A stretch of DNA of 38,243 nucleotides from a virus: positions 1 through 38,243 of IMG/VR virus record IMGVR_UViG_3300010413_000087; one strand, given 5' to 3'. Every line of letters begins with the position of its first letter. Within the stretch, counting starts at the first letter, position 1. Position numbers and translations under genes: made by a program. The notes below the pieces were generated by a model that saw only the letters and a program-made list of their open reading frames with translations, did not search any database and was not told where the DNA came from. Shown piece by piece: positions 1 to 38,243 of the stretch.

Positions 1-144
1 AGCGAAAGTACGAGGATGCCCACGGGGGTGATGGCAACCTGAAGGACTGGCAGGTCGATTGCGAGGGAGCGCTGGGCGAAATGGCGTTGGCCAAGCATCT
101 GGGGTTCTACTGGAGCGGCAATATAGGCAATGTCAAAGCTCCCG
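1..144. repeat. Left copy of exact terminal repeat (circular join)
   Basis: These 144 bases are identical to the last 144 bases of the window, compared base by base. The repeat lies inside one gene whose reading frame continues smoothly across the join. This is what a circular molecule, or a circularly permuted phage genome assembled as a circle, produces. The unique unit is 38,099 bp. A genuine short terminal repeat in a linear virion genome is less likely, because the repeat sits inside a coding gene. Confidence 0.95.
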
Positions 145-404
145 ACGTGGGACCATATGAGGTACGCACAGCGGGGGAGCACTGGCATCACCTACTCCTT
201 CATCCTACCGACAAAGATGACCGACCGTACGTGTTGGTGACGGGCAAGGACGGACGCTATCGCCTGCAGGGTTGGATCTTGGGACGGGACGGGAAACAGC
301 AGCGGTGGTGGAAAGAGAAGGTGAACGGTCGGCCCTGTTTCTTTGTGCCACAGAGCGCACTGCAGCCGATAGACACGCTGAAGCACTACGAGGAGTGGCC
401 ATGA
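1..404 (+). CDS. Conserved phage hypothetical, possible PD-(D/E)XK-like (3' part, starts at 38012)
   Basis: This is the 3' part of a 163-aa protein that starts at 38,012. The visible pattern is an acidic GE motif (CEGALGEMALAKHLG), then a DVG motif, then a strand with EVR about five residues later, followed by repeated Trp/Gly strands (LQGWILGRDG) and a closing FVPQSAL motif. I know this arrangement from many uncharacterised phage proteins. The GE...D...E-x-R/K order resembles the core of PD-(D/E)XK-fold nucleases, but that fold assignment is my inference. It lies second in the operon headed by an RHH regulator and leading to the replication initiator, so a role in DNA metabolism is plausible. 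An ATG at 81 is internal and should not be taken as the start. Confidence 0.8.
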   Translation, partial: RKYEDAHGGDGNLKDWQVDCEGALGEMALAKHLGFYWSGNIGNVKAPDVGPYEVRTAGEHWHHLLLHPTDKDDRPYVLVTGKDGRYRLQGWILGRDGKQQRWWKEKVNGRPCFFVPQSALQPIDTLKHYEEWP

Positions 405-628
405 ACGTAATAACAGTCGATGTACGGTTGTTCAGTTGCAGGGAGTGTGTGGCCTATGACCATCCTGGCCGGCGCGGAGCCTGGATCCCTGCTAGGTGGG
501 TGGAGACACCGTGCGGGCGCATGCAGGCCCACGGGTGGTGTGGAAGAGCGATGCTGCGAGAGTTGCTAGACAGGGACGGTATCATCGTGCTAGGCCGGCC
601 GGTGATCCTGGCCACCAAGGAGGAGTGA
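401..628 (+). CDS. Small Cys-containing hypothetical protein
   Basis: A 75-aa protein of unknown function. The start ATG overlaps the previous stop (ATGA) and has AGGAG 5 bases upstream, so it is translationally coupled. It has four cysteines: a C-x2-C pair near residues 13-16 (FSCREC), then Cys in TPCGR and in GWCGR. Two pairs of cysteines in so short a protein could bind zinc, although the spacing is not a textbook zinc ribbon. No signal peptide or membrane segment is visible. Its place in the replication operon is the only functional clue. Confidence 0.75.
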   Translation: MNVITVDVRLFSCRECVAYDHPGRRGAWIPARWVETPCGRMQAHGWCGRAMLRELLDRDGIIVLGRPVILATKEE

Positions 629-945
629 TGTCTACCAGAGAGGAGATAGCGCAGAGGCTGGCGGAGGTCATAGTCGCCGGGGGACTGACCCAGCCCTTCG
701 GAGGCGAGGTCCACGAGCAACTTCTTGGGCGTCGGACGGTCTACAGTGTAGCGTTCAGCCGACCCAGAGCGCTGGATGGTGTGATAGATGTGTATGGGGA
801 AACGTGGATCCGTGTCGCTTCACGAGGGCCGGCTGGGCAGGGCTCCCAGGTGTTCGCGACTGTCGAGGATGCCGAGCGTTTTGTACGTCTGGCGTTTGTC
901 GAAGGCGATGTCGAGGGTGCGCTGCAGGTTCCGCGGAGACGATGA
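628..945 (+). CDS. Hypothetical protein
   Basis: A 105-aa protein of unknown function. The ATG shares a base with the previous TGA (TGATG) and has AAGGAGGA just upstream, so translation is coupled. The N-terminus (MSTREEIAQRLAEVIVAGG) is a predicted amphipathic helix. The middle has beta-type segments (TVYSVAFS, GVIDVYGETWIRVAS), and a further helix follows. No Cys clusters, membrane segments or catalytic motifs are seen. It belongs to the tightly packed rightward operon that leads to the replication initiator. Confidence 0.75.
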   Translation: MSTREEIAQRLAEVIVAGGLTQPFGGEVHEQLLGRRTVYSVAFSRPRALDGVIDVYGETWIRVASRGPAGQGSQVFATVEDAERFVRLAFVEGDVEGALQVPRRR

Positions 946-959
946 AAGGAGGGAGACTC

Positions 960-1205
960 GTGGTGATTGTATTTGCGGCATTGTGTACTCTGTTGGCTAT
1001 GCTGGGGGTTGCCTATTGTCTCGGACGATGGTGGCTTGAACGGGATGTAGGCCTGCCACCGGTGCCGGCACCGGCGCCTACCCGCATCCGCCGACAGAAC
1101 TACCGATTCTCAGAGCATCCTGACCGGCCGGGGTTCGTGGGCACAGGGAAGGTGTCCAGGGCTGTGGACGGGGGTCGCTATGGACTGTGGGTCTACATCC
1201 AATGA
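960..1205 (+). CDS. Small single-pass membrane protein
   Basis: An 81-aa protein with an N-terminal hydrophobic segment (VIVFAALCTLLAMLGVAYCLG) that should span the membrane once. It is followed by a Pro/Ala-rich linker and a basic, soluble C-terminal tail. I chose the GTG at 960 because AAAGGAGG lies at the right distance before it. An ATG at 942 in the same frame would place that ribosome binding site inside the gene. The predicted topology is N-terminal anchor with the tail facing one side. The function is unknown; similar small membrane proteins are common in phage early operons. Confidence 0.7.
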   Translation: MVIVFAALCTLLAMLGVAYCLGRWWLERDVGLPPVPAPAPTRIRRQNYRFSEHPDRPGFVGTGKVSRAVDGGRYGLWVYIQ

Positions 1206-1220
1206 AAGGAGATCAATATC

Positions 1221-1379
1221 ATGAGTTGGCTACAGTATCTTATTGTTGATGGTGACGGCGGAGGAGACTCTGGCGGGGCTGGTGGAGACGGTTCGGGCTG
1301 GGGCTGGGTTCCCTTTATCCTGGGGCTGGTCATCCTCATCTTGGCATTCGGGTTTGCCAGCGCAGTCGGGGGAGGCTGA
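1221..1379 (+). CDS. Very small Gly-rich membrane protein
   Basis: A 52-aa protein with GAAAGGAG 10 bases before its ATG and a stop (TGA, 1377-1379) that overlaps the ATG of the replication initiator. The sequence begins MSWLQYLIVDGDGGGDSGG, contains a Gly/Asp/Ser stretch, and then has one strongly hydrophobic segment (VPFILGLVILILAFGFASAV). It is one-pass and probably inserted in the inner membrane. The spacing, ribosome binding site and coupled stop make it a credible gene despite its size. No function can be assigned. Confidence 0.7.
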   Translation: MSWLQYLIVDGDGGGDSGGAGGDGSGWGWVPFILGLVILILAFGFASAVGGG

Positions 1380-2107
1380 TGGAGGACCAGGCTATTGTAG
1401 AAGTGGAGACTCCGCAGGTGGACGGGCAGGTAGTGTGGGAATGTGCCATGGTCGAGATGCAATCCCTCATGGCACCGGAAACCTTCAGTCGTCTATTCGG
1501 GCGCTCGAAGGGCATCACCCGGGATGGTACTAGGCTCATCGTCAATCTAGGTGTGGTGGGCGCTAGACAGTGGATCAAGCGGGGCTATGAGGAGCAGTTG
1601 CTACGGGTGGTGAACAGATGGAGCGACGAGCCTATTACCGAGATCGCGTATGTGCTGCCGACAGGACCGGACGCATGGGAATGCCAAAAGAATGCCCTAG
1701 TGCCGGCAGCGCACGCTGAGTCGGCAGATGAACCTATCGTAGAGGCTGTGCGGGAGGAGCGGGTTGTCATCGGGCCCACCACCGGCCGGCTACTTCATAC
1801 GGACTTCTATATCAAGCTGAAGGTAGCTTTCCGCCACCGAGCCCTTGCCGAGTTGAAGGGTGCGCCACTGAGTGTGTTTCTGTGCCTTGCGCTCCACGTC
1901 GATAGGGATGGTGTCGCCTACCCCGGGGTGCAGACCATTATGAGGGAGACTGGGTATAGCAGGAGCGTCGTCTGTAGCGCACTTGGTACTCTCGTCGACC
2001 TCGGTCTGATGGCCAAGAGGAGGGCACACCGGGGCAATGATGAGTACATCATTCAGGGCTATGCCTGGTTTGGCACGGATCCTGCACCGTGCCTATGGGA
2101 GAAGTGA
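1379..2107 (+). CDS. Replication initiator: DnaA N-terminal-like domain plus winged helix
   Basis: A 242-aa protein. Residues about 20-95 resemble the DnaA N-terminal domain: an initial Trp and helices, FSRLFGRS, the strand TRLIVNLG, then ARQWIKRGYEEQLLRVV and a closing beta strand (ITEIAYVLP). In DnaA this domain recruits helicase and partner proteins. A linker follows, then residues about 140-230 look like a winged helix-turn-helix of the plasmid/phage initiator type (LSVFLCLALHVDRDGVAYPGVQTIMRETGYSRSVVCSALGTL). There is no AAA+ ATPase domain. Immediately downstream are three palindromic iterons (2110-2180), the expected target of such a protein. The likely role is to bind the origin and load host replication proteins. 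A transcriptional regulator role is the main alternative. Confidence 0.75.
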   Translation: MEDQAIVEVETPQVDGQVVWECAMVEMQSLMAPETFSRLFGRSKGITRDGTRLIVNLGVVGARQWIKRGYEEQLLRVVNRWSDEPITEIAYVLPTGPDAWECQKNALVPAAHAESADEPIVEAVREERVVIGPTTGRLLHTDFYIKLKVAFRHRALAELKGAPLSVFLCLALHVDRDGVAYPGVQTIMRETGYSRSVVCSALGTLVDLGLMAKRRAHRGNDEYIIQGYAWFGTDPAPCLWEK

Positions 2108-2109
2108 GA

Positions 2110-2180
2110 GTTCAGTATCTGAACTATCAGGGCATCTTGGAGAGTTCAGAGTTCAGTAGCTGAACGTTCAGAAACTGAAC
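2110..2180. repeat. Three palindromic iterons, probable replication origin
   Basis: Three copies of the dyad GTTCAG-N3-CTGAAC lie at 2110-2124 (N3=TAT), 2151-2165 (TAG) and 2166-2180 (AAA). Copies 2 and 3 abut exactly. An extra half site, GTTCAG, is at 2144-2149. The array starts 2 bases after the initiator stop codon and is followed by a more A-rich stretch (about 2181-2234), which could be the melting region. Iterons beside an initiator gene are classical plasmid/phage origin architecture. The same sites could also serve as autoregulatory operators. Confidence 0.7.
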
Positions 2181-2234
2181 CCCTGGATAATCCTAAGATC
2201 AGCCAGTAAGATAAGGAAGGAAGTATACTAAGCC

Positions 2235-2462
2235 ATGCCAGAAGCAGAGAGTTGGGTAGTCACCTTCCGCTTGTCGCGCAGCGGAACAACGTGGCTGGCC
2301 ATGGAGGTACAGGCGGATCGATTCGCCACCGTCGCTCAGGTGCTTGACAGCGTGGTGGGTGCGCTGGGACTGACAGCTAGAGAGGCGATGTCGAAAGCAG
2401 CGCAAGCATGGGTCAGCGACAATATAGACGAGACGGCCGGCATGGTTGCCGACCGTCCCTGA
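2235..2462 (+). CDS. Hypothetical protein
   Basis: A 75-aa protein of unknown function. The ATG lies about 14 bases after an AAGGAAGG ribosome binding site, which is slightly far. The N-terminal half reads as beta strands (SWVVTFRLSRSGTTWLAMEVQADR) and the C-terminal half as helices (VAQVLDSVVGALGLTAREAMSKAAQAWV). It is the first gene after the iterons, so it could be transcribed through the origin region. No motif that I recognise. Confidence 0.65.
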   Translation: MPEAESWVVTFRLSRSGTTWLAMEVQADRFATVAQVLDSVVGALGLTAREAMSKAAQAWVSDNIDETAGMVADRP

Positions 2463-2519
2463 TGAGGGTAGGCCTGGGTGCAGGAACTACCAGGGCTATA
2501 CTAGCATGACTGGAGTGAG

Positions 2520-2536
2520 ACGTCAAGCTGTGACGT
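2520..2536. repeat. Short inverted repeat upstream of membrane gene
   Basis: ACGTCA-AGCTG-TGACGT forms a perfect 6-bp dyad with a 5-base centre, 12 bases before the ATG at 2549, in an 86-bp gap between genes. It could be an operator or a small RNA hairpin near the ribosome binding site. No T-run follows, so it is not a terminator. Confidence 0.35.
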
Positions 2537-2548
2537 ACGGGAAAGAGG

Positions 2549-3163
2549 ATGAGTCGGCGACGGCGAGAGTTCCCAATAGAATTGGAAAGGCCAGGACGGT
2601 CGGCCAACCTCGAGGCAGATGTGGTTGTGCCGGCAGCGCAGGCTGCGCTCAGTGGTGTACTGGGCGGGAGTCTCGCTGCCTGGGTACTACACGAGGTGGC
2701 TGGCTGGGACACTGTCCGAGTCTGGATAGTGGCCACTGCGCTGGTTACGGCAGTGACCTGGGGACTGTTGCTGCGGGAGCACCGTCGTCTCCTCTGGGAG
2801 TTGGAGCGTAGGTGGGACGTCGATCTGGACGGAGACGGTCACAAGGGAGAACCAGAACCCCGGGAGCGACTGGTCTTTATGAACAGGGAGAGGAGCAAGG
2901 AGGCTGCAGGTCGGCAGCGCAGAGAGAACGAATGGCGTAGTTTCCTACGCTTCGTGAAAGAGATCCCCATTAGGGGGACAGCGATGGGCTCGTGGGAAAA
3001 GGTCATCGGGCGAGATAGGTACCAGGAATACCGGGATGCCCTCATCGACTACGGGTTCGCGGACTGGCGGCACTATGCCCATGAACGACCGGTGCGTTCT
3101 CAGGGGTGGGACTTGGTGACCACGGTCGACGAGATACTGGAAAGTCTCGGGCAGGAGGAGTAG
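2549..3163 (+). CDS. Membrane protein with soluble C-terminal domain
   Basis: A 204-aa protein. After a basic N-terminus (MSRRRREFPIE) there are two hydrophobic segments, residues about 30-46 (AALSGVLGGSLAAWVLHEV) and 52-74 (VRVWIVATALVTAVTWGLLL), then a basic/acidic coiled-coil-like stretch. A DLDGDGHKGEPE segment resembles a calcium-binding loop. The C-terminal 90 residues are soluble, with Trp/Arg-rich helices (EWRSFLRFVKEIP, KVIGRDRYQEYRDALIDYGF), possibly a small winged-helix-like fold. The cytoplasmic side would carry this domain. The start has AAAGAGG almost touching the ATG; an upstream in-frame stop excludes a longer form. Function unknown. Confidence 0.7.
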   Translation: MSRRRREFPIELERPGRSANLEADVVVPAAQAALSGVLGGSLAAWVLHEVAGWDTVRVWIVATALVTAVTWGLLLREHRRLLWELERRWDVDLDGDGHKGEPEPRERLVFMNRERSKEAAGRQRRENEWRSFLRFVKEIPIRGTAMGSWEKVIGRDRYQEYRDALIDYGFADWRHYAHERPVRSQGWDLVTTVDEILESLGQEE

Positions 3164-3266
3164 TACGGGGGTGCGGGTGCGTACGGAACGCAGGTATGCC
3201 CCCGCACGTAGACAGACTGCCGGGGGGGGTGGGGGACTCGTAGGGTAGGCAGAGAGAAAGGAGGAT

Positions 3267-3404
3267 GTGGGCCGACGAACAGACGGTTCCAGGCCAAATG
3301 CATATCGTGAGTATGTCGAGACTGAGGCACAGTGTGAGCTACGCCGGTCGGGCTGGCCACCCGACCGGTTGTTCATAATACGGGAGGATCTATGCACGAA
3401 CTAG
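3267..3404 (+). CDS. Possible small protein in the gap before terminase
   Basis: A possible 45-aa protein beginning GTG, with AAAGGAGG at 3257-3264. The spacing of about 2 bases is shorter than usual, which is the main objection. The reading frame has protein-like composition (NAYREYVETEAQCELRRSGW, then a segment with PPDRLFIIRED) and runs 13 bases into the terminase small subunit gene, a common coupling arrangement. A competing ATG two bases upstream opens a frame of only 37 residues. If neither is translated, this 228-bp gap is untranslated leader. Confidence 0.3.
   Translation: MGRRTDGSRPNAYREYVETEAQCELRRSGWPPDRLFIIREDLCTN
3344..3368 (+). terminator. GC-rich hairpin before terminase genes
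   Basis: CCGGTCGGG-CTGGCCA-CCCGACCGG is a perfect 9-bp stem with a 7-base loop, followed by the weak tail TTGTTCATAAT. It lies 23 bases before the terminase small subunit ATG. It might partially terminate or attenuate transcription from the replication operon, or simply structure the leader. The tail is poor in T, so efficient intrinsic termination is doubtful. Confidence 0.35.
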
Positions 3405-3853
3405 ACATAGAACGAGGAGAAGAAAGATTACCACCGACAGCGAGGGTCTACCTGTCGGTGTGGAGTATGGGGGTAGCGCCAGGGACTGGCCGAAGGTTGA
3501 CCGTGACGACGGCGGCGAGACTGGCGGGCGTAACCAAAGCGGCAGTGCAGCGCTGGAGGGAGAGGCACCCCGGCTTCCGAGAGATGGAAAAGCAGGCGAG
3601 AGACTATGATAGCGGATACACAGCGCAACTGGCCAGGAGGATCGTCGAGAGTCTGGTATTGCCGGCCGGTGGTGTGCTGGCGAAGGCAATAGAGGATAAT
3701 GATGTCCGACTTGCCTGGGAGATAATCAAAGCCGCCGGGGGGATAGAGGCTGTCATTGCTGTGACTGGGCAAAGCCGGCTGGCTGCGATTCTAGAGGATC
3801 TGAAAGAAGATGGCGAGATGGCCGACGGAGAAGCAGAAAGCGAAACTGTTTGA
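3392..3853 (+). CDS. terS: Terminase small subunit
   Basis: A 153-aa protein directly upstream of, and overlapping by 44 bases, the large terminase gene. GGGAGGA precedes the ATG. Residues about 35-60 form a helix-turn-helix (LTVTTAARLAGVTKAAVQRW, then RERHPGFREM), the usual DNA-recognition module of small terminases. The remainder is helical (ARRIVESLVLPAGGVLAKAIED), fitting an oligomerisation region, with an acidic C-terminal tail that may contact the large subunit. Role: recognise the packaging site and regulate the motor. The identification rests on the HTH, size and gene order. Confidence 0.75.
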   Translation: MHELDIERGEERLPPTARVYLSVWSMGVAPGTGRRLTVTTAARLAGVTKAAVQRWRERHPGFREMEKQARDYDSGYTAQLARRIVESLVLPAGGVLAKAIEDNDVRLAWEIIKAAGGIEAVIAVTGQSRLAAILEDLKEDGEMADGEAESETV

Positions 3854-5159
3854 CGCGTTCGGCTACCGGCCGTCGGACCTGCAGTGGCCGGCGCACCGCA
3901 TGGTCGAGCCGCGTCTTGGGATGCCACAGGTAGGACTTGTGCTGGGGGGTGAACGTGCGGGCAAAACAACCGTCATCGGATCTGAGGCAGCTGCATTGTC
4001 GATCTGGTCGAAGCTCATATTCATTGCCGGTGTAGAGTACGAAAATACCGAACCAGAGTTCACCGTCCTCATCAGTGCGTTGGATAGGGTCGGCGGGGTA
4101 CAGAGGGTATCTACACCTCGGCATGGGCAGTGGCAGGCGTGGTTGACATCGGGTGCTGAGGTACGGACGATCAGCTTCTTGAGACGGGGTGTTGATGCGC
4201 TCATCGCCACGGGTCGAGCACCGGACGTTATACTGCTGGCAGAGGCAGGGCTGTGTACGTTCGGCCATTTCCAGGCAGCGTTTACTCGGGTAGCGGAAAC
4301 GCGAGGCGTGGTACTGGGCGCCGGGACACTCAAGGCAAGTTTGCCCTGGTACGCTGACATGTACCGTCGCTTCAAGGGAGACAACCCGTACAACGGGAAG
4401 TCGGTGAGTCTGCCCTCTTGGGGCAATCCGCTGGTCTATCCTGGTGGCCGGGAAGATCCAGTCATTCTCCAGATCGAAGAGACGTTCAAGGACCAGGAAT
4501 GGATGTTTCAGGAGAGGTTCGCGGCCGAGCCTGTACCGTCTGGCCTGTTGGTCTTCGGCCGGGAGTTCAGCTACGAGGACCACGTCGTCGAAGTGGAATA
4601 TGACGAGGAGTTGGACGTAGAGATCGCTATCGACCCGGGGTACGCCGGCGCGTATGCGGTGCTCGTTATGCAGGCGGCTAGTGCGTCGGATGTGCGGGTC
4701 ATAGACGAGTACTATCAGCAGTACTCGACATGGGACAAGGCTGTGGCCTGGGTGAAGGCATTGCCCTATTGGGAACGGATCAAGGGGGGGGTGGGCGACG
4801 TAGCTATCCACCAGCACCACGCAGACCGCAGCCAGTACGAGAACTGGGCACGGCACCGGATTATGCTCCGAGCGCAGCCCGTGGGCATTACTGATGGCAT
4901 CGGTAGGATGAGGGATTTTCTCCGGTCCCCCTTCAATGGCCTGCCGCGGATTCGCATCCACCCCCGGTGTACAGGCCTTATCTGGGAGTTCGGCCATGAG
5001 AGCTACCCTAGCGACAGCGATGGCCAACCGATACGCGAGAACCCGATTGACCGGTACAACCATGCCAGAAAGGCAGTATCCTACTGGTTGGTCGACCACT
5101 ACGGTCTGAGCGACTGGAGCAGGCGCAAGCCTCGCCCGGGGGTAGACAGGTTTGGGTAG
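3810..5159 (+). CDS. terL: Terminase large subunit (packaging ATPase/nuclease)
   Basis: A 449-aa motor protein that pumps and cuts phage DNA at the portal. The Walker A loop is GGERAGKTT (residues 46-54). The Walker B-like segment is PDVILLAEAG (138-147), with the catalytic glutamate at 145, but Ala where an Asp usually precedes it. The nuclease domain begins near residue 270: EIAIDPGYAG supplies the first acidic ligand (D275), VIDEYYQ (E300) and GDVAIH (D330) are candidates for others, and the RNase H-like domain ends near NPIDRYNHARKAVSYWL. The length is normal for a compact terminase. It is the last gene of the rightward block and runs to the terminator at 5182. The start ATG at 3810 lies inside the small subunit gene. 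Confidence 0.92.
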   Translation: MARWPTEKQKAKLFDAFGYRPSDLQWPAHRMVEPRLGMPQVGLVLGGERAGKTTVIGSEAAALSIWSKLIFIAGVEYENTEPEFTVLISALDRVGGVQRVSTPRHGQWQAWLTSGAEVRTISFLRRGVDALIATGRAPDVILLAEAGLCTFGHFQAAFTRVAETRGVVLGAGTLKASLPWYADMYRRFKGDNPYNGKSVSLPSWGNPLVYPGGREDPVILQIEETFKDQEWMFQERFAAEPVPSGLLVFGREFSYEDHVVEVEYDEELDVEIAIDPGYAGAYAVLVMQAASASDVRVIDEYYQQYSTWDKAVAWVKALPYWERIKGGVGDVAIHQHHADRSQYENWARHRIMLRAQPVGITDGIGRMRDFLRSPFNGLPRIRIHPRCTGLIWEFGHESYPSDSDGQPIRENPIDRYNHARKAVSYWLVDHYGLSDWSRRKPRPGVDRFG

Positions 5160-5181
5160 GCACGGGCTATGACAAACAAAA

Positions 5182-5217
5182 AAGACCCCCCTGCCTCGGG
5201 TGAGGCAGGGGGGTCTT
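5182..5217. terminator. Strong convergent Rho-independent terminator
   Basis: AAGACCCCCCTGCCTC, loop GGGT, GAGGCAGGGGGGTCTT is a perfect 16-bp stem between two convergent gene blocks. On the minus strand the stem is followed by TTTTTTGTTT, an excellent U-run, so it terminates the leftward operon. On the plus strand the tail TCTTGTGCG is weaker but may still stop terminase transcripts. Confidence 0.92.
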
Positions 5218-5232
5218 GTGCGTAGGGCTGGG

Positions 5233-5454
5233 CTAGGGGTAGAGGATCATCGAACCGTCGGTAACCTCGACGACCAGGCCGTCGAATGTGCAGCCATCGC
5301 TCGGTGGAAACGGCTCGAAGTGGGGGTCTACGATGGGCAGATAGCCGGCAGCTTTTGCGAATAACCGCTTTGCCTCATCCTCAGTAGCTGCGGCGATCAC
5401 GAATGTACCGAAGGTACCCAAGTTGTCCTCGACGAGAAAGATCTCCATATGCAC
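5233..5454 (-). CDS. Hypothetical protein (last leftward gene)
   Basis: A 73-aa protein of unknown function, the last gene of the leftward operon, ending just before the convergent terminator. I prefer the GTG at 5454 because AAAGGAG is about 9 bases away. The ATG two codons later is 15 bases away. The N-terminus is beta-type (MEIFLVEDNLGTFGTFVIAA), followed by a helix with an ATEDEAKRLFAKAAGYL pattern, then Pro/Asp-rich loops and a strand (GLVVEVTDGSMIL). The strand-helix-strand order suggests a small alpha/beta fold. No catalytic residues are evident. Confidence 0.7.
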   Translation of the reverse strand: MHMEIFLVEDNLGTFGTFVIAAATEDEAKRLFAKAAGYLPIVDPHFEPFPPSDGCTFDGLVVEVTDGSMILYP

Positions 5455-5471
5455 GGTCGTTCTCTCCTTTC

Positions 5472-5774
5472 CTAGTTGTGCTTGTGCCCGCAGTCGGGGC
5501 ATTGCCAGTAATAGTCAAGGGGCTCTGTGCTGCCACATTGGGTGCAGTGGGGTTCGGGTTGCTCGACCTTGAAGGCACCCAGTTCCCGCAACCTCTCCCA
5601 ATTGACGATCACAGCCTTGAGTTCGCGCACCTTGTCAGGGGGAAGGTAGGCGCCGAGCCCGCGGCCGTCGTCTCCCTCGACGACCAGCCAAAGCTCTCGC
5701 CCGTTGGTCTTTAGCACTATGTCGGGTCCGCTGGTAAGTGTGACCCTGCTCTCATAGTTCTCGGGATGGATCAT
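5472..5774 (-). CDS. Small protein with C-terminal zinc ribbon
   Basis: A 100-aa protein. GAAAGGAG lies just upstream of the ATG at 5774, and the next gene upstream stops at 5787. The N-terminal two thirds is beta/alpha with no recognised motif (VTLTSGPDIVLKTNGRELWL). The C-terminus carries two Cys pairs, C77-x2-C80 (CTQC) and C92-x2-C95 (CPDC) separated by 11 residues, ending GHKHN. This is a typical zinc ribbon, which commonly mediates nucleic-acid or protein binding. It is one of four zinc-motif proteins in this operon. Confidence 0.78.
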   Translation of the reverse strand: MIHPENYESRVTLTSGPDIVLKTNGRELWLVVEGDDGRGLGAYLPPDKVRELKAVIVNWERLRELGAFKVEQPEPHCTQCGSTEPLDYYWQCPDCGHKHN

Positions 5775-5786
5775 CGTCCTCTCCTT

Positions 5787-6608
5787 TCAGTCTGTGAACT
5801 GGGCCAGAAACTCGAGTTCCGCATCGGTCCAGTCCGTATCGGTCAATGCGAACCGTGGGTGGCCACAGAGGGCCATTGCCTCGTTGAGGAGCAGGTTGGA
5901 GCGCACCGATTGGTCGTACATAACCTCATAAGCGGTGGCGGCAGCGTAGAGGCTGTTGTTGTACAAGCGGTTGTACTTGTCCATTGCCGCCTGGGTCATC
6001 ATGGCCTCGATGGCACCCACCTGCTGGGCGAATTTCCTATGGGCCGGCTCCCTACGCCGGCTGGGGTCGTCGATGGGGTGTAACGGGAGTTGGATCAGCC
6101 CGATGTGCTGCCAGCGTTTGGGCCAGGAGTGGAGAGTGAGCCAGCCACCGACTGCGACTGCCTCGCAGACGTACCAGGCCTGCCAGTAGATTGTTGCACT
6201 GACAGCGTTCTCGACCTCGAAGATGCGGGTGGCGGAAAGTTCGTCGACCGGGGCACCGATCCGGCCGGCGACGTAGGGCAGAAAGGCCTCGGCGATTTCG
6301 TTCAGCGTGACTCGGGGTGTTCGTTCTTTAAACATCGTGTGTTCTCCTTTCATGGGTTTGTGTCCTTCGACGGGCATAGCAGTGGCGCTAGGCGAGAAGT
6401 CGCGCCCGTAGCGCTTGTAAAGGGCCTCGGCCCAGTGCCAGAGGTTCTGCTCACCGACCTCCTGGTGGCAGAGGGGGCAGTGGGTGGGCAGATCGTAGAC
6501 GATGTGCCCGCAACTAAGGCTAGTCAGCAGGCGGGATCTGGCATGCGCCGGCCAGGACAGATTGTAGTGGGGTATCAGGTGAGAGTTCAGTATGTAGAGC
6601 TTAGTCAT
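5787..6608 (-). CDS. Hypothetical protein, zinc-motif N-terminus, possible two-gene fusion
   Basis: An open frame of 273 codons with AAAGGAG before its ATG. Residues 30-50 hold a compact metal-binding pattern (C33, H35, C44-x2-C47). Around residue 86 the DNA reads ATGAAAGGAG and then, after a 7-base spacer, ATG (start 6335): a perfect ribosome binding site inside the gene. Elsewhere in this operon TGAAAGGAG marks a gene boundary, but here the TGA is one base out of frame. The locus may therefore be two genes fused by an indel, a fused protein that also yields an internal 182-aa product (MFKERTPRVTLNEIAEAFLP...), or a single gene. The C-terminal part is helical (KYNRLYNNSLYAAATAYEVM). Function unknown. 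Confidence 0.6.
   Translation of the reverse strand: MTKLYILNSHLIPHYNLSWPAHARSRLLTSLSCGHIVYDLPTHCPLCHQEVGEQNLWHWAEALYKRYGRDFSPSATAMPVEGHKPMKGEHTMFKERTPRVTLNEIAEAFLPYVAGRIGAPVDELSATRIFEVENAVSATIYWQAWYVCEAVAVGGWLTLHSWPKRWQHIGLIQLPLHPIDDPSRRREPAHRKFAQQVGAIEAMMTQAAMDKYNRLYNNSLYAAATAYEVMYDQSVRSNLLLNEAMALCGHPRFALTDTDWTDAELEFLAQFTD
6333..6350 (-). promoter_or_regulatory. Internal ribosome binding site and start codon
   Basis: On the minus strand AAAGGAG (6350-6344) is followed, eight bases later, by ATG (6335-6333). The arrangement matches the start sites of the neighbouring leftward genes. Yet it lies inside an open frame that continues upstream to 6608. It supports a separate translation start for the 182-residue C-terminal product. 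Confidence 0.6.
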
Positions 6609-6624
6609 CGTTAGGGCTCCTTTC

Positions 6625-6759
6625 TTACAGGGTCAGTGCTAGAAGCACCAACCGTCCAATGTCCTCATATTCCTCGCTGCCGTAGCAGAAGAGTGCCATT
6701 ACTACGGTGAACGCGACCAACGCCAGCACGAGCCGCAGTGCCTTGATCCTATAGTTCAT
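6625..6759 (-). CDS. Very small membrane protein
   Basis: A 44-aa protein whose ATG (6759) overlaps the stop of the preceding leftward gene (ATGA), with GAAAGGA upstream. It begins with a basic MNYRIKALR, then one hydrophobic segment (LVLALVAFTVVMALFCYG), a short acidic loop (SEEYEDIG) and a second short hydrophobic end (RLVLLALTL). It is probably a one- or two-pass inner membrane protein. The coupled start and good ribosome binding site make it a credible gene. No function assigned. Confidence 0.65.
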   Translation of the reverse strand: MNYRIKALRLVLALVAFTVVMALFCYGSEEYEDIGRLVLLALTL

Positions 6760-7064
6760 GAGTCTATCCTTTCCAAGTACACGATCTCCTCCCACTCATC
6801 CCGGTGATCGCCGATGTACAGACTGAGGAGTTCCACCAGGGTGAAGTCTGCGCCCGCATCGACCCAGTGGATGACGGGCATATCGGGCATCTGCCACATG
6901 TCAAGGAGTTGGGCGATGTAGTGCTCGATGCTCTCTGGTGTACCGTCGCCGACCAGAGCGTATCCCAACATGACCTCGCCGGCGGAGTGATTGCCAACGT
7001 ATTGGTCCCATAGCATCCCGGTCACCTGAGCCCGGGTGCCTTGCAATCGGATCGGGTTGTTCAT
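6756..7064 (-). CDS. Hypothetical acidic protein
   Basis: A 102-aa protein with TAAAGGAG before its ATG. It is acidic and has helices typical of a globular protein (AGEVMLGYALVGDG, SIEHYIAQLLDMW, FTLVELLSLYIGD), ending EWEEIVYLERIDS. No Cys clusters or membrane segments. Its stop overlaps the start of the small membrane gene downstream, so the two are translationally coupled. Small acidic phage early proteins often bind host proteins, but nothing here shows that directly. Confidence 0.72.
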   Translation of the reverse strand: MNNPIRLQGTRAQVTGMLWDQYVGNHSAGEVMLGYALVGDGTPESIEHYIAQLLDMWQMPDMPVIHWVDAGADFTLVELLSLYIGDHRDEWEEIVYLERIDS

Positions 7065-7075
7065 GGTCTGCTCCT

Positions 7076-7318
7076 TTAGTACGGTCGCTGCGATGCCTGT
7101 TGGGACAGGTACTCGCGGAGTGTAATGCCAAGGTAGTACAGCTTGGCGAGTTGGCTAGGATCTCGGGGGTCGACCTCGATGGTGAATGAGGGGGTCTGGC
7201 GCACGGTCTTAAGTAGGGCGATGCCCCCTGGCATGTTGGCAGCGTGGAGGTAGTACGTGACCCCGAGCTTGCGAATGATGGCCTGCGGTGGCAGTTCTCT
7301 CCATTCTTCGGGGGTCAT
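7076..7318 (-). CDS. Hypothetical protein
   Basis: An 80-aa protein of unknown function. The ATG overlaps the stop of the preceding leftward gene by 4 bases (ATGA), indicating translational coupling. The sequence starts MTPEEWRELPPQAIIRKLGV and ends in a helix with LYYLGITLREYLSQQ. There is a central strand-rich stretch (TPSFTIEVDP). No membrane segment or metal motif is seen. Confidence 0.7.
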   Translation of the reverse strand: MTPEEWRELPPQAIIRKLGVTYYLHAANMPGGIALLKTVRQTPSFTIEVDPRDPSQLAKLYYLGITLREYLSQQASQRPY

Positions 7319-8013
7319 GGTCGGTGCTCCCGCAGGTCTAGTGTTTCCTCTCGCTCAAGAATATCCTCGAGCCTGAGGGCAACCATGTAGTCCCAGCCCT
7401 TGTAGCCGCCATGGGCATACACCGGCTGTCGGTAGAGGTGCAATCCCTTGGGCGCTGCGTCGACGATGTACTCGTACAGGTCGCGCTTATGACCTGCACG
7501 CTGTGCCTCTCTCTGGGCCATGCTCCACCCGCAAGATGTGCAGAAGCATCGGGTGGCGTTGGGGCGGCTCAGAAGTTGGGGTATGCGGACCATCATAGTA
7601 GCCAACTGGCGGCAATTGGGGGTAGCGCACTTGAATGTCCTGTAGAGTTGGGGCACTTCAGGGTAGAGGAAGTAGGGCAGCGCACTCTCCTGGCGGCGAT
7701 AGCGTTGCTGCTTGAGGTCGGCGAGTTCCTCGCGGACGGTGGCGAGAGTGTGCTCTCTAGAGTGCAACTGCTGGGTGAGGGCACCAATCTGGCCAGAGAG
7801 GTCGGCGCACTCCAGTTCGAGCCTCTCGGCGACGATGGTTGCCTCGGCGATCTCAGCCTTCAGTTGCGGAAGCGAGTAGAGAGGCTCGGCGTAGAGGAAG
7901 AGATCCCCGCTGACCCCGCTGACTCCTCGGCGGAGTGCCTCGAAGTCGGGGTCTTCGACGACTACACTGTACTCTGAGAGGTCTTCTCTCTGGAAGGTTA
8001 CTGAGTATCTCAC
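7315..8013 (-). CDS. Coiled-coil protein with zinc-binding C-terminal half
   Basis: A 232-aa protein starting with GTG, with GAAAGGAG 8-9 bases upstream. Residues 1-45 form an N-terminal beta domain (MRYSVTFQREDLSEYSVVVE). Residues about 48-106 are a long coiled coil (LKAEIAEATIVAERLELE, then EELADLKQQRYRR), so the protein probably dimerises. Next come two Cys pairs, C129-x4-C134 and C158-x2-C161, an expected zinc site. The C-terminus is rich in Tyr, Arg and His and ends with the helix ALRLEDILEREETLDL. A dimeric, nucleic-acid-binding early protein is plausible but unproven. It is the second gene from the leftward promoter. Confidence 0.75.
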   Translation of the reverse strand: MRYSVTFQREDLSEYSVVVEDPDFEALRRGVSGVSGDLFLYAEPLYSLPQLKAEIAEATIVAERLELECADLSGQIGALTQQLHSREHTLATVREELADLKQQRYRRQESALPYFLYPEVPQLYRTFKCATPNCRQLATMMVRIPQLLSRPNATRCFCTSCGWSMAQREAQRAGHKRDLYEYIVDAAPKGLHLYRQPVYAHGGYKGWDYMVALRLEDILEREETLDLREHRP

Positions 8014-8039
8014 GGTCTGTCTCCTTTCGGTGGTGTGGG

Positions 8040-8399
8040 CTAGAATGGATCAACGGGGTGCGGCTCGGCTGGTAGAGAGGGACGGCAGTGAGGGCAGTAA
8101 CCGTCCTCATAACCGTCGACGTCCCAGTCGATCTCGTGTGGAACAAACATGGACCCGGGCTGATAGAATGTCCGAGCGTTGCAGCGGGGGCAGGCCAGGG
8201 TGGTAGCGGGTAGACGGGTGGGGCGCAGTAGCTTCCCAGAGATACGCCACGCATCCAGCAAAGAGCGGCGACCTGGCTTGCCCAGTTGCCGCTCGACCTC
8301 GGCCACAGCCTCGCTGCGGTCGTCGTTGGGGGTGTGGACGGTGGTAATGCGAACGTCCCGCCCCTTTCCGCTTCGGTAGAATACTGTCCAGCTTTGCAT
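8040..8399 (-). CDS. First leftward gene, zinc-ribbon protein
   Basis: A 119-aa protein. I place the start at the ATG at 8399, which has AGAAAGGAGAG nearby; longer in-frame starts fall within the control region. It begins with a beta strand (MQSWTVFYRSGKGRDVRITTV), followed by a helix (DRSEAVAEVERQL). C70-x2-C73 and C102-x2-C105 form a zinc ribbon with a 28-residue insert that contains HEIDWDVDGYEDG. The C-terminus is Pro-rich. As the promoter-proximal gene it should be made earliest and most strongly. Its function is unknown. The extended -10 promoter at 8454-8462 lies about 55 bases upstream. Confidence 0.75.
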   Translation of the reverse strand: MQSWTVFYRSGKGRDVRITTVHTPNDDRSEAVAEVERQLGKPGRRSLLDAWRISGKLLRPTRLPATTLACPRCNARTFYQPGSMFVPHEIDWDVDGYEDGYCPHCRPSLPAEPHPVDPF

Positions 8400-8453
8400 C
8401 TTGCTCTCCTTTCTTGGTTGGTCTTCTCTCTCGGTCTTGCGTGTTGCGCCCTG

Positions 8454-8462
8454 AGCATAACA
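8454..8462 (-). promoter_or_regulatory. Leftward extended -10 promoter
   Basis: On the minus strand TGTTATGCT reads as a TGn-extended -10 element (TATGCT), without a good -35 box at the standard spacing. Transcription would start near 8447, giving a leader of about 48 bases to the ATG at 8399. It overlaps the edge of the GTATCAA-like repeats at 8470-8504, so a repressor bound there would block it. Confidence 0.5.
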
Positions 8463-8469
8463 ATCGGGC

Positions 8470-8538
8470 GTACAAAACCCGTGTAAAAAGTGTATCAAAC
8501 CCGTTCCAAAAGCGGGGTGGGTGTATCAAGTTTGATAC
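8470..8538. promoter_or_regulatory. GTATCAA operator array
   Basis: A perfect dyad GTATCAA-GT-TTGATAC lies at 8523-8538. Direct partial copies are GTATCAAACCCGT (8492-8504) and GTACAAAACCCGT (8470-8482), which match each other at 11 of 13 positions and are spaced 22 bp, two helical turns. They sit upstream of the leftward -10 element. The dyad reads GTATC-N6-GATACGCG and recurs with the same spacing at 36913. The likely ligand is a phage repressor. Confidence 0.65.
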
Positions 8539-8714
8539 GCGGAGACCCTGGTCAGACATATGTCGGCCGCGTTCATACGTTTCGTATAGTCACCCCCCTT
8601 GGGGAGACACGGGGGGACTTCTCAGAGGAATTGACCGAATGTGAGCGGAAGTGAGCGTCTGTGCCAGAGCGTGCATCGCTTCACACTAGCCACGATGCGC
8701 TCGTGCGGGACGGG

Positions 8715-8742
8715 TTGACAGGCCGGCAAAGTGCGGTATAAT
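8715..8742 (+). promoter_or_regulatory. Rightward sigma-70 promoter for the structural block
   Basis: TTGACA (8715-8720), a 16-base spacer and TATAAT (8737-8742) form a near-perfect housekeeping promoter. It points into the portal gene. Its -10 overlaps a GTG in frame with portal, so translation must start downstream, at the ATG at 8791. No other strong promoter was noticed between here and 36,600, so it may drive most of the late block. Confidence 0.85.
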
Positions 8743-8790
8743 GGGGTTGAGGTGAGGGTCGTCCTCTTGGGTGCAGGGGAAGGGACAGCG

Positions 8791-10668
8791 ATGGACGACC
8801 TTGGGCTTACTGATACCGGTTCAGGATCTCGGGAAGAGCAATTGTTTACACTCGCTGACACCCTCGTCAGTGAGCACAGTGCGCGGGATGCGCTCCTCGA
8901 CGCATTACTCCCCTACTATTTCCTCGACGCAGAGCAAGACCCAGAAGATGATGACGAGCGGGACGAACACCTCAAGCGGGTACGTATGCCGCATGGCACC
9001 GATGTTGTCGATCTCGTACAGGCGATGCTGAGTGACACAGAGCTTCAGATCGTCGTGCCGGCAAGGTCGGACAAGAAACGAGATCTGAGTCTCGCCGACG
9101 TGACTGAGGCATGGCTGCAGGCACTTGTGTCGCAGAATGATAGGCACAGCGACCAGGGACTACTCGATGCAGCTGCGTGGCTAGTAGCAATGAGGGGTGC
9201 GTTCTGTGCCAGGGTCGTGTTTCTGCGCGCCAATCTAGAGTTGGTGGATGGTGTGTACGTGCAGGGTGACACCCCGCCGATTGTGCTACAGGTGCGAGAT
9301 CCCCGCTATGTCTATCCACGGTTTGGTCAGGATGGGCTCCTGTATGTCGTCGAGCGCTGCATCAGAACGGTCGCCGATATCAGATATACGTGGGGGTCAG
9401 AACTGCTACCCGGGAAGAAGCCCGACGAGGAGGTCGAGTGGACGGAACTGTGGACACGGGACGAGTACTGCTATTGGGCCGATGGCATGCTAGTCCCGCG
9501 AACTGAGAACGTCCCCGGGGTACGCAACGGACAGGTCGAGGGACCATGGGCCCATGGTTACGGGTGTCTGCCGTACGTGTTTCAGTTCGCCCAGCAGACC
9601 GGCCTGTTGGCACCGGAACGGCGGATCCGTCCTATGCTCGAGTCTGTCCGCCCTGTTATCGACAGCCTCAATATGATGGACACCGTAGAACTGACGACCC
9701 TGTCCGAGTACGGTGGGGACGCATTGGTCGTCCAGACGTTGGACGACGAGTTCAAGGTAGACCTCAGCCCACTTGCCGAAAACTACATTCGCCCGGGGGA
9801 GAGTATCGGCTGGCTGCGGTCTGGACGTCAGCCCTACGAGGCAGCGCAAGCCCGAGGGAAATTTGAGGCAGCATTCCAGCGGGGCACATTCCCGTACACT
9901 ATGTACGGTGCGGATCCTGGGCGGATGATGAGCGGGTTCTCTCTGAGCCTACTGAACCAGGGGGGGCAGTTGCGTTTGCGCCGGCTCATCCGTGCTATCG
10001 AGGAAGGCATGGCCGATCTACTTTCGAAGGCGTTGCAAGTAGCGGATAGGATGGTTGCGCCTTTGCTCGACGAGGGCAAGATCGCGGCTTATCTACGGAC
10101 TGACGTGGCGCGGGACGACGGGGGCAAGAGGACAATTCGCGAAGAGATTGTACTCAAGCCAGAGGATCTGGAGGGCTACTATGTCGTGGATGTGGCGTTA
10201 GGGGATCCGCTACCCACCGACCGTCAGGGCAATCTTGTGATGGCGCTGCGTACGCAGCAGGTGGGTACGAATGGCCGGCCACTGCTCTCCTGGCAGACTG
10301 CGGTAGAAATGTTCAATCTGGTTGATTCTCCAGCTGAGGAGCGCTGGCGCATCGAGTCGGAGTTGGTAGCCGAGGATCCGAAGGTCAAGGCCTTACGGAT
10401 GGCCATTTTCACGGCAAAGGTCATCGCTGAGTTGCGGGAAGAGGCTGAGGAACTGGGCATCAACATAGAGGCTGTGATGGCAGAGGCAGCGGCGGCAGAG
10501 CGCCCGCCACCAGCGCAGCCAGGATCACCGGCCGGCCTGCCATCACAGATGTTGCCATCACAGATGCAGGGGGGTGGAATTGGGCCCATGGGTCCAGGGG
10601 GACCGATGGGACCGTTCGAGGGGGTGGGTGCTGAAGGGTTCCCACCCTTTCAGGAAGGGGGGTTCTAA
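8791..10668 (+). CDS. Portal protein
   Basis: A 625-aa protein that forms the dodecameric ring at the capsid vertex, through which DNA is packaged and ejected. The start is taken as ATG 8791 (MDDLGLTDTGSGSREEQ) because the promoter -10 box lies over the only longer start. Features: an acidic N-terminal helix, a central beta/alpha body (PPIVLQVRDPRYVYPRFG, then GCLPYVFQFAQQTGL), the long helices expected of the stem/wing (LESVRPVIDSLNMMDTVELT), and a helical C-terminal region ending in a Pro/Gly/Met-rich tail. Size, position as first late gene and relation to the terminase support this. No single motif proves it. Confidence 0.8.
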   Translation: MDDLGLTDTGSGSREEQLFTLADTLVSEHSARDALLDALLPYYFLDAEQDPEDDDERDEHLKRVRMPHGTDVVDLVQAMLSDTELQIVVPARSDKKRDLSLADVTEAWLQALVSQNDRHSDQGLLDAAAWLVAMRGAFCARVVFLRANLELVDGVYVQGDTPPIVLQVRDPRYVYPRFGQDGLLYVVERCIRTVADIRYTWGSELLPGKKPDEEVEWTELWTRDEYCYWADGMLVPRTENVPGVRNGQVEGPWAHGYGCLPYVFQFAQQTGLLAPERRIRPMLESVRPVIDSLNMMDTVELTTLSEYGGDALVVQTLDDEFKVDLSPLAENYIRPGESIGWLRSGRQPYEAAQARGKFEAAFQRGTFPYTMYGADPGRMMSGFSLSLLNQGGQLRLRRLIRAIEEGMADLLSKALQVADRMVAPLLDEGKIAAYLRTDVARDDGGKRTIREEIVLKPEDLEGYYVVDVALGDPLPTDRQGNLVMALRTQQVGTNGRPLLSWQTAVEMFNLVDSPAEERWRIESELVAEDPKVKALRMAIFTAKVIAELREEAEELGINIEAVMAEAAAAERPPPAQPGSPAGLPSQMLPSQMQGGGIGPMGPGGPMGPFEGVGAEGFPPFQEGGF

Positions 10669-11378
10669 TGAGTTGGATGACGCAGTTAGAGTTGGGGATG
10701 CTAACGGCATTCACTGCCTATCAGGAGGAAGGCATTGTCGAGTCGTACGTAGGCCAGGATGTAAGCCGGCGGACGGGGGTTGTCGAGTTGGGTGGACATG
10801 CGGCTCGGCGGGGTATGCCCGAGGTCGTATTCTATGATGAGGCTAACAACCCTATCACTCGGCAGCAGTTTGAGACGTGGTTCGGGGGGGCACTGGATAT
10901 CCGCACCTGCGACCCGCTACCGGGGTTGAAGACCCTGCGGCTGGCAGCTGTCTGCGCTAGGGACTGGGGTGCGGTCCAGTTGGTCACGCTACTGGATGAC
11001 ACCGGCGCTCCTTTGATAAACGCGGCTGTCGGCAGGTGGTGGCCAGACGCGCCACAGTTGGATCCGTTTCCACCGGACTGCATGGCCACTCGCTGGAAAG
11101 ACAGAGCGGTTGTAGGGTGGACCGATCTGAACGGGAACGTCGGGTTCGGTATGGGGAAAGGGGATTGCCCACCCGGGTCTTCGGCGTGTTGGCCAATCCA
11201 TTGCAAAGCGCCGGCGGACTTCTGCGGCGGGCTGGGTTGGTCACCCGGGCGGGAGCACAAGACTGCAGCGCTCGTGTTCGTGCTCGTCGATGACGAGGAG
11301 CCGCCACCCCCACCGGATGACAACTGGCGGCTACTCTTTGAGAGACTAGACGAGATCATTGCCAGGATGCCTGGATGA
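10668..11378 (+). CDS. Virion protein with carbohydrate-binding-like domain
   Basis: A 236-aa protein overlapping the portal stop by one base (TAATG). The first 90 residues include helices and GVVELGGHAARRGMPEVVFYD. Residues about 100-215 look like a beta-sandwich: GAVQLVTLLDDTGAPLINAAVG, VVGWTDLNGNVGFGMGKGD, several Cys (CPPGSSACWPIHCK, DFCGGLGW) and GREHKTAALVFVLVDD. I recognise the order (W-T-D-x-N-G, GMG, GLGW, H-x-T-AL-F) from carbohydrate-binding modules in actinobacterial and Chloroflexota hydrolases. That is memory, not a search. A Pro linker precedes a C-terminal helix. It may be a head-bound fibre that holds host surface sugars. Confidence 0.55.
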   Translation: MSWMTQLELGMLTAFTAYQEEGIVESYVGQDVSRRTGVVELGGHAARRGMPEVVFYDEANNPITRQQFETWFGGALDIRTCDPLPGLKTLRLAAVCARDWGAVQLVTLLDDTGAPLINAAVGRWWPDAPQLDPFPPDCMATRWKDRAVVGWTDLNGNVGFGMGKGDCPPGSSACWPIHCKAPADFCGGLGWSPGREHKTAALVFVLVDDEEPPPPPDDNWRLLFERLDEIIARMPG

Positions 11379-11399
11379 TGCAGCGCTAGGGGGACGAAG

Positions 11400-11675
11400 A
11401 TGCCGAAGGAGATGGACGCAGTGATTGCGGGGTTGCGTCGGGATGCCCAGCGGCAACTAGCCGGTATGCCCGCCAGGAGTCGCCGGCGCCGGCCGCGTCT
11501 ATCCCAGGCGGACCAGTTCCGTCGGTTCTTGGCTGGGACAGAAAAGCGCCGGCTTGAGTCGGGAGAGGTCACCGTTCAGCAGTACAGAGCGTATCAGGAG
11601 TCTATGCTCAAAGAGTTGGAGCGTCAGGGTGCGCTCGAGACAGGAGGACAGGATGCCACCGAGAAACAGAGGTAG
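11400..11675 (+). CDS. Small basic helical protein
   Basis: A 91-aa basic protein with predicted helices (AVIAGLRRDAQRQLAGM, ADQFRRFLAGTEKRRLE, VQQYRAYQESMLKELERQG). The start ATG has an AGGGGGA ribosome binding site. The 3' end overlaps the next gene by 23 bases. It could be a head completion or internal virion factor, judged only by position between the portal and the giant protein. No motif is recognised. Confidence 0.65.
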   Translation: MPKEMDAVIAGLRRDAQRQLAGMPARSRRRRPRLSQADQFRRFLAGTEKRRLESGEVTVQQYRAYQESMLKELERQGALETGGQDATEKQR

Positions 11676-12600
11676 GCCACCGCAAAGGCTATTCGCACCA
11701 CCGGGGGAAGGCTTCTGGGAGCCGATCCAGCCGGGGACATTGCCAGTGATGCCACGACCCTATGTACCGATGGCAAGCAGGCAGAGGCAGGGACCGGTGT
11801 TTGGGTCGCAGGGATATCTTCCCTACCAACGGGGACCGGTGCCGGGGTATATGTCACCGGAAGCCAGTTACTTTGCTCCCCCAGCACCCAGTTACATGCT
11901 GCCGTCAGGTGCCCAGACGCCGGTGATGGGTGCAGCGCAGAATGCGGTTCTTGGCATGGGGGCATCCATGCCGGGGACGCAGGTATTCTCCCCCTTTATG
12001 CCGGCAGCGGCGGGGTTCCCAGAGGGTGTATCGCCAACTGCTATGGCTGCAGGGGGTGCCGGCTACCCTGGACCGAGGCTGCAGCCATCCGATGCAGTAG
12101 CATGGCCAGCGCAGGACGTCTACGGGGTCGGTACCTGGCCTTACACAGCGCAGAACCCCCAGCCGGCGACGCTACCCACGGGGGCAGGGGGAGCGCCAGG
12201 TGGGCCAGGTGCTGGGCGGGGATCTGCAACGCCACCGGCACCAGCGAACCCAGCCCCGCCCGGGATCAATCAGGGGTGGTGGGATGCGTTCACTCGGGAA
12301 CATGGCGGGGAGAACCCCCAGGAGTTCTATGAGCGCAGCGGCGAAGGGTTGCAGGATGCGCTGTGGGATAGGGACTGGTCAGAGCAGTTCGCGAGGGATA
12401 CTGGAAGACCTCCGAACGACGATGAGTGGAGAGCACATTGGTTCATGACCAGGACCGGGGCAACGCAAGAGCAGAGGGACGAGTGGAAACGAGCGAAAGA
12501 GATCCGCAGAGCGCTACGTCGCTATGGGGACCGGGAACCGAGTGAGCCATTCCAGCAGCGTCCCCCGGTGTATGTCCCCCCGTACGTCATCTGGGGATAG
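11653..12600 (+). CDS. Pro/Gly-rich low-complexity virion protein
   Basis: A 315-aa protein starting at ATG 11653, with CAGGAGG upstream; the longer frame begins inside the previous gene. Residues 1-190 are Pro/Gly/Ala/Met-rich and almost certainly disordered (MPRPYVPMASRQRQ, GYMSPEASYFAPPAPSYM). Residues about 200-300 are helical and Trp-rich (WWDAFTREHGGENPQEFYE, QFARDTGRPPNDDEWRAHW). It ends VPPYVIWG. Its composition resembles that of the giant protein that follows, so it may be an internal virion partner. Function unknown. Confidence 0.65.
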   Translation: MPPRNRGRPPQRLFAPPGEGFWEPIQPGTLPVMPRPYVPMASRQRQGPVFGSQGYLPYQRGPVPGYMSPEASYFAPPAPSYMLPSGAQTPVMGAAQNAVLGMGASMPGTQVFSPFMPAAAGFPEGVSPTAMAAGGAGYPGPRLQPSDAVAWPAQDVYGVGTWPYTAQNPQPATLPTGAGGAPGGPGAGRGSATPPAPANPAPPGINQGWWDAFTREHGGENPQEFYERSGEGLQDALWDRDWSEQFARDTGRPPNDDEWRAHWFMTRTGATQEQRDEWKRAKEIRRALRRYGDREPSEPFQQRPPVYVPPYVIWG

Positions 12601-12603
12601 GCC

Positions 12604-15600
12604 ATGACCAACTGGTGGACAAGGGAGAGCGCAGAGCGTAACGAGGAGGCGGAGCAGTGGTCTAGCTCGGCCAATACGTGGTACCAGTATCTGCAGCAGC
12701 AGCAGCAGCAAATGCAGCCGCAGTCTGGGTCGCCATTCGCTCCCCCGGCCACCGACGTGGAACTGCCCAGTCGCTACGCACCCCCGCAGATGCCCGAGTA
12801 TGGGCCAGAGTATAGGCAGGGGCAGGCGGACAATTGGTGGGACTGGCTATGGGGTGGCGTACGCGGGCGAGTAGAAGAGGCATGGCATCGTCCTCTTGAG
12901 GAGCCGGCAGTAGAAGAGGAGCCCGAGACGTTCACCGAGGCGTGGCAGCGTGTATCCGAGGATGTCCAGGCAGAGGAAGGGCTCGGGCGGATCGGCGCTG
13001 CGCTGGGGGGTGCCGCCGGCCTACTGGCGCAGGGCGCAGGTCGACTCGTCGAGGGGGTGGTAGAACCGGTGGTGCGTGGTACCGGGGTCTTGGGGCAGTC
13101 CCTGTCGGCCGGTTTCCAGGCTATACAGGAGCCGGCCAATGTGCTGGAGCAACTGACCGGGGCTGCAGCCATTGCCCTGCGGGGAGAAGCTGACACGGAA
13201 ACGGTGCAGGAATGGGCACCACTGACCGAGAGGACGTGGTCATTGGCGTGGCAGCAGGCGCAGGAGCGGTTGGGGATCAGGGATCCAGAAGAGCTTCAGC
13301 CTGGGCAGATGACTACCGAGGCCTGGGGACGGGACGTGCTAGGCAGAGCGCTCGACGACGTGAAGAGTGGAAGACGGACTGCTAGCCAGATAGTACAGGA
13401 GGAGCAACTACCGATAGCCGAGTTCCTGGGTGCGTTCGCCGCGGATCCGCTGAATGTGATTGACGCGATCAACCCGTCGAACGTGCGGCGTATAAATGCG
13501 GCAATCGAGTCAAGTGAAGTCGCGTACGCCACCCGAGCGGCGGAACTGGCCCAGCAAGCATCGGACCTGGGAGAGGGCAGTCGGGTGCGCCGAGTCGTTG
13601 ACCGAGTGTTCGGTGGACCGGAGGGTGCCCAGCGTCTAAACCCGCTAGCCGCGACAGCGACAGCGAAGGTCGACCAGGATCTCGCCGGCGTCTACCTGTT
13701 TGTAACGGGGCTGACGCACGATGTCGGCAACGGGGGTGAGGCAGTGCGGCGATTGCGGGATTGGATAGCGGATCCCGCAGCTGCAGCGGATGTGTATGGT
13801 GCGGCACTAGCCAGCGAACGAGGCCTGCAGGCGGCAGAAGTACTAAAGGGGCTGGACCTGAACACACTGGCCACCGGGATCCCGGGCAGACGGTTCAATG
13901 CCCGGGCATTTGCCAGCGAGGTAGGGTTGTACGCCCGGGAGGTGCTCGAGGAAACGCATGGCCTGGTAGATCCGCAGGGGTACGCCAAGTTTGCCCGGGC
14001 ATTCAAGGGTTTCTCCAGTGAGTTCTACCTGACGCTAAAGCCCGGGTACTGGTTTAGGAATGCGGTCGACAATGCCGGCACCCTGGCGTATGACGGGATC
14101 CTGGCGTTGGATACGCCGGCGCACATCGACGAGTACCTGGATGCCATCGGTGCGATCTCACTGCGCGCATCGGAACTGGGTGCCATACGGGAGAGCAAGC
14201 TACCATCGGTTCTAGGACGAGCCAGTAACATGGCCAGGACGTTCCTGGCAAAGGCGCACATCGGGGAGGATGCGTTTTTTCGACGGGGATACGTGGGAGC
14301 CCATCGGCGGACTTGGGGAAAGTTGTGGCAGAGTGGGGCTAACGTCCCGAATGTCCCAGACAGCCTGACTCATCTCGAAAGAGAGCTACTGTCAGCGGCA
14401 CGTTCATCCCGCTCCAGCAAAGCGTTGGCCGATGAGATAGAAACGATGCTGCGGGCGACGACCCCCGGCGAGGGATTGCGCGACATTGTGGGGTACCTGG
14501 ACGACGATGCCCTGCAGGCACTGAGCCCAGCCATGCTCGACGATCTACGCATGCAGATCACATCGGCGACATCGATGGATGAGGTCGAGGGGATCCTGGC
14601 CAGAGCGCAGGAAAGCATCCTGGCTCATGGCGATGAAGCGCTTGTGGGGACGGTGATAGATCCAGCCGAGGTTCGGTCGGTCTGGACCGATACAGAGATA
14701 GAGGAGATGAGAGCTTCTCTGGCCACCAGCCTCATGGAAGATGCCAGACGATTTGGCCTGGACGAGGACCAGGCTGTCGCGTCTATCGCTGCATCATTCC
14801 GCCGATGGGAGGAGTTGGATCTGCAGCTGCAGCAGGCAGTCTCGTCGAACATGCGGCAGGCGGCAGAGTTGACGTCGAATGACGCGTTGCAGGTAGTATA
14901 CCGTGCGAACCGACGGTCACAGCGCATCCTAGAAGAGACGCGACGAGTCGTAGATGCTGCCCGGGAGGAGGCCTGGGCGAAAGCGTCTGCGGTGAAGGGG
15001 GTCAGTGCGGTACGTAGGGCAGAACTGGACGTCATCTGGGGAGACTATTTTGCCCTTGCCAGCCGGCAGTGGGATGCCGCATATGCGGCACGTATGGCAG
15101 AGATGGAGAATGCTTGGGCAGATCTGCAGCGGGTCGCTGCCGGCGAGTCTTTCCGTAGCATCAGCGGGCTGGATGCCCGGGCTATGATGGAGGAGCGAGT
15201 GGACTATGCCGCCCGTCGGGCCAGGGACGCACGAGTGGCGCTCGATGAGGCAGCGGACTTTGACCAGAGGTTGGATATTCTTCGCGCCCGGGTGGATATC
15301 GCTCGGGAACGTGCCTGGGGTGCAGCGAACGGGTTGCCAGACCAGCGCACCCTAGATCTACTCGATTCCGCCGACCGGATGGAGCAGATCATCGCTCGAA
15401 AGTGGAGAGCAGAGCGGGAATATCTGCGCCAGTCGATGCTCAAGAGGAGAGAGGCAGCACTTGCTGCGCTTGAGCAGGCCCGGGAGATCAGCAAGACGCT
15501 GCAGCATGACACCAACGTAGAGCTATTCAACGTTGAACTGTGGTTCCGTGCAGCACAGGATGCCCTAGCCAAGGAGAGGTTCCGCGAACTGGCGCAGGTG

Positions 15601-18600
15601 TGGGACATGACAGCTATGCGTATCCGTGGCACTCCAGCACAGAGTCGCCTTGAACGGTTGCTAGCGTTGGACCTGCAGCATACCCATGGGCTAGCCCCAG
15701 ACGAGGCCATGAGACTGGCGTCTGAGCGTGTGGGGGTCGGCGCATTCCCTGAAGGTGAACTGGCCGAGAGGTCGCTAGCCAGGGTACGGGCAGAGGCACA
15801 GGAGATCGCCGGCACGGTCGAGGCTGAGTCGAGGGTATACACTCGTGCCCAGTTCCGCCAGGATCTACGGACGGAGTTCCGGTTGGCGGAGAGCGAGGCA
15901 GTAGGGGTCGAGGCTGTGATGGAAGCCCGGGCGCAGTCATGGGCGGCTCGGACGGGTCGGGATGCTTCTGAGTATTACGGGGAGCGCATTGCCCGTATAA
16001 CCAGCGGCACGGAAAGGCCCGAGTGGATCGCTCCAGACTTTGTGGCGCGGTCGAAAGTGGAGTTTCTCGAGGACGGTCGAGCGGTGATCCGTGCGCTGGA
16101 TCAGCCCAACGTTTCAAGCGTGGTTCATGAACTGGGGCATGTGTTCCGCCGCGACCTTGACGCTGCCGACCTGGCTGTCGCCGAGGACTGGGCAGGGGTA
16201 CGCAATGGGATATGGACCGTCGAGGCAGAGGAGCGATGGGCGAGAGGGTTTGAGCGCTTCCTGGCCGAAGGAAGCGCACCGCACCCATCGCTATATAACG
16301 TCTTTACCCAGTTCAAGGATTGGTTGACCAGGATCTACCGCAATGTAGTCGGCAGTCGGATCGACATCGACCTGAGCGATGACGTGCGGGACGTGATGAA
16401 CCGGTTGCTGCGGGAGAGCGAGGTTCCCGAGTGGCAACGAGCGTACGTACGTTCCGCCACCCCCATAGGGGAAATGCCTATTCGCCGGCCGAGTGACCCC
16501 ACTGAACTGTGGCAGCTGGACGAGGAGCAGTGGTGGATAAACCAGAATGTCGATACGTTCGGTAAGGTCAATGGCCGGCTCACCCGGGAGTTAAACAGGC
16601 TCGAGTTGTGGTTCAATGTGGGTGCGGTGAAGAGTCGGCCATTGCCCCAGGCAGGGACCGTGCGCCGGGGGATCCGAGCCCACGATCTCGGCGAGTTCAT
16701 AGTCGATGCGATAAAGCAGGGGGTGACGCGGCCTTTGCTGGACCCGTCGGTGGACATCATGGATCTGGCCAGGGAGAGGGGGTTACTGGACGATCTCTCC
16801 ACTAAGGCTGCACAGGCCCGCCTCAAAGACTTTACGTCGGATATCGAGTCGCTACGGGCTGCGCGGCAGGCCATGGCCGATCCAACGAACCCCATATGGG
16901 GCAAGGATCTTCTCATCACGAATAACTCCAAGGCTGGAATGTCGTTGGATTTTGGTCTGGCCACCTGCCACCCCACGGTACCATGCCAAGAGTGCTATGC
17001 GGCGGACTTCATGTACAAGGGCGTCATCGGCAAGGTAATGAGGAACACCATTCTACTGTTTGAAGACCCTGTCGGGTTCGGCCGGCGGGCAGCACACGAG
17101 ATCAATATGCACTCGAAGACCGAGTTGCCGTTCATGCGGATGCTAGGTTCCGGTGACCTGACCTCCGACGAAATGATAGAGGCATTCAACATCATCGCCC
17201 AGAACATCGACCGGCCGATCCACATTTTCAGCCGCCACCATCACAACTTGGCGAAGCTAAAAGGGACAGAGGTAGCACCGTGGATAAAGATGGGCAGCAT
17301 AGACGCGGACCTGTACCGGCAGTACGGTCGGCGATATTTGCTGGAGAACCTCGAGAAGCGGGGTATCAACAATGCTTTTCTGTATACCGACGAGTCTGAG
17401 TTGGCCATTCTGGAGGAACTGTATCGGGACGATGCGCTCGGGCTAGTCTTCCCGACGAAGAAGAGTTTATGGGACAACCTCCCCGAGGAGTTGAAGGTGA
17501 GTTCGTGCCCGTGCGACGCTGCAGAACGCAATGCCGTGTCGTCGTGTTTGCAGTGTGCTCTGAGCCAGATGGGTTGCTACATGGTCTACGCCGACAAGTT
17601 CGTGGATAGCAACGGCAATGTCATCAAGGCGACTGCCCTAGAGACTAAGGCGCGCCCACTCCTAAGTTTTTTGCTCGAGGAGAGACAGGCGTATACTACG
17701 CTCAGGCGGGAAGGAAAGCTACCCGAAGTGGCACCCAGTCCCACCGCAGCGGCATTGCAAGAGGGGTTTCACAAGTTGTTGGGGAAGAGCATCACGGACA
17801 TCAACAAAAGCAAGAATAGCTACATCAAAGGCAAACAGGACTACATCCTACTGAAAGACGTTCGGTGGCCGGGGGATAAGATCCACCTGATAGACCGACA
17901 GAGAAGGCTGCAGGCCTTGCAGGCGAAGGATCCCACGGTCACGATGGCCGATCTGGTATCGACGTCGACGGAGAGGTACCTAGAACCTGCCGACGTGCTG
18001 AGTGAAGCGAATGGGTTCATCGGCAACTTCAAGGCGTTGCAGCAGCGGGCGAAGCTGGAAGGCAGGATGTATTTTCCAGGTGGGGAGATCCAGCCCGATG
18101 TAGGGTACGCCCGTTATGGTGAGCGACTGTCCGGTAGGGAATTGGCCGAGTTGGGAGAGCAGCAGAAGACGGAATGGTTGCTGACCGGGGAAGAGGCACC
18201 TGCAGCCCAATATCCCGTCCCGAGGAACGTGAAGTACGGGGTGCCCGAGGGATTGTACCAGTTGCAGGAGGGTACGCCTGGACTGCCTGCTGCGGGTGAT
18301 GTCGGCGCCCAGGCGGGAGCCGGCGGGGTACGCAATCCGAGGACGGAGGAATTGCTAGCCATAGTCGAGCCACAGGCACAACGAGCGCTCGACCAGATCC
18401 GTGATGGGTTGCGACGGGACTGGGATACGTGGAGCGCACGGCAGGTAGACGAGGAGACGATTAGGCAAGCGAGGGGGTGGGTCGAGGAGCAAGTCGCGCC
18501 GGCGATGCGGGATGCAGAGATTGCGTCGGCCGCGGCAGCAGAGACGGTCACCAACTTTGCGCTACACAACTACAAAGCGACCACGAAGCTGGACGATGCG

Positions 18601-20670
18601 CTGTCGCTCGTCTACCCGTATCACTTCTGGTACTCAAGAGCGGGAAAGAATTGGGCGAAACGGCTAGCCAGTAACCCGAGCCGGCTGGCGAACTATCTCC
18701 GCTATCGCACGATGATGCAGCGGATTAACGAGGAGCGAGGTCTACGGAAGAGGTTCGAGGGCAAGTGGAAGCTGCCTATCCCGAATGGCCTGCGCGAAGC
18801 GCTCGGATTGGAGTGGATGTCGCCGGCTGCGTACTTCGATCCCGTCCAATGGATGTTTCCGTATGCCACGTTTGACCGTGCGGATTTTGCCAGCGAGGAG
18901 GAGACTAACTCGTGGCTGGAAAGGGCGTACCGTACGATGCAGATGTACGCACCGCAACCCTACGCCTTTCTACAGGTACCTATGCAGCTAGCAGAGGTCG
19001 GTGGCCTCGAGGAGCGAGAGAGTTTCATGGATATCTGGCCACAGACGGCACCGATCCGCGCAGTGACAGCGGCAATCGGCCTCGGGGGACCGGAGGGCAT
19101 AGATATTGAGAAGCCGATCCGCAAGGCGTTGGGACTACCCGGGCAAGAGCAGTGGCAACCATATCGAGTGCGGCGGATGCTAGCGTCGATGGCAGCTGAC
19201 GAACCGTCGACGACCATGGTAGCACTCCGAGCCCAAGAGCTACAGGATAGGGTCGAGGAGCAGTTGCTACCGCTCGAGGTAGCAGTGGGGGACAGAGAAC
19301 CGGCCGGTGATGAACTGTACAACATTGCTCAGGAGTTCAACTGGACGACGGCCGAGCTAGCGGCAGCGATGGATATGCTTCGAGAGGCTACCGTACGAAG
19401 TGCAGCGGAGTTGGGGATCCGCAAGGCAACGGCGTACCTCACCGGGACCGGTATGACTGTCATGGCTGAAGGCGAGGAACGGCAGATGGAGTTGCAGCGG
19501 GAGGGTCTATCGAAGCTCTGGTCGCCCGAGAACCAGCAGGGCTCCTACGAGGCCTACCGACAGTGGAAGGATTCGCATCCAGAGGTACTCCCCAGGCAGA
19601 AGCAGTACAGAGCGCTACCAGACATCGCGGCCGGTATCGTCGAGATAGAGGAGCGCCAGGGGCTGGGCCCGGGCTCCCATGCCAACTACCTACGGCAACG
19701 GGAGGCCAAAGACCGGATCCATGCCAAGTATGACCGCATGGCGGATGAGCACCTTGCTTCGAACCCGGGCGACTGGGATGGGTATAGGGACATTGAGGAT
19801 GAGCGACGGCGGGAGATCGCGGTCGTCGAGGAACAGTGGCCATTGCCCGATGCCCAGGAGACGGAGAAGATGGCTGGGGACGAGATGCCGCAGGGATGGC
19901 AAGGGCAGTCGCCGGCCGAGTTTGCCGATTACGTGGCAGAGCAGGTAGCGTGGCATGTGCGGGATTCGGAGCCCAAACCGGAAATGTACACAGCCGGCGA
20001 TGAGATTGACTGGGATGGCTACTACGCAGCCCTGGAGGAATGGCAGGCTCAGATCCCCGAGACGCTACCGCAATTGGACGCAGTGCGCGGACTGGGTGGT
20101 CAGTATTCTGATATGACGCTCACCGAGATCCTGACTGCTATCCGCCAGCGATATGACTCCCCGCTTGAGGCAGTGGCCAGGATCTACCATGACATGTTGG
20201 GGGAGCAGTGGGACCGATACTGGCAGGCGCGGGAAGAGGGCCGGCAGGTCTACGACGAAACGGTGGGCGCGTTTCTCGCAACGCGCATGCCGGCCACTGC
20301 GCTCATCGGCGAGGTGTTGGAGCGCTATAAGGCGAAGGGCTGGACGGCAGAGCAGTTGCGTGGGGTGTACGCGAACGTGGTGTTTGGTGCCGCCGCTGCA
20401 GGCGCGGGCGATGCCGAGGGGATCCAGGATCTCGAGGGTGGCGCTGCACCGGGAAAATCGGGCACCACTGACGAAGAGATAGCCCAGCGGGTAGCCACCG
20501 AAGGCTGGCAGGCTGTGTATGGAACCCCCTGGTATGCCAGACGCAGGAGCGGGGGGGGTGGTGGTCGTGGTGGTCGTGGTGGAGGGGGTCGGCCATGGAG
20601 TCCGTATGTGCCACCCCGATGGGAGCAACCGGCGAAGGAGTATGGGGGACCACGTTGGAGGAGGATCTAG
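12604..20670 (+). CDS. Giant multi-domain internal virion (polyvalent-type) protein
   Basis: A 2688-aa protein, 21% of the genome. The first 90 residues are Gln/Pro-rich. Residues about 470-530 (YWFRNAVDNAGTLAYDGI) and 1990-2130 (YPYHFWYSRAGKNWAKRLA, then Met/Trp-rich amphipathic segments) resemble ejection proteins that line a DNA channel. Residues about 700-1060 are long helices. H1175-E-L-G-H1179 is a zincin motif, followed by a likely third ligand region (EERWARGFERFLAEG). Residues about 1440-1670 are Cys-rich: C1455-x5-C1461-x2-C1464, an SGDL motif near 1517, then C1635, C1637, C1648, C1651, C1658. This resembles the phage gene-product-88 family from memory. The C-terminus is an RGG-rich tail. 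It probably enters the host with the DNA. Confidence 0.72.
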   Translation: MTNWWTRESAERNEEAEQWSSSANTWYQYLQQQQQQMQPQSGSPFAPPATDVELPSRYAPPQMPEYGPEYRQGQADNWWDWLWGGVRGRVEEAWHRPLEEPAVEEEPETFTEAWQRVSEDVQAEEGLGRIGAALGGAAGLLAQGAGRLVEGVVEPVVRGTGVLGQSLSAGFQAIQEPANVLEQLTGAAAIALRGEADTETVQEWAPLTERTWSLAWQQAQERLGIRDPEELQPGQMTTEAWGRDVLGRALDDVKSGRRTASQIVQEEQLPIAEFLGAFAADPLNVIDAINPSNVRRINAAIESSEVAYATRAAELAQQASDLGEGSRVRRVVDRVFGGPEGAQRLNPLAATATAKVDQDLAGVYLFVTGLTHDVGNGGEAVRRLRDWIADPAAAADVYGAALASERGLQAAEVLKGLDLNTLATGIPGRRFNARAFASEVGLYAREVLEETHGLVDPQGYAKFARAFKGFSSEFYLTLKPGYWFRNAVDNAGTLAYDGILALDTPAHIDEYLDAIGAISLRASELGAIRESKLPSVLGRASNMARTFLAKAHIGEDAFFRRGYVGAHRRTWGKLWQSGANVPNVPDSLTHLERELLSAARSSRSSKALADEIETMLRATTPGEGLRDIVGYLDDDALQALSPAMLDDLRMQITSATSMDEVEGILARAQESILAHGDEALVGTVIDPAEVRSVWTDTEIEEMRASLATSLMEDARRFGLDEDQAVASIAASFRRWEELDLQLQQAVSSNMRQAAELTSNDALQVVYRANRRSQRILEETRRVVDAAREEAWAKASAVKGVSAVRRAELDVIWGDYFALASRQWDAAYAARMAEMENAWADLQRVAAGESFRSISGLDARAMMEERVDYAARRARDARVALDEAADFDQRLDILRARVDIARERAWGAANGLPDQRTLDLLDSADRMEQIIARKWRAEREYLRQSMLKRREAALAALEQAREISKTLQHDTNVELFNVELWFRAAQDALAKERFRELAQVWDMTAMRIRGTPAQSRLERLLALDLQHTHGLAPDEAMRLASERVGVGAFPEGELAERSLARVRAEAQEIAGTVEAESRVYTRAQFRQDLRTEFRLAESEAVGVEAVMEARAQSWAARTGRDASEYYGERIARITSGTERPEWIAPDFVARSKVEFLEDGRAVIRALDQPNVSSVVHELGHVFRRDLDAADLAVAEDWAGVRNGIWTVEAEERWARGFERFLAEGSAPHPSLYNVFTQFKDWLTRIYRNVVGSRIDIDLSDDVRDVMNRLLRESEVPEWQRAYVRSATPIGEMPIRRPSDPTELWQLDEEQWWINQNVDTFGKVNGRLTRELNRLELWFNVGAVKSRPLPQAGTVRRGIRAHDLGEFIVDAIKQGVTRPLLDPSVDIMDLARERGLLDDLSTKAAQARLKDFTSDIESLRAARQAMADPTNPIWGKDLLITNNSKAGMSLDFGLATCHPTVPCQECYAADFMYKGVIGKVMRNTILLFEDPVGFGRRAAHEINMHSKTELPFMRMLGSGDLTSDEMIEAFNIIAQNIDRPIHIFSRHHHNLAKLKGTEVAPWIKMGSIDADLYRQYGRRYLLENLEKRGINNAFLYTDESELAILEELYRDDALGLVFPTKKSLWDNLPEELKVSSCPCDAAERNAVSSCLQCALSQMGCYMVYADKFVDSNGNVIKATALETKARPLLSFLLEERQAYTTLRREGKLPEVAPSPTAAALQEGFHKLLGKSITDINKSKNSYIKGKQDYILLKDVRWPGDKIHLIDRQRRLQALQAKDPTVTMADLVSTSTERYLEPADVLSEANGFIGNFKALQQRAKLEGRMYFPGGEIQPDVGYARYGERLSGRELAELGEQQKTEWLLTGEEAPAAQYPVPRNVKYGVPEGLYQLQEGTPGLPAAGDVGAQAGAGGVRNPRTEELLAIVEPQAQRALDQIRDGLRRDWDTWSARQVDEETIRQARGWVEEQVAPAMRDAEIASAAAAETVTNFALHNYKATTKLDDALSLVYPYHFWYSRAGKNWAKRLASNPSRLANYLRYRTMMQRINEERGLRKRFEGKWKLPIPNGLREALGLEWMSPAAYFDPVQWMFPYATFDRADFASEEETNSWLERAYRTMQMYAPQPYAFLQVPMQLAEVGGLEERESFMDIWPQTAPIRAVTAAIGLGGPEGIDIEKPIRKALGLPGQEQWQPYRVRRMLASMAADEPSTTMVALRAQELQDRVEEQLLPLEVAVGDREPAGDELYNIAQEFNWTTAELAAAMDMLREATVRSAAELGIRKATAYLTGTGMTVMAEGEERQMELQREGLSKLWSPENQQGSYEAYRQWKDSHPEVLPRQKQYRALPDIAAGIVEIEERQGLGPGSHANYLRQREAKDRIHAKYDRMADEHLASNPGDWDGYRDIEDERRREIAVVEEQWPLPDAQETEKMAGDEMPQGWQGQSPAEFADYVAEQVAWHVRDSEPKPEMYTAGDEIDWDGYYAALEEWQAQIPETLPQLDAVRGLGGQYSDMTLTEILTAIRQRYDSPLEAVARIYHDMLGEQWDRYWQAREEGRQVYDETVGAFLATRMPATALIGEVLERYKAKGWTAEQLRGVYANVVFGAAAAGAGDAEGIQDLEGGAAPGKSGTTDEEIAQRVATEGWQAVYGTPWYARRRSGGGGGRGGRGGGGRPWSPYVPPRWEQPAKEYGGPRWRRI

Positions 20671-20673
20671 GCA

Positions 20674-21033
20674 ATGCCGACACAATCATTTGCGGATGTA
20701 GTACGGTGGCTACAGACTCCAGCGGGCTTAGGCGCAGCTGTAGTCGGGCTAACTGCGGTGGCTCGGAAAATAGCCAAAGGCCGGCAGGAGTCGAGTGCGC
20801 TCGCCCGATGGGTAGCCAGTCACTTATACATTGTGAGCGTGGCGATTGCCATTGTTCTGGCGGCAGGTGCGTTCCTGGTGCAGACGTACGCACTCGATAG
20901 GTACGTCGAGGAGTGGTGGCCGGTCGTCATACTTATCCTAAGCGTCGTGACCTGGGGCGCAAGCCAAGGTATCTACACCACGGTGGGCGCAATAGGGAGG
21001 GTGGTGGAGGGTGGCAACAGCAAACCAAAGTAA
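20674..21033 (+). CDS. Multi-pass membrane protein, holin candidate
   Basis: A 119-aa protein with three hydrophobic segments: about 17-31 (AGLGAAVVGLTAVAR, weak), 50-71 (LYIVSVAIAIVLAAGAFLVQ) and 81-107 (WWPVVILILSVVTWGASQGI). Short charged loops separate them and the C-terminus is basic. Size and topology fit a class I holin, and the next gene is a second small membrane protein. However, no endolysin lies beside it. A virion membrane-interaction role is an alternative. GGAGGAGGATC precedes the ATG. Confidence 0.55.
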   Translation: MPTQSFADVVRWLQTPAGLGAAVVGLTAVARKIAKGRQESSALARWVASHLYIVSVAIAIVLAAGAFLVQTYALDRYVEEWWPVVILILSVVTWGASQGIYTTVGAIGRVVEGGNSKPK

Positions 21034-21047
21034 CGCAGGAGTAGTGC

Positions 21048-21281
21048 ATGGCGGACAACGACAGGAATGGCCCAGTGACCTGGAAGGCACTCGAGGAAGG
21101 GTGCTCGTATGGGCGCTTGATGGTGTATAGGGTGGATCAGTTGGAGAACAGGCTCGAGAAACAGACGCAGGCGATAGAACGCTCGGATGCGAAGGTAGAT
21201 CGGCTGACATGGGCAGCGGCAGCGCTGGCGCTGTCCTTTGGGGTGTCGGCCCTTTTCCTGGCGTTGAACCTGCTCTTATGA
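21048..21281 (+). CDS. Coiled-coil protein with C-terminal membrane anchor
   Basis: A 77-aa protein with a coiled coil (residues about 27-53, VDQLENRLEKQTQAIERSDA) followed by one C-terminal membrane span (54-77, WAAAALALSFGVSALFLALN). This layout matches XhlA-like holin partners and anti-holins. The ATG is preceded by GCAGGAG. It probably works with the membrane protein just upstream. The N-terminus would remain cytoplasmic. The lysis role is inferred from topology only. Confidence 0.55.
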   Translation: MADNDRNGPVTWKALEEGCSYGRLMVYRVDQLENRLEKQTQAIERSDAKVDRLTWAAAALALSFGVSALFLALNLLL

Positions 21282-21408
21282 CTGCAACAACCGTTGCTAC
21301 AAACCCCTGCAAAGCGGGGTGGAGTAGATAGAACCATGGTAGCCGCGCAGCTGGACGGTGGCCAGGTGGTTGAAAAAAGTGTTGCATAAAACGACGAAGG
21401 AGGTACGT
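21282..21408. other. Intergenic leader before scaffold gene
   Basis: A 127-bp gap without a convincing gene. GCAAC-AACC-GTTGC and ACCCC-TGCAAAGC-GGGGT are two small hairpins (about 21284-21318), neither followed by a T-run. The rest leads to a very strong GAAGGAGG site, which fits the high expression needed for scaffold and capsid. A TTGAAA at 21370 has no matching -10, so no promoter is claimed. Confidence 0.5.
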
Positions 21409-22260
21409 ATGGGAAACGATGTGAGCGCAGAGTTGCCGCACCAGGCGGAGGGTGCCGTCGAGGGTCGGCCCGCCGAGCCGCAGCCTGCTCCCGGGAGTGG
21501 CCAGCAAGTCGCTGGAGCACCTGGGGAGGGGGAGCGGAAGGTAGGAGATCCAGCAGGGGCACAGCTGCCTGATGTAGCGAGGGCTGGGCTACCGGATGGG
21601 ATGTCACTGTCAGAGTATGTGAAGGCTGAAGTCGACAAGGTGCGGAAGGAATATGAGGGCAAGGACGGGCACCTAAGCCAACTACGTGCCACGTACGAGA
21701 GAAAGCTCGCCGAGACAAAGGCACACCAGACAACAGAGGCACAGCGGGCGCTTCAGCAGGCGCAGGCGTTGGTCGAAAAGAACCCCCGACAGGCAGCACA
21801 GTTGATGGCTGAACAGCTATCAGCCTATGTCGCTAGGGATTCTCAGTCGGTCGCCGAGGAGCAAATGAGCCATTGGGCAGCGGGGGTGGCCGAGCAATTC
21901 GGGCTAACCATCAACGACCCAGAGGTCACAGAACTACTCGAAGAGGTAGGCCCGCTGACCGATCCACGGTCGTCGTACGAACTGCTGGGTCGCATGGCAC
22001 AACTTCAGATCGACCGGCAGAAGAAGGACCGGGACGCTGCAGTGCAGTCACTGTCCGAGTTCACGAAAGCGCTTCCTTCGCTTGTACGTCAACAGGTACT
22101 AACTGTGCTAACAGAGGGTGGCATGGCTGATGTGGATCCCAGCCGGCCAGGTCGCCCAGCGACCGCGAACAAGAACCCAATCGCCGAGATACAGGATCCT
22201 AGCGTACTCCTGGCAATGGCCGCGAAGTCGGCAAAGGAGAAACGCGCCAAAAACCAATAA
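21409..22260 (+). CDS. Scaffolding protein
   Basis: A 283-aa protein directly upstream of the major capsid gene. GAAGGAGG precedes the ATG. Residues 1-70 are disordered (Pro/Gly/Glu/Ala). Residues about 75-160 are a long charged coiled coil (SLSEYVKAEVDKVRKEYEG, RATYERKLAETKAHQTTEA). The C-terminal half is helical and ends in a basic tail (AKSAKEKRAKNQ), the usual capsid-contact end of scaffolds. Acidic, helical, coiled-coil composition and position are the evidence. It would assemble inside the procapsid and leave before DNA fills the head. Confidence 0.78.
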   Translation: MGNDVSAELPHQAEGAVEGRPAEPQPAPGSGQQVAGAPGEGERKVGDPAGAQLPDVARAGLPDGMSLSEYVKAEVDKVRKEYEGKDGHLSQLRATYERKLAETKAHQTTEAQRALQQAQALVEKNPRQAAQLMAEQLSAYVARDSQSVAEEQMSHWAAGVAEQFGLTINDPEVTELLEEVGPLTDPRSSYELLGRMAQLQIDRQKKDRDAAVQSLSEFTKALPSLVRQQVLTVLTEGGMADVDPSRPGRPATANKNPIAEIQDPSVLLAMAAKSAKEKRAKNQ

Positions 22261-22275
22261 CTATGGAGGATTACC

Positions 22276-23274
22276 ATGCCTGTCACGATTAACGATATCG
22301 CCCAGGCTAGCGAGTCGCCACTGTACAAGGGGGTTCTGTTGCAGATCTTGCAGACCTCCGATATCATTGGCAAGCTGCCGTGGGTTAACAAAAAGGCCCT
22401 TCAGGTCACGGGTGTTCGCGTACAGAACCTCGTCACTCCCGGTTTCCGAGTGTGGAACGGTGGGTACAGTGAGGACACTTCGGATCTGGAGCAGTGGACC
22501 GACGGGTTGTTCCCGTTCGGGCTTGACCTCTATCTCGAAAAGCAGTTCGAGGATCTAGAGGATCTTATCGAGCCGGCCAGTGTGACGCAGCAACGGGCTG
22601 CGCTGCAGGCCACTTCCATGGAGTTCAACTACCATTTCATCGAGGGCACCCCCGCCGGTGGTGGGTTCTCGGGGCTGCGGCATCGTGTAATGGATGCCGG
22701 CACCCCGGCCGCGTGTCGCATCGACCTGGCTTCTTCGGGAGACGCACTGAAGGTACTGGCTAGTGCCGCGAACTCCCATACCCTGTTGGATGCCATCCAT
22801 GAGGGGATCGACGTGCTGGGCGGCAAGTGCGACATGATCATCAGCAACCGTCGAACCCGTCTCGCTCTGGCCTCCATCCTTCGCCGGCAGAACCTCCTCG
22901 ACACGACCCGGGACCAGTTTGACCGATGGATCGCTTCGTTTATGGGCGCCCAGCTAATCAACATCGGCACCCGGGCGGACCAAGCTACAGACATCATTGC
23001 GGAGACTGAAGACCCGGGTGACGGTGGCGACGATGCGACCTCGATGTATCTGGTACGCACCGGCACCCCGAACGGGGATGCCAATGTCATCGGTGGTGAT
23101 GGTCTGCACGGGATCCAGAAGGAGAACCCTGTCATCTACGACCCGTTGAACGGCGGGGAAATGGAAGCTCGGCCGGCCTACATTCGAAGGCTCGATTGGC
23201 CACTGACCGTCTCTCAGGTGGGCGATCAGGTCTGTATCGTCAGAGTCTACGGGTTCCGCCCGTATACTGCCTAG
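22276..23274 (+). CDS. Major capsid protein (HK97-like fold)
   Basis: A 332-aa coat protein. The N-terminus (MPVTINDIAQASESPLYKGV) has a helix typical of this fold. It continues with E-loop-like strands (ALQVTGVRVQNLVTPGFRVW), a long spine helix region with QFEDLEDLIEPA, and an ATSMEFNYHFIEG segment. The central domain has DMIISNRRTRLALASILR, near the end of the P/A domain core. The C-terminus returns to beta strands (WPLTVSQVGDQVCIVRVYGF). There is no N-terminal delta domain long enough to act as an internal scaffold, which agrees with the separate scaffold gene upstream. GGAGGA precedes the ATG. Confidence 0.88.
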   Translation: MPVTINDIAQASESPLYKGVLLQILQTSDIIGKLPWVNKKALQVTGVRVQNLVTPGFRVWNGGYSEDTSDLEQWTDGLFPFGLDLYLEKQFEDLEDLIEPASVTQQRAALQATSMEFNYHFIEGTPAGGGFSGLRHRVMDAGTPAACRIDLASSGDALKVLASAANSHTLLDAIHEGIDVLGGKCDMIISNRRTRLALASILRRQNLLDTTRDQFDRWIASFMGAQLINIGTRADQATDIIAETEDPGDGGDDATSMYLVRTGTPNGDANVIGGDGLHGIQKENPVIYDPLNGGEMEARPAYIRRLDWPLTVSQVGDQVCIVRVYGFRPYTA

Positions 23275-23276
23275 CC

Positions 23277-23299
23277 ACCGTGGTAGTAGCTACCATAGG
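23277..23299 (+). other. Hairpin after major capsid gene
   Basis: TGGTAG-TAG-CTACCA (23281-23295) is a perfect 6-bp stem, extendable by ACC/GGT on the outer side with an internal loop. It lies just after the capsid stop codon. Without a T-run it is not an intrinsic terminator. It may protect the 3' end of capsid mRNA or mark a processing site. Confidence 0.4.
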
Positions 23300-23320
23300 T
23301 GACCCTTAAGGAGGACAACG

Positions 23321-23785
23321 ATGGCTACTGGGTTTGGAATGGCGTTTGACAGTGTGATGATGCTGGCGGCAGCGGCGACGGTGACCGCGGACACGAGCGG
23401 CGGCATTACCACAATCAATGAAACACCGATGCGCGGTCTGACGGCGCGTTGGGTGGTCGCGACGCTGACGGCCGGCACCCTCGGTGGGGCTGTGCGGTTG
23501 CGGATCCTGGCGGCTAACAACAGTGCAAGTGAGTTTCAGACAATCGCAGCGTCGCCGGCAGTGAACGTGACTGCGATGTCGAGCGTCGGTGCCGATGGCC
23601 TCGAAGTGCTCGTGCGGTTTGGTTCGGACTGGAACTACATCAAGTATGCGGTCGATACCAATGGCACGGTTGTACTTCGGCATGAAGGCATCGGGCTGGT
23701 GGAGCAGGGGGTCAAGTTCCCCAAGTGGAGTTGGTTCGGCGGGGCAGCTTACTGGACAGACGGTACCGACGTCGCCCAGGCCTAG
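23321..23785 (+). CDS. Head decoration/stabilisation protein
   Basis: A 154-aa protein following the major capsid gene, with AAGGAGG before its ATG. It is almost entirely beta-strand (GITTINETPMRG, WVVATLTAGTLGGAVRLRIL, NVTAMSSVGADGLEVLVRFG, YAVDTNGTVVLRHEG) and has no signal peptide. Position and jelly-roll-like composition suggest a capsid surface or Bbp16-type protein that reinforces the head. Abundance should approach that of the major capsid protein. The assignment is by context. Confidence 0.6.
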   Translation: MATGFGMAFDSVMMLAAAATVTADTSGGITTINETPMRGLTARWVVATLTAGTLGGAVRLRILAANNSASEFQTIAASPAVNVTAMSSVGADGLEVLVRFGSDWNYIKYAVDTNGTVVLRHEGIGLVEQGVKFPKWSWFGGAAYWTDGTDVAQA

Positions 23786-23817
23786 CCGATGATGACGTAG
23801 ACAGGGGGGGGTGTACC

Positions 23818-24678
23818 ATGCATGACTTTGAGGACTATACAACTACAGATCTCGGGGATGTGCCTGCGTACATCCCCCGCTACGCTATCGGGTGCCCCGG
23901 GTCACCGACGGCCGCGATGATGCGCTCGATGGTGCATCTGGAGCGCCCACCGTTGACACCGTTTCTGGATGCCGGTATGGATCTACCTGGGTCGCAGAAG
24001 CTCGACATCGCATCGGCGCGGAACCACTTGGTCGAGATGTTCCTGACGGCGCATGAAAAGCACGACTGGCTCCCCGAGCCACTCAATTGGTTGCTGATGG
24101 TGGATGGTGACGCAGTGCTGCATCCCCAAACGTTGCGCCGGCTAGCATCATGGAATAAGGCAGTAGTGGGCGCGCTATGCGTCACACGGTATAAGCCCTA
24201 CCAGCCCGTCGTATACCGGGGACTGGCTACCGACCGTGGCGGCGACATGCGGTCGCACTACATCCAATGGCAGGAGGTGCGACAGTGGGTCATGGATCAT
24301 CCTGCACTTGTGACCCTAGCCGGTTACTCGCTACTCGAGCCGGCACCCGAGGATAGCCTGCATCCTGTCGACTGGACAGGCTCCCACACCTTTCTGGTGC
24401 ATCGCACGGTATTCGAGGCTGTGCCGGCACCGTGGTTTGAGGTGGCCAGTAAGATCCGCTATGGCAGCGGGAGCGACCGGTTGTTCTTCGAGAAGGTCAA
24501 CGCGCATGGCTTCCAGACGTATGTGGACTACTCGGTGGTCGCTGGACATGATGCCCGTAGTACGCTGGGGATGGCAGACTTTATGGCATGGCAATCAATC
24601 AGCATCGCAGAGAGTGGGAACGGTGATCGCCATTGGGTGGGCGACGACATCGTAGAGAGAGCACCCGACGATGGGTAG
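23818..24678 (+). CDS. Glycosyltransferase (GT-A fold, GT2-like)
   Basis: A 286-aa sugar transferase. Residues 62-75 (LDIASARNHLVEMF) carry the Arg/Asn motif that often precedes the nucleotide site. LNWLLMVDGDAVLHPQTL contains the DxD motif, D96-G-D98, which binds a metal ion and nucleotide sugar. Later segments match the family: a WTGSHTFLVHRTVFEAVPAP acceptor region, GSGSDRLFFEKV with a likely acidic catalytic residue, and VVAGHD near residue 254. No membrane span. It sits between the decoration protein and a sulfotransferase. It may glycosylate virion proteins or host surface sugars. The acceptor is unknown. Confidence 0.8.
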   Translation: MHDFEDYTTTDLGDVPAYIPRYAIGCPGSPTAAMMRSMVHLERPPLTPFLDAGMDLPGSQKLDIASARNHLVEMFLTAHEKHDWLPEPLNWLLMVDGDAVLHPQTLRRLASWNKAVVGALCVTRYKPYQPVVYRGLATDRGGDMRSHYIQWQEVRQWVMDHPALVTLAGYSLLEPAPEDSLHPVDWTGSHTFLVHRTVFEAVPAPWFEVASKIRYGSGSDRLFFEKVNAHGFQTYVDYSVVAGHDARSTLGMADFMAWQSISIAESGNGDRHWVGDDIVERAPDDG

Positions 24679-25450
24679 CCCGTTCTTTGTGGTGGGCAGC
24701 GGGCGATGTGGGACGCTATCGATGGCACTGACGCTGAGTCAGCATCCCCGACTGTGTGCCATCCACGAACCCTACATCGACCTTATCGAAGCGTCGTACA
24801 GGCGGCTCGGGGATCTTGATTGGGGAACAGACCGGGACGGGCGCACAAACGTCTATGAGTATCTTCGGACGGTATGCCCACTGCCGGCTGGACCGCAAAG
24901 AGTTGGCATCGTAGACCACGCTCTGGCCAATCTCATCGGGGATATCGGCCGAGCCTTTGGCCACAATACTCAGGTGGTGTGGCTTGTGCGGGATGGTCGC
25001 AGGGTGGTGGCCTCGGGGATGGGCAGGGGTTGGTACACACAGAAGGAGAGGCTATACCCCCCGCACGAGTGGGCGAAGTATCGGTGGCGGGGTGACCTGG
25101 CGGGCGACGTCGACGAGCAGACGTGGAACGACATGGGCCCATTCGCCCGCAATTGCTGGTACTGGAGTGCCGTGAACCAGCGTATCCGTACGGGATTGGC
25201 AGAGGCGAGTGCCTTTGTACGCTGGCGCAAGGTACATCTAGAGACGCTGACGTCTGAGGTTGTTGATGATCTGCATTGGTGGCTAGGGGTCGAACCCCTT
25301 CGCGTTCCTGTAGCAGTCTCCAACACAGGCGGCAAGGCTGTGGAGAAATGGCAGCCAGAGAACTGGTCGGACGAGTACAAAGAGACATTTGAGCGATGGT
25401 GCGGCGAAGAGATGGAGCGGTTGGGATATCCGCTCGCCGAGGAGGAGTGA
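24671..25450 (+). CDS. Sulfotransferase (PAPS-dependent)
   Basis: A 259-aa protein overlapping the glycosyltransferase stop by 8 bases. G9-S-G-R-C-G-T15 is the 5'-phosphosulfate-binding loop, followed by the helix LSMALTLSQHP. VVWLVRDGRRVVASG (103-116) is the 3'-phosphate-binding strand, with R107 and S115 in the expected places. A Trp-rich region and LETLTSEVVDDLHWWLGVEP follow as in bacterial sulfotransferases. It should transfer sulfate from PAPS to a sugar or tyrosine hydroxyl. The overlap with the sugar transferase suggests they act in sequence on one glycan. Acceptor unknown. Confidence 0.82.
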   Translation: MGSPFFVVGSGRCGTLSMALTLSQHPRLCAIHEPYIDLIEASYRRLGDLDWGTDRDGRTNVYEYLRTVCPLPAGPQRVGIVDHALANLIGDIGRAFGHNTQVVWLVRDGRRVVASGMGRGWYTQKERLYPPHEWAKYRWRGDLAGDVDEQTWNDMGPFARNCWYWSAVNQRIRTGLAEASAFVRWRKVHLETLTSEVVDDLHWWLGVEPLRVPVAVSNTGGKAVEKWQPENWSDEYKETFERWCGEEMERLGYPLAEEE

Positions 25451-25451
25451 C

Positions 25452-25844
25452 ATGGGCGGAGAGGCAATCGTCGATCAGCGCAAAACGTACACGCTGACAG
25501 ACATGGTGGATATCAGCGAGGACACGGTCAACTCTGTTGGTGTAGAGCTTATGGGCAGGCCTATCCTGGGGCTGGTGATGCCGGCAATGAACGGCACGAC
25601 CCCCGAGGTCAATGTCGAGATTAGCGTGGATCTGGGTAGTACATGGTTCCCGCTACTGGATGCGGACGGTGCGACCGAGGCGATCTCTATCACAGCTAGC
25701 GGGACTGCGTTTGCGGTAAGCTCGGATGATCTGTCACCATTGGCAGCGTATTGCGGTGGAGAGCACAGCTACGTACGGGTGAGGCTTACCGTGGATACTG
25801 CCCAGACGGCCGACCGCACCGTGACATGGGTACTGTGCGGGTAG
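25452..25844 (+). CDS. Small beta-rich structural protein
   Basis: A 130-aa protein starting at ATG 25452, with GAGGAG a few bases upstream. It is beta-rich throughout (TYTLTDMVDISEDTVNSVG, TPEVNVEISVDLGSTWFPL, YVRVRLTVDTAQTADRTVTW). The pattern suits a small virion or fibre domain, perhaps a lectin-like sandwich. It directly follows the sulfotransferase. No catalytic residues are visible and I do not recognise the family. Confidence 0.65.
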   Translation: MGGEAIVDQRKTYTLTDMVDISEDTVNSVGVELMGRPILGLVMPAMNGTTPEVNVEISVDLGSTWFPLLDADGATEAISITASGTAFAVSSDDLSPLAAYCGGEHSYVRVRLTVDTAQTADRTVTWVLCG

Positions 25845-25851
25845 TGCTTCG

Positions 25852-26283
25852 GTGGCGATAGCCGGTGGATTGGTACGCCTCGGGGTCGGGCCACTGGGTA
25901 TCATCACGATCTCGGTACTCGGTGTAAGAGATGCGGAGATCGGGGATGTCGGGTACACGACCGTCGAAGTGCGGTTTACCGGGGATGTCAACTCACCTAC
26001 TGCTGACTATGTCTCGGGTGTGACAATACGCGTCAATGCTATTGTACGGGGCATAGCAAGCGGCACTCGCCAGCCTGACAACTCGCTGGTCTACTACGTT
26101 CTGGTAAGCCAGGTCGACGTCAACGATACTTTGACCTGGGAGTATGACTCACTTCTCGGTGACATGGAGGATGCGTTTGGCAATCCTCTGGGGGACGTCC
26201 CGGCCACCGGTTGCTCCAACTGGGTCGGGAGCCATCTGTACTTTGACACTGAGGACGACTGCGTGTGGGTAGCGGCAGTATGA
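25852..26283 (+). CDS. Ig-like/SwmB-type domain protein
   Basis: A 143-aa protein with a GTG start. Residues 1-16 (VAIAGGLVRLGVGPLG) share the GGLV-R/K-LGVG motif with the lectin-like gene at 29948. Residues about 30-130 have the order of a bacterial Ig-like or SwmB domain: TTVEVRFTGDVNSPTADYVSG, SLVYYVLVSQVDVNDTLTW, then DMEDAFGNPLGDVP. Such domains appear on fibres and surface adhesins. There is no obvious ribosome binding site, so it may be translationally coupled to the previous gene 7 bases away. Confidence 0.6.
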   Translation: MAIAGGLVRLGVGPLGIITISVLGVRDAEIGDVGYTTVEVRFTGDVNSPTADYVSGVTIRVNAIVRGIASGTRQPDNSLVYYVLVSQVDVNDTLTWEYDSLLGDMEDAFGNPLGDVPATGCSNWVGSHLYFDTEDDCVWVAAV

Positions 26284-26528
26284 AAAAATTCCAGGTCAGC
26301 ATAGCACTATGGTGGGATGACCAGTGGCGGGCCAATCTGAGACGCAGCTGGAAAACTCGGCGCTATTGGCTAGCGAAAGTGCCGGCAAGTTCTGCCAGGG
26401 GCAGGGTCGTAGCGCTGCAGTTCGGCGCCTACACTGTAAAGCTGTCGTTCGAGGGCACAGAGACGAGGGAGCAGGCCCAGCAGCGTATGCGCGGTCGGCA
26501 GAAAGTAAGACGGAGGAAACGTGGCTAA
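26280..26528 (+). CDS. Small basic hypothetical protein
   Basis: An 82-aa protein that begins ATGA over the previous stop codon and ends 8 bases inside the next gene, so it is doubly coupled. It is strongly basic, with 8 Arg/Lys in its last 14 residues (RMRGRQKVRRRKRG). The core is a possible beta domain (KKFQVSIALWWDDQW, VVALQFGAYTVKLSFEG). A nucleic-acid or polyanion contact is possible. Function unknown. Confidence 0.6.
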   Translation: MKKFQVSIALWWDDQWRANLRRSWKTRRYWLAKVPASSARGRVVALQFGAYTVKLSFEGTETREQAQQRMRGRQKVRRRKRG

Positions 26529-28515
26529 CATCAAGGTTAAAGATCATGATGCCAATGCCCGGTATTTGAAAGCGACCGGAGCCGGCACAGACTTAGACCC
26601 GCATGTCACCGAGCACGAGTCGGTCCAGGGGACACACGATGACTTGAACTGTAACGCCAACCTGCAGGTCGGGGATGCGGACGTCGGTGGTGGCAATCCG
26701 GTCCCCGTGTCCGATGCTGGGGGGAGTCTTACGGTCGACAACGCAGCGCTGGCAGTGGTGGGGGGTGGAGCGGAGGCCTCGGCGCTGCGGGTGACGCTAG
26801 CCAGCGACAGTACGGGGGTAGTATCGGTCGACGACAACGGGGGGAGCATCACCATCGATGGCGCGGTCACAGTGGGGGATGGTGGGACTGCGCTCGAGGT
26901 CCAGGGGGATGCCGCTGAGGATGCAGCTGCAGCCGGCAATCCTATTCTGGCTGGTGGGCGCTACGATGCGACTCCCCGAACCCTCGACGATGGGGACGTG
27001 GGCGCTCTTGCCCTGGATGCAGACGGTGCGCTGCAGGTCAGCGATGGTGGCGACAGTCTGACGGTCGACAACGCAGCGCTGGCAGTGGTAGGGGGTGGCG
27101 TGGAGGCCTCGGCGCTGCGGGTGACGCTGGCCAGCGACAGTACGGGGGTAGTATCGGTCGACGACAACGGGGGGAGCATCACCATCGATGGCGCGGTCGA
27201 TATCGGTTCCGCTCTGCCGGCAGGAGCCAACCAGATCGGCTCCGTCATCGTCGACGATATTGAGGATGGCGCCGGCGACTCGGTGATGGATGCGGTCAAT
27301 GATGCCATCAGGGTCAACGTGGTGGCGGGGTCGGGCTCCGGTGTAAGCCACGTCGACGATGCTGCGTTCACGGTGGCCAGTGACGATGTCGTGCCGGTAG
27401 CGGGGGTCTACCAGTCCAGTCCAGACAGTGTAGACGACGGAGACGCCGGCGCTGTGCGGATGACGGCCAAGAGGGTGCTCTTTGTGACCCACGAGACGCC
27501 CAACGGCGACTCGATGGTCGACGACGGCAATGACGCACTGAAGGTCAACGTGGTGGCGGGGTCGGGCTCCGGTGTAAGCCACGTCGACGATGCCCCGTTC
27601 TCGGTGGGTAGTGATGATGTCGTACCTATCGCCGGCGTATTCGACGACACATCGCCAGACTCGGTTGATGAGGACGATGCTGGCGCTGTGCGAATGAGCG
27701 GCAACCGCAATCTCTATGTGCAGGTACGCGATGCGGCAGGCAACGAGCGGGGCTTGAACGTGGATGCCTCGGGCAATATCGGGGTTACCGATGCCGGGGG
27801 TGCTCTTACCATCGATGGTGCGGTCACAGTGGGGGATGGTGGGACTGCGCTCGAGGTCCAGGGGGATGCCGCTGAGGATGCAGCTGCAGCCGGCAATCCT
27901 GTTCTGGCTGGTGGGCGCTATGATGCGACTCCCCGAACCCTCGACGATGGGGACGTGGGCGCTCTTGCCCTGGATGCAGACGGTGCGCTGCAGGTCAGCG
28001 ATGGTGGCAACAGTCTGACGGTCGACAACGCAGCGCTGGCAGTGGTAGGGGGTGGCGTGGAGGCCTCGGCGCTGCGGGTGACGCTGGCTAGCGACAGTAC
28101 GGGGGTGGTATCGGTCGACGACAACGGGGGGAGCCTCACCGTCGACGGGACCGTGGCTGTGTCACAGGCGCCGGCGACGAGCGGTGGATACACCATCTAT
28201 AGAGACATCGACCTCGACGAGACGGGCATCAGCGTCAAGGGGTCGGCGGGGCAGATATACGGGTGGTTCATGCACAACAAAGCCGCGTCTACCCTGTACG
28301 TCAAGTTCTACAATTCTTCCGGGGCTCCTACAGTAGGCACCGATACTCCGATTCTCACCATCCCGATACCGGCCGGTGCTAGCGCGAACGTGGAGTTCCT
28401 CGGGGGCATTGCCTGCAGTAGTGGTATCGGCATCGGTTGCACCACCGGGGTGGCGGACAACGACACGGGCGCACCTGGCGCCAACGAGATGATCGTCAAT
28501 GTGTTCTACAAGTGA
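26521..28515 (+). CDS. Repetitive tail fibre/host-recognition protein
   Basis: A 664-aa protein with a GTG start and GGAGG upstream. The N-terminus (ANIKVKDHDANARYLKATG) begins like phage fibre proteins that attach by their first residues. Residues about 55-545 are repeats of SLTVDNAALAVVGGG, ASALRVTLASDSTGVVSVDD, TVGDGGTALEVQGDAAED and TPRTLDDGDVGALALDADG, with at least three rounds and strongly acidic, Gly/Ala-rich strands of a beta-helix or trimeric fibre. The last 100 residues form a separate beta domain (GQIYGWFMHNKAASTLYVKF), probably the binding tip. Repeat copies are nearly identical at DNA level. The receptor is unknown. Confidence 0.75.
   Translation: MANIKVKDHDANARYLKATGAGTDLDPHVTEHESVQGTHDDLNCNANLQVGDADVGGGNPVPVSDAGGSLTVDNAALAVVGGGAEASALRVTLASDSTGVVSVDDNGGSITIDGAVTVGDGGTALEVQGDAAEDAAAAGNPILAGGRYDATPRTLDDGDVGALALDADGALQVSDGGDSLTVDNAALAVVGGGVEASALRVTLASDSTGVVSVDDNGGSITIDGAVDIGSALPAGANQIGSVIVDDIEDGAGDSVMDAVNDAIRVNVVAGSGSGVSHVDDAAFTVASDDVVPVAGVYQSSPDSVDDGDAGAVRMTAKRVLFVTHETPNGDSMVDDGNDALKVNVVAGSGSGVSHVDDAPFSVGSDDVVPIAGVFDDTSPDSVDEDDAGAVRMSGNRNLYVQVRDAAGNERGLNVDASGNIGVTDAGGALTIDGAVTVGDGGTALEVQGDAAEDAAAAGNPVLAGGRYDATPRTLDDGDVGALALDADGALQVSDGGNSLTVDNAALAVVGGGVEASALRVTLASDSTGVVSVDDNGGSLTVDGTVAVSQAPATSGGYTIYRDIDLDETGISVKGSAGQIYGWFMHNKAASTLYVKFYNSSGAPTVGTDTPILTIPIPAGASANVEFLGGIACSSGIGIGCTTGVADNDTGAPGANEMIVNVFYK
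26725..28155 (+). repeat. Nested direct repeats inside the fibre gene
   Basis: A 144-bp unit occurs at 26725-26868, 27055-27198 and 28012-28155. The first of a longer pair runs 26851 to about 27181 and returns 957 bp later at 27808 to about 28138, with only a handful of base differences. Spacing and unit lengths are multiples of three, so loss or gain of a unit keeps the frame. This is a substrate for homologous recombination and for assembly error. Confidence 0.9.
27312..27593 (+). repeat. 51-bp direct repeat pair in the fibre gene
   Basis: A 51-base sequence at 27312-27362 recurs exactly at 27543-27593, 231 bp (77 codons) apart. It encodes VNVVAGSGSGVSHVDDA in both places, inside a different repeat family from the 144-bp unit. 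It indicates that the central section of the fibre also expanded by duplication. Confidence 0.9.
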
Positions 28516-28521
28516 GGTGAC

Positions 28522-29946
28522 ATGGCCCGACCTGCAGCTGACATCCGCGCAATCATCCAAGAGCGTCACCCGGGTGCCGTAGTCGTCGACCGTGGTCCTG
28601 GCTGGATCCGTCATCACTACGGTGGGCAGCAGTTCAACTGGACAGGCCTGTGCGGTGGGAAGCTGCATTTCGGGGATGGACCGTACGACGAGGACACGGA
28701 AATAGACACTGCCTGGGTGCCGGCGGACCCCGTGCTAGACCAACCGTGGCTATGGAAGGTAGAACAAGCCGGCTACAATCTCTATGCTCTCCCCGGGACA
28801 GACGAGTTCAACGCAGGCCAGATTCTACGCTACGTGCATCCCGACTCAGGGCAGGACGTTACGTTCCAGCCGATGCAGATCCAATGGCGCAACACCATCG
28901 GGCAGATCGCGCCAGTCGGAACCCCCCAGGATGAGGACGTTGTTCTGGGCGAAGACACACTGAGTTGGGATGGCGCGTTCGGTCCCGGGCTCAATTTCGT
29001 CTGGGAGGCCCAGACGACCCAGTTGGCCAAGCAGTTGGAGATAGCGAGTCTGGCAGCACTAGGCACCGAGCCACCAGCGTGGATGGACCCCGATGGCCTT
29101 AGCTTGGTTCTTCAGTTCATGTTTCAGGTATCCAATGATGTCCAGATCTGGATTGATGGCCAGGTCTGGGACAAGGCCTCGCCGAGGATCACCGGCGCGG
29201 CAGTGGAGTTCCGGGCTGGAGATACGCCACTCTGGTGGTTTCGCGCAGCCAACGCTACCGACTGGAATGGCAGTCAGGTGTCCGGGGAGATGGGGTTCGA
29301 CAGGCAGACGCCCAAGAATTTGCTCGTCGACGTGCGGATCCCGTGGTCCTGGCTACAGGTGGCGACCTATCCGGTCTATGTCGACCCTACAGTGAATGAG
29401 GTGGTCGGTGCAAGTGCCGATGATGCCCAGGAGAGCACCGTCGGGTTCGTGACCATTGATGGGTCATATCTGGCCTGTAGCCAGTCTGGTGCGTGGGCCG
29501 GCGCCAGGTTTCAGACGGTCGCAGTGGAGGGTACGTGCAATAGCGCAACGTTCTGGATATGGTGCGCTAACGCTTCTAACGATGACCCTGACGTGGTGAT
29601 CTACGCAGAAGATGAGGATGACACGGCAGCATATAGTGCAGGATCCACTTCGGATATCTCGGGTAGGAACTATACGTCCGCGTCTACCGTGTGGCAGGCT
29701 AGCGGTATCGGCACTGGGTATGTCGCAGCCCCTGACCTGGCCGACGAAGTGGGGGAGGTACTCGCCAGGCCGGGATGGGCGTCAGGCAATGATATGTGCA
29801 TAGCGTACGCAGGACAATCGAGTAGTCCATTCACCGTCAATGCGTGGGACGGGAACCCGACACGATGTCCGAAGCTGGATATTGATTACACAGGCACAGG
29901 TGGCGCGGCACTACAGCTATTGGCGCTACTCGGGGTAGGGGAGTGA
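28522..29946 (+). CDS. Large beta-rich virion/adhesin-like protein
   Basis: A 474-aa protein with GAGGTGA before the ATG. It contains Trp-rich beta regions (GGQQFNWTGLCGGKLHFG, WVPADPVLDQPWLWKVEQAG, VWEAQTTQLAKQLEIASL) and the motif TYPVYVDPT near residue 290, a junction I have seen in large bacterial surface and phage structural proteins. The C-terminal 180 residues form a further beta domain (FWIWCANASNDDPDVVIYAE) and end LQLLALLGVGE. It lies between the fibre and a lectin-like gene, so a receptor-binding or tail-spike role is the favoured reading. No catalytic motif seen. Confidence 0.65.
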   Translation: MARPAADIRAIIQERHPGAVVVDRGPGWIRHHYGGQQFNWTGLCGGKLHFGDGPYDEDTEIDTAWVPADPVLDQPWLWKVEQAGYNLYALPGTDEFNAGQILRYVHPDSGQDVTFQPMQIQWRNTIGQIAPVGTPQDEDVVLGEDTLSWDGAFGPGLNFVWEAQTTQLAKQLEIASLAALGTEPPAWMDPDGLSLVLQFMFQVSNDVQIWIDGQVWDKASPRITGAAVEFRAGDTPLWWFRAANATDWNGSQVSGEMGFDRQTPKNLLVDVRIPWSWLQVATYPVYVDPTVNEVVGASADDAQESTVGFVTIDGSYLACSQSGAWAGARFQTVAVEGTCNSATFWIWCANASNDDPDVVIYAEDEDDTAAYSAGSTSDISGRNYTSASTVWQASGIGTGYVAAPDLADEVGEVLARPGWASGNDMCIAYAGQSSSPFTVNAWDGNPTRCPKLDIDYTGTGGAALQLLALLGVGE

Positions 29947-29947
29947 T

Positions 29948-30628
29948 ATGGCATCAGGTGGAGGATTGGTCAAGCTAGGGGTAGGCCGGCCGGGGGGGTC
30001 TGCAGGGTGGTGGGATCTTCTCGGCAGCGGTGACTGCGTCTGGGCGGCTTACAGAGCGAGAGGCGCAGCGACCTTCAATTCCAGCCTGCTGGATCTGAGC
30101 GGCAATGGCAATCATGCTGTGGATCCCGGGTTGGCAGCTACGCCCGCATGGGATACGGTACGGGGGTGGAAGTTCGACGGTGCAGCGACCTATCTGCAAA
30201 CGACTTTCACACCAGAGAGCGACCAGTCGCAGACAATCATCGCCCAGTTCGGAAACGCTGATACCACCGATGGCAACCGTGCTGTATGTGGCATGTACAA
30301 TGAGAACAGTCGTCGTTTTGGCCTACTTGTCGTGACGGTAGGCAACGGTGTAGCCTATTGGAATGGCGTGGAGGTGAGGGTAGCGCCGGTGTTATCCGCA
30401 GGCAATCTCTGCGTGGCGGGCACCAGGGGCTACCGCAATGGGACAGTAGAGGGAGCTTCTATCGGAACGTATACCTCTGCGCCGTCACGAGCGGTGTACA
30501 TGGGGTGCGTCAACTGGGGGTCGCCTGCAATGTGGCTGCAGGTGGATCTGTACGCACTTGCAATATACGACTGCGTGTTGACTGCTCCGCAGGTCGCAGC
30601 GATTGCGGCAGCGATGGCAGTGCTATAG
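29948..30628 (+). CDS. LamG/concanavalin-like lectin protein
   Basis: A 226-aa protein beginning 1 base after the previous stop. The N-terminal motif GGGLVKLGVGRPGG resembles that of the gene at 25852. The rest follows a LamG-type jelly roll: LLDLSGNGNHAVDPG, GWKFDGAATYLQTTF, SQTIIAQFGNADTTDG, then a C-terminal YALAIYDCVLTAPQVAAIAA helix. The order S/L-D-x-S-G-N-G-N-H and F-D-G-A-x-x-Y is the classical LamG signature. It probably binds host sugars or proteins as part of a tail appendage. Confidence 0.75.
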   Translation: MASGGGLVKLGVGRPGGSAGWWDLLGSGDCVWAAYRARGAATFNSSLLDLSGNGNHAVDPGLAATPAWDTVRGWKFDGAATYLQTTFTPESDQSQTIIAQFGNADTTDGNRAVCGMYNENSRRFGLLVVTVGNGVAYWNGVEVRVAPVLSAGNLCVAGTRGYRNGTVEGASIGTYTSAPSRAVYMGCVNWGSPAMWLQVDLYALAIYDCVLTAPQVAAIAAAMAVL

Positions 30629-30636
30629 GAGGGAGC

Positions 30637-31527
30637 ATGGCAATCACCCTGGAGGATGCGAGAGCAGAGCTAGCCGGCCTAGTCGGTCGGTTCCACAAGG
30701 GGGTCGCGACAGGCGGCGATACTGACGAGATCTTTGACACGGATGGTCTGGCCAGGTTCAACACCGACGAGATCCTGGCCGGTTGTTTGGCCTACATTCG
30801 CGAGGATGCCGGGGGTCTTGGTGCAGCGCCCGAGGGGGAGAGTCGGTGGATTACGGGGTATGACGTCGATTCAAACAGCATAGAACTGGAGTATGACCTC
30901 AGTGCCGCGGTTGCGGTCGATGACATCTACGAGGTGTACCTGGCTCCGCTATCGCTCGACGACTGGGATGCCTGCATCAACGTCGCTATTCGAGAGGCAT
31001 GGCCACAGGTGTGGAGTAGAGAGGTCTACGAGGTGGACAGTACGGGTTCCCTCACCTATATTCTGCCTGAGGATGCGGAGGACGTCGAGTTCGTTAGGTT
31101 GCGTATGCTGGGATCTCGGGCGGGGTTCCCGTCGCAGGTGGTGCCCCACAATGTGTGGGCACTCGACGGTGCCCCAGGCGTTGACGATCTCAATATTCGG
31201 TTTTCAAGGGCGCCCGCTGGGCTTGCGGTGCGCCTCGAGATCCACTATAAGGGGCGTTACGCGGAGTTAGCCGCGGGAGAAGAGACGGATCTAGACGTGC
31301 CGTATCTCATGATGGCAGCGAGAGCGGAGGTCTATGCGCTACTGGCTGCACACGCTTCGAAGCTCGACCGTGCAGCTATGGAGCAATTCAGACGGCGGGA
31401 GATGGCGCTCGGCCTGCGGGAAGAAGTGAATAATTTCAGCCAGATGGCAGCGTACTGGAACCAGCAGGCGCAAGAGCGGCGGGACCGACTGTGGCGAGAA
31501 CTGACAGGTGTAGCGCTGGGAGGCTAG
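30637..31527 (+). CDS. Adaptor-like virion protein A
   Basis: A 296-aa helical and beta protein with GGAGGGAG before ATG 30637. Residues 1-60 are helical (MAITLEDARAELAGLVGR). The middle contains DDIYEVYLAPLSLDDWDACIN, then IREAWPQVWSREVYEVDS. The C-terminal third is helical (YLMMAARAEVYALLAAHAS). It is clearly paralogous to the next gene (same LEDA start, APLSLD-x-WD-x-CIN motif, AWP-x-VW-x-RE-x-Y). Size and position before the tail hub suggest a head-tail adaptor/connector. No search confirms it. Confidence 0.6.
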   Translation: MAITLEDARAELAGLVGRFHKGVATGGDTDEIFDTDGLARFNTDEILAGCLAYIREDAGGLGAAPEGESRWITGYDVDSNSIELEYDLSAAVAVDDIYEVYLAPLSLDDWDACINVAIREAWPQVWSREVYEVDSTGSLTYILPEDAEDVEFVRLRMLGSRAGFPSQVVPHNVWALDGAPGVDDLNIRFSRAPAGLAVRLEIHYKGRYAELAAGEETDLDVPYLMMAARAEVYALLAAHASKLDRAAMEQFRRREMALGLREEVNNFSQMAAYWNQQAQERRDRLWRELTGVALGG

Positions 31528-31530
31528 CAT

Positions 31531-32346
31531 ATGGCAACGACAATACCTCTAGAGGATGCGAGGACACGACTGGCGGAAGAGACGGGGTTGCTGATAGAGG
31601 GGGTGGCGGAGGTAGGGAGCGACACGACGAGTATCATCGACACCGCTCATCTGGAGCATCTCACACGGGATGATGTCCTGATAGGCTGGCTGGCCTATAT
31701 CCGCAGCGCTGGTGCAGCTGTGCCAGAGGGGCAGGCGCGCAGGATCATAGATTTTGCACAAGCGACGAGCGATATCACGGTGGAGTACGCCTACACTGCT
31801 GCGGTTGAAAACGGTGACACCTACGAGGTCTACAAGGCTCCGCTGTCGCTCGACGAATGGGATCTGTGCATCAACCAGGCTATAACGGATGCTTGGCCAC
31901 TGGTCTGGACACGGGAGATATACTCGGCCAGCGTTGTAACGCAGATCTACAATATGCCCGCCGCTGCGGAGGAGGTTATCGGGGTGGTGCTGGGCCGATG
32001 GAGATGGCTCCTACCCCACAGTGAGTGGATCTCCCATGGCGACCCGAGAGATCTGGACGTGGAACTCCTTGTACCGGTCATAGTGGGTCGGGATATCCGC
32101 ATCGTGTACAAGGCGAGGTACCCCGAGTTGGGGGTAGGGGATGCCACTGCGCTGGACGTGGGCTACCTCATGGCGGGCGCGAAGGCACATCTGTACGCGA
32201 CATTGGCTGACTATGCGGGCACACAGACAGACGCCAGCCGATATCTGTCGCTGATGAAACATTGGCAGGAAGTGGCGCACAGGAAGTTGCTCGAGTTGAA
32301 CCGTGCGCTACTATTGCAGGACGGTCCCGGCAAAGATGGCGACTAA
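31531..32346 (+). CDS. Adaptor-like virion protein B (paralogue of A)
   Basis: A 271-aa protein 3 bases after its paralogue. It shares the N-terminal PLEDARTRLAEETG, the central YEVYKAPLSLDEWDLCIN, AWPLVWTREIYSAS and the C-terminal helical part (LDVGYLMAGAKAHLYATL). Differences are spread evenly, so the duplication is old. Two copies with distinct sequences could occupy different positions in the connector or a heteromeric ring. The function is as uncertain as for A. Confidence 0.6.
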   Translation: MATTIPLEDARTRLAEETGLLIEGVAEVGSDTTSIIDTAHLEHLTRDDVLIGWLAYIRSAGAAVPEGQARRIIDFAQATSDITVEYAYTAAVENGDTYEVYKAPLSLDEWDLCINQAITDAWPLVWTREIYSASVVTQIYNMPAAAEEVIGVVLGRWRWLLPHSEWISHGDPRDLDVELLVPVIVGRDIRIVYKARYPELGVGDATALDVGYLMAGAKAHLYATLADYAGTQTDASRYLSLMKHWQEVAHRKLLELNRALLLQDGPGKDGD

Positions 32347-33463
32347 TCTGATATTTCTGGTCCTTGTGTTGCTGGCGGGAGGTATTGCCCCGCCCGAACC
32401 AGGCACGGAATGGGAGAGCAAACCGATGGCAAACCTAGTAGTGAACGGCACCTTTGACACCGACCTAAGTGATTGGACGACTGCTGGTGGTGTCCATCCA
32501 ACGTGGTCGAATGTATACGGGCACCTGGCCACTGGCAGTGCGGAGTTCTTGCCGGCCGGTGGCACCGGTAGTGAATTGACCCAACTGGTAGACATTGACG
32601 TGGCGGGGTGGTATCGACTGAGCTTCTGGCTACTGATGGTAAAGGACATAACCAACCCCCCTTTCTTTACGGCAGGTGCCTGGAACTGGCAGGTGATAAT
32701 CGATGATCCGCCGACGGAGGAAGACCAGTGGCGGAACTACGAGTACGAGATATACCTGCCAGCAATGACCGATATGGATCTAAAATTCATTGGTTACACA
32801 AACTACGACTACTATCTTGACGAAGTGGTCCTAGAGGTTGTGCCATCGACACCCAATACGTGCCAAGAACTGTGCTGGGAACTAGCAAAGCGACGGCGCG
32901 ATTTTGGTAGGTTGTTTCACCCCGAGGCAAGATACCAGGAGATCGTCAACCAAGTCATCGCCGAGGCACCCCGGTCTATGTGGCAGCGAGACGTGGATAC
33001 CAGTCTGACCACGGTGCTGCAGCAACGGCGCTACAGCATGGCGGCGATCACCGCTATCACCGAGACGCGCCAGGTGCGTCGGGTGTTCGTCGAGGATCCC
33101 GATGGGCACGACTATGAGATAGGCCGGTGGCGAGTGGAAAACGACCTGGGTACCCTGACGCTGGTACTCGACGAGGATCCACCCGCAGCCGACCGCGACC
33201 TCCTAATCGAGTACATCGCGCCACATGACACGCTGGACTGCACAGACGATACCGACACGACGACCCTGGACAGGGAGTGGTTGCTGGCCCGGGCCATGAC
33301 AGCGCTCCTTCTCGAAGCGGATCCGCAGCTGGAAGACCCCAAGTTGATCGCCGCAGACCTGCAGCGGTGGGATGCGATACGGCAGGCGAGGGAACAGGAG
33401 GTAGGTCTACGCCGACGGCCGCGACGGGCGCGGTCATTCGCAGGGGCTAGGTGGGTCAGATAA
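32336..33463 (+). CDS. Adaptor-like virion protein C with fused N-terminal CBM-like domain
   Basis: A 375-aa protein. Residues 1-30 include LIFLVLVLLAGGI, which looks membrane-like. An alternative start at ATG 32429 has GGGAG upstream and begins with the beta domain directly; I cannot decide between them. Residues about 33-160 look like a carbohydrate-binding jelly roll (NLVVNGTFDTDLSDWTTAGG, GWYRLSFWLLMV, YYLDEVVLEVV). After a Thr/Pro linker, residues about 175-360 resemble adaptors A and B (CQELCWELAKRRRDF, EAPRSMWQRDVD, LLIEYIAP, WLLARAMTALLLEADP). The tail end is basic. This is a fusion of a binding domain to an adaptor-type body. Confidence 0.6.
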   Translation: MATNLIFLVLVLLAGGIAPPEPGTEWESKPMANLVVNGTFDTDLSDWTTAGGVHPTWSNVYGHLATGSAEFLPAGGTGSELTQLVDIDVAGWYRLSFWLLMVKDITNPPFFTAGAWNWQVIIDDPPTEEDQWRNYEYEIYLPAMTDMDLKFIGYTNYDYYLDEVVLEVVPSTPNTCQELCWELAKRRRDFGRLFHPEARYQEIVNQVIAEAPRSMWQRDVDTSLTTVLQQRRYSMAAITAITETRQVRRVFVEDPDGHDYEIGRWRVENDLGTLTLVLDEDPPAADRDLLIEYIAPHDTLDCTDDTDTTTLDREWLLARAMTALLLEADPQLEDPKLIAADLQRWDAIRQAREQEVGLRRRPRRARSFAGARWVR

Positions 33464-35934
33464 TGATGCAGTGGGATGTCTACCTAAACGGGCTCGGATT
33501 CATGTTGGCGAAGACCCCAGACGGCCGGCTCCTGTCGGGTGCGATACGGGACCAGAGGTCTGATCCGTTCATGCGGTACGTCCAAGAGAATGAGCGGTGG
33601 AAGAGAGCGAGCTTTTACTTCGACCAGGGAGCCGGCGCAGGACGGGTGGACGGGTCACACCGCTATAGGCGGGGCTGGCGGATAGATAGCCGGGGTGGCA
33701 AGCTCATCCGTGCCCCCCAGGTCACGGTCCACCAGGCGGAGTCGGGCTTATTGGTGCGCTCGGAGCCTGATACCAACATCTACGACAGGGAACTATCCGA
33801 CCGTGTCGGTGCTGACAAGTGGGAGGGTATGGGGGTTTTGTTCACGGTGCCCAGCGGGAAGACGCAAATGCGTGGCGCTGCGGTGATGCTCAAGCGAGAA
33901 GCCGGGGTAGACTATGGTGCGGCAGCAAATGCCAACTTCGACCTGCGGCTTGATAGTGCAGGCACCCCGGGCGCTATCAAAGGCACTGTCGCGTTCCCGA
34001 TGAAGAGCCTGGAAAAAGACTGGCCGATTCTTACGGTGACCGACCCGTGGGAAGGGGAAGACTATCACTATCACTATCTCTATCTCACGGCAGCGGAGAC
34101 GGTCACCGCAGCGAGTGACTATTGGCTATGCATCCGCAATGACCAGTCGTATCGGTTGTACTGGGCGCAGAATGAGGACGATGCGACGGCGACGGTATCT
34201 GAGTACAATGGGTCCACCTGGGCTGCGGGGGTGGGCTCGAGCGACAGGCCATTTTATAAAATCAACTTTGTTGGTGACGTGGATGGTCCTGTCCGGTGCT
34301 TTTGTGAGTTTCGAGGCAGCGACAACGAGAAGCGGTTGTACGCAGCGGTAGGTACCAGTGTCATGTATTGGACTGCTGGTACCTCACGCTGGACTACCTC
34401 GATGAGCACGTTCACGTCCGACGTTCGGGCGTTGATTGTGTTCAACTCCAGGCTATTTGCGGGGCAGGGACCGGACAACGATATGTACTCGTCTACCGGA
34501 GCCACCGGTTCCACGGTTTGGTCAGCTGTCACGGGGCAGCAGGCGAGTGCGTTCGCTATCCATGACTCGCTTCTGTGGAAAGCGGACGGAGCCAGCGTCA
34601 ATGGCAGTAGCACAGGTACTGCATGGACTGGTGCCGCTGTGGACGTAGGCGACCCCGGTACACCGGTATCGGCTATGTGTTCGCACGGTGGGTCGTTGTT
34701 CGTGTTCAAGCAGGAGGGTGTCTTTGAACTGAGTTACCCAGATACGTACCCCTCCACTGGCACTCCGACGGCCAATCTGGTCATCGACCTGCACACCGAG
34801 ATGGTGGGGAGACGCTGGGCATTGGATTGGCACTCTGGGTTGTACTTCGCGGGCTACAATGGTGTGTACGAGTGGAAGAACGGGGTGCTGCGGGATATAT
34901 GGTCAGAACGATTGGATGATGACCTGCCAGAGGTCGCAGAGAAACCGGGGGTGTGGACTCGGCCGAACCGCACAGCACCGGTAAGCGGCACCGGCCCGAA
35001 GGGTGTCCCGCAATTCCGTGCCGCCTGCGGTACGACCAGGGGGTTGGTGGTCGCCTGCGATAGCCCGCACCGAACGCTGTCCGGTCTGTGGTGGTATGAC
35101 GGTCGTTGGTGGCATCCGCTGTGGCAAATACCCGACTATGAGATGGAGTACATCACCGCAGTAATTGTCCAGGCGTACGGAGCCGGCCGCGGGCGAGTAG
35201 TGTTCGCCAAGGGGCACGATATGGCATCCTTTGTGATGCCGACGTGGACAGTGGACAACACTGAAGACCCATACGCTGGATACGATACGGAGGATGGGCA
35301 GGTCGAGTTGCCCCTATTCGATGACGATCTCCCGCACATGATTAAGGACTTCCACGCAGTGGGTGTGAAGTTGCAGAATGCAAGTGTAGCTAACGGGACG
35401 GTAAAGGTGTACTATCTCCTCGACGCAGAGGACGCTACATCCGACGACCCCAGCGACTGGTCGTACTTGGGCCAGGTCACAACGAGTGGATACCAGGAAC
35501 TCGCATTCGGTAGCAATACCTGGGGTCGCACTATTCGGCTCTTGCTGGTCATGCAGGCAACCGGGACGACGTCGACGGTAGAGGTCGAGCACGTTGATTT
35601 GCTATTCCAGCCGCGACCGGACACGATTAAGCAGTATCAGGTCGTCATCCGAGCCGCCGAGAACCTGCCGCTACACGGAGGTGGGCATGATACACAATCA
35701 GCTGCAGATATTATCGGCAAGCTGCAAGGCCTGCTCGAGGTGGCGGAGCCCTTTGTCTTCATAGATGAGTTGGGAGCATCCCACACTGTCATGGCCCTCG
35801 GGGTGACGAAGCTGCCCAGCCGGCACATCCAGTCGGGCGGGGTTCGGCCGTCTATCGAGGCGCAGGTCGTAGTCACAATGCTGGATGTGGAAACCAGACA
35901 TGAGCAAGAGGGTGAGTGGCAATTGCCATCATGA
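33463..35934 (+). CDS. Tail hub/nozzle protein (beta-propeller-like)
   Basis: An 823-aa protein overlapping the previous stop (TAATG). It contains many short WD/propeller-like units, such as RLYAAVGTSVMYWTAGTSRW, SRLFAGQGPDNDMYSSTGA, SLLWKADGASVNGSSTGTAW and GLYFAGYNGVYEWKNGVLRD. A preceding Trp/Tyr-rich domain (DPWEGEDYHYHYLYL) and a C-terminal beta domain (TVKVYYLLDAEDATS, HVDLLFQPRPD) flank them. Length and gene order after the adaptors match the nozzle/hub of podoviruses (such as T7 gp12 or P22 gp10), which caps the portal channel. The functional name is by analogy. Confidence 0.7.
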   Translation: MMQWDVYLNGLGFMLAKTPDGRLLSGAIRDQRSDPFMRYVQENERWKRASFYFDQGAGAGRVDGSHRYRRGWRIDSRGGKLIRAPQVTVHQAESGLLVRSEPDTNIYDRELSDRVGADKWEGMGVLFTVPSGKTQMRGAAVMLKREAGVDYGAAANANFDLRLDSAGTPGAIKGTVAFPMKSLEKDWPILTVTDPWEGEDYHYHYLYLTAAETVTAASDYWLCIRNDQSYRLYWAQNEDDATATVSEYNGSTWAAGVGSSDRPFYKINFVGDVDGPVRCFCEFRGSDNEKRLYAAVGTSVMYWTAGTSRWTTSMSTFTSDVRALIVFNSRLFAGQGPDNDMYSSTGATGSTVWSAVTGQQASAFAIHDSLLWKADGASVNGSSTGTAWTGAAVDVGDPGTPVSAMCSHGGSLFVFKQEGVFELSYPDTYPSTGTPTANLVIDLHTEMVGRRWALDWHSGLYFAGYNGVYEWKNGVLRDIWSERLDDDLPEVAEKPGVWTRPNRTAPVSGTGPKGVPQFRAACGTTRGLVVACDSPHRTLSGLWWYDGRWWHPLWQIPDYEMEYITAVIVQAYGAGRGRVVFAKGHDMASFVMPTWTVDNTEDPYAGYDTEDGQVELPLFDDDLPHMIKDFHAVGVKLQNASVANGTVKVYYLLDAEDATSDDPSDWSYLGQVTTSGYQELAFGSNTWGRTIRLLLVMQATGTTSTVEVEHVDLLFQPRPDTIKQYQVVIRAAENLPLHGGGHDTQSAADIIGKLQGLLEVAEPFVFIDELGASHTVMALGVTKLPSRHIQSGGVRPSIEAQVVVTMLDVETRHEQEGEWQLPS

Positions 35935-36434
35935 AGGGTATACAAGGCCTACCGGGGATAGCGGACCTACCAGACCTCTTTGCGTTTGAAGAAGCGAGTT
36001 GGGACGAGATCCCAGCCTTTCGCCCGATAGCGACCCGTCCCCAAATACCCGGGCTGAGGGGAGATCCGCTGGAAGCTGCGGCGATGCAGGGGGTGGATGC
36101 CTCGCTACCCGAGCGAATTGTATGGAACTGGCTAGAGAGAGAGGGCCATCACTACGAGGCATCGTACAATTTGCTGGGTGGCCGGTTGATGATTGGTGGC
36201 GCGGTCGTAGACTTTATCGTTTACGACATGGCGGCGACCCCGGTGGCGTTGCGAGTCATGGGCGATTATTGGCATGGGCCGGGGTTCCCTGACCGGCAGG
36301 AGCGGGACGACGAGCAGGCCGGCTCCCTACGCCGGCTGGGCTATCAGGTCGTCGACCTGTGGGAGCATGACATCTACGAGGCAGTGGTGAAGAACCGGCT
36401 GACCGAGTATATAGAAGGGGAGGTGAGAGACTGA
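35916..36434 (+). CDS. Vsr/DUF559-like putative endonuclease
   Basis: A 172-aa protein. The GTG at 35916, with AGAGGGTGA upstream, is preferred over ATG 35931. Residues 62-152 follow the Vsr-like PD-(D/E)XK pattern: E66 in LPERIVWNWLEREGHHYE, GGRLMIGGAVVDF with D99, then VALRVMGDYWHG (W119-H120), and LGYQVVDLWEHDIYE (E150). The usual E/Q-x-K step after D99 is replaced by A-L-R, so catalysis may be weak or use other residues. Position between tail hub and a basic protein suggests entry with the DNA or DNA processing at packaging. Confidence 0.65.
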   Translation: MAIAIMKGIQGLPGIADLPDLFAFEEASWDEIPAFRPIATRPQIPGLRGDPLEAAAMQGVDASLPERIVWNWLEREGHHYEASYNLLGGRLMIGGAVVDFIVYDMAATPVALRVMGDYWHGPGFPDRQERDDEQAGSLRRLGYQVVDLWEHDIYEAVVKNRLTEYIEGEVRD

Positions 36435-36616
36435 TGGCGAAGAGAAAGACGACCCGAGGGTTCGAGGCGAACGCACGGAAGATAGCCAGGGCTCAAGGGG
36501 TCAGCCTCAAGCGGGCCCGAGCTATTCTGGCGGCTAGTACACGTCGGGCATCGCCGGCAGCAAAGAGACGCAACCCCCGTCTGAAACGTGTGAAGGGCGC
36601 TTCGAAGCGCAAGTAG
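36434..36616 (+). CDS. Small basic DNA-binding-like protein
   Basis: A 60-aa, highly basic protein coupled to the previous stop by TGATG. It has a helical segment (ANARKIARAQGVSLKRARAI) and then LAASTRRASPAAKRRNPRLK, ending KGASKRK. The motif ILA-x-S-x-RRASPAAK-x-NP is widespread in phages as a small unknown protein. Charge suggests DNA binding, perhaps condensing genome in the head or coating ejected DNA. It is the last late gene before a new promoter. Confidence 0.7.
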   Translation: MAKRKTTRGFEANARKIARAQGVSLKRARAILAASTRRASPAAKRRNPRLKRVKGASKRK

Positions 36617-36622
36617 CAAAAG

Positions 36623-36651
36623 TTGCGCTATCCTCGCACTTGTGGTATACT
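36623..36651 (+). promoter_or_regulatory. Sigma-70 promoter with extended -10 for the RHH gene
   Basis: TTGCGC (36623-36628), a 17-base spacer and TATACT (36646-36651), with TG one base ahead of the -10 (TGGTATACT). The first transcribed base should be near 36658, only about 20 bases before the RHH start codon. The promoter is likely active with host polymerase alone. Confidence 0.8.
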
Positions 36652-36680
36652 GGTGCCAGTTCTACAGGAGGTGCGATGGG

Positions 36681-36878
36681 ATGAAAAACGAAGCGGTTAA
36701 AAGATCGTTCAGCGTATACCCCTCTGACCTGCGGACACTAGAGTACGTTCGCCGGTATTTCTATCAATCTAGCACTAGCGCAGCCCTGCGCTACATTCTC
36801 AGAGACTGGCTCAGACAAAACGATATCTCCGACTATACCGTGGAGCAGGTGTTGACTGAGGACGCTTTGGGATCATAG
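36681..36878 (+). CDS. Ribbon-helix-helix DNA-binding protein 1
   Basis: A 65-aa protein, start ATG 36681 with AGGAGG upstream (an earlier ATG at 36676 meets a stop at once). Residues 7-45 fit the RHH fold: ribbon VKRSFSVY, first helix SDLRTLEYVRRYFY, turn QSSTS, second helix AALRYILRDWL. The ribbon should enter the DNA major groove as a dimer. Its gene follows a strong promoter, and operator-like dyads lie just downstream (36913-36928). It may repress the early/late control region at 8470-8538, which has the same dyad, but that is an inference. The acidic C-terminus may mediate partner contact. Confidence 0.78.
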   Translation: MKNEAVKRSFSVYPSDLRTLEYVRRYFYQSSTSAALRYILRDWLRQNDISDYTVEQVLTEDALGS

Positions 36879-37067
36879 GACAGGGATCCCGGTCGCTGGT
36901 CGCATGGTTCTAGTATCGTGGCTGATACGCGCATGCTGCACAAACAACTGAATAGACTGGGTGAGGCTATCATGCGACCAGCCATCGGGGTGTCTGAGCC
37001 GCATCCCGAGTGAGTCTCCTTTCTGCGGGGGGTAGGGGTAAGACCCTACCCCCCAAGGAGGATCCTT
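36879..37067. promoter_or_regulatory. Regulatory gap with operator dyad and long inverted repeat
   Basis: A 189-bp region without a convincing gene. GTATC-GTGGCT-GATACGCG (36913-36931) matches the dyad at 8523-8541 in half sites, spacing and the following GCG. A 12-bp inverted repeat, GCTGGTCGCATG (36895-36906) and CATGCGACCAGC (36971-36982), surrounds it and could form a loop or bring bound repressors together. A leftward frame of 43 codons (37004 to 36873) with AAAGGAG upstream is possible but not convincing. Confidence 0.6.
37027..37054 (+). other. GC-rich hairpin immediately before a ribosome binding site
   Basis: GGGGGGTAGGG-GTAAGA-CCCTACCCCCC is a perfect 11-bp stem with a 6-base loop. 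AAGGAGG starts right after it, and the ATG at 37068 follows. There is no T-run on either strand, so it is not a normal intrinsic terminator. It could protect the mRNA, act as a transcription pause or limit ribosome access. Confidence 0.6.
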
Positions 37068-37214
37068 ATGCTCGTGTTGGTTCTCTCTGCTAGTATCATA
37101 GTTGTTGTCTCGGTGCTGCTCGGCAGGTGGTTGCGCCGGCGGCAGGTGGGCTATCCCCAGGTGCTGGTATGGGATGTGGAGCGCCAGCGTTGGGTGGGAA
37201 AGGAGAAGTACTGA
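37068..37214 (+). CDS. Very small membrane protein
   Basis: A 48-aa protein with AAGGAGG upstream of its ATG; the stop overlaps the next start (TGATG). It has one N-terminal hydrophobic segment (MLVLVLSASIIVVVSVLLG), then a basic RWLRRRQ and a soluble tail with WDVERQRWVGKEKY. It is probably a membrane-anchored partner of the exported protein encoded directly after it, with the tail facing the cytoplasm by the positive-inside rule. A spanin-like or holin-like role cannot be excluded. Confidence 0.65.
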   Translation: MLVLVLSASIIVVVSVLLGRWLRRRQVGYPQVLVWDVERQRWVGKEKY

Positions 37215-37696
37215 TGCATGGCGTAGGCGTGTTTATCGTGTTGGCGAGTGCTGCGTCGGTGAGTGTCACGTACCAGGATCCCTGGCAGGTGCCGACGCAG
37301 GTGGACTTTCAGCAGGGCACTGCCACCTTTTATGCCCTCGGTGTGATGGAAAAGGTGGCCAGGTACCGGGGGTTCATCGACAGGGAATACCAGTATCCGG
37401 TCTGGCTCAAGGCCAAGGGGTACGAGGGTGCGGTGGCTGGCAATTCGGCTGGAGACTTGGGGCGCAAGGTCTGGATCTTGGGCCCGAAGGGGCTGGAGGG
37501 ACCGTTCTTGGTAATAGACTGCGCCCAGCAGGGTCACTATGGGGAGAGGGTTCGGCTGGGTCACATTGTGGAGGTCGACTACCAGACGGCGCTTCGCTGG
37601 GACATGCTCGGGGGACCGATGCCGGTGCGGGTGTATTGGGTGGATCCGACCGAGACGGTGGCCGATGCGCTTATCGGGACATACGTGGCGGAGTGA
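37214..37696 (+). CDS. Exported double-psi beta-barrel-like protein
   Basis: A 160-aa protein. Residues 1-17 (MHGVGVFIVLASAASVS) look like a weak signal peptide or anchor. Residues about 35-140 show the motif order of a double-psi beta-barrel, like rare lipoprotein A and expansin-related proteins: ATFYALGVMEKVARYRG, NSAGDLGRKVWILGPKG, GPFLVIDCAQQGHYGERVR and IVEVDYQTALRWDM, then VRVYWVDP. D102-C103 sits in the position of the catalytic Asp of this superfamily. I know similar proteins from Chloroflexota-like genomes by memory. A cell-wall hydrolysis or binding role, perhaps in lysis, is possible. No lysozyme/amidase motifs. Confidence 0.65.
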   Translation: MHGVGVFIVLASAASVSVTYQDPWQVPTQVDFQQGTATFYALGVMEKVARYRGFIDREYQYPVWLKAKGYEGAVAGNSAGDLGRKVWILGPKGLEGPFLVIDCAQQGHYGERVRLGHIVEVDYQTALRWDMLGGPMPVRVYWVDPTETVADALIGTYVAE

Positions 37697-37845
37697 CATG
37701 CGATTCGAGAACCAGTTGTAGTATGGTTCGCACAATAGGTATTGTCACAAGTAACCTTCGCGTAACCTGACGGATCCTGTCGGACAATCGACGTCGACGT
37801 CGATGGTGTCGGACAATTCTGGAAGGCGACAGAAAGGAGTAGCTC
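37697..37845. promoter_or_regulatory. Operator array upstream of the second RHH gene
   Basis: The 149-bp gap holds GTAACCT twice, at 37751 and 37762 (11 bp apart, one helical turn). TGTCGGACAAT occurs twice (37778-37788 and 37807-37817), flanking the perfect 18-bp palindrome ATCGACGTCGACGTCGAT (37787-37804). A weak promoter, TTGTAG (37716) with an 18-base spacer to TATTGT (37740), lies just upstream. AAAGGAG follows, before the ATG at 37846. This looks like an autoregulated operator of the RHH protein encoded next. Confidence 0.65.
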
Positions 37846-38019
37846 ATGCAGGACGTCAAAATCAGTGTGCGTCTTCCCAAGTGGCTAGTGGATGAACTGG
37901 ATAAACAAGCCAAGTCGCACAGATACTACCATCAGCGCTCCAGATCGTGGGTGGTCAGGAAAATCCTGGTGGAGTATGTCAAGGAGGTGGAGGCGGCTCG
38001 AGAGGAGTCAAGTGGCTAA
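37846..38019 (+). CDS. Ribbon-helix-helix DNA-binding protein 2 (CopG-like regulator)
   Basis: A 57-aa protein with AAAGGAG 8 bases before its ATG. Residues 3-43 fit the RHH fold: ribbon VKISVRLP, helix KWLVDELDKQAKSH, turn RYYHQRS, and second helix SWVVRKILVEYVKE. It ends with a charged tail overlapping the next gene by 8 bases. The upstream palindrome and direct repeats are its probable operators. It leads an operon that runs across the circular join to the replication initiator at 1379, so it may act like plasmid copy-number repressors of the CopG type. The control function is inferred. Confidence 0.78.
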   Translation: MQDVKISVRLPKWLVDELDKQAKSHRYYHQRSRSWVVRKILVEYVKEVEAAREESSG

Positions 38020-38243
38020 CGAGCCTTGCGTCCAGCTGACACTGAGCGAGATCCTGATCGGTTCATTTGTGGGTGTCATGCGGCACGTTCAAGATATGAA
38101 GCGAAAGTACGAGGATGCCCACGGGGGTGATGGCAACCTGAAGGACTGGCAGGTCGATTGCGAGGGAGCGCTGGGCGAAATGGCGTTGGCCAAGCATCTG
38201 GGGTTCTACTGGAGCGGCAATATAGGCAATGTCAAAGCTCCCG
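38012..38243 (+). CDS. Conserved phage hypothetical, possible PD-(D/E)XK-like (5' part, continues at base 1)
   Basis: This is the 5' part of a 163-aa protein that continues through the circular join to base 404. The start is GTG, preceded by AGAGGAG about five bases upstream, and it overlaps the stop of the preceding RHH gene by 8 bases, so the two genes are translationally coupled. The first residues are ANEPCVQLTLSEIL, followed by a basic helix. The window copy stops only because the contig ends. The function is discussed under the 3' part at 1-404. Confidence 0.85.
   Translation, partial: MANEPCVQLTLSEILIGSFVGVMRHVQDMKRKYEDAHGGDGNLKDWQVDCEGALGEMALAKHLGFYWSGNIGNVKAP
38100..38243. repeat. 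Right copy of exact terminal repeat (circular join)
   Basis: Exact duplicate of the first 144 bases of the window. Joining base 38,099 to base 1 restores one uninterrupted 163-codon gene that begins at 38,012 and ends at 404. The overlap is therefore best treated as assembly redundancy of a closed circle, not as a second copy of the gene. Confidence 0.95.

Follow-up and report, generated by a model that had tools for sequence, protein, structure and literature searches.

The window analyzed here is the whole 38,243-base virus record IMGVR_UViG_3300010413_000087. One open reading frame (ORF) takes up 21% of it, in agreement with the preliminary description, which had assigned a fifth of the genome to a single gene. 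This ORF and the gene that marks the virion gene block are as follows.

12604..20670, + strand: giant polyvalent-type protein of 2688 aa, a single ORF with an ATG start
22276..23274, + strand: major capsid protein, by which the virion gene block is recognized (phrog_212, 3e-26)

The capsid gene is situated downstream of the giant gene. Among the podophages that were examined, the usual order is a structural lysozyme, transglycosylase or comparable (lysis-type) gene, then the giant gene, then a tail fibre or spike gene, and phage isolates with a zincin region like that of the window encode giants of about 2000-2750 aa. Pseudomonas phage UFJF_PfDIW6 and Caulobacter phage Jess A are cultured phages with relatives in this giant family. 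In MW202608, the giant of which resembles the window protein in the C-terminal part only, the gene is located between the terminase/lysin genes and the capsid gene. The protein is thus encoded among virion genes, with the capsid gene starting at 22276 in the window and lysozyme or transglycosylase genes preceding related giants.

Channel-forming, Trp/Tyr-rich flanks had also been proposed but found no support: Trp was high in the first 100 residues only (9 Trp), and the Kyte-Doolittle score was 1.4 or lower in every 19-residue window. Likewise, the suggested comparison with MuF-type proteins yielded no homology, as no MuF domain was found in the giant protein in Pfam or PHROGs scans. Elsewhere in the window, positions 24671-25450 in the virion gene block encode a 259-aa product with a P-loop-like start and a weak Sulfotransfer_3 match (1.5e-4, below the cut-off), and positions 35916-36434 gave a weak MTES_1575 endonuclease-like match (1.3e-3, below the cut-off).

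The zincin domain

16045..16416, + strand: zincin metallopeptidase domain, aa 1148-1271 (phrog_9880, 1.7e-19; 34-40% identity to phage giants)
16126..16140, + strand: HELGH zinc-binding motif, aa 1175-1179 (H, E and H conserved at 98, 98 and 99% in 89 aligned rows)
16231..16233, + strand: E1210, probable third zinc ligand (helix glutamate), with E1217 as the alternative (E1210 is invariant in alignment A1 and 99% conserved in the 89 rows)

The match to phrog_9880, at aa 1149-1270, was the only PHROGs match of the giant protein. This family corresponds to the zincin part of comparable phage proteins of 2000 residues, and its match to the window protein is confined to aa 1149-1270. When viral contigs were scanned with the aligned zincin, at least 519 relatives were confirmed. 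Both E1210 and E1217 sit in an ExWARGFE stretch and align with the phage giants, and their near-invariance is partly circular because the scan pattern covered this stretch and selected for it. With HELGH and a downstream glutamate both aligned with those of homologues, residues 1148-1271 are, by sequence, a phage zincin, bearing out the earlier reading of HELGH and its context.

A GP88 module C-terminal to the zincin

16474..18108, + strand: candidate GP88 cargo module, aa ~1291-1835 (36% identity to L096 over aa 1291-1835; six-sequence alignment A6)
16870..17694, + strand: GP88 core domain, aa 1423-1697 (Pfam PF17338, 24.5-24.8 bits; hhalign to the solo GP88 profile, 96.6%, 6e-10)
16966..16995, + strand: first Cys cluster, CX5CX2C (CHPTVPCQEC), C1455-C1461-C1464 (invariant or at least 90% conserved in 62 GP88 sequences)
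17149..17160, + strand: SGDL motif, aa 1516-1519 (S-G-D invariant in GP88; the motif immediately follows strand 2 in the GP88 model)
17293..17304, + strand: GSID motif, probable equivalent of the Ser that ends strand 4 in solo GP88 (S140 of L110; A6, equivalence judged by eye)
17506..17577, + strand: second Cys cluster, C1635, C1637, C1648, C1651 and C1658 (spaced alike in six other giants; four of these Cys correspond to ones that are nearly invariant in GP88)

The PF17338 (GP88) score was 20.4 bits for the whole protein and 24.5-24.8 bits for the segment, just above the curated cut-off of 24.4, and the hhalign match was to a profile of 55 solo GP88 proteins. The family, which contains mycobacteriophage D29 gp88 and its relatives, conserves three Cys, S-G-D and a C-terminal Cys cluster as the module does; seven Cys and S-G-D are common to the module and GP88 in alignment A9 (62 sequences). 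The profile matches, the relatives and the conserved Cys spacing agree, confirming the resemblance to GP88 that had been noticed, and CX5CX2C (1455-1464), SGDL (1516-1519) and the five Cys (1635-1658) all lie exactly where they had been placed. Whereas the PF17338 members seen are mostly stand-alone genes of ~200-260 aa, the GP88 domain of the window is embedded in a giant; only this giant form has the extra C1637 and the extensions at the N- and C-terminal ends of the module. GP88 members cross-matched DUF7227 (PF23872) and DUF5131 (PF07505) at 1.7e-6 and 8e-4, respectively, but the window domain matched neither at E ≤ 10. Sequence matches of the module in the PDB were judged to be chance. 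The G+C content of the GP88 core is 0.551, lower than in the flanking segments (0.59-0.64).

Seven distinct module sequences were found in giants (the window, L096, L098, L100, L103, L104 and L105), after leaving out L097, L101 and L102, which duplicate others. Between the window and the other six, all from viral contigs, the module is ~40% identical overall and 45-52% identical in the core. Full-length and single-domain seeds retrieved no relatives in viral contigs and alignment-based scans were needed; two scans of genome contigs gave none, nor were any found among phage isolates. The six relatives carry polyvalent domains, namely InPase, LPD38, LPD22, LPD23, ART-PolyVal, GGDEF, RadC and a weak RelA_SpoT. 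Unlike domains are therefore combined in one long chain, with a zincin and GP88 in one ORF in the window and up to five known domains in homologues.

Several occurrences of GP88 were noted in passing. The 3634-aa giant at L105:7082-17983 holds GGDEF, RadC, GP88, a weak methyltransferase match and ART-PolyVal together. The 103-kb contig IMGVR_UViG_3300028840_004913 (L097 and L098) has two giant GP88-module genes, each of which is also found alone in contigs of ~42-60 kb, an arrangement that may reflect two joined viruses or an assembly effect. GP88-like sequences were also seen on 37 actinobacterial plasmids, mostly of Streptomyces (e.g. NZ_CP086232.1).

Confinement of cysteines to the module

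The eight Cys of the two clusters are the only ones in the whole protein. The probability that eight random positions fall within ≤204 of 2688 residues is ~1e-7, and this was reached in 0 of 500,000 simulations. The Cys spacing is 5, 2, 171, 1, 10, 2, 6 in five of the module giants, with 170 in the window and 172 in L105 at the third interval. Beyond these eight, Cys is lacking in L096, L098, L100 and L103; L105 contains one more and L104 two more.

Cysteine is scarce in zincin giants generally. Among those of at least 1500 aa (n = 76), 45 are Cys-free and 67 contain one Cys or none, and the density is 0.29 Cys per 1000 aa versus 7.0 in other ORFs of 300-1500 aa, not all of which are real genes. 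The two zincin giants with eight or more Cys, L019 and L057, carry them in a different Cys-rich domain that is N-terminal to the zincin. The Cys-rich modules are therefore the exception that the near-Cys-free backbone tolerates. This second kind of Cys-rich domain (L019:2300-3514 and L057:8861-9967; CX8CX2C ... CCx4Cx2Cx2CC) has a partial stand-alone relative in Moorella phage MTATph1.

Variable sequence on both sides of the zincin

13078..16014, + strand: N-terminal backbone, aa 159-1137, common to the zincin giants L017 and L021 (blastp)
18298..20652, + strand: C-terminal backbone, aa 1899-2683, common to L017, L021 and partly MW202608 (33-38% identity, 6e-93 to 7e-123; L007, 26%, 2e-15)

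At 27-60% identity, L017 (3957 aa) and L021 (4170 aa) resemble the window protein in three stretches, the N-terminal part (to 1137), the zincin (to ~1270) and the C-terminal part (from ~1899). In the N-terminal backbone, blastp gave 32% identity and 1e-111 for L017 (aa 159-1114) and 27% and 4e-61 for L021 (aa 57-1137). Residues 1272-1898 of the window protein, in contrast, had no match in L017 or L021. Because the two giants share the N-terminus, the zincin and the C-terminus with the window protein but have unrelated sequence at the place of the module, the cassette has been exchanged, and the GP88 module is cargo that can be swapped next to the protease.

L017 and L021 have 1343 and 1514 aa, respectively, between the N-terminal part and the zincin, versus about ten in the window, so two variable slots flank the zincin, the second of which is filled by the GP88 module in the window. 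The upstream slot (aa 1353-2695 of L017 and aa 1195-2708 of L021) is large and variable and has a shared 'QSDWHQ' segment; in L017, two ART-like 'VLYHGT' repeats were recognized in it by eye, and isolates match pieces of it. L104 has the module first and then the zincin, the reverse of the order in the window. Only the window and L104 among the GP88-module giants carry the phage zincin profile; L096, L100 and L103 have HExxH motifs outside the zincin clade of the window, and L105 is without that zincin. Because the profile is restricted to these two, the zincin and GP88 are not an obligate pair.

Predicted fold of stand-alone GP88 proteins

A viral scan with canonical GP88 confirmed 417 loci, of which 80 were kept; the ORFs examined were short stand-alone genes. 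Full or nearly full conservation was seen in 62 aligned GP88 sequences for the three Cys, S-G-D, an R, an N and the four C-terminal Cys. For the 531-aa module of the window itself, the AF2 model (6 sequences) was poor (pLDDT 65.5), and its PDB matches were set aside for that reason. As judged by eye, strand 4 of the giant module is wrongly aligned with the solo proteins in A9, so a second structure was built on the solo GP88 protein L110 with 55 sequences. Because the model of the window's module was poor, structural statements about it draw on the hhalign homology given above.

The L110 model was confident (pLDDT 92.7, pTM 0.89) and predicted a small alpha/beta domain. The Cys loop comes after strand 1 and S87-G88-D89 after strand 81-84; T115 and S140 are the last residues of strands 110-115 and 135-140, respectively. 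With several invariant residues at strand ends in the model, these resemble an active site located at a mouth of the predicted alpha/beta domain. Foldseek searches with the two models (window module and L110) gave no PDB match below 0.001; the L110 matches included many TIM barrels, none with E < 0.1. In a viral library, the best match of the poor window-module model was a large protein annotated as 'Gene product 88 domain-containing protein' (A0A6J5RM19, 5.4e-6), so GP88 in large phage proteins is already in databases, where no function is stated.

Discussion

Because it joins a zincin and GP88 in one ORF, lies in the virion gene block and has relatives with polyvalent domains, the giant is very probably a phage polyvalent protein with a zincin and GP88 cargo. 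The 'polyvalent' layout with several activities that had been suggested is thereby upheld for the zincin and GP88 domains and for the gene block, but not for the channel-forming flanks. Polyvalent proteins with a zincin-like MPTase, such as DdrB of phage P1, are large multidomain products of the late gene block with a zincin hub and variable cargo, as here (Iyer et al. 2017, PMC5512222). Their zincin-like MPTases are a hub domain that probably processes them, and they bear ART-PolyVal, InPase, GGDEF, RadC and LPD domains, as do the relatives of the window protein (PMC5512222). The coliphage N4 virion RNA polymerase gp50 is, like the window protein, a giant with an HExxH domain; this podophage protein is ejected, and its proposed passage through the tail resembles beads on a string (PMC12633501). 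The cargo of gp50 is an RNA polymerase, whereas no RNA polymerase domain was found in the window protein.

The giant protein is likely injected with the DNA, probably after being packed in the head. That it is instead a structural protein that remains in the head or tail is quite improbable, as the polyvalent cargo domains of its homologues act on cytoplasmic targets. The near-Cys-free backbone would bear the zincin and, just C-terminal to it, the exchangeable GP88 cargo, and the zincin would most likely release this cargo by cleaving the protein within or near the slots. A zincin aimed mainly at host proteins, with the GP88 module as a passenger or a vestige, finds a parallel in the host-directed zincin effectors considered in PMC5512222, but seven different giants keep the Cys spacing and the catalytic-looking residues, and we regard this alternative as highly improbable. 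Once freed by the zincin, the GP88 cargo would probably fold in the host cytoplasm and bind two host-made Fe-S clusters, one at the three Cys at the alpha/beta mouth and one at the four or five Cys near the C-terminus. With the three-Cys set, one iron of the cluster would stay free, the situation found in enzymes whose cluster binds a substrate or SAM; we would therefore predict a redox or radical-type enzyme that acts early in infection to modify a molecule of the host or the phage.

That the module is an enzyme is rather probable, and it is somewhat more likely to bind Fe-S than Zn. Zinc is often bound by Cys-rich clusters, and the PDB sequence and fold searches named no enzyme with confidence, as would suit a non-enzymatic Zn-binding domain with a role in cargo stability or in binding to DNA, RNA or a host protein. 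However, the invariant S-G-D, R, N and S besides the Cys, several of them at strand ends, resemble an active site and a lone three-Cys set is unusual for Zn, which makes such a domain unlikely. A radical-SAM assignment was first drawn from the motif layout, with three Cys after strand 1, SGD after strand 2, an S ending strand 4 and a Cys-rich C-terminus; the weak Foldseek matches of the GP88 model, mostly TIM barrels, point the same way. The window protein has CX5CX2C rather than the CX3CX2C of the radical-SAM superfamily, in which non-canonical spacings also exist. The assignment was downgraded after the hhalign control and Foldseek: GP88 scored 0.2-2.7% against a QueE profile that found MoaA at 87% and PflA at 93%, no Radical_SAM Pfam match was among the families shown for the 62 GP88 members and no radical-SAM enzyme was among the 50 best fold matches of the model. 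True radical-SAM chemistry is therefore doubtful, although the motif layout permits similar chemistry. A fused radical SAM/alphaKG-HExxH enzyme, of the type cited in PMC12633501, was also disfavored, since the HExxH of the window protein falls within the phage zincin clade and is found separately from the Cys module.

Taken as a whole, the explanation that we prefer, an injected polyvalent protein with a near-Cys-free backbone, a zincin and an exchangeable Fe-S-type GP88 cargo, is reasonably probable. A more speculative extension is that phages inject an Fe-S, possibly radical-SAM-type, enzyme as the protease-released cargo of an otherwise Cys-free giant, with the clusters loaded from the host after entry. 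Zincin-hub polyvalent proteins are already known. GP88 is apparently the new element among their cargoes, because it is absent from the main text of PMC5512222, a text that mentions no Fe-S or Cys-rich cargo of any kind, and from the main texts of further polyvalent-protein or related surveys. The near absence of Cys outside the GP88 module and one other Cys-rich module suggests a packaging or threading constraint, and also that Cys-bearing cargo is kept for its chemistry. Because the cargo slot adjoins the zincin, the idea that the zincin processes the chain can be tested directly. These results give the uncharacterized GP88 family a functional setting and enlarge the cargo range of injected phage proteins by a type that is apparently undescribed, and the GP88 domain type could be a new kind of injected enzyme.
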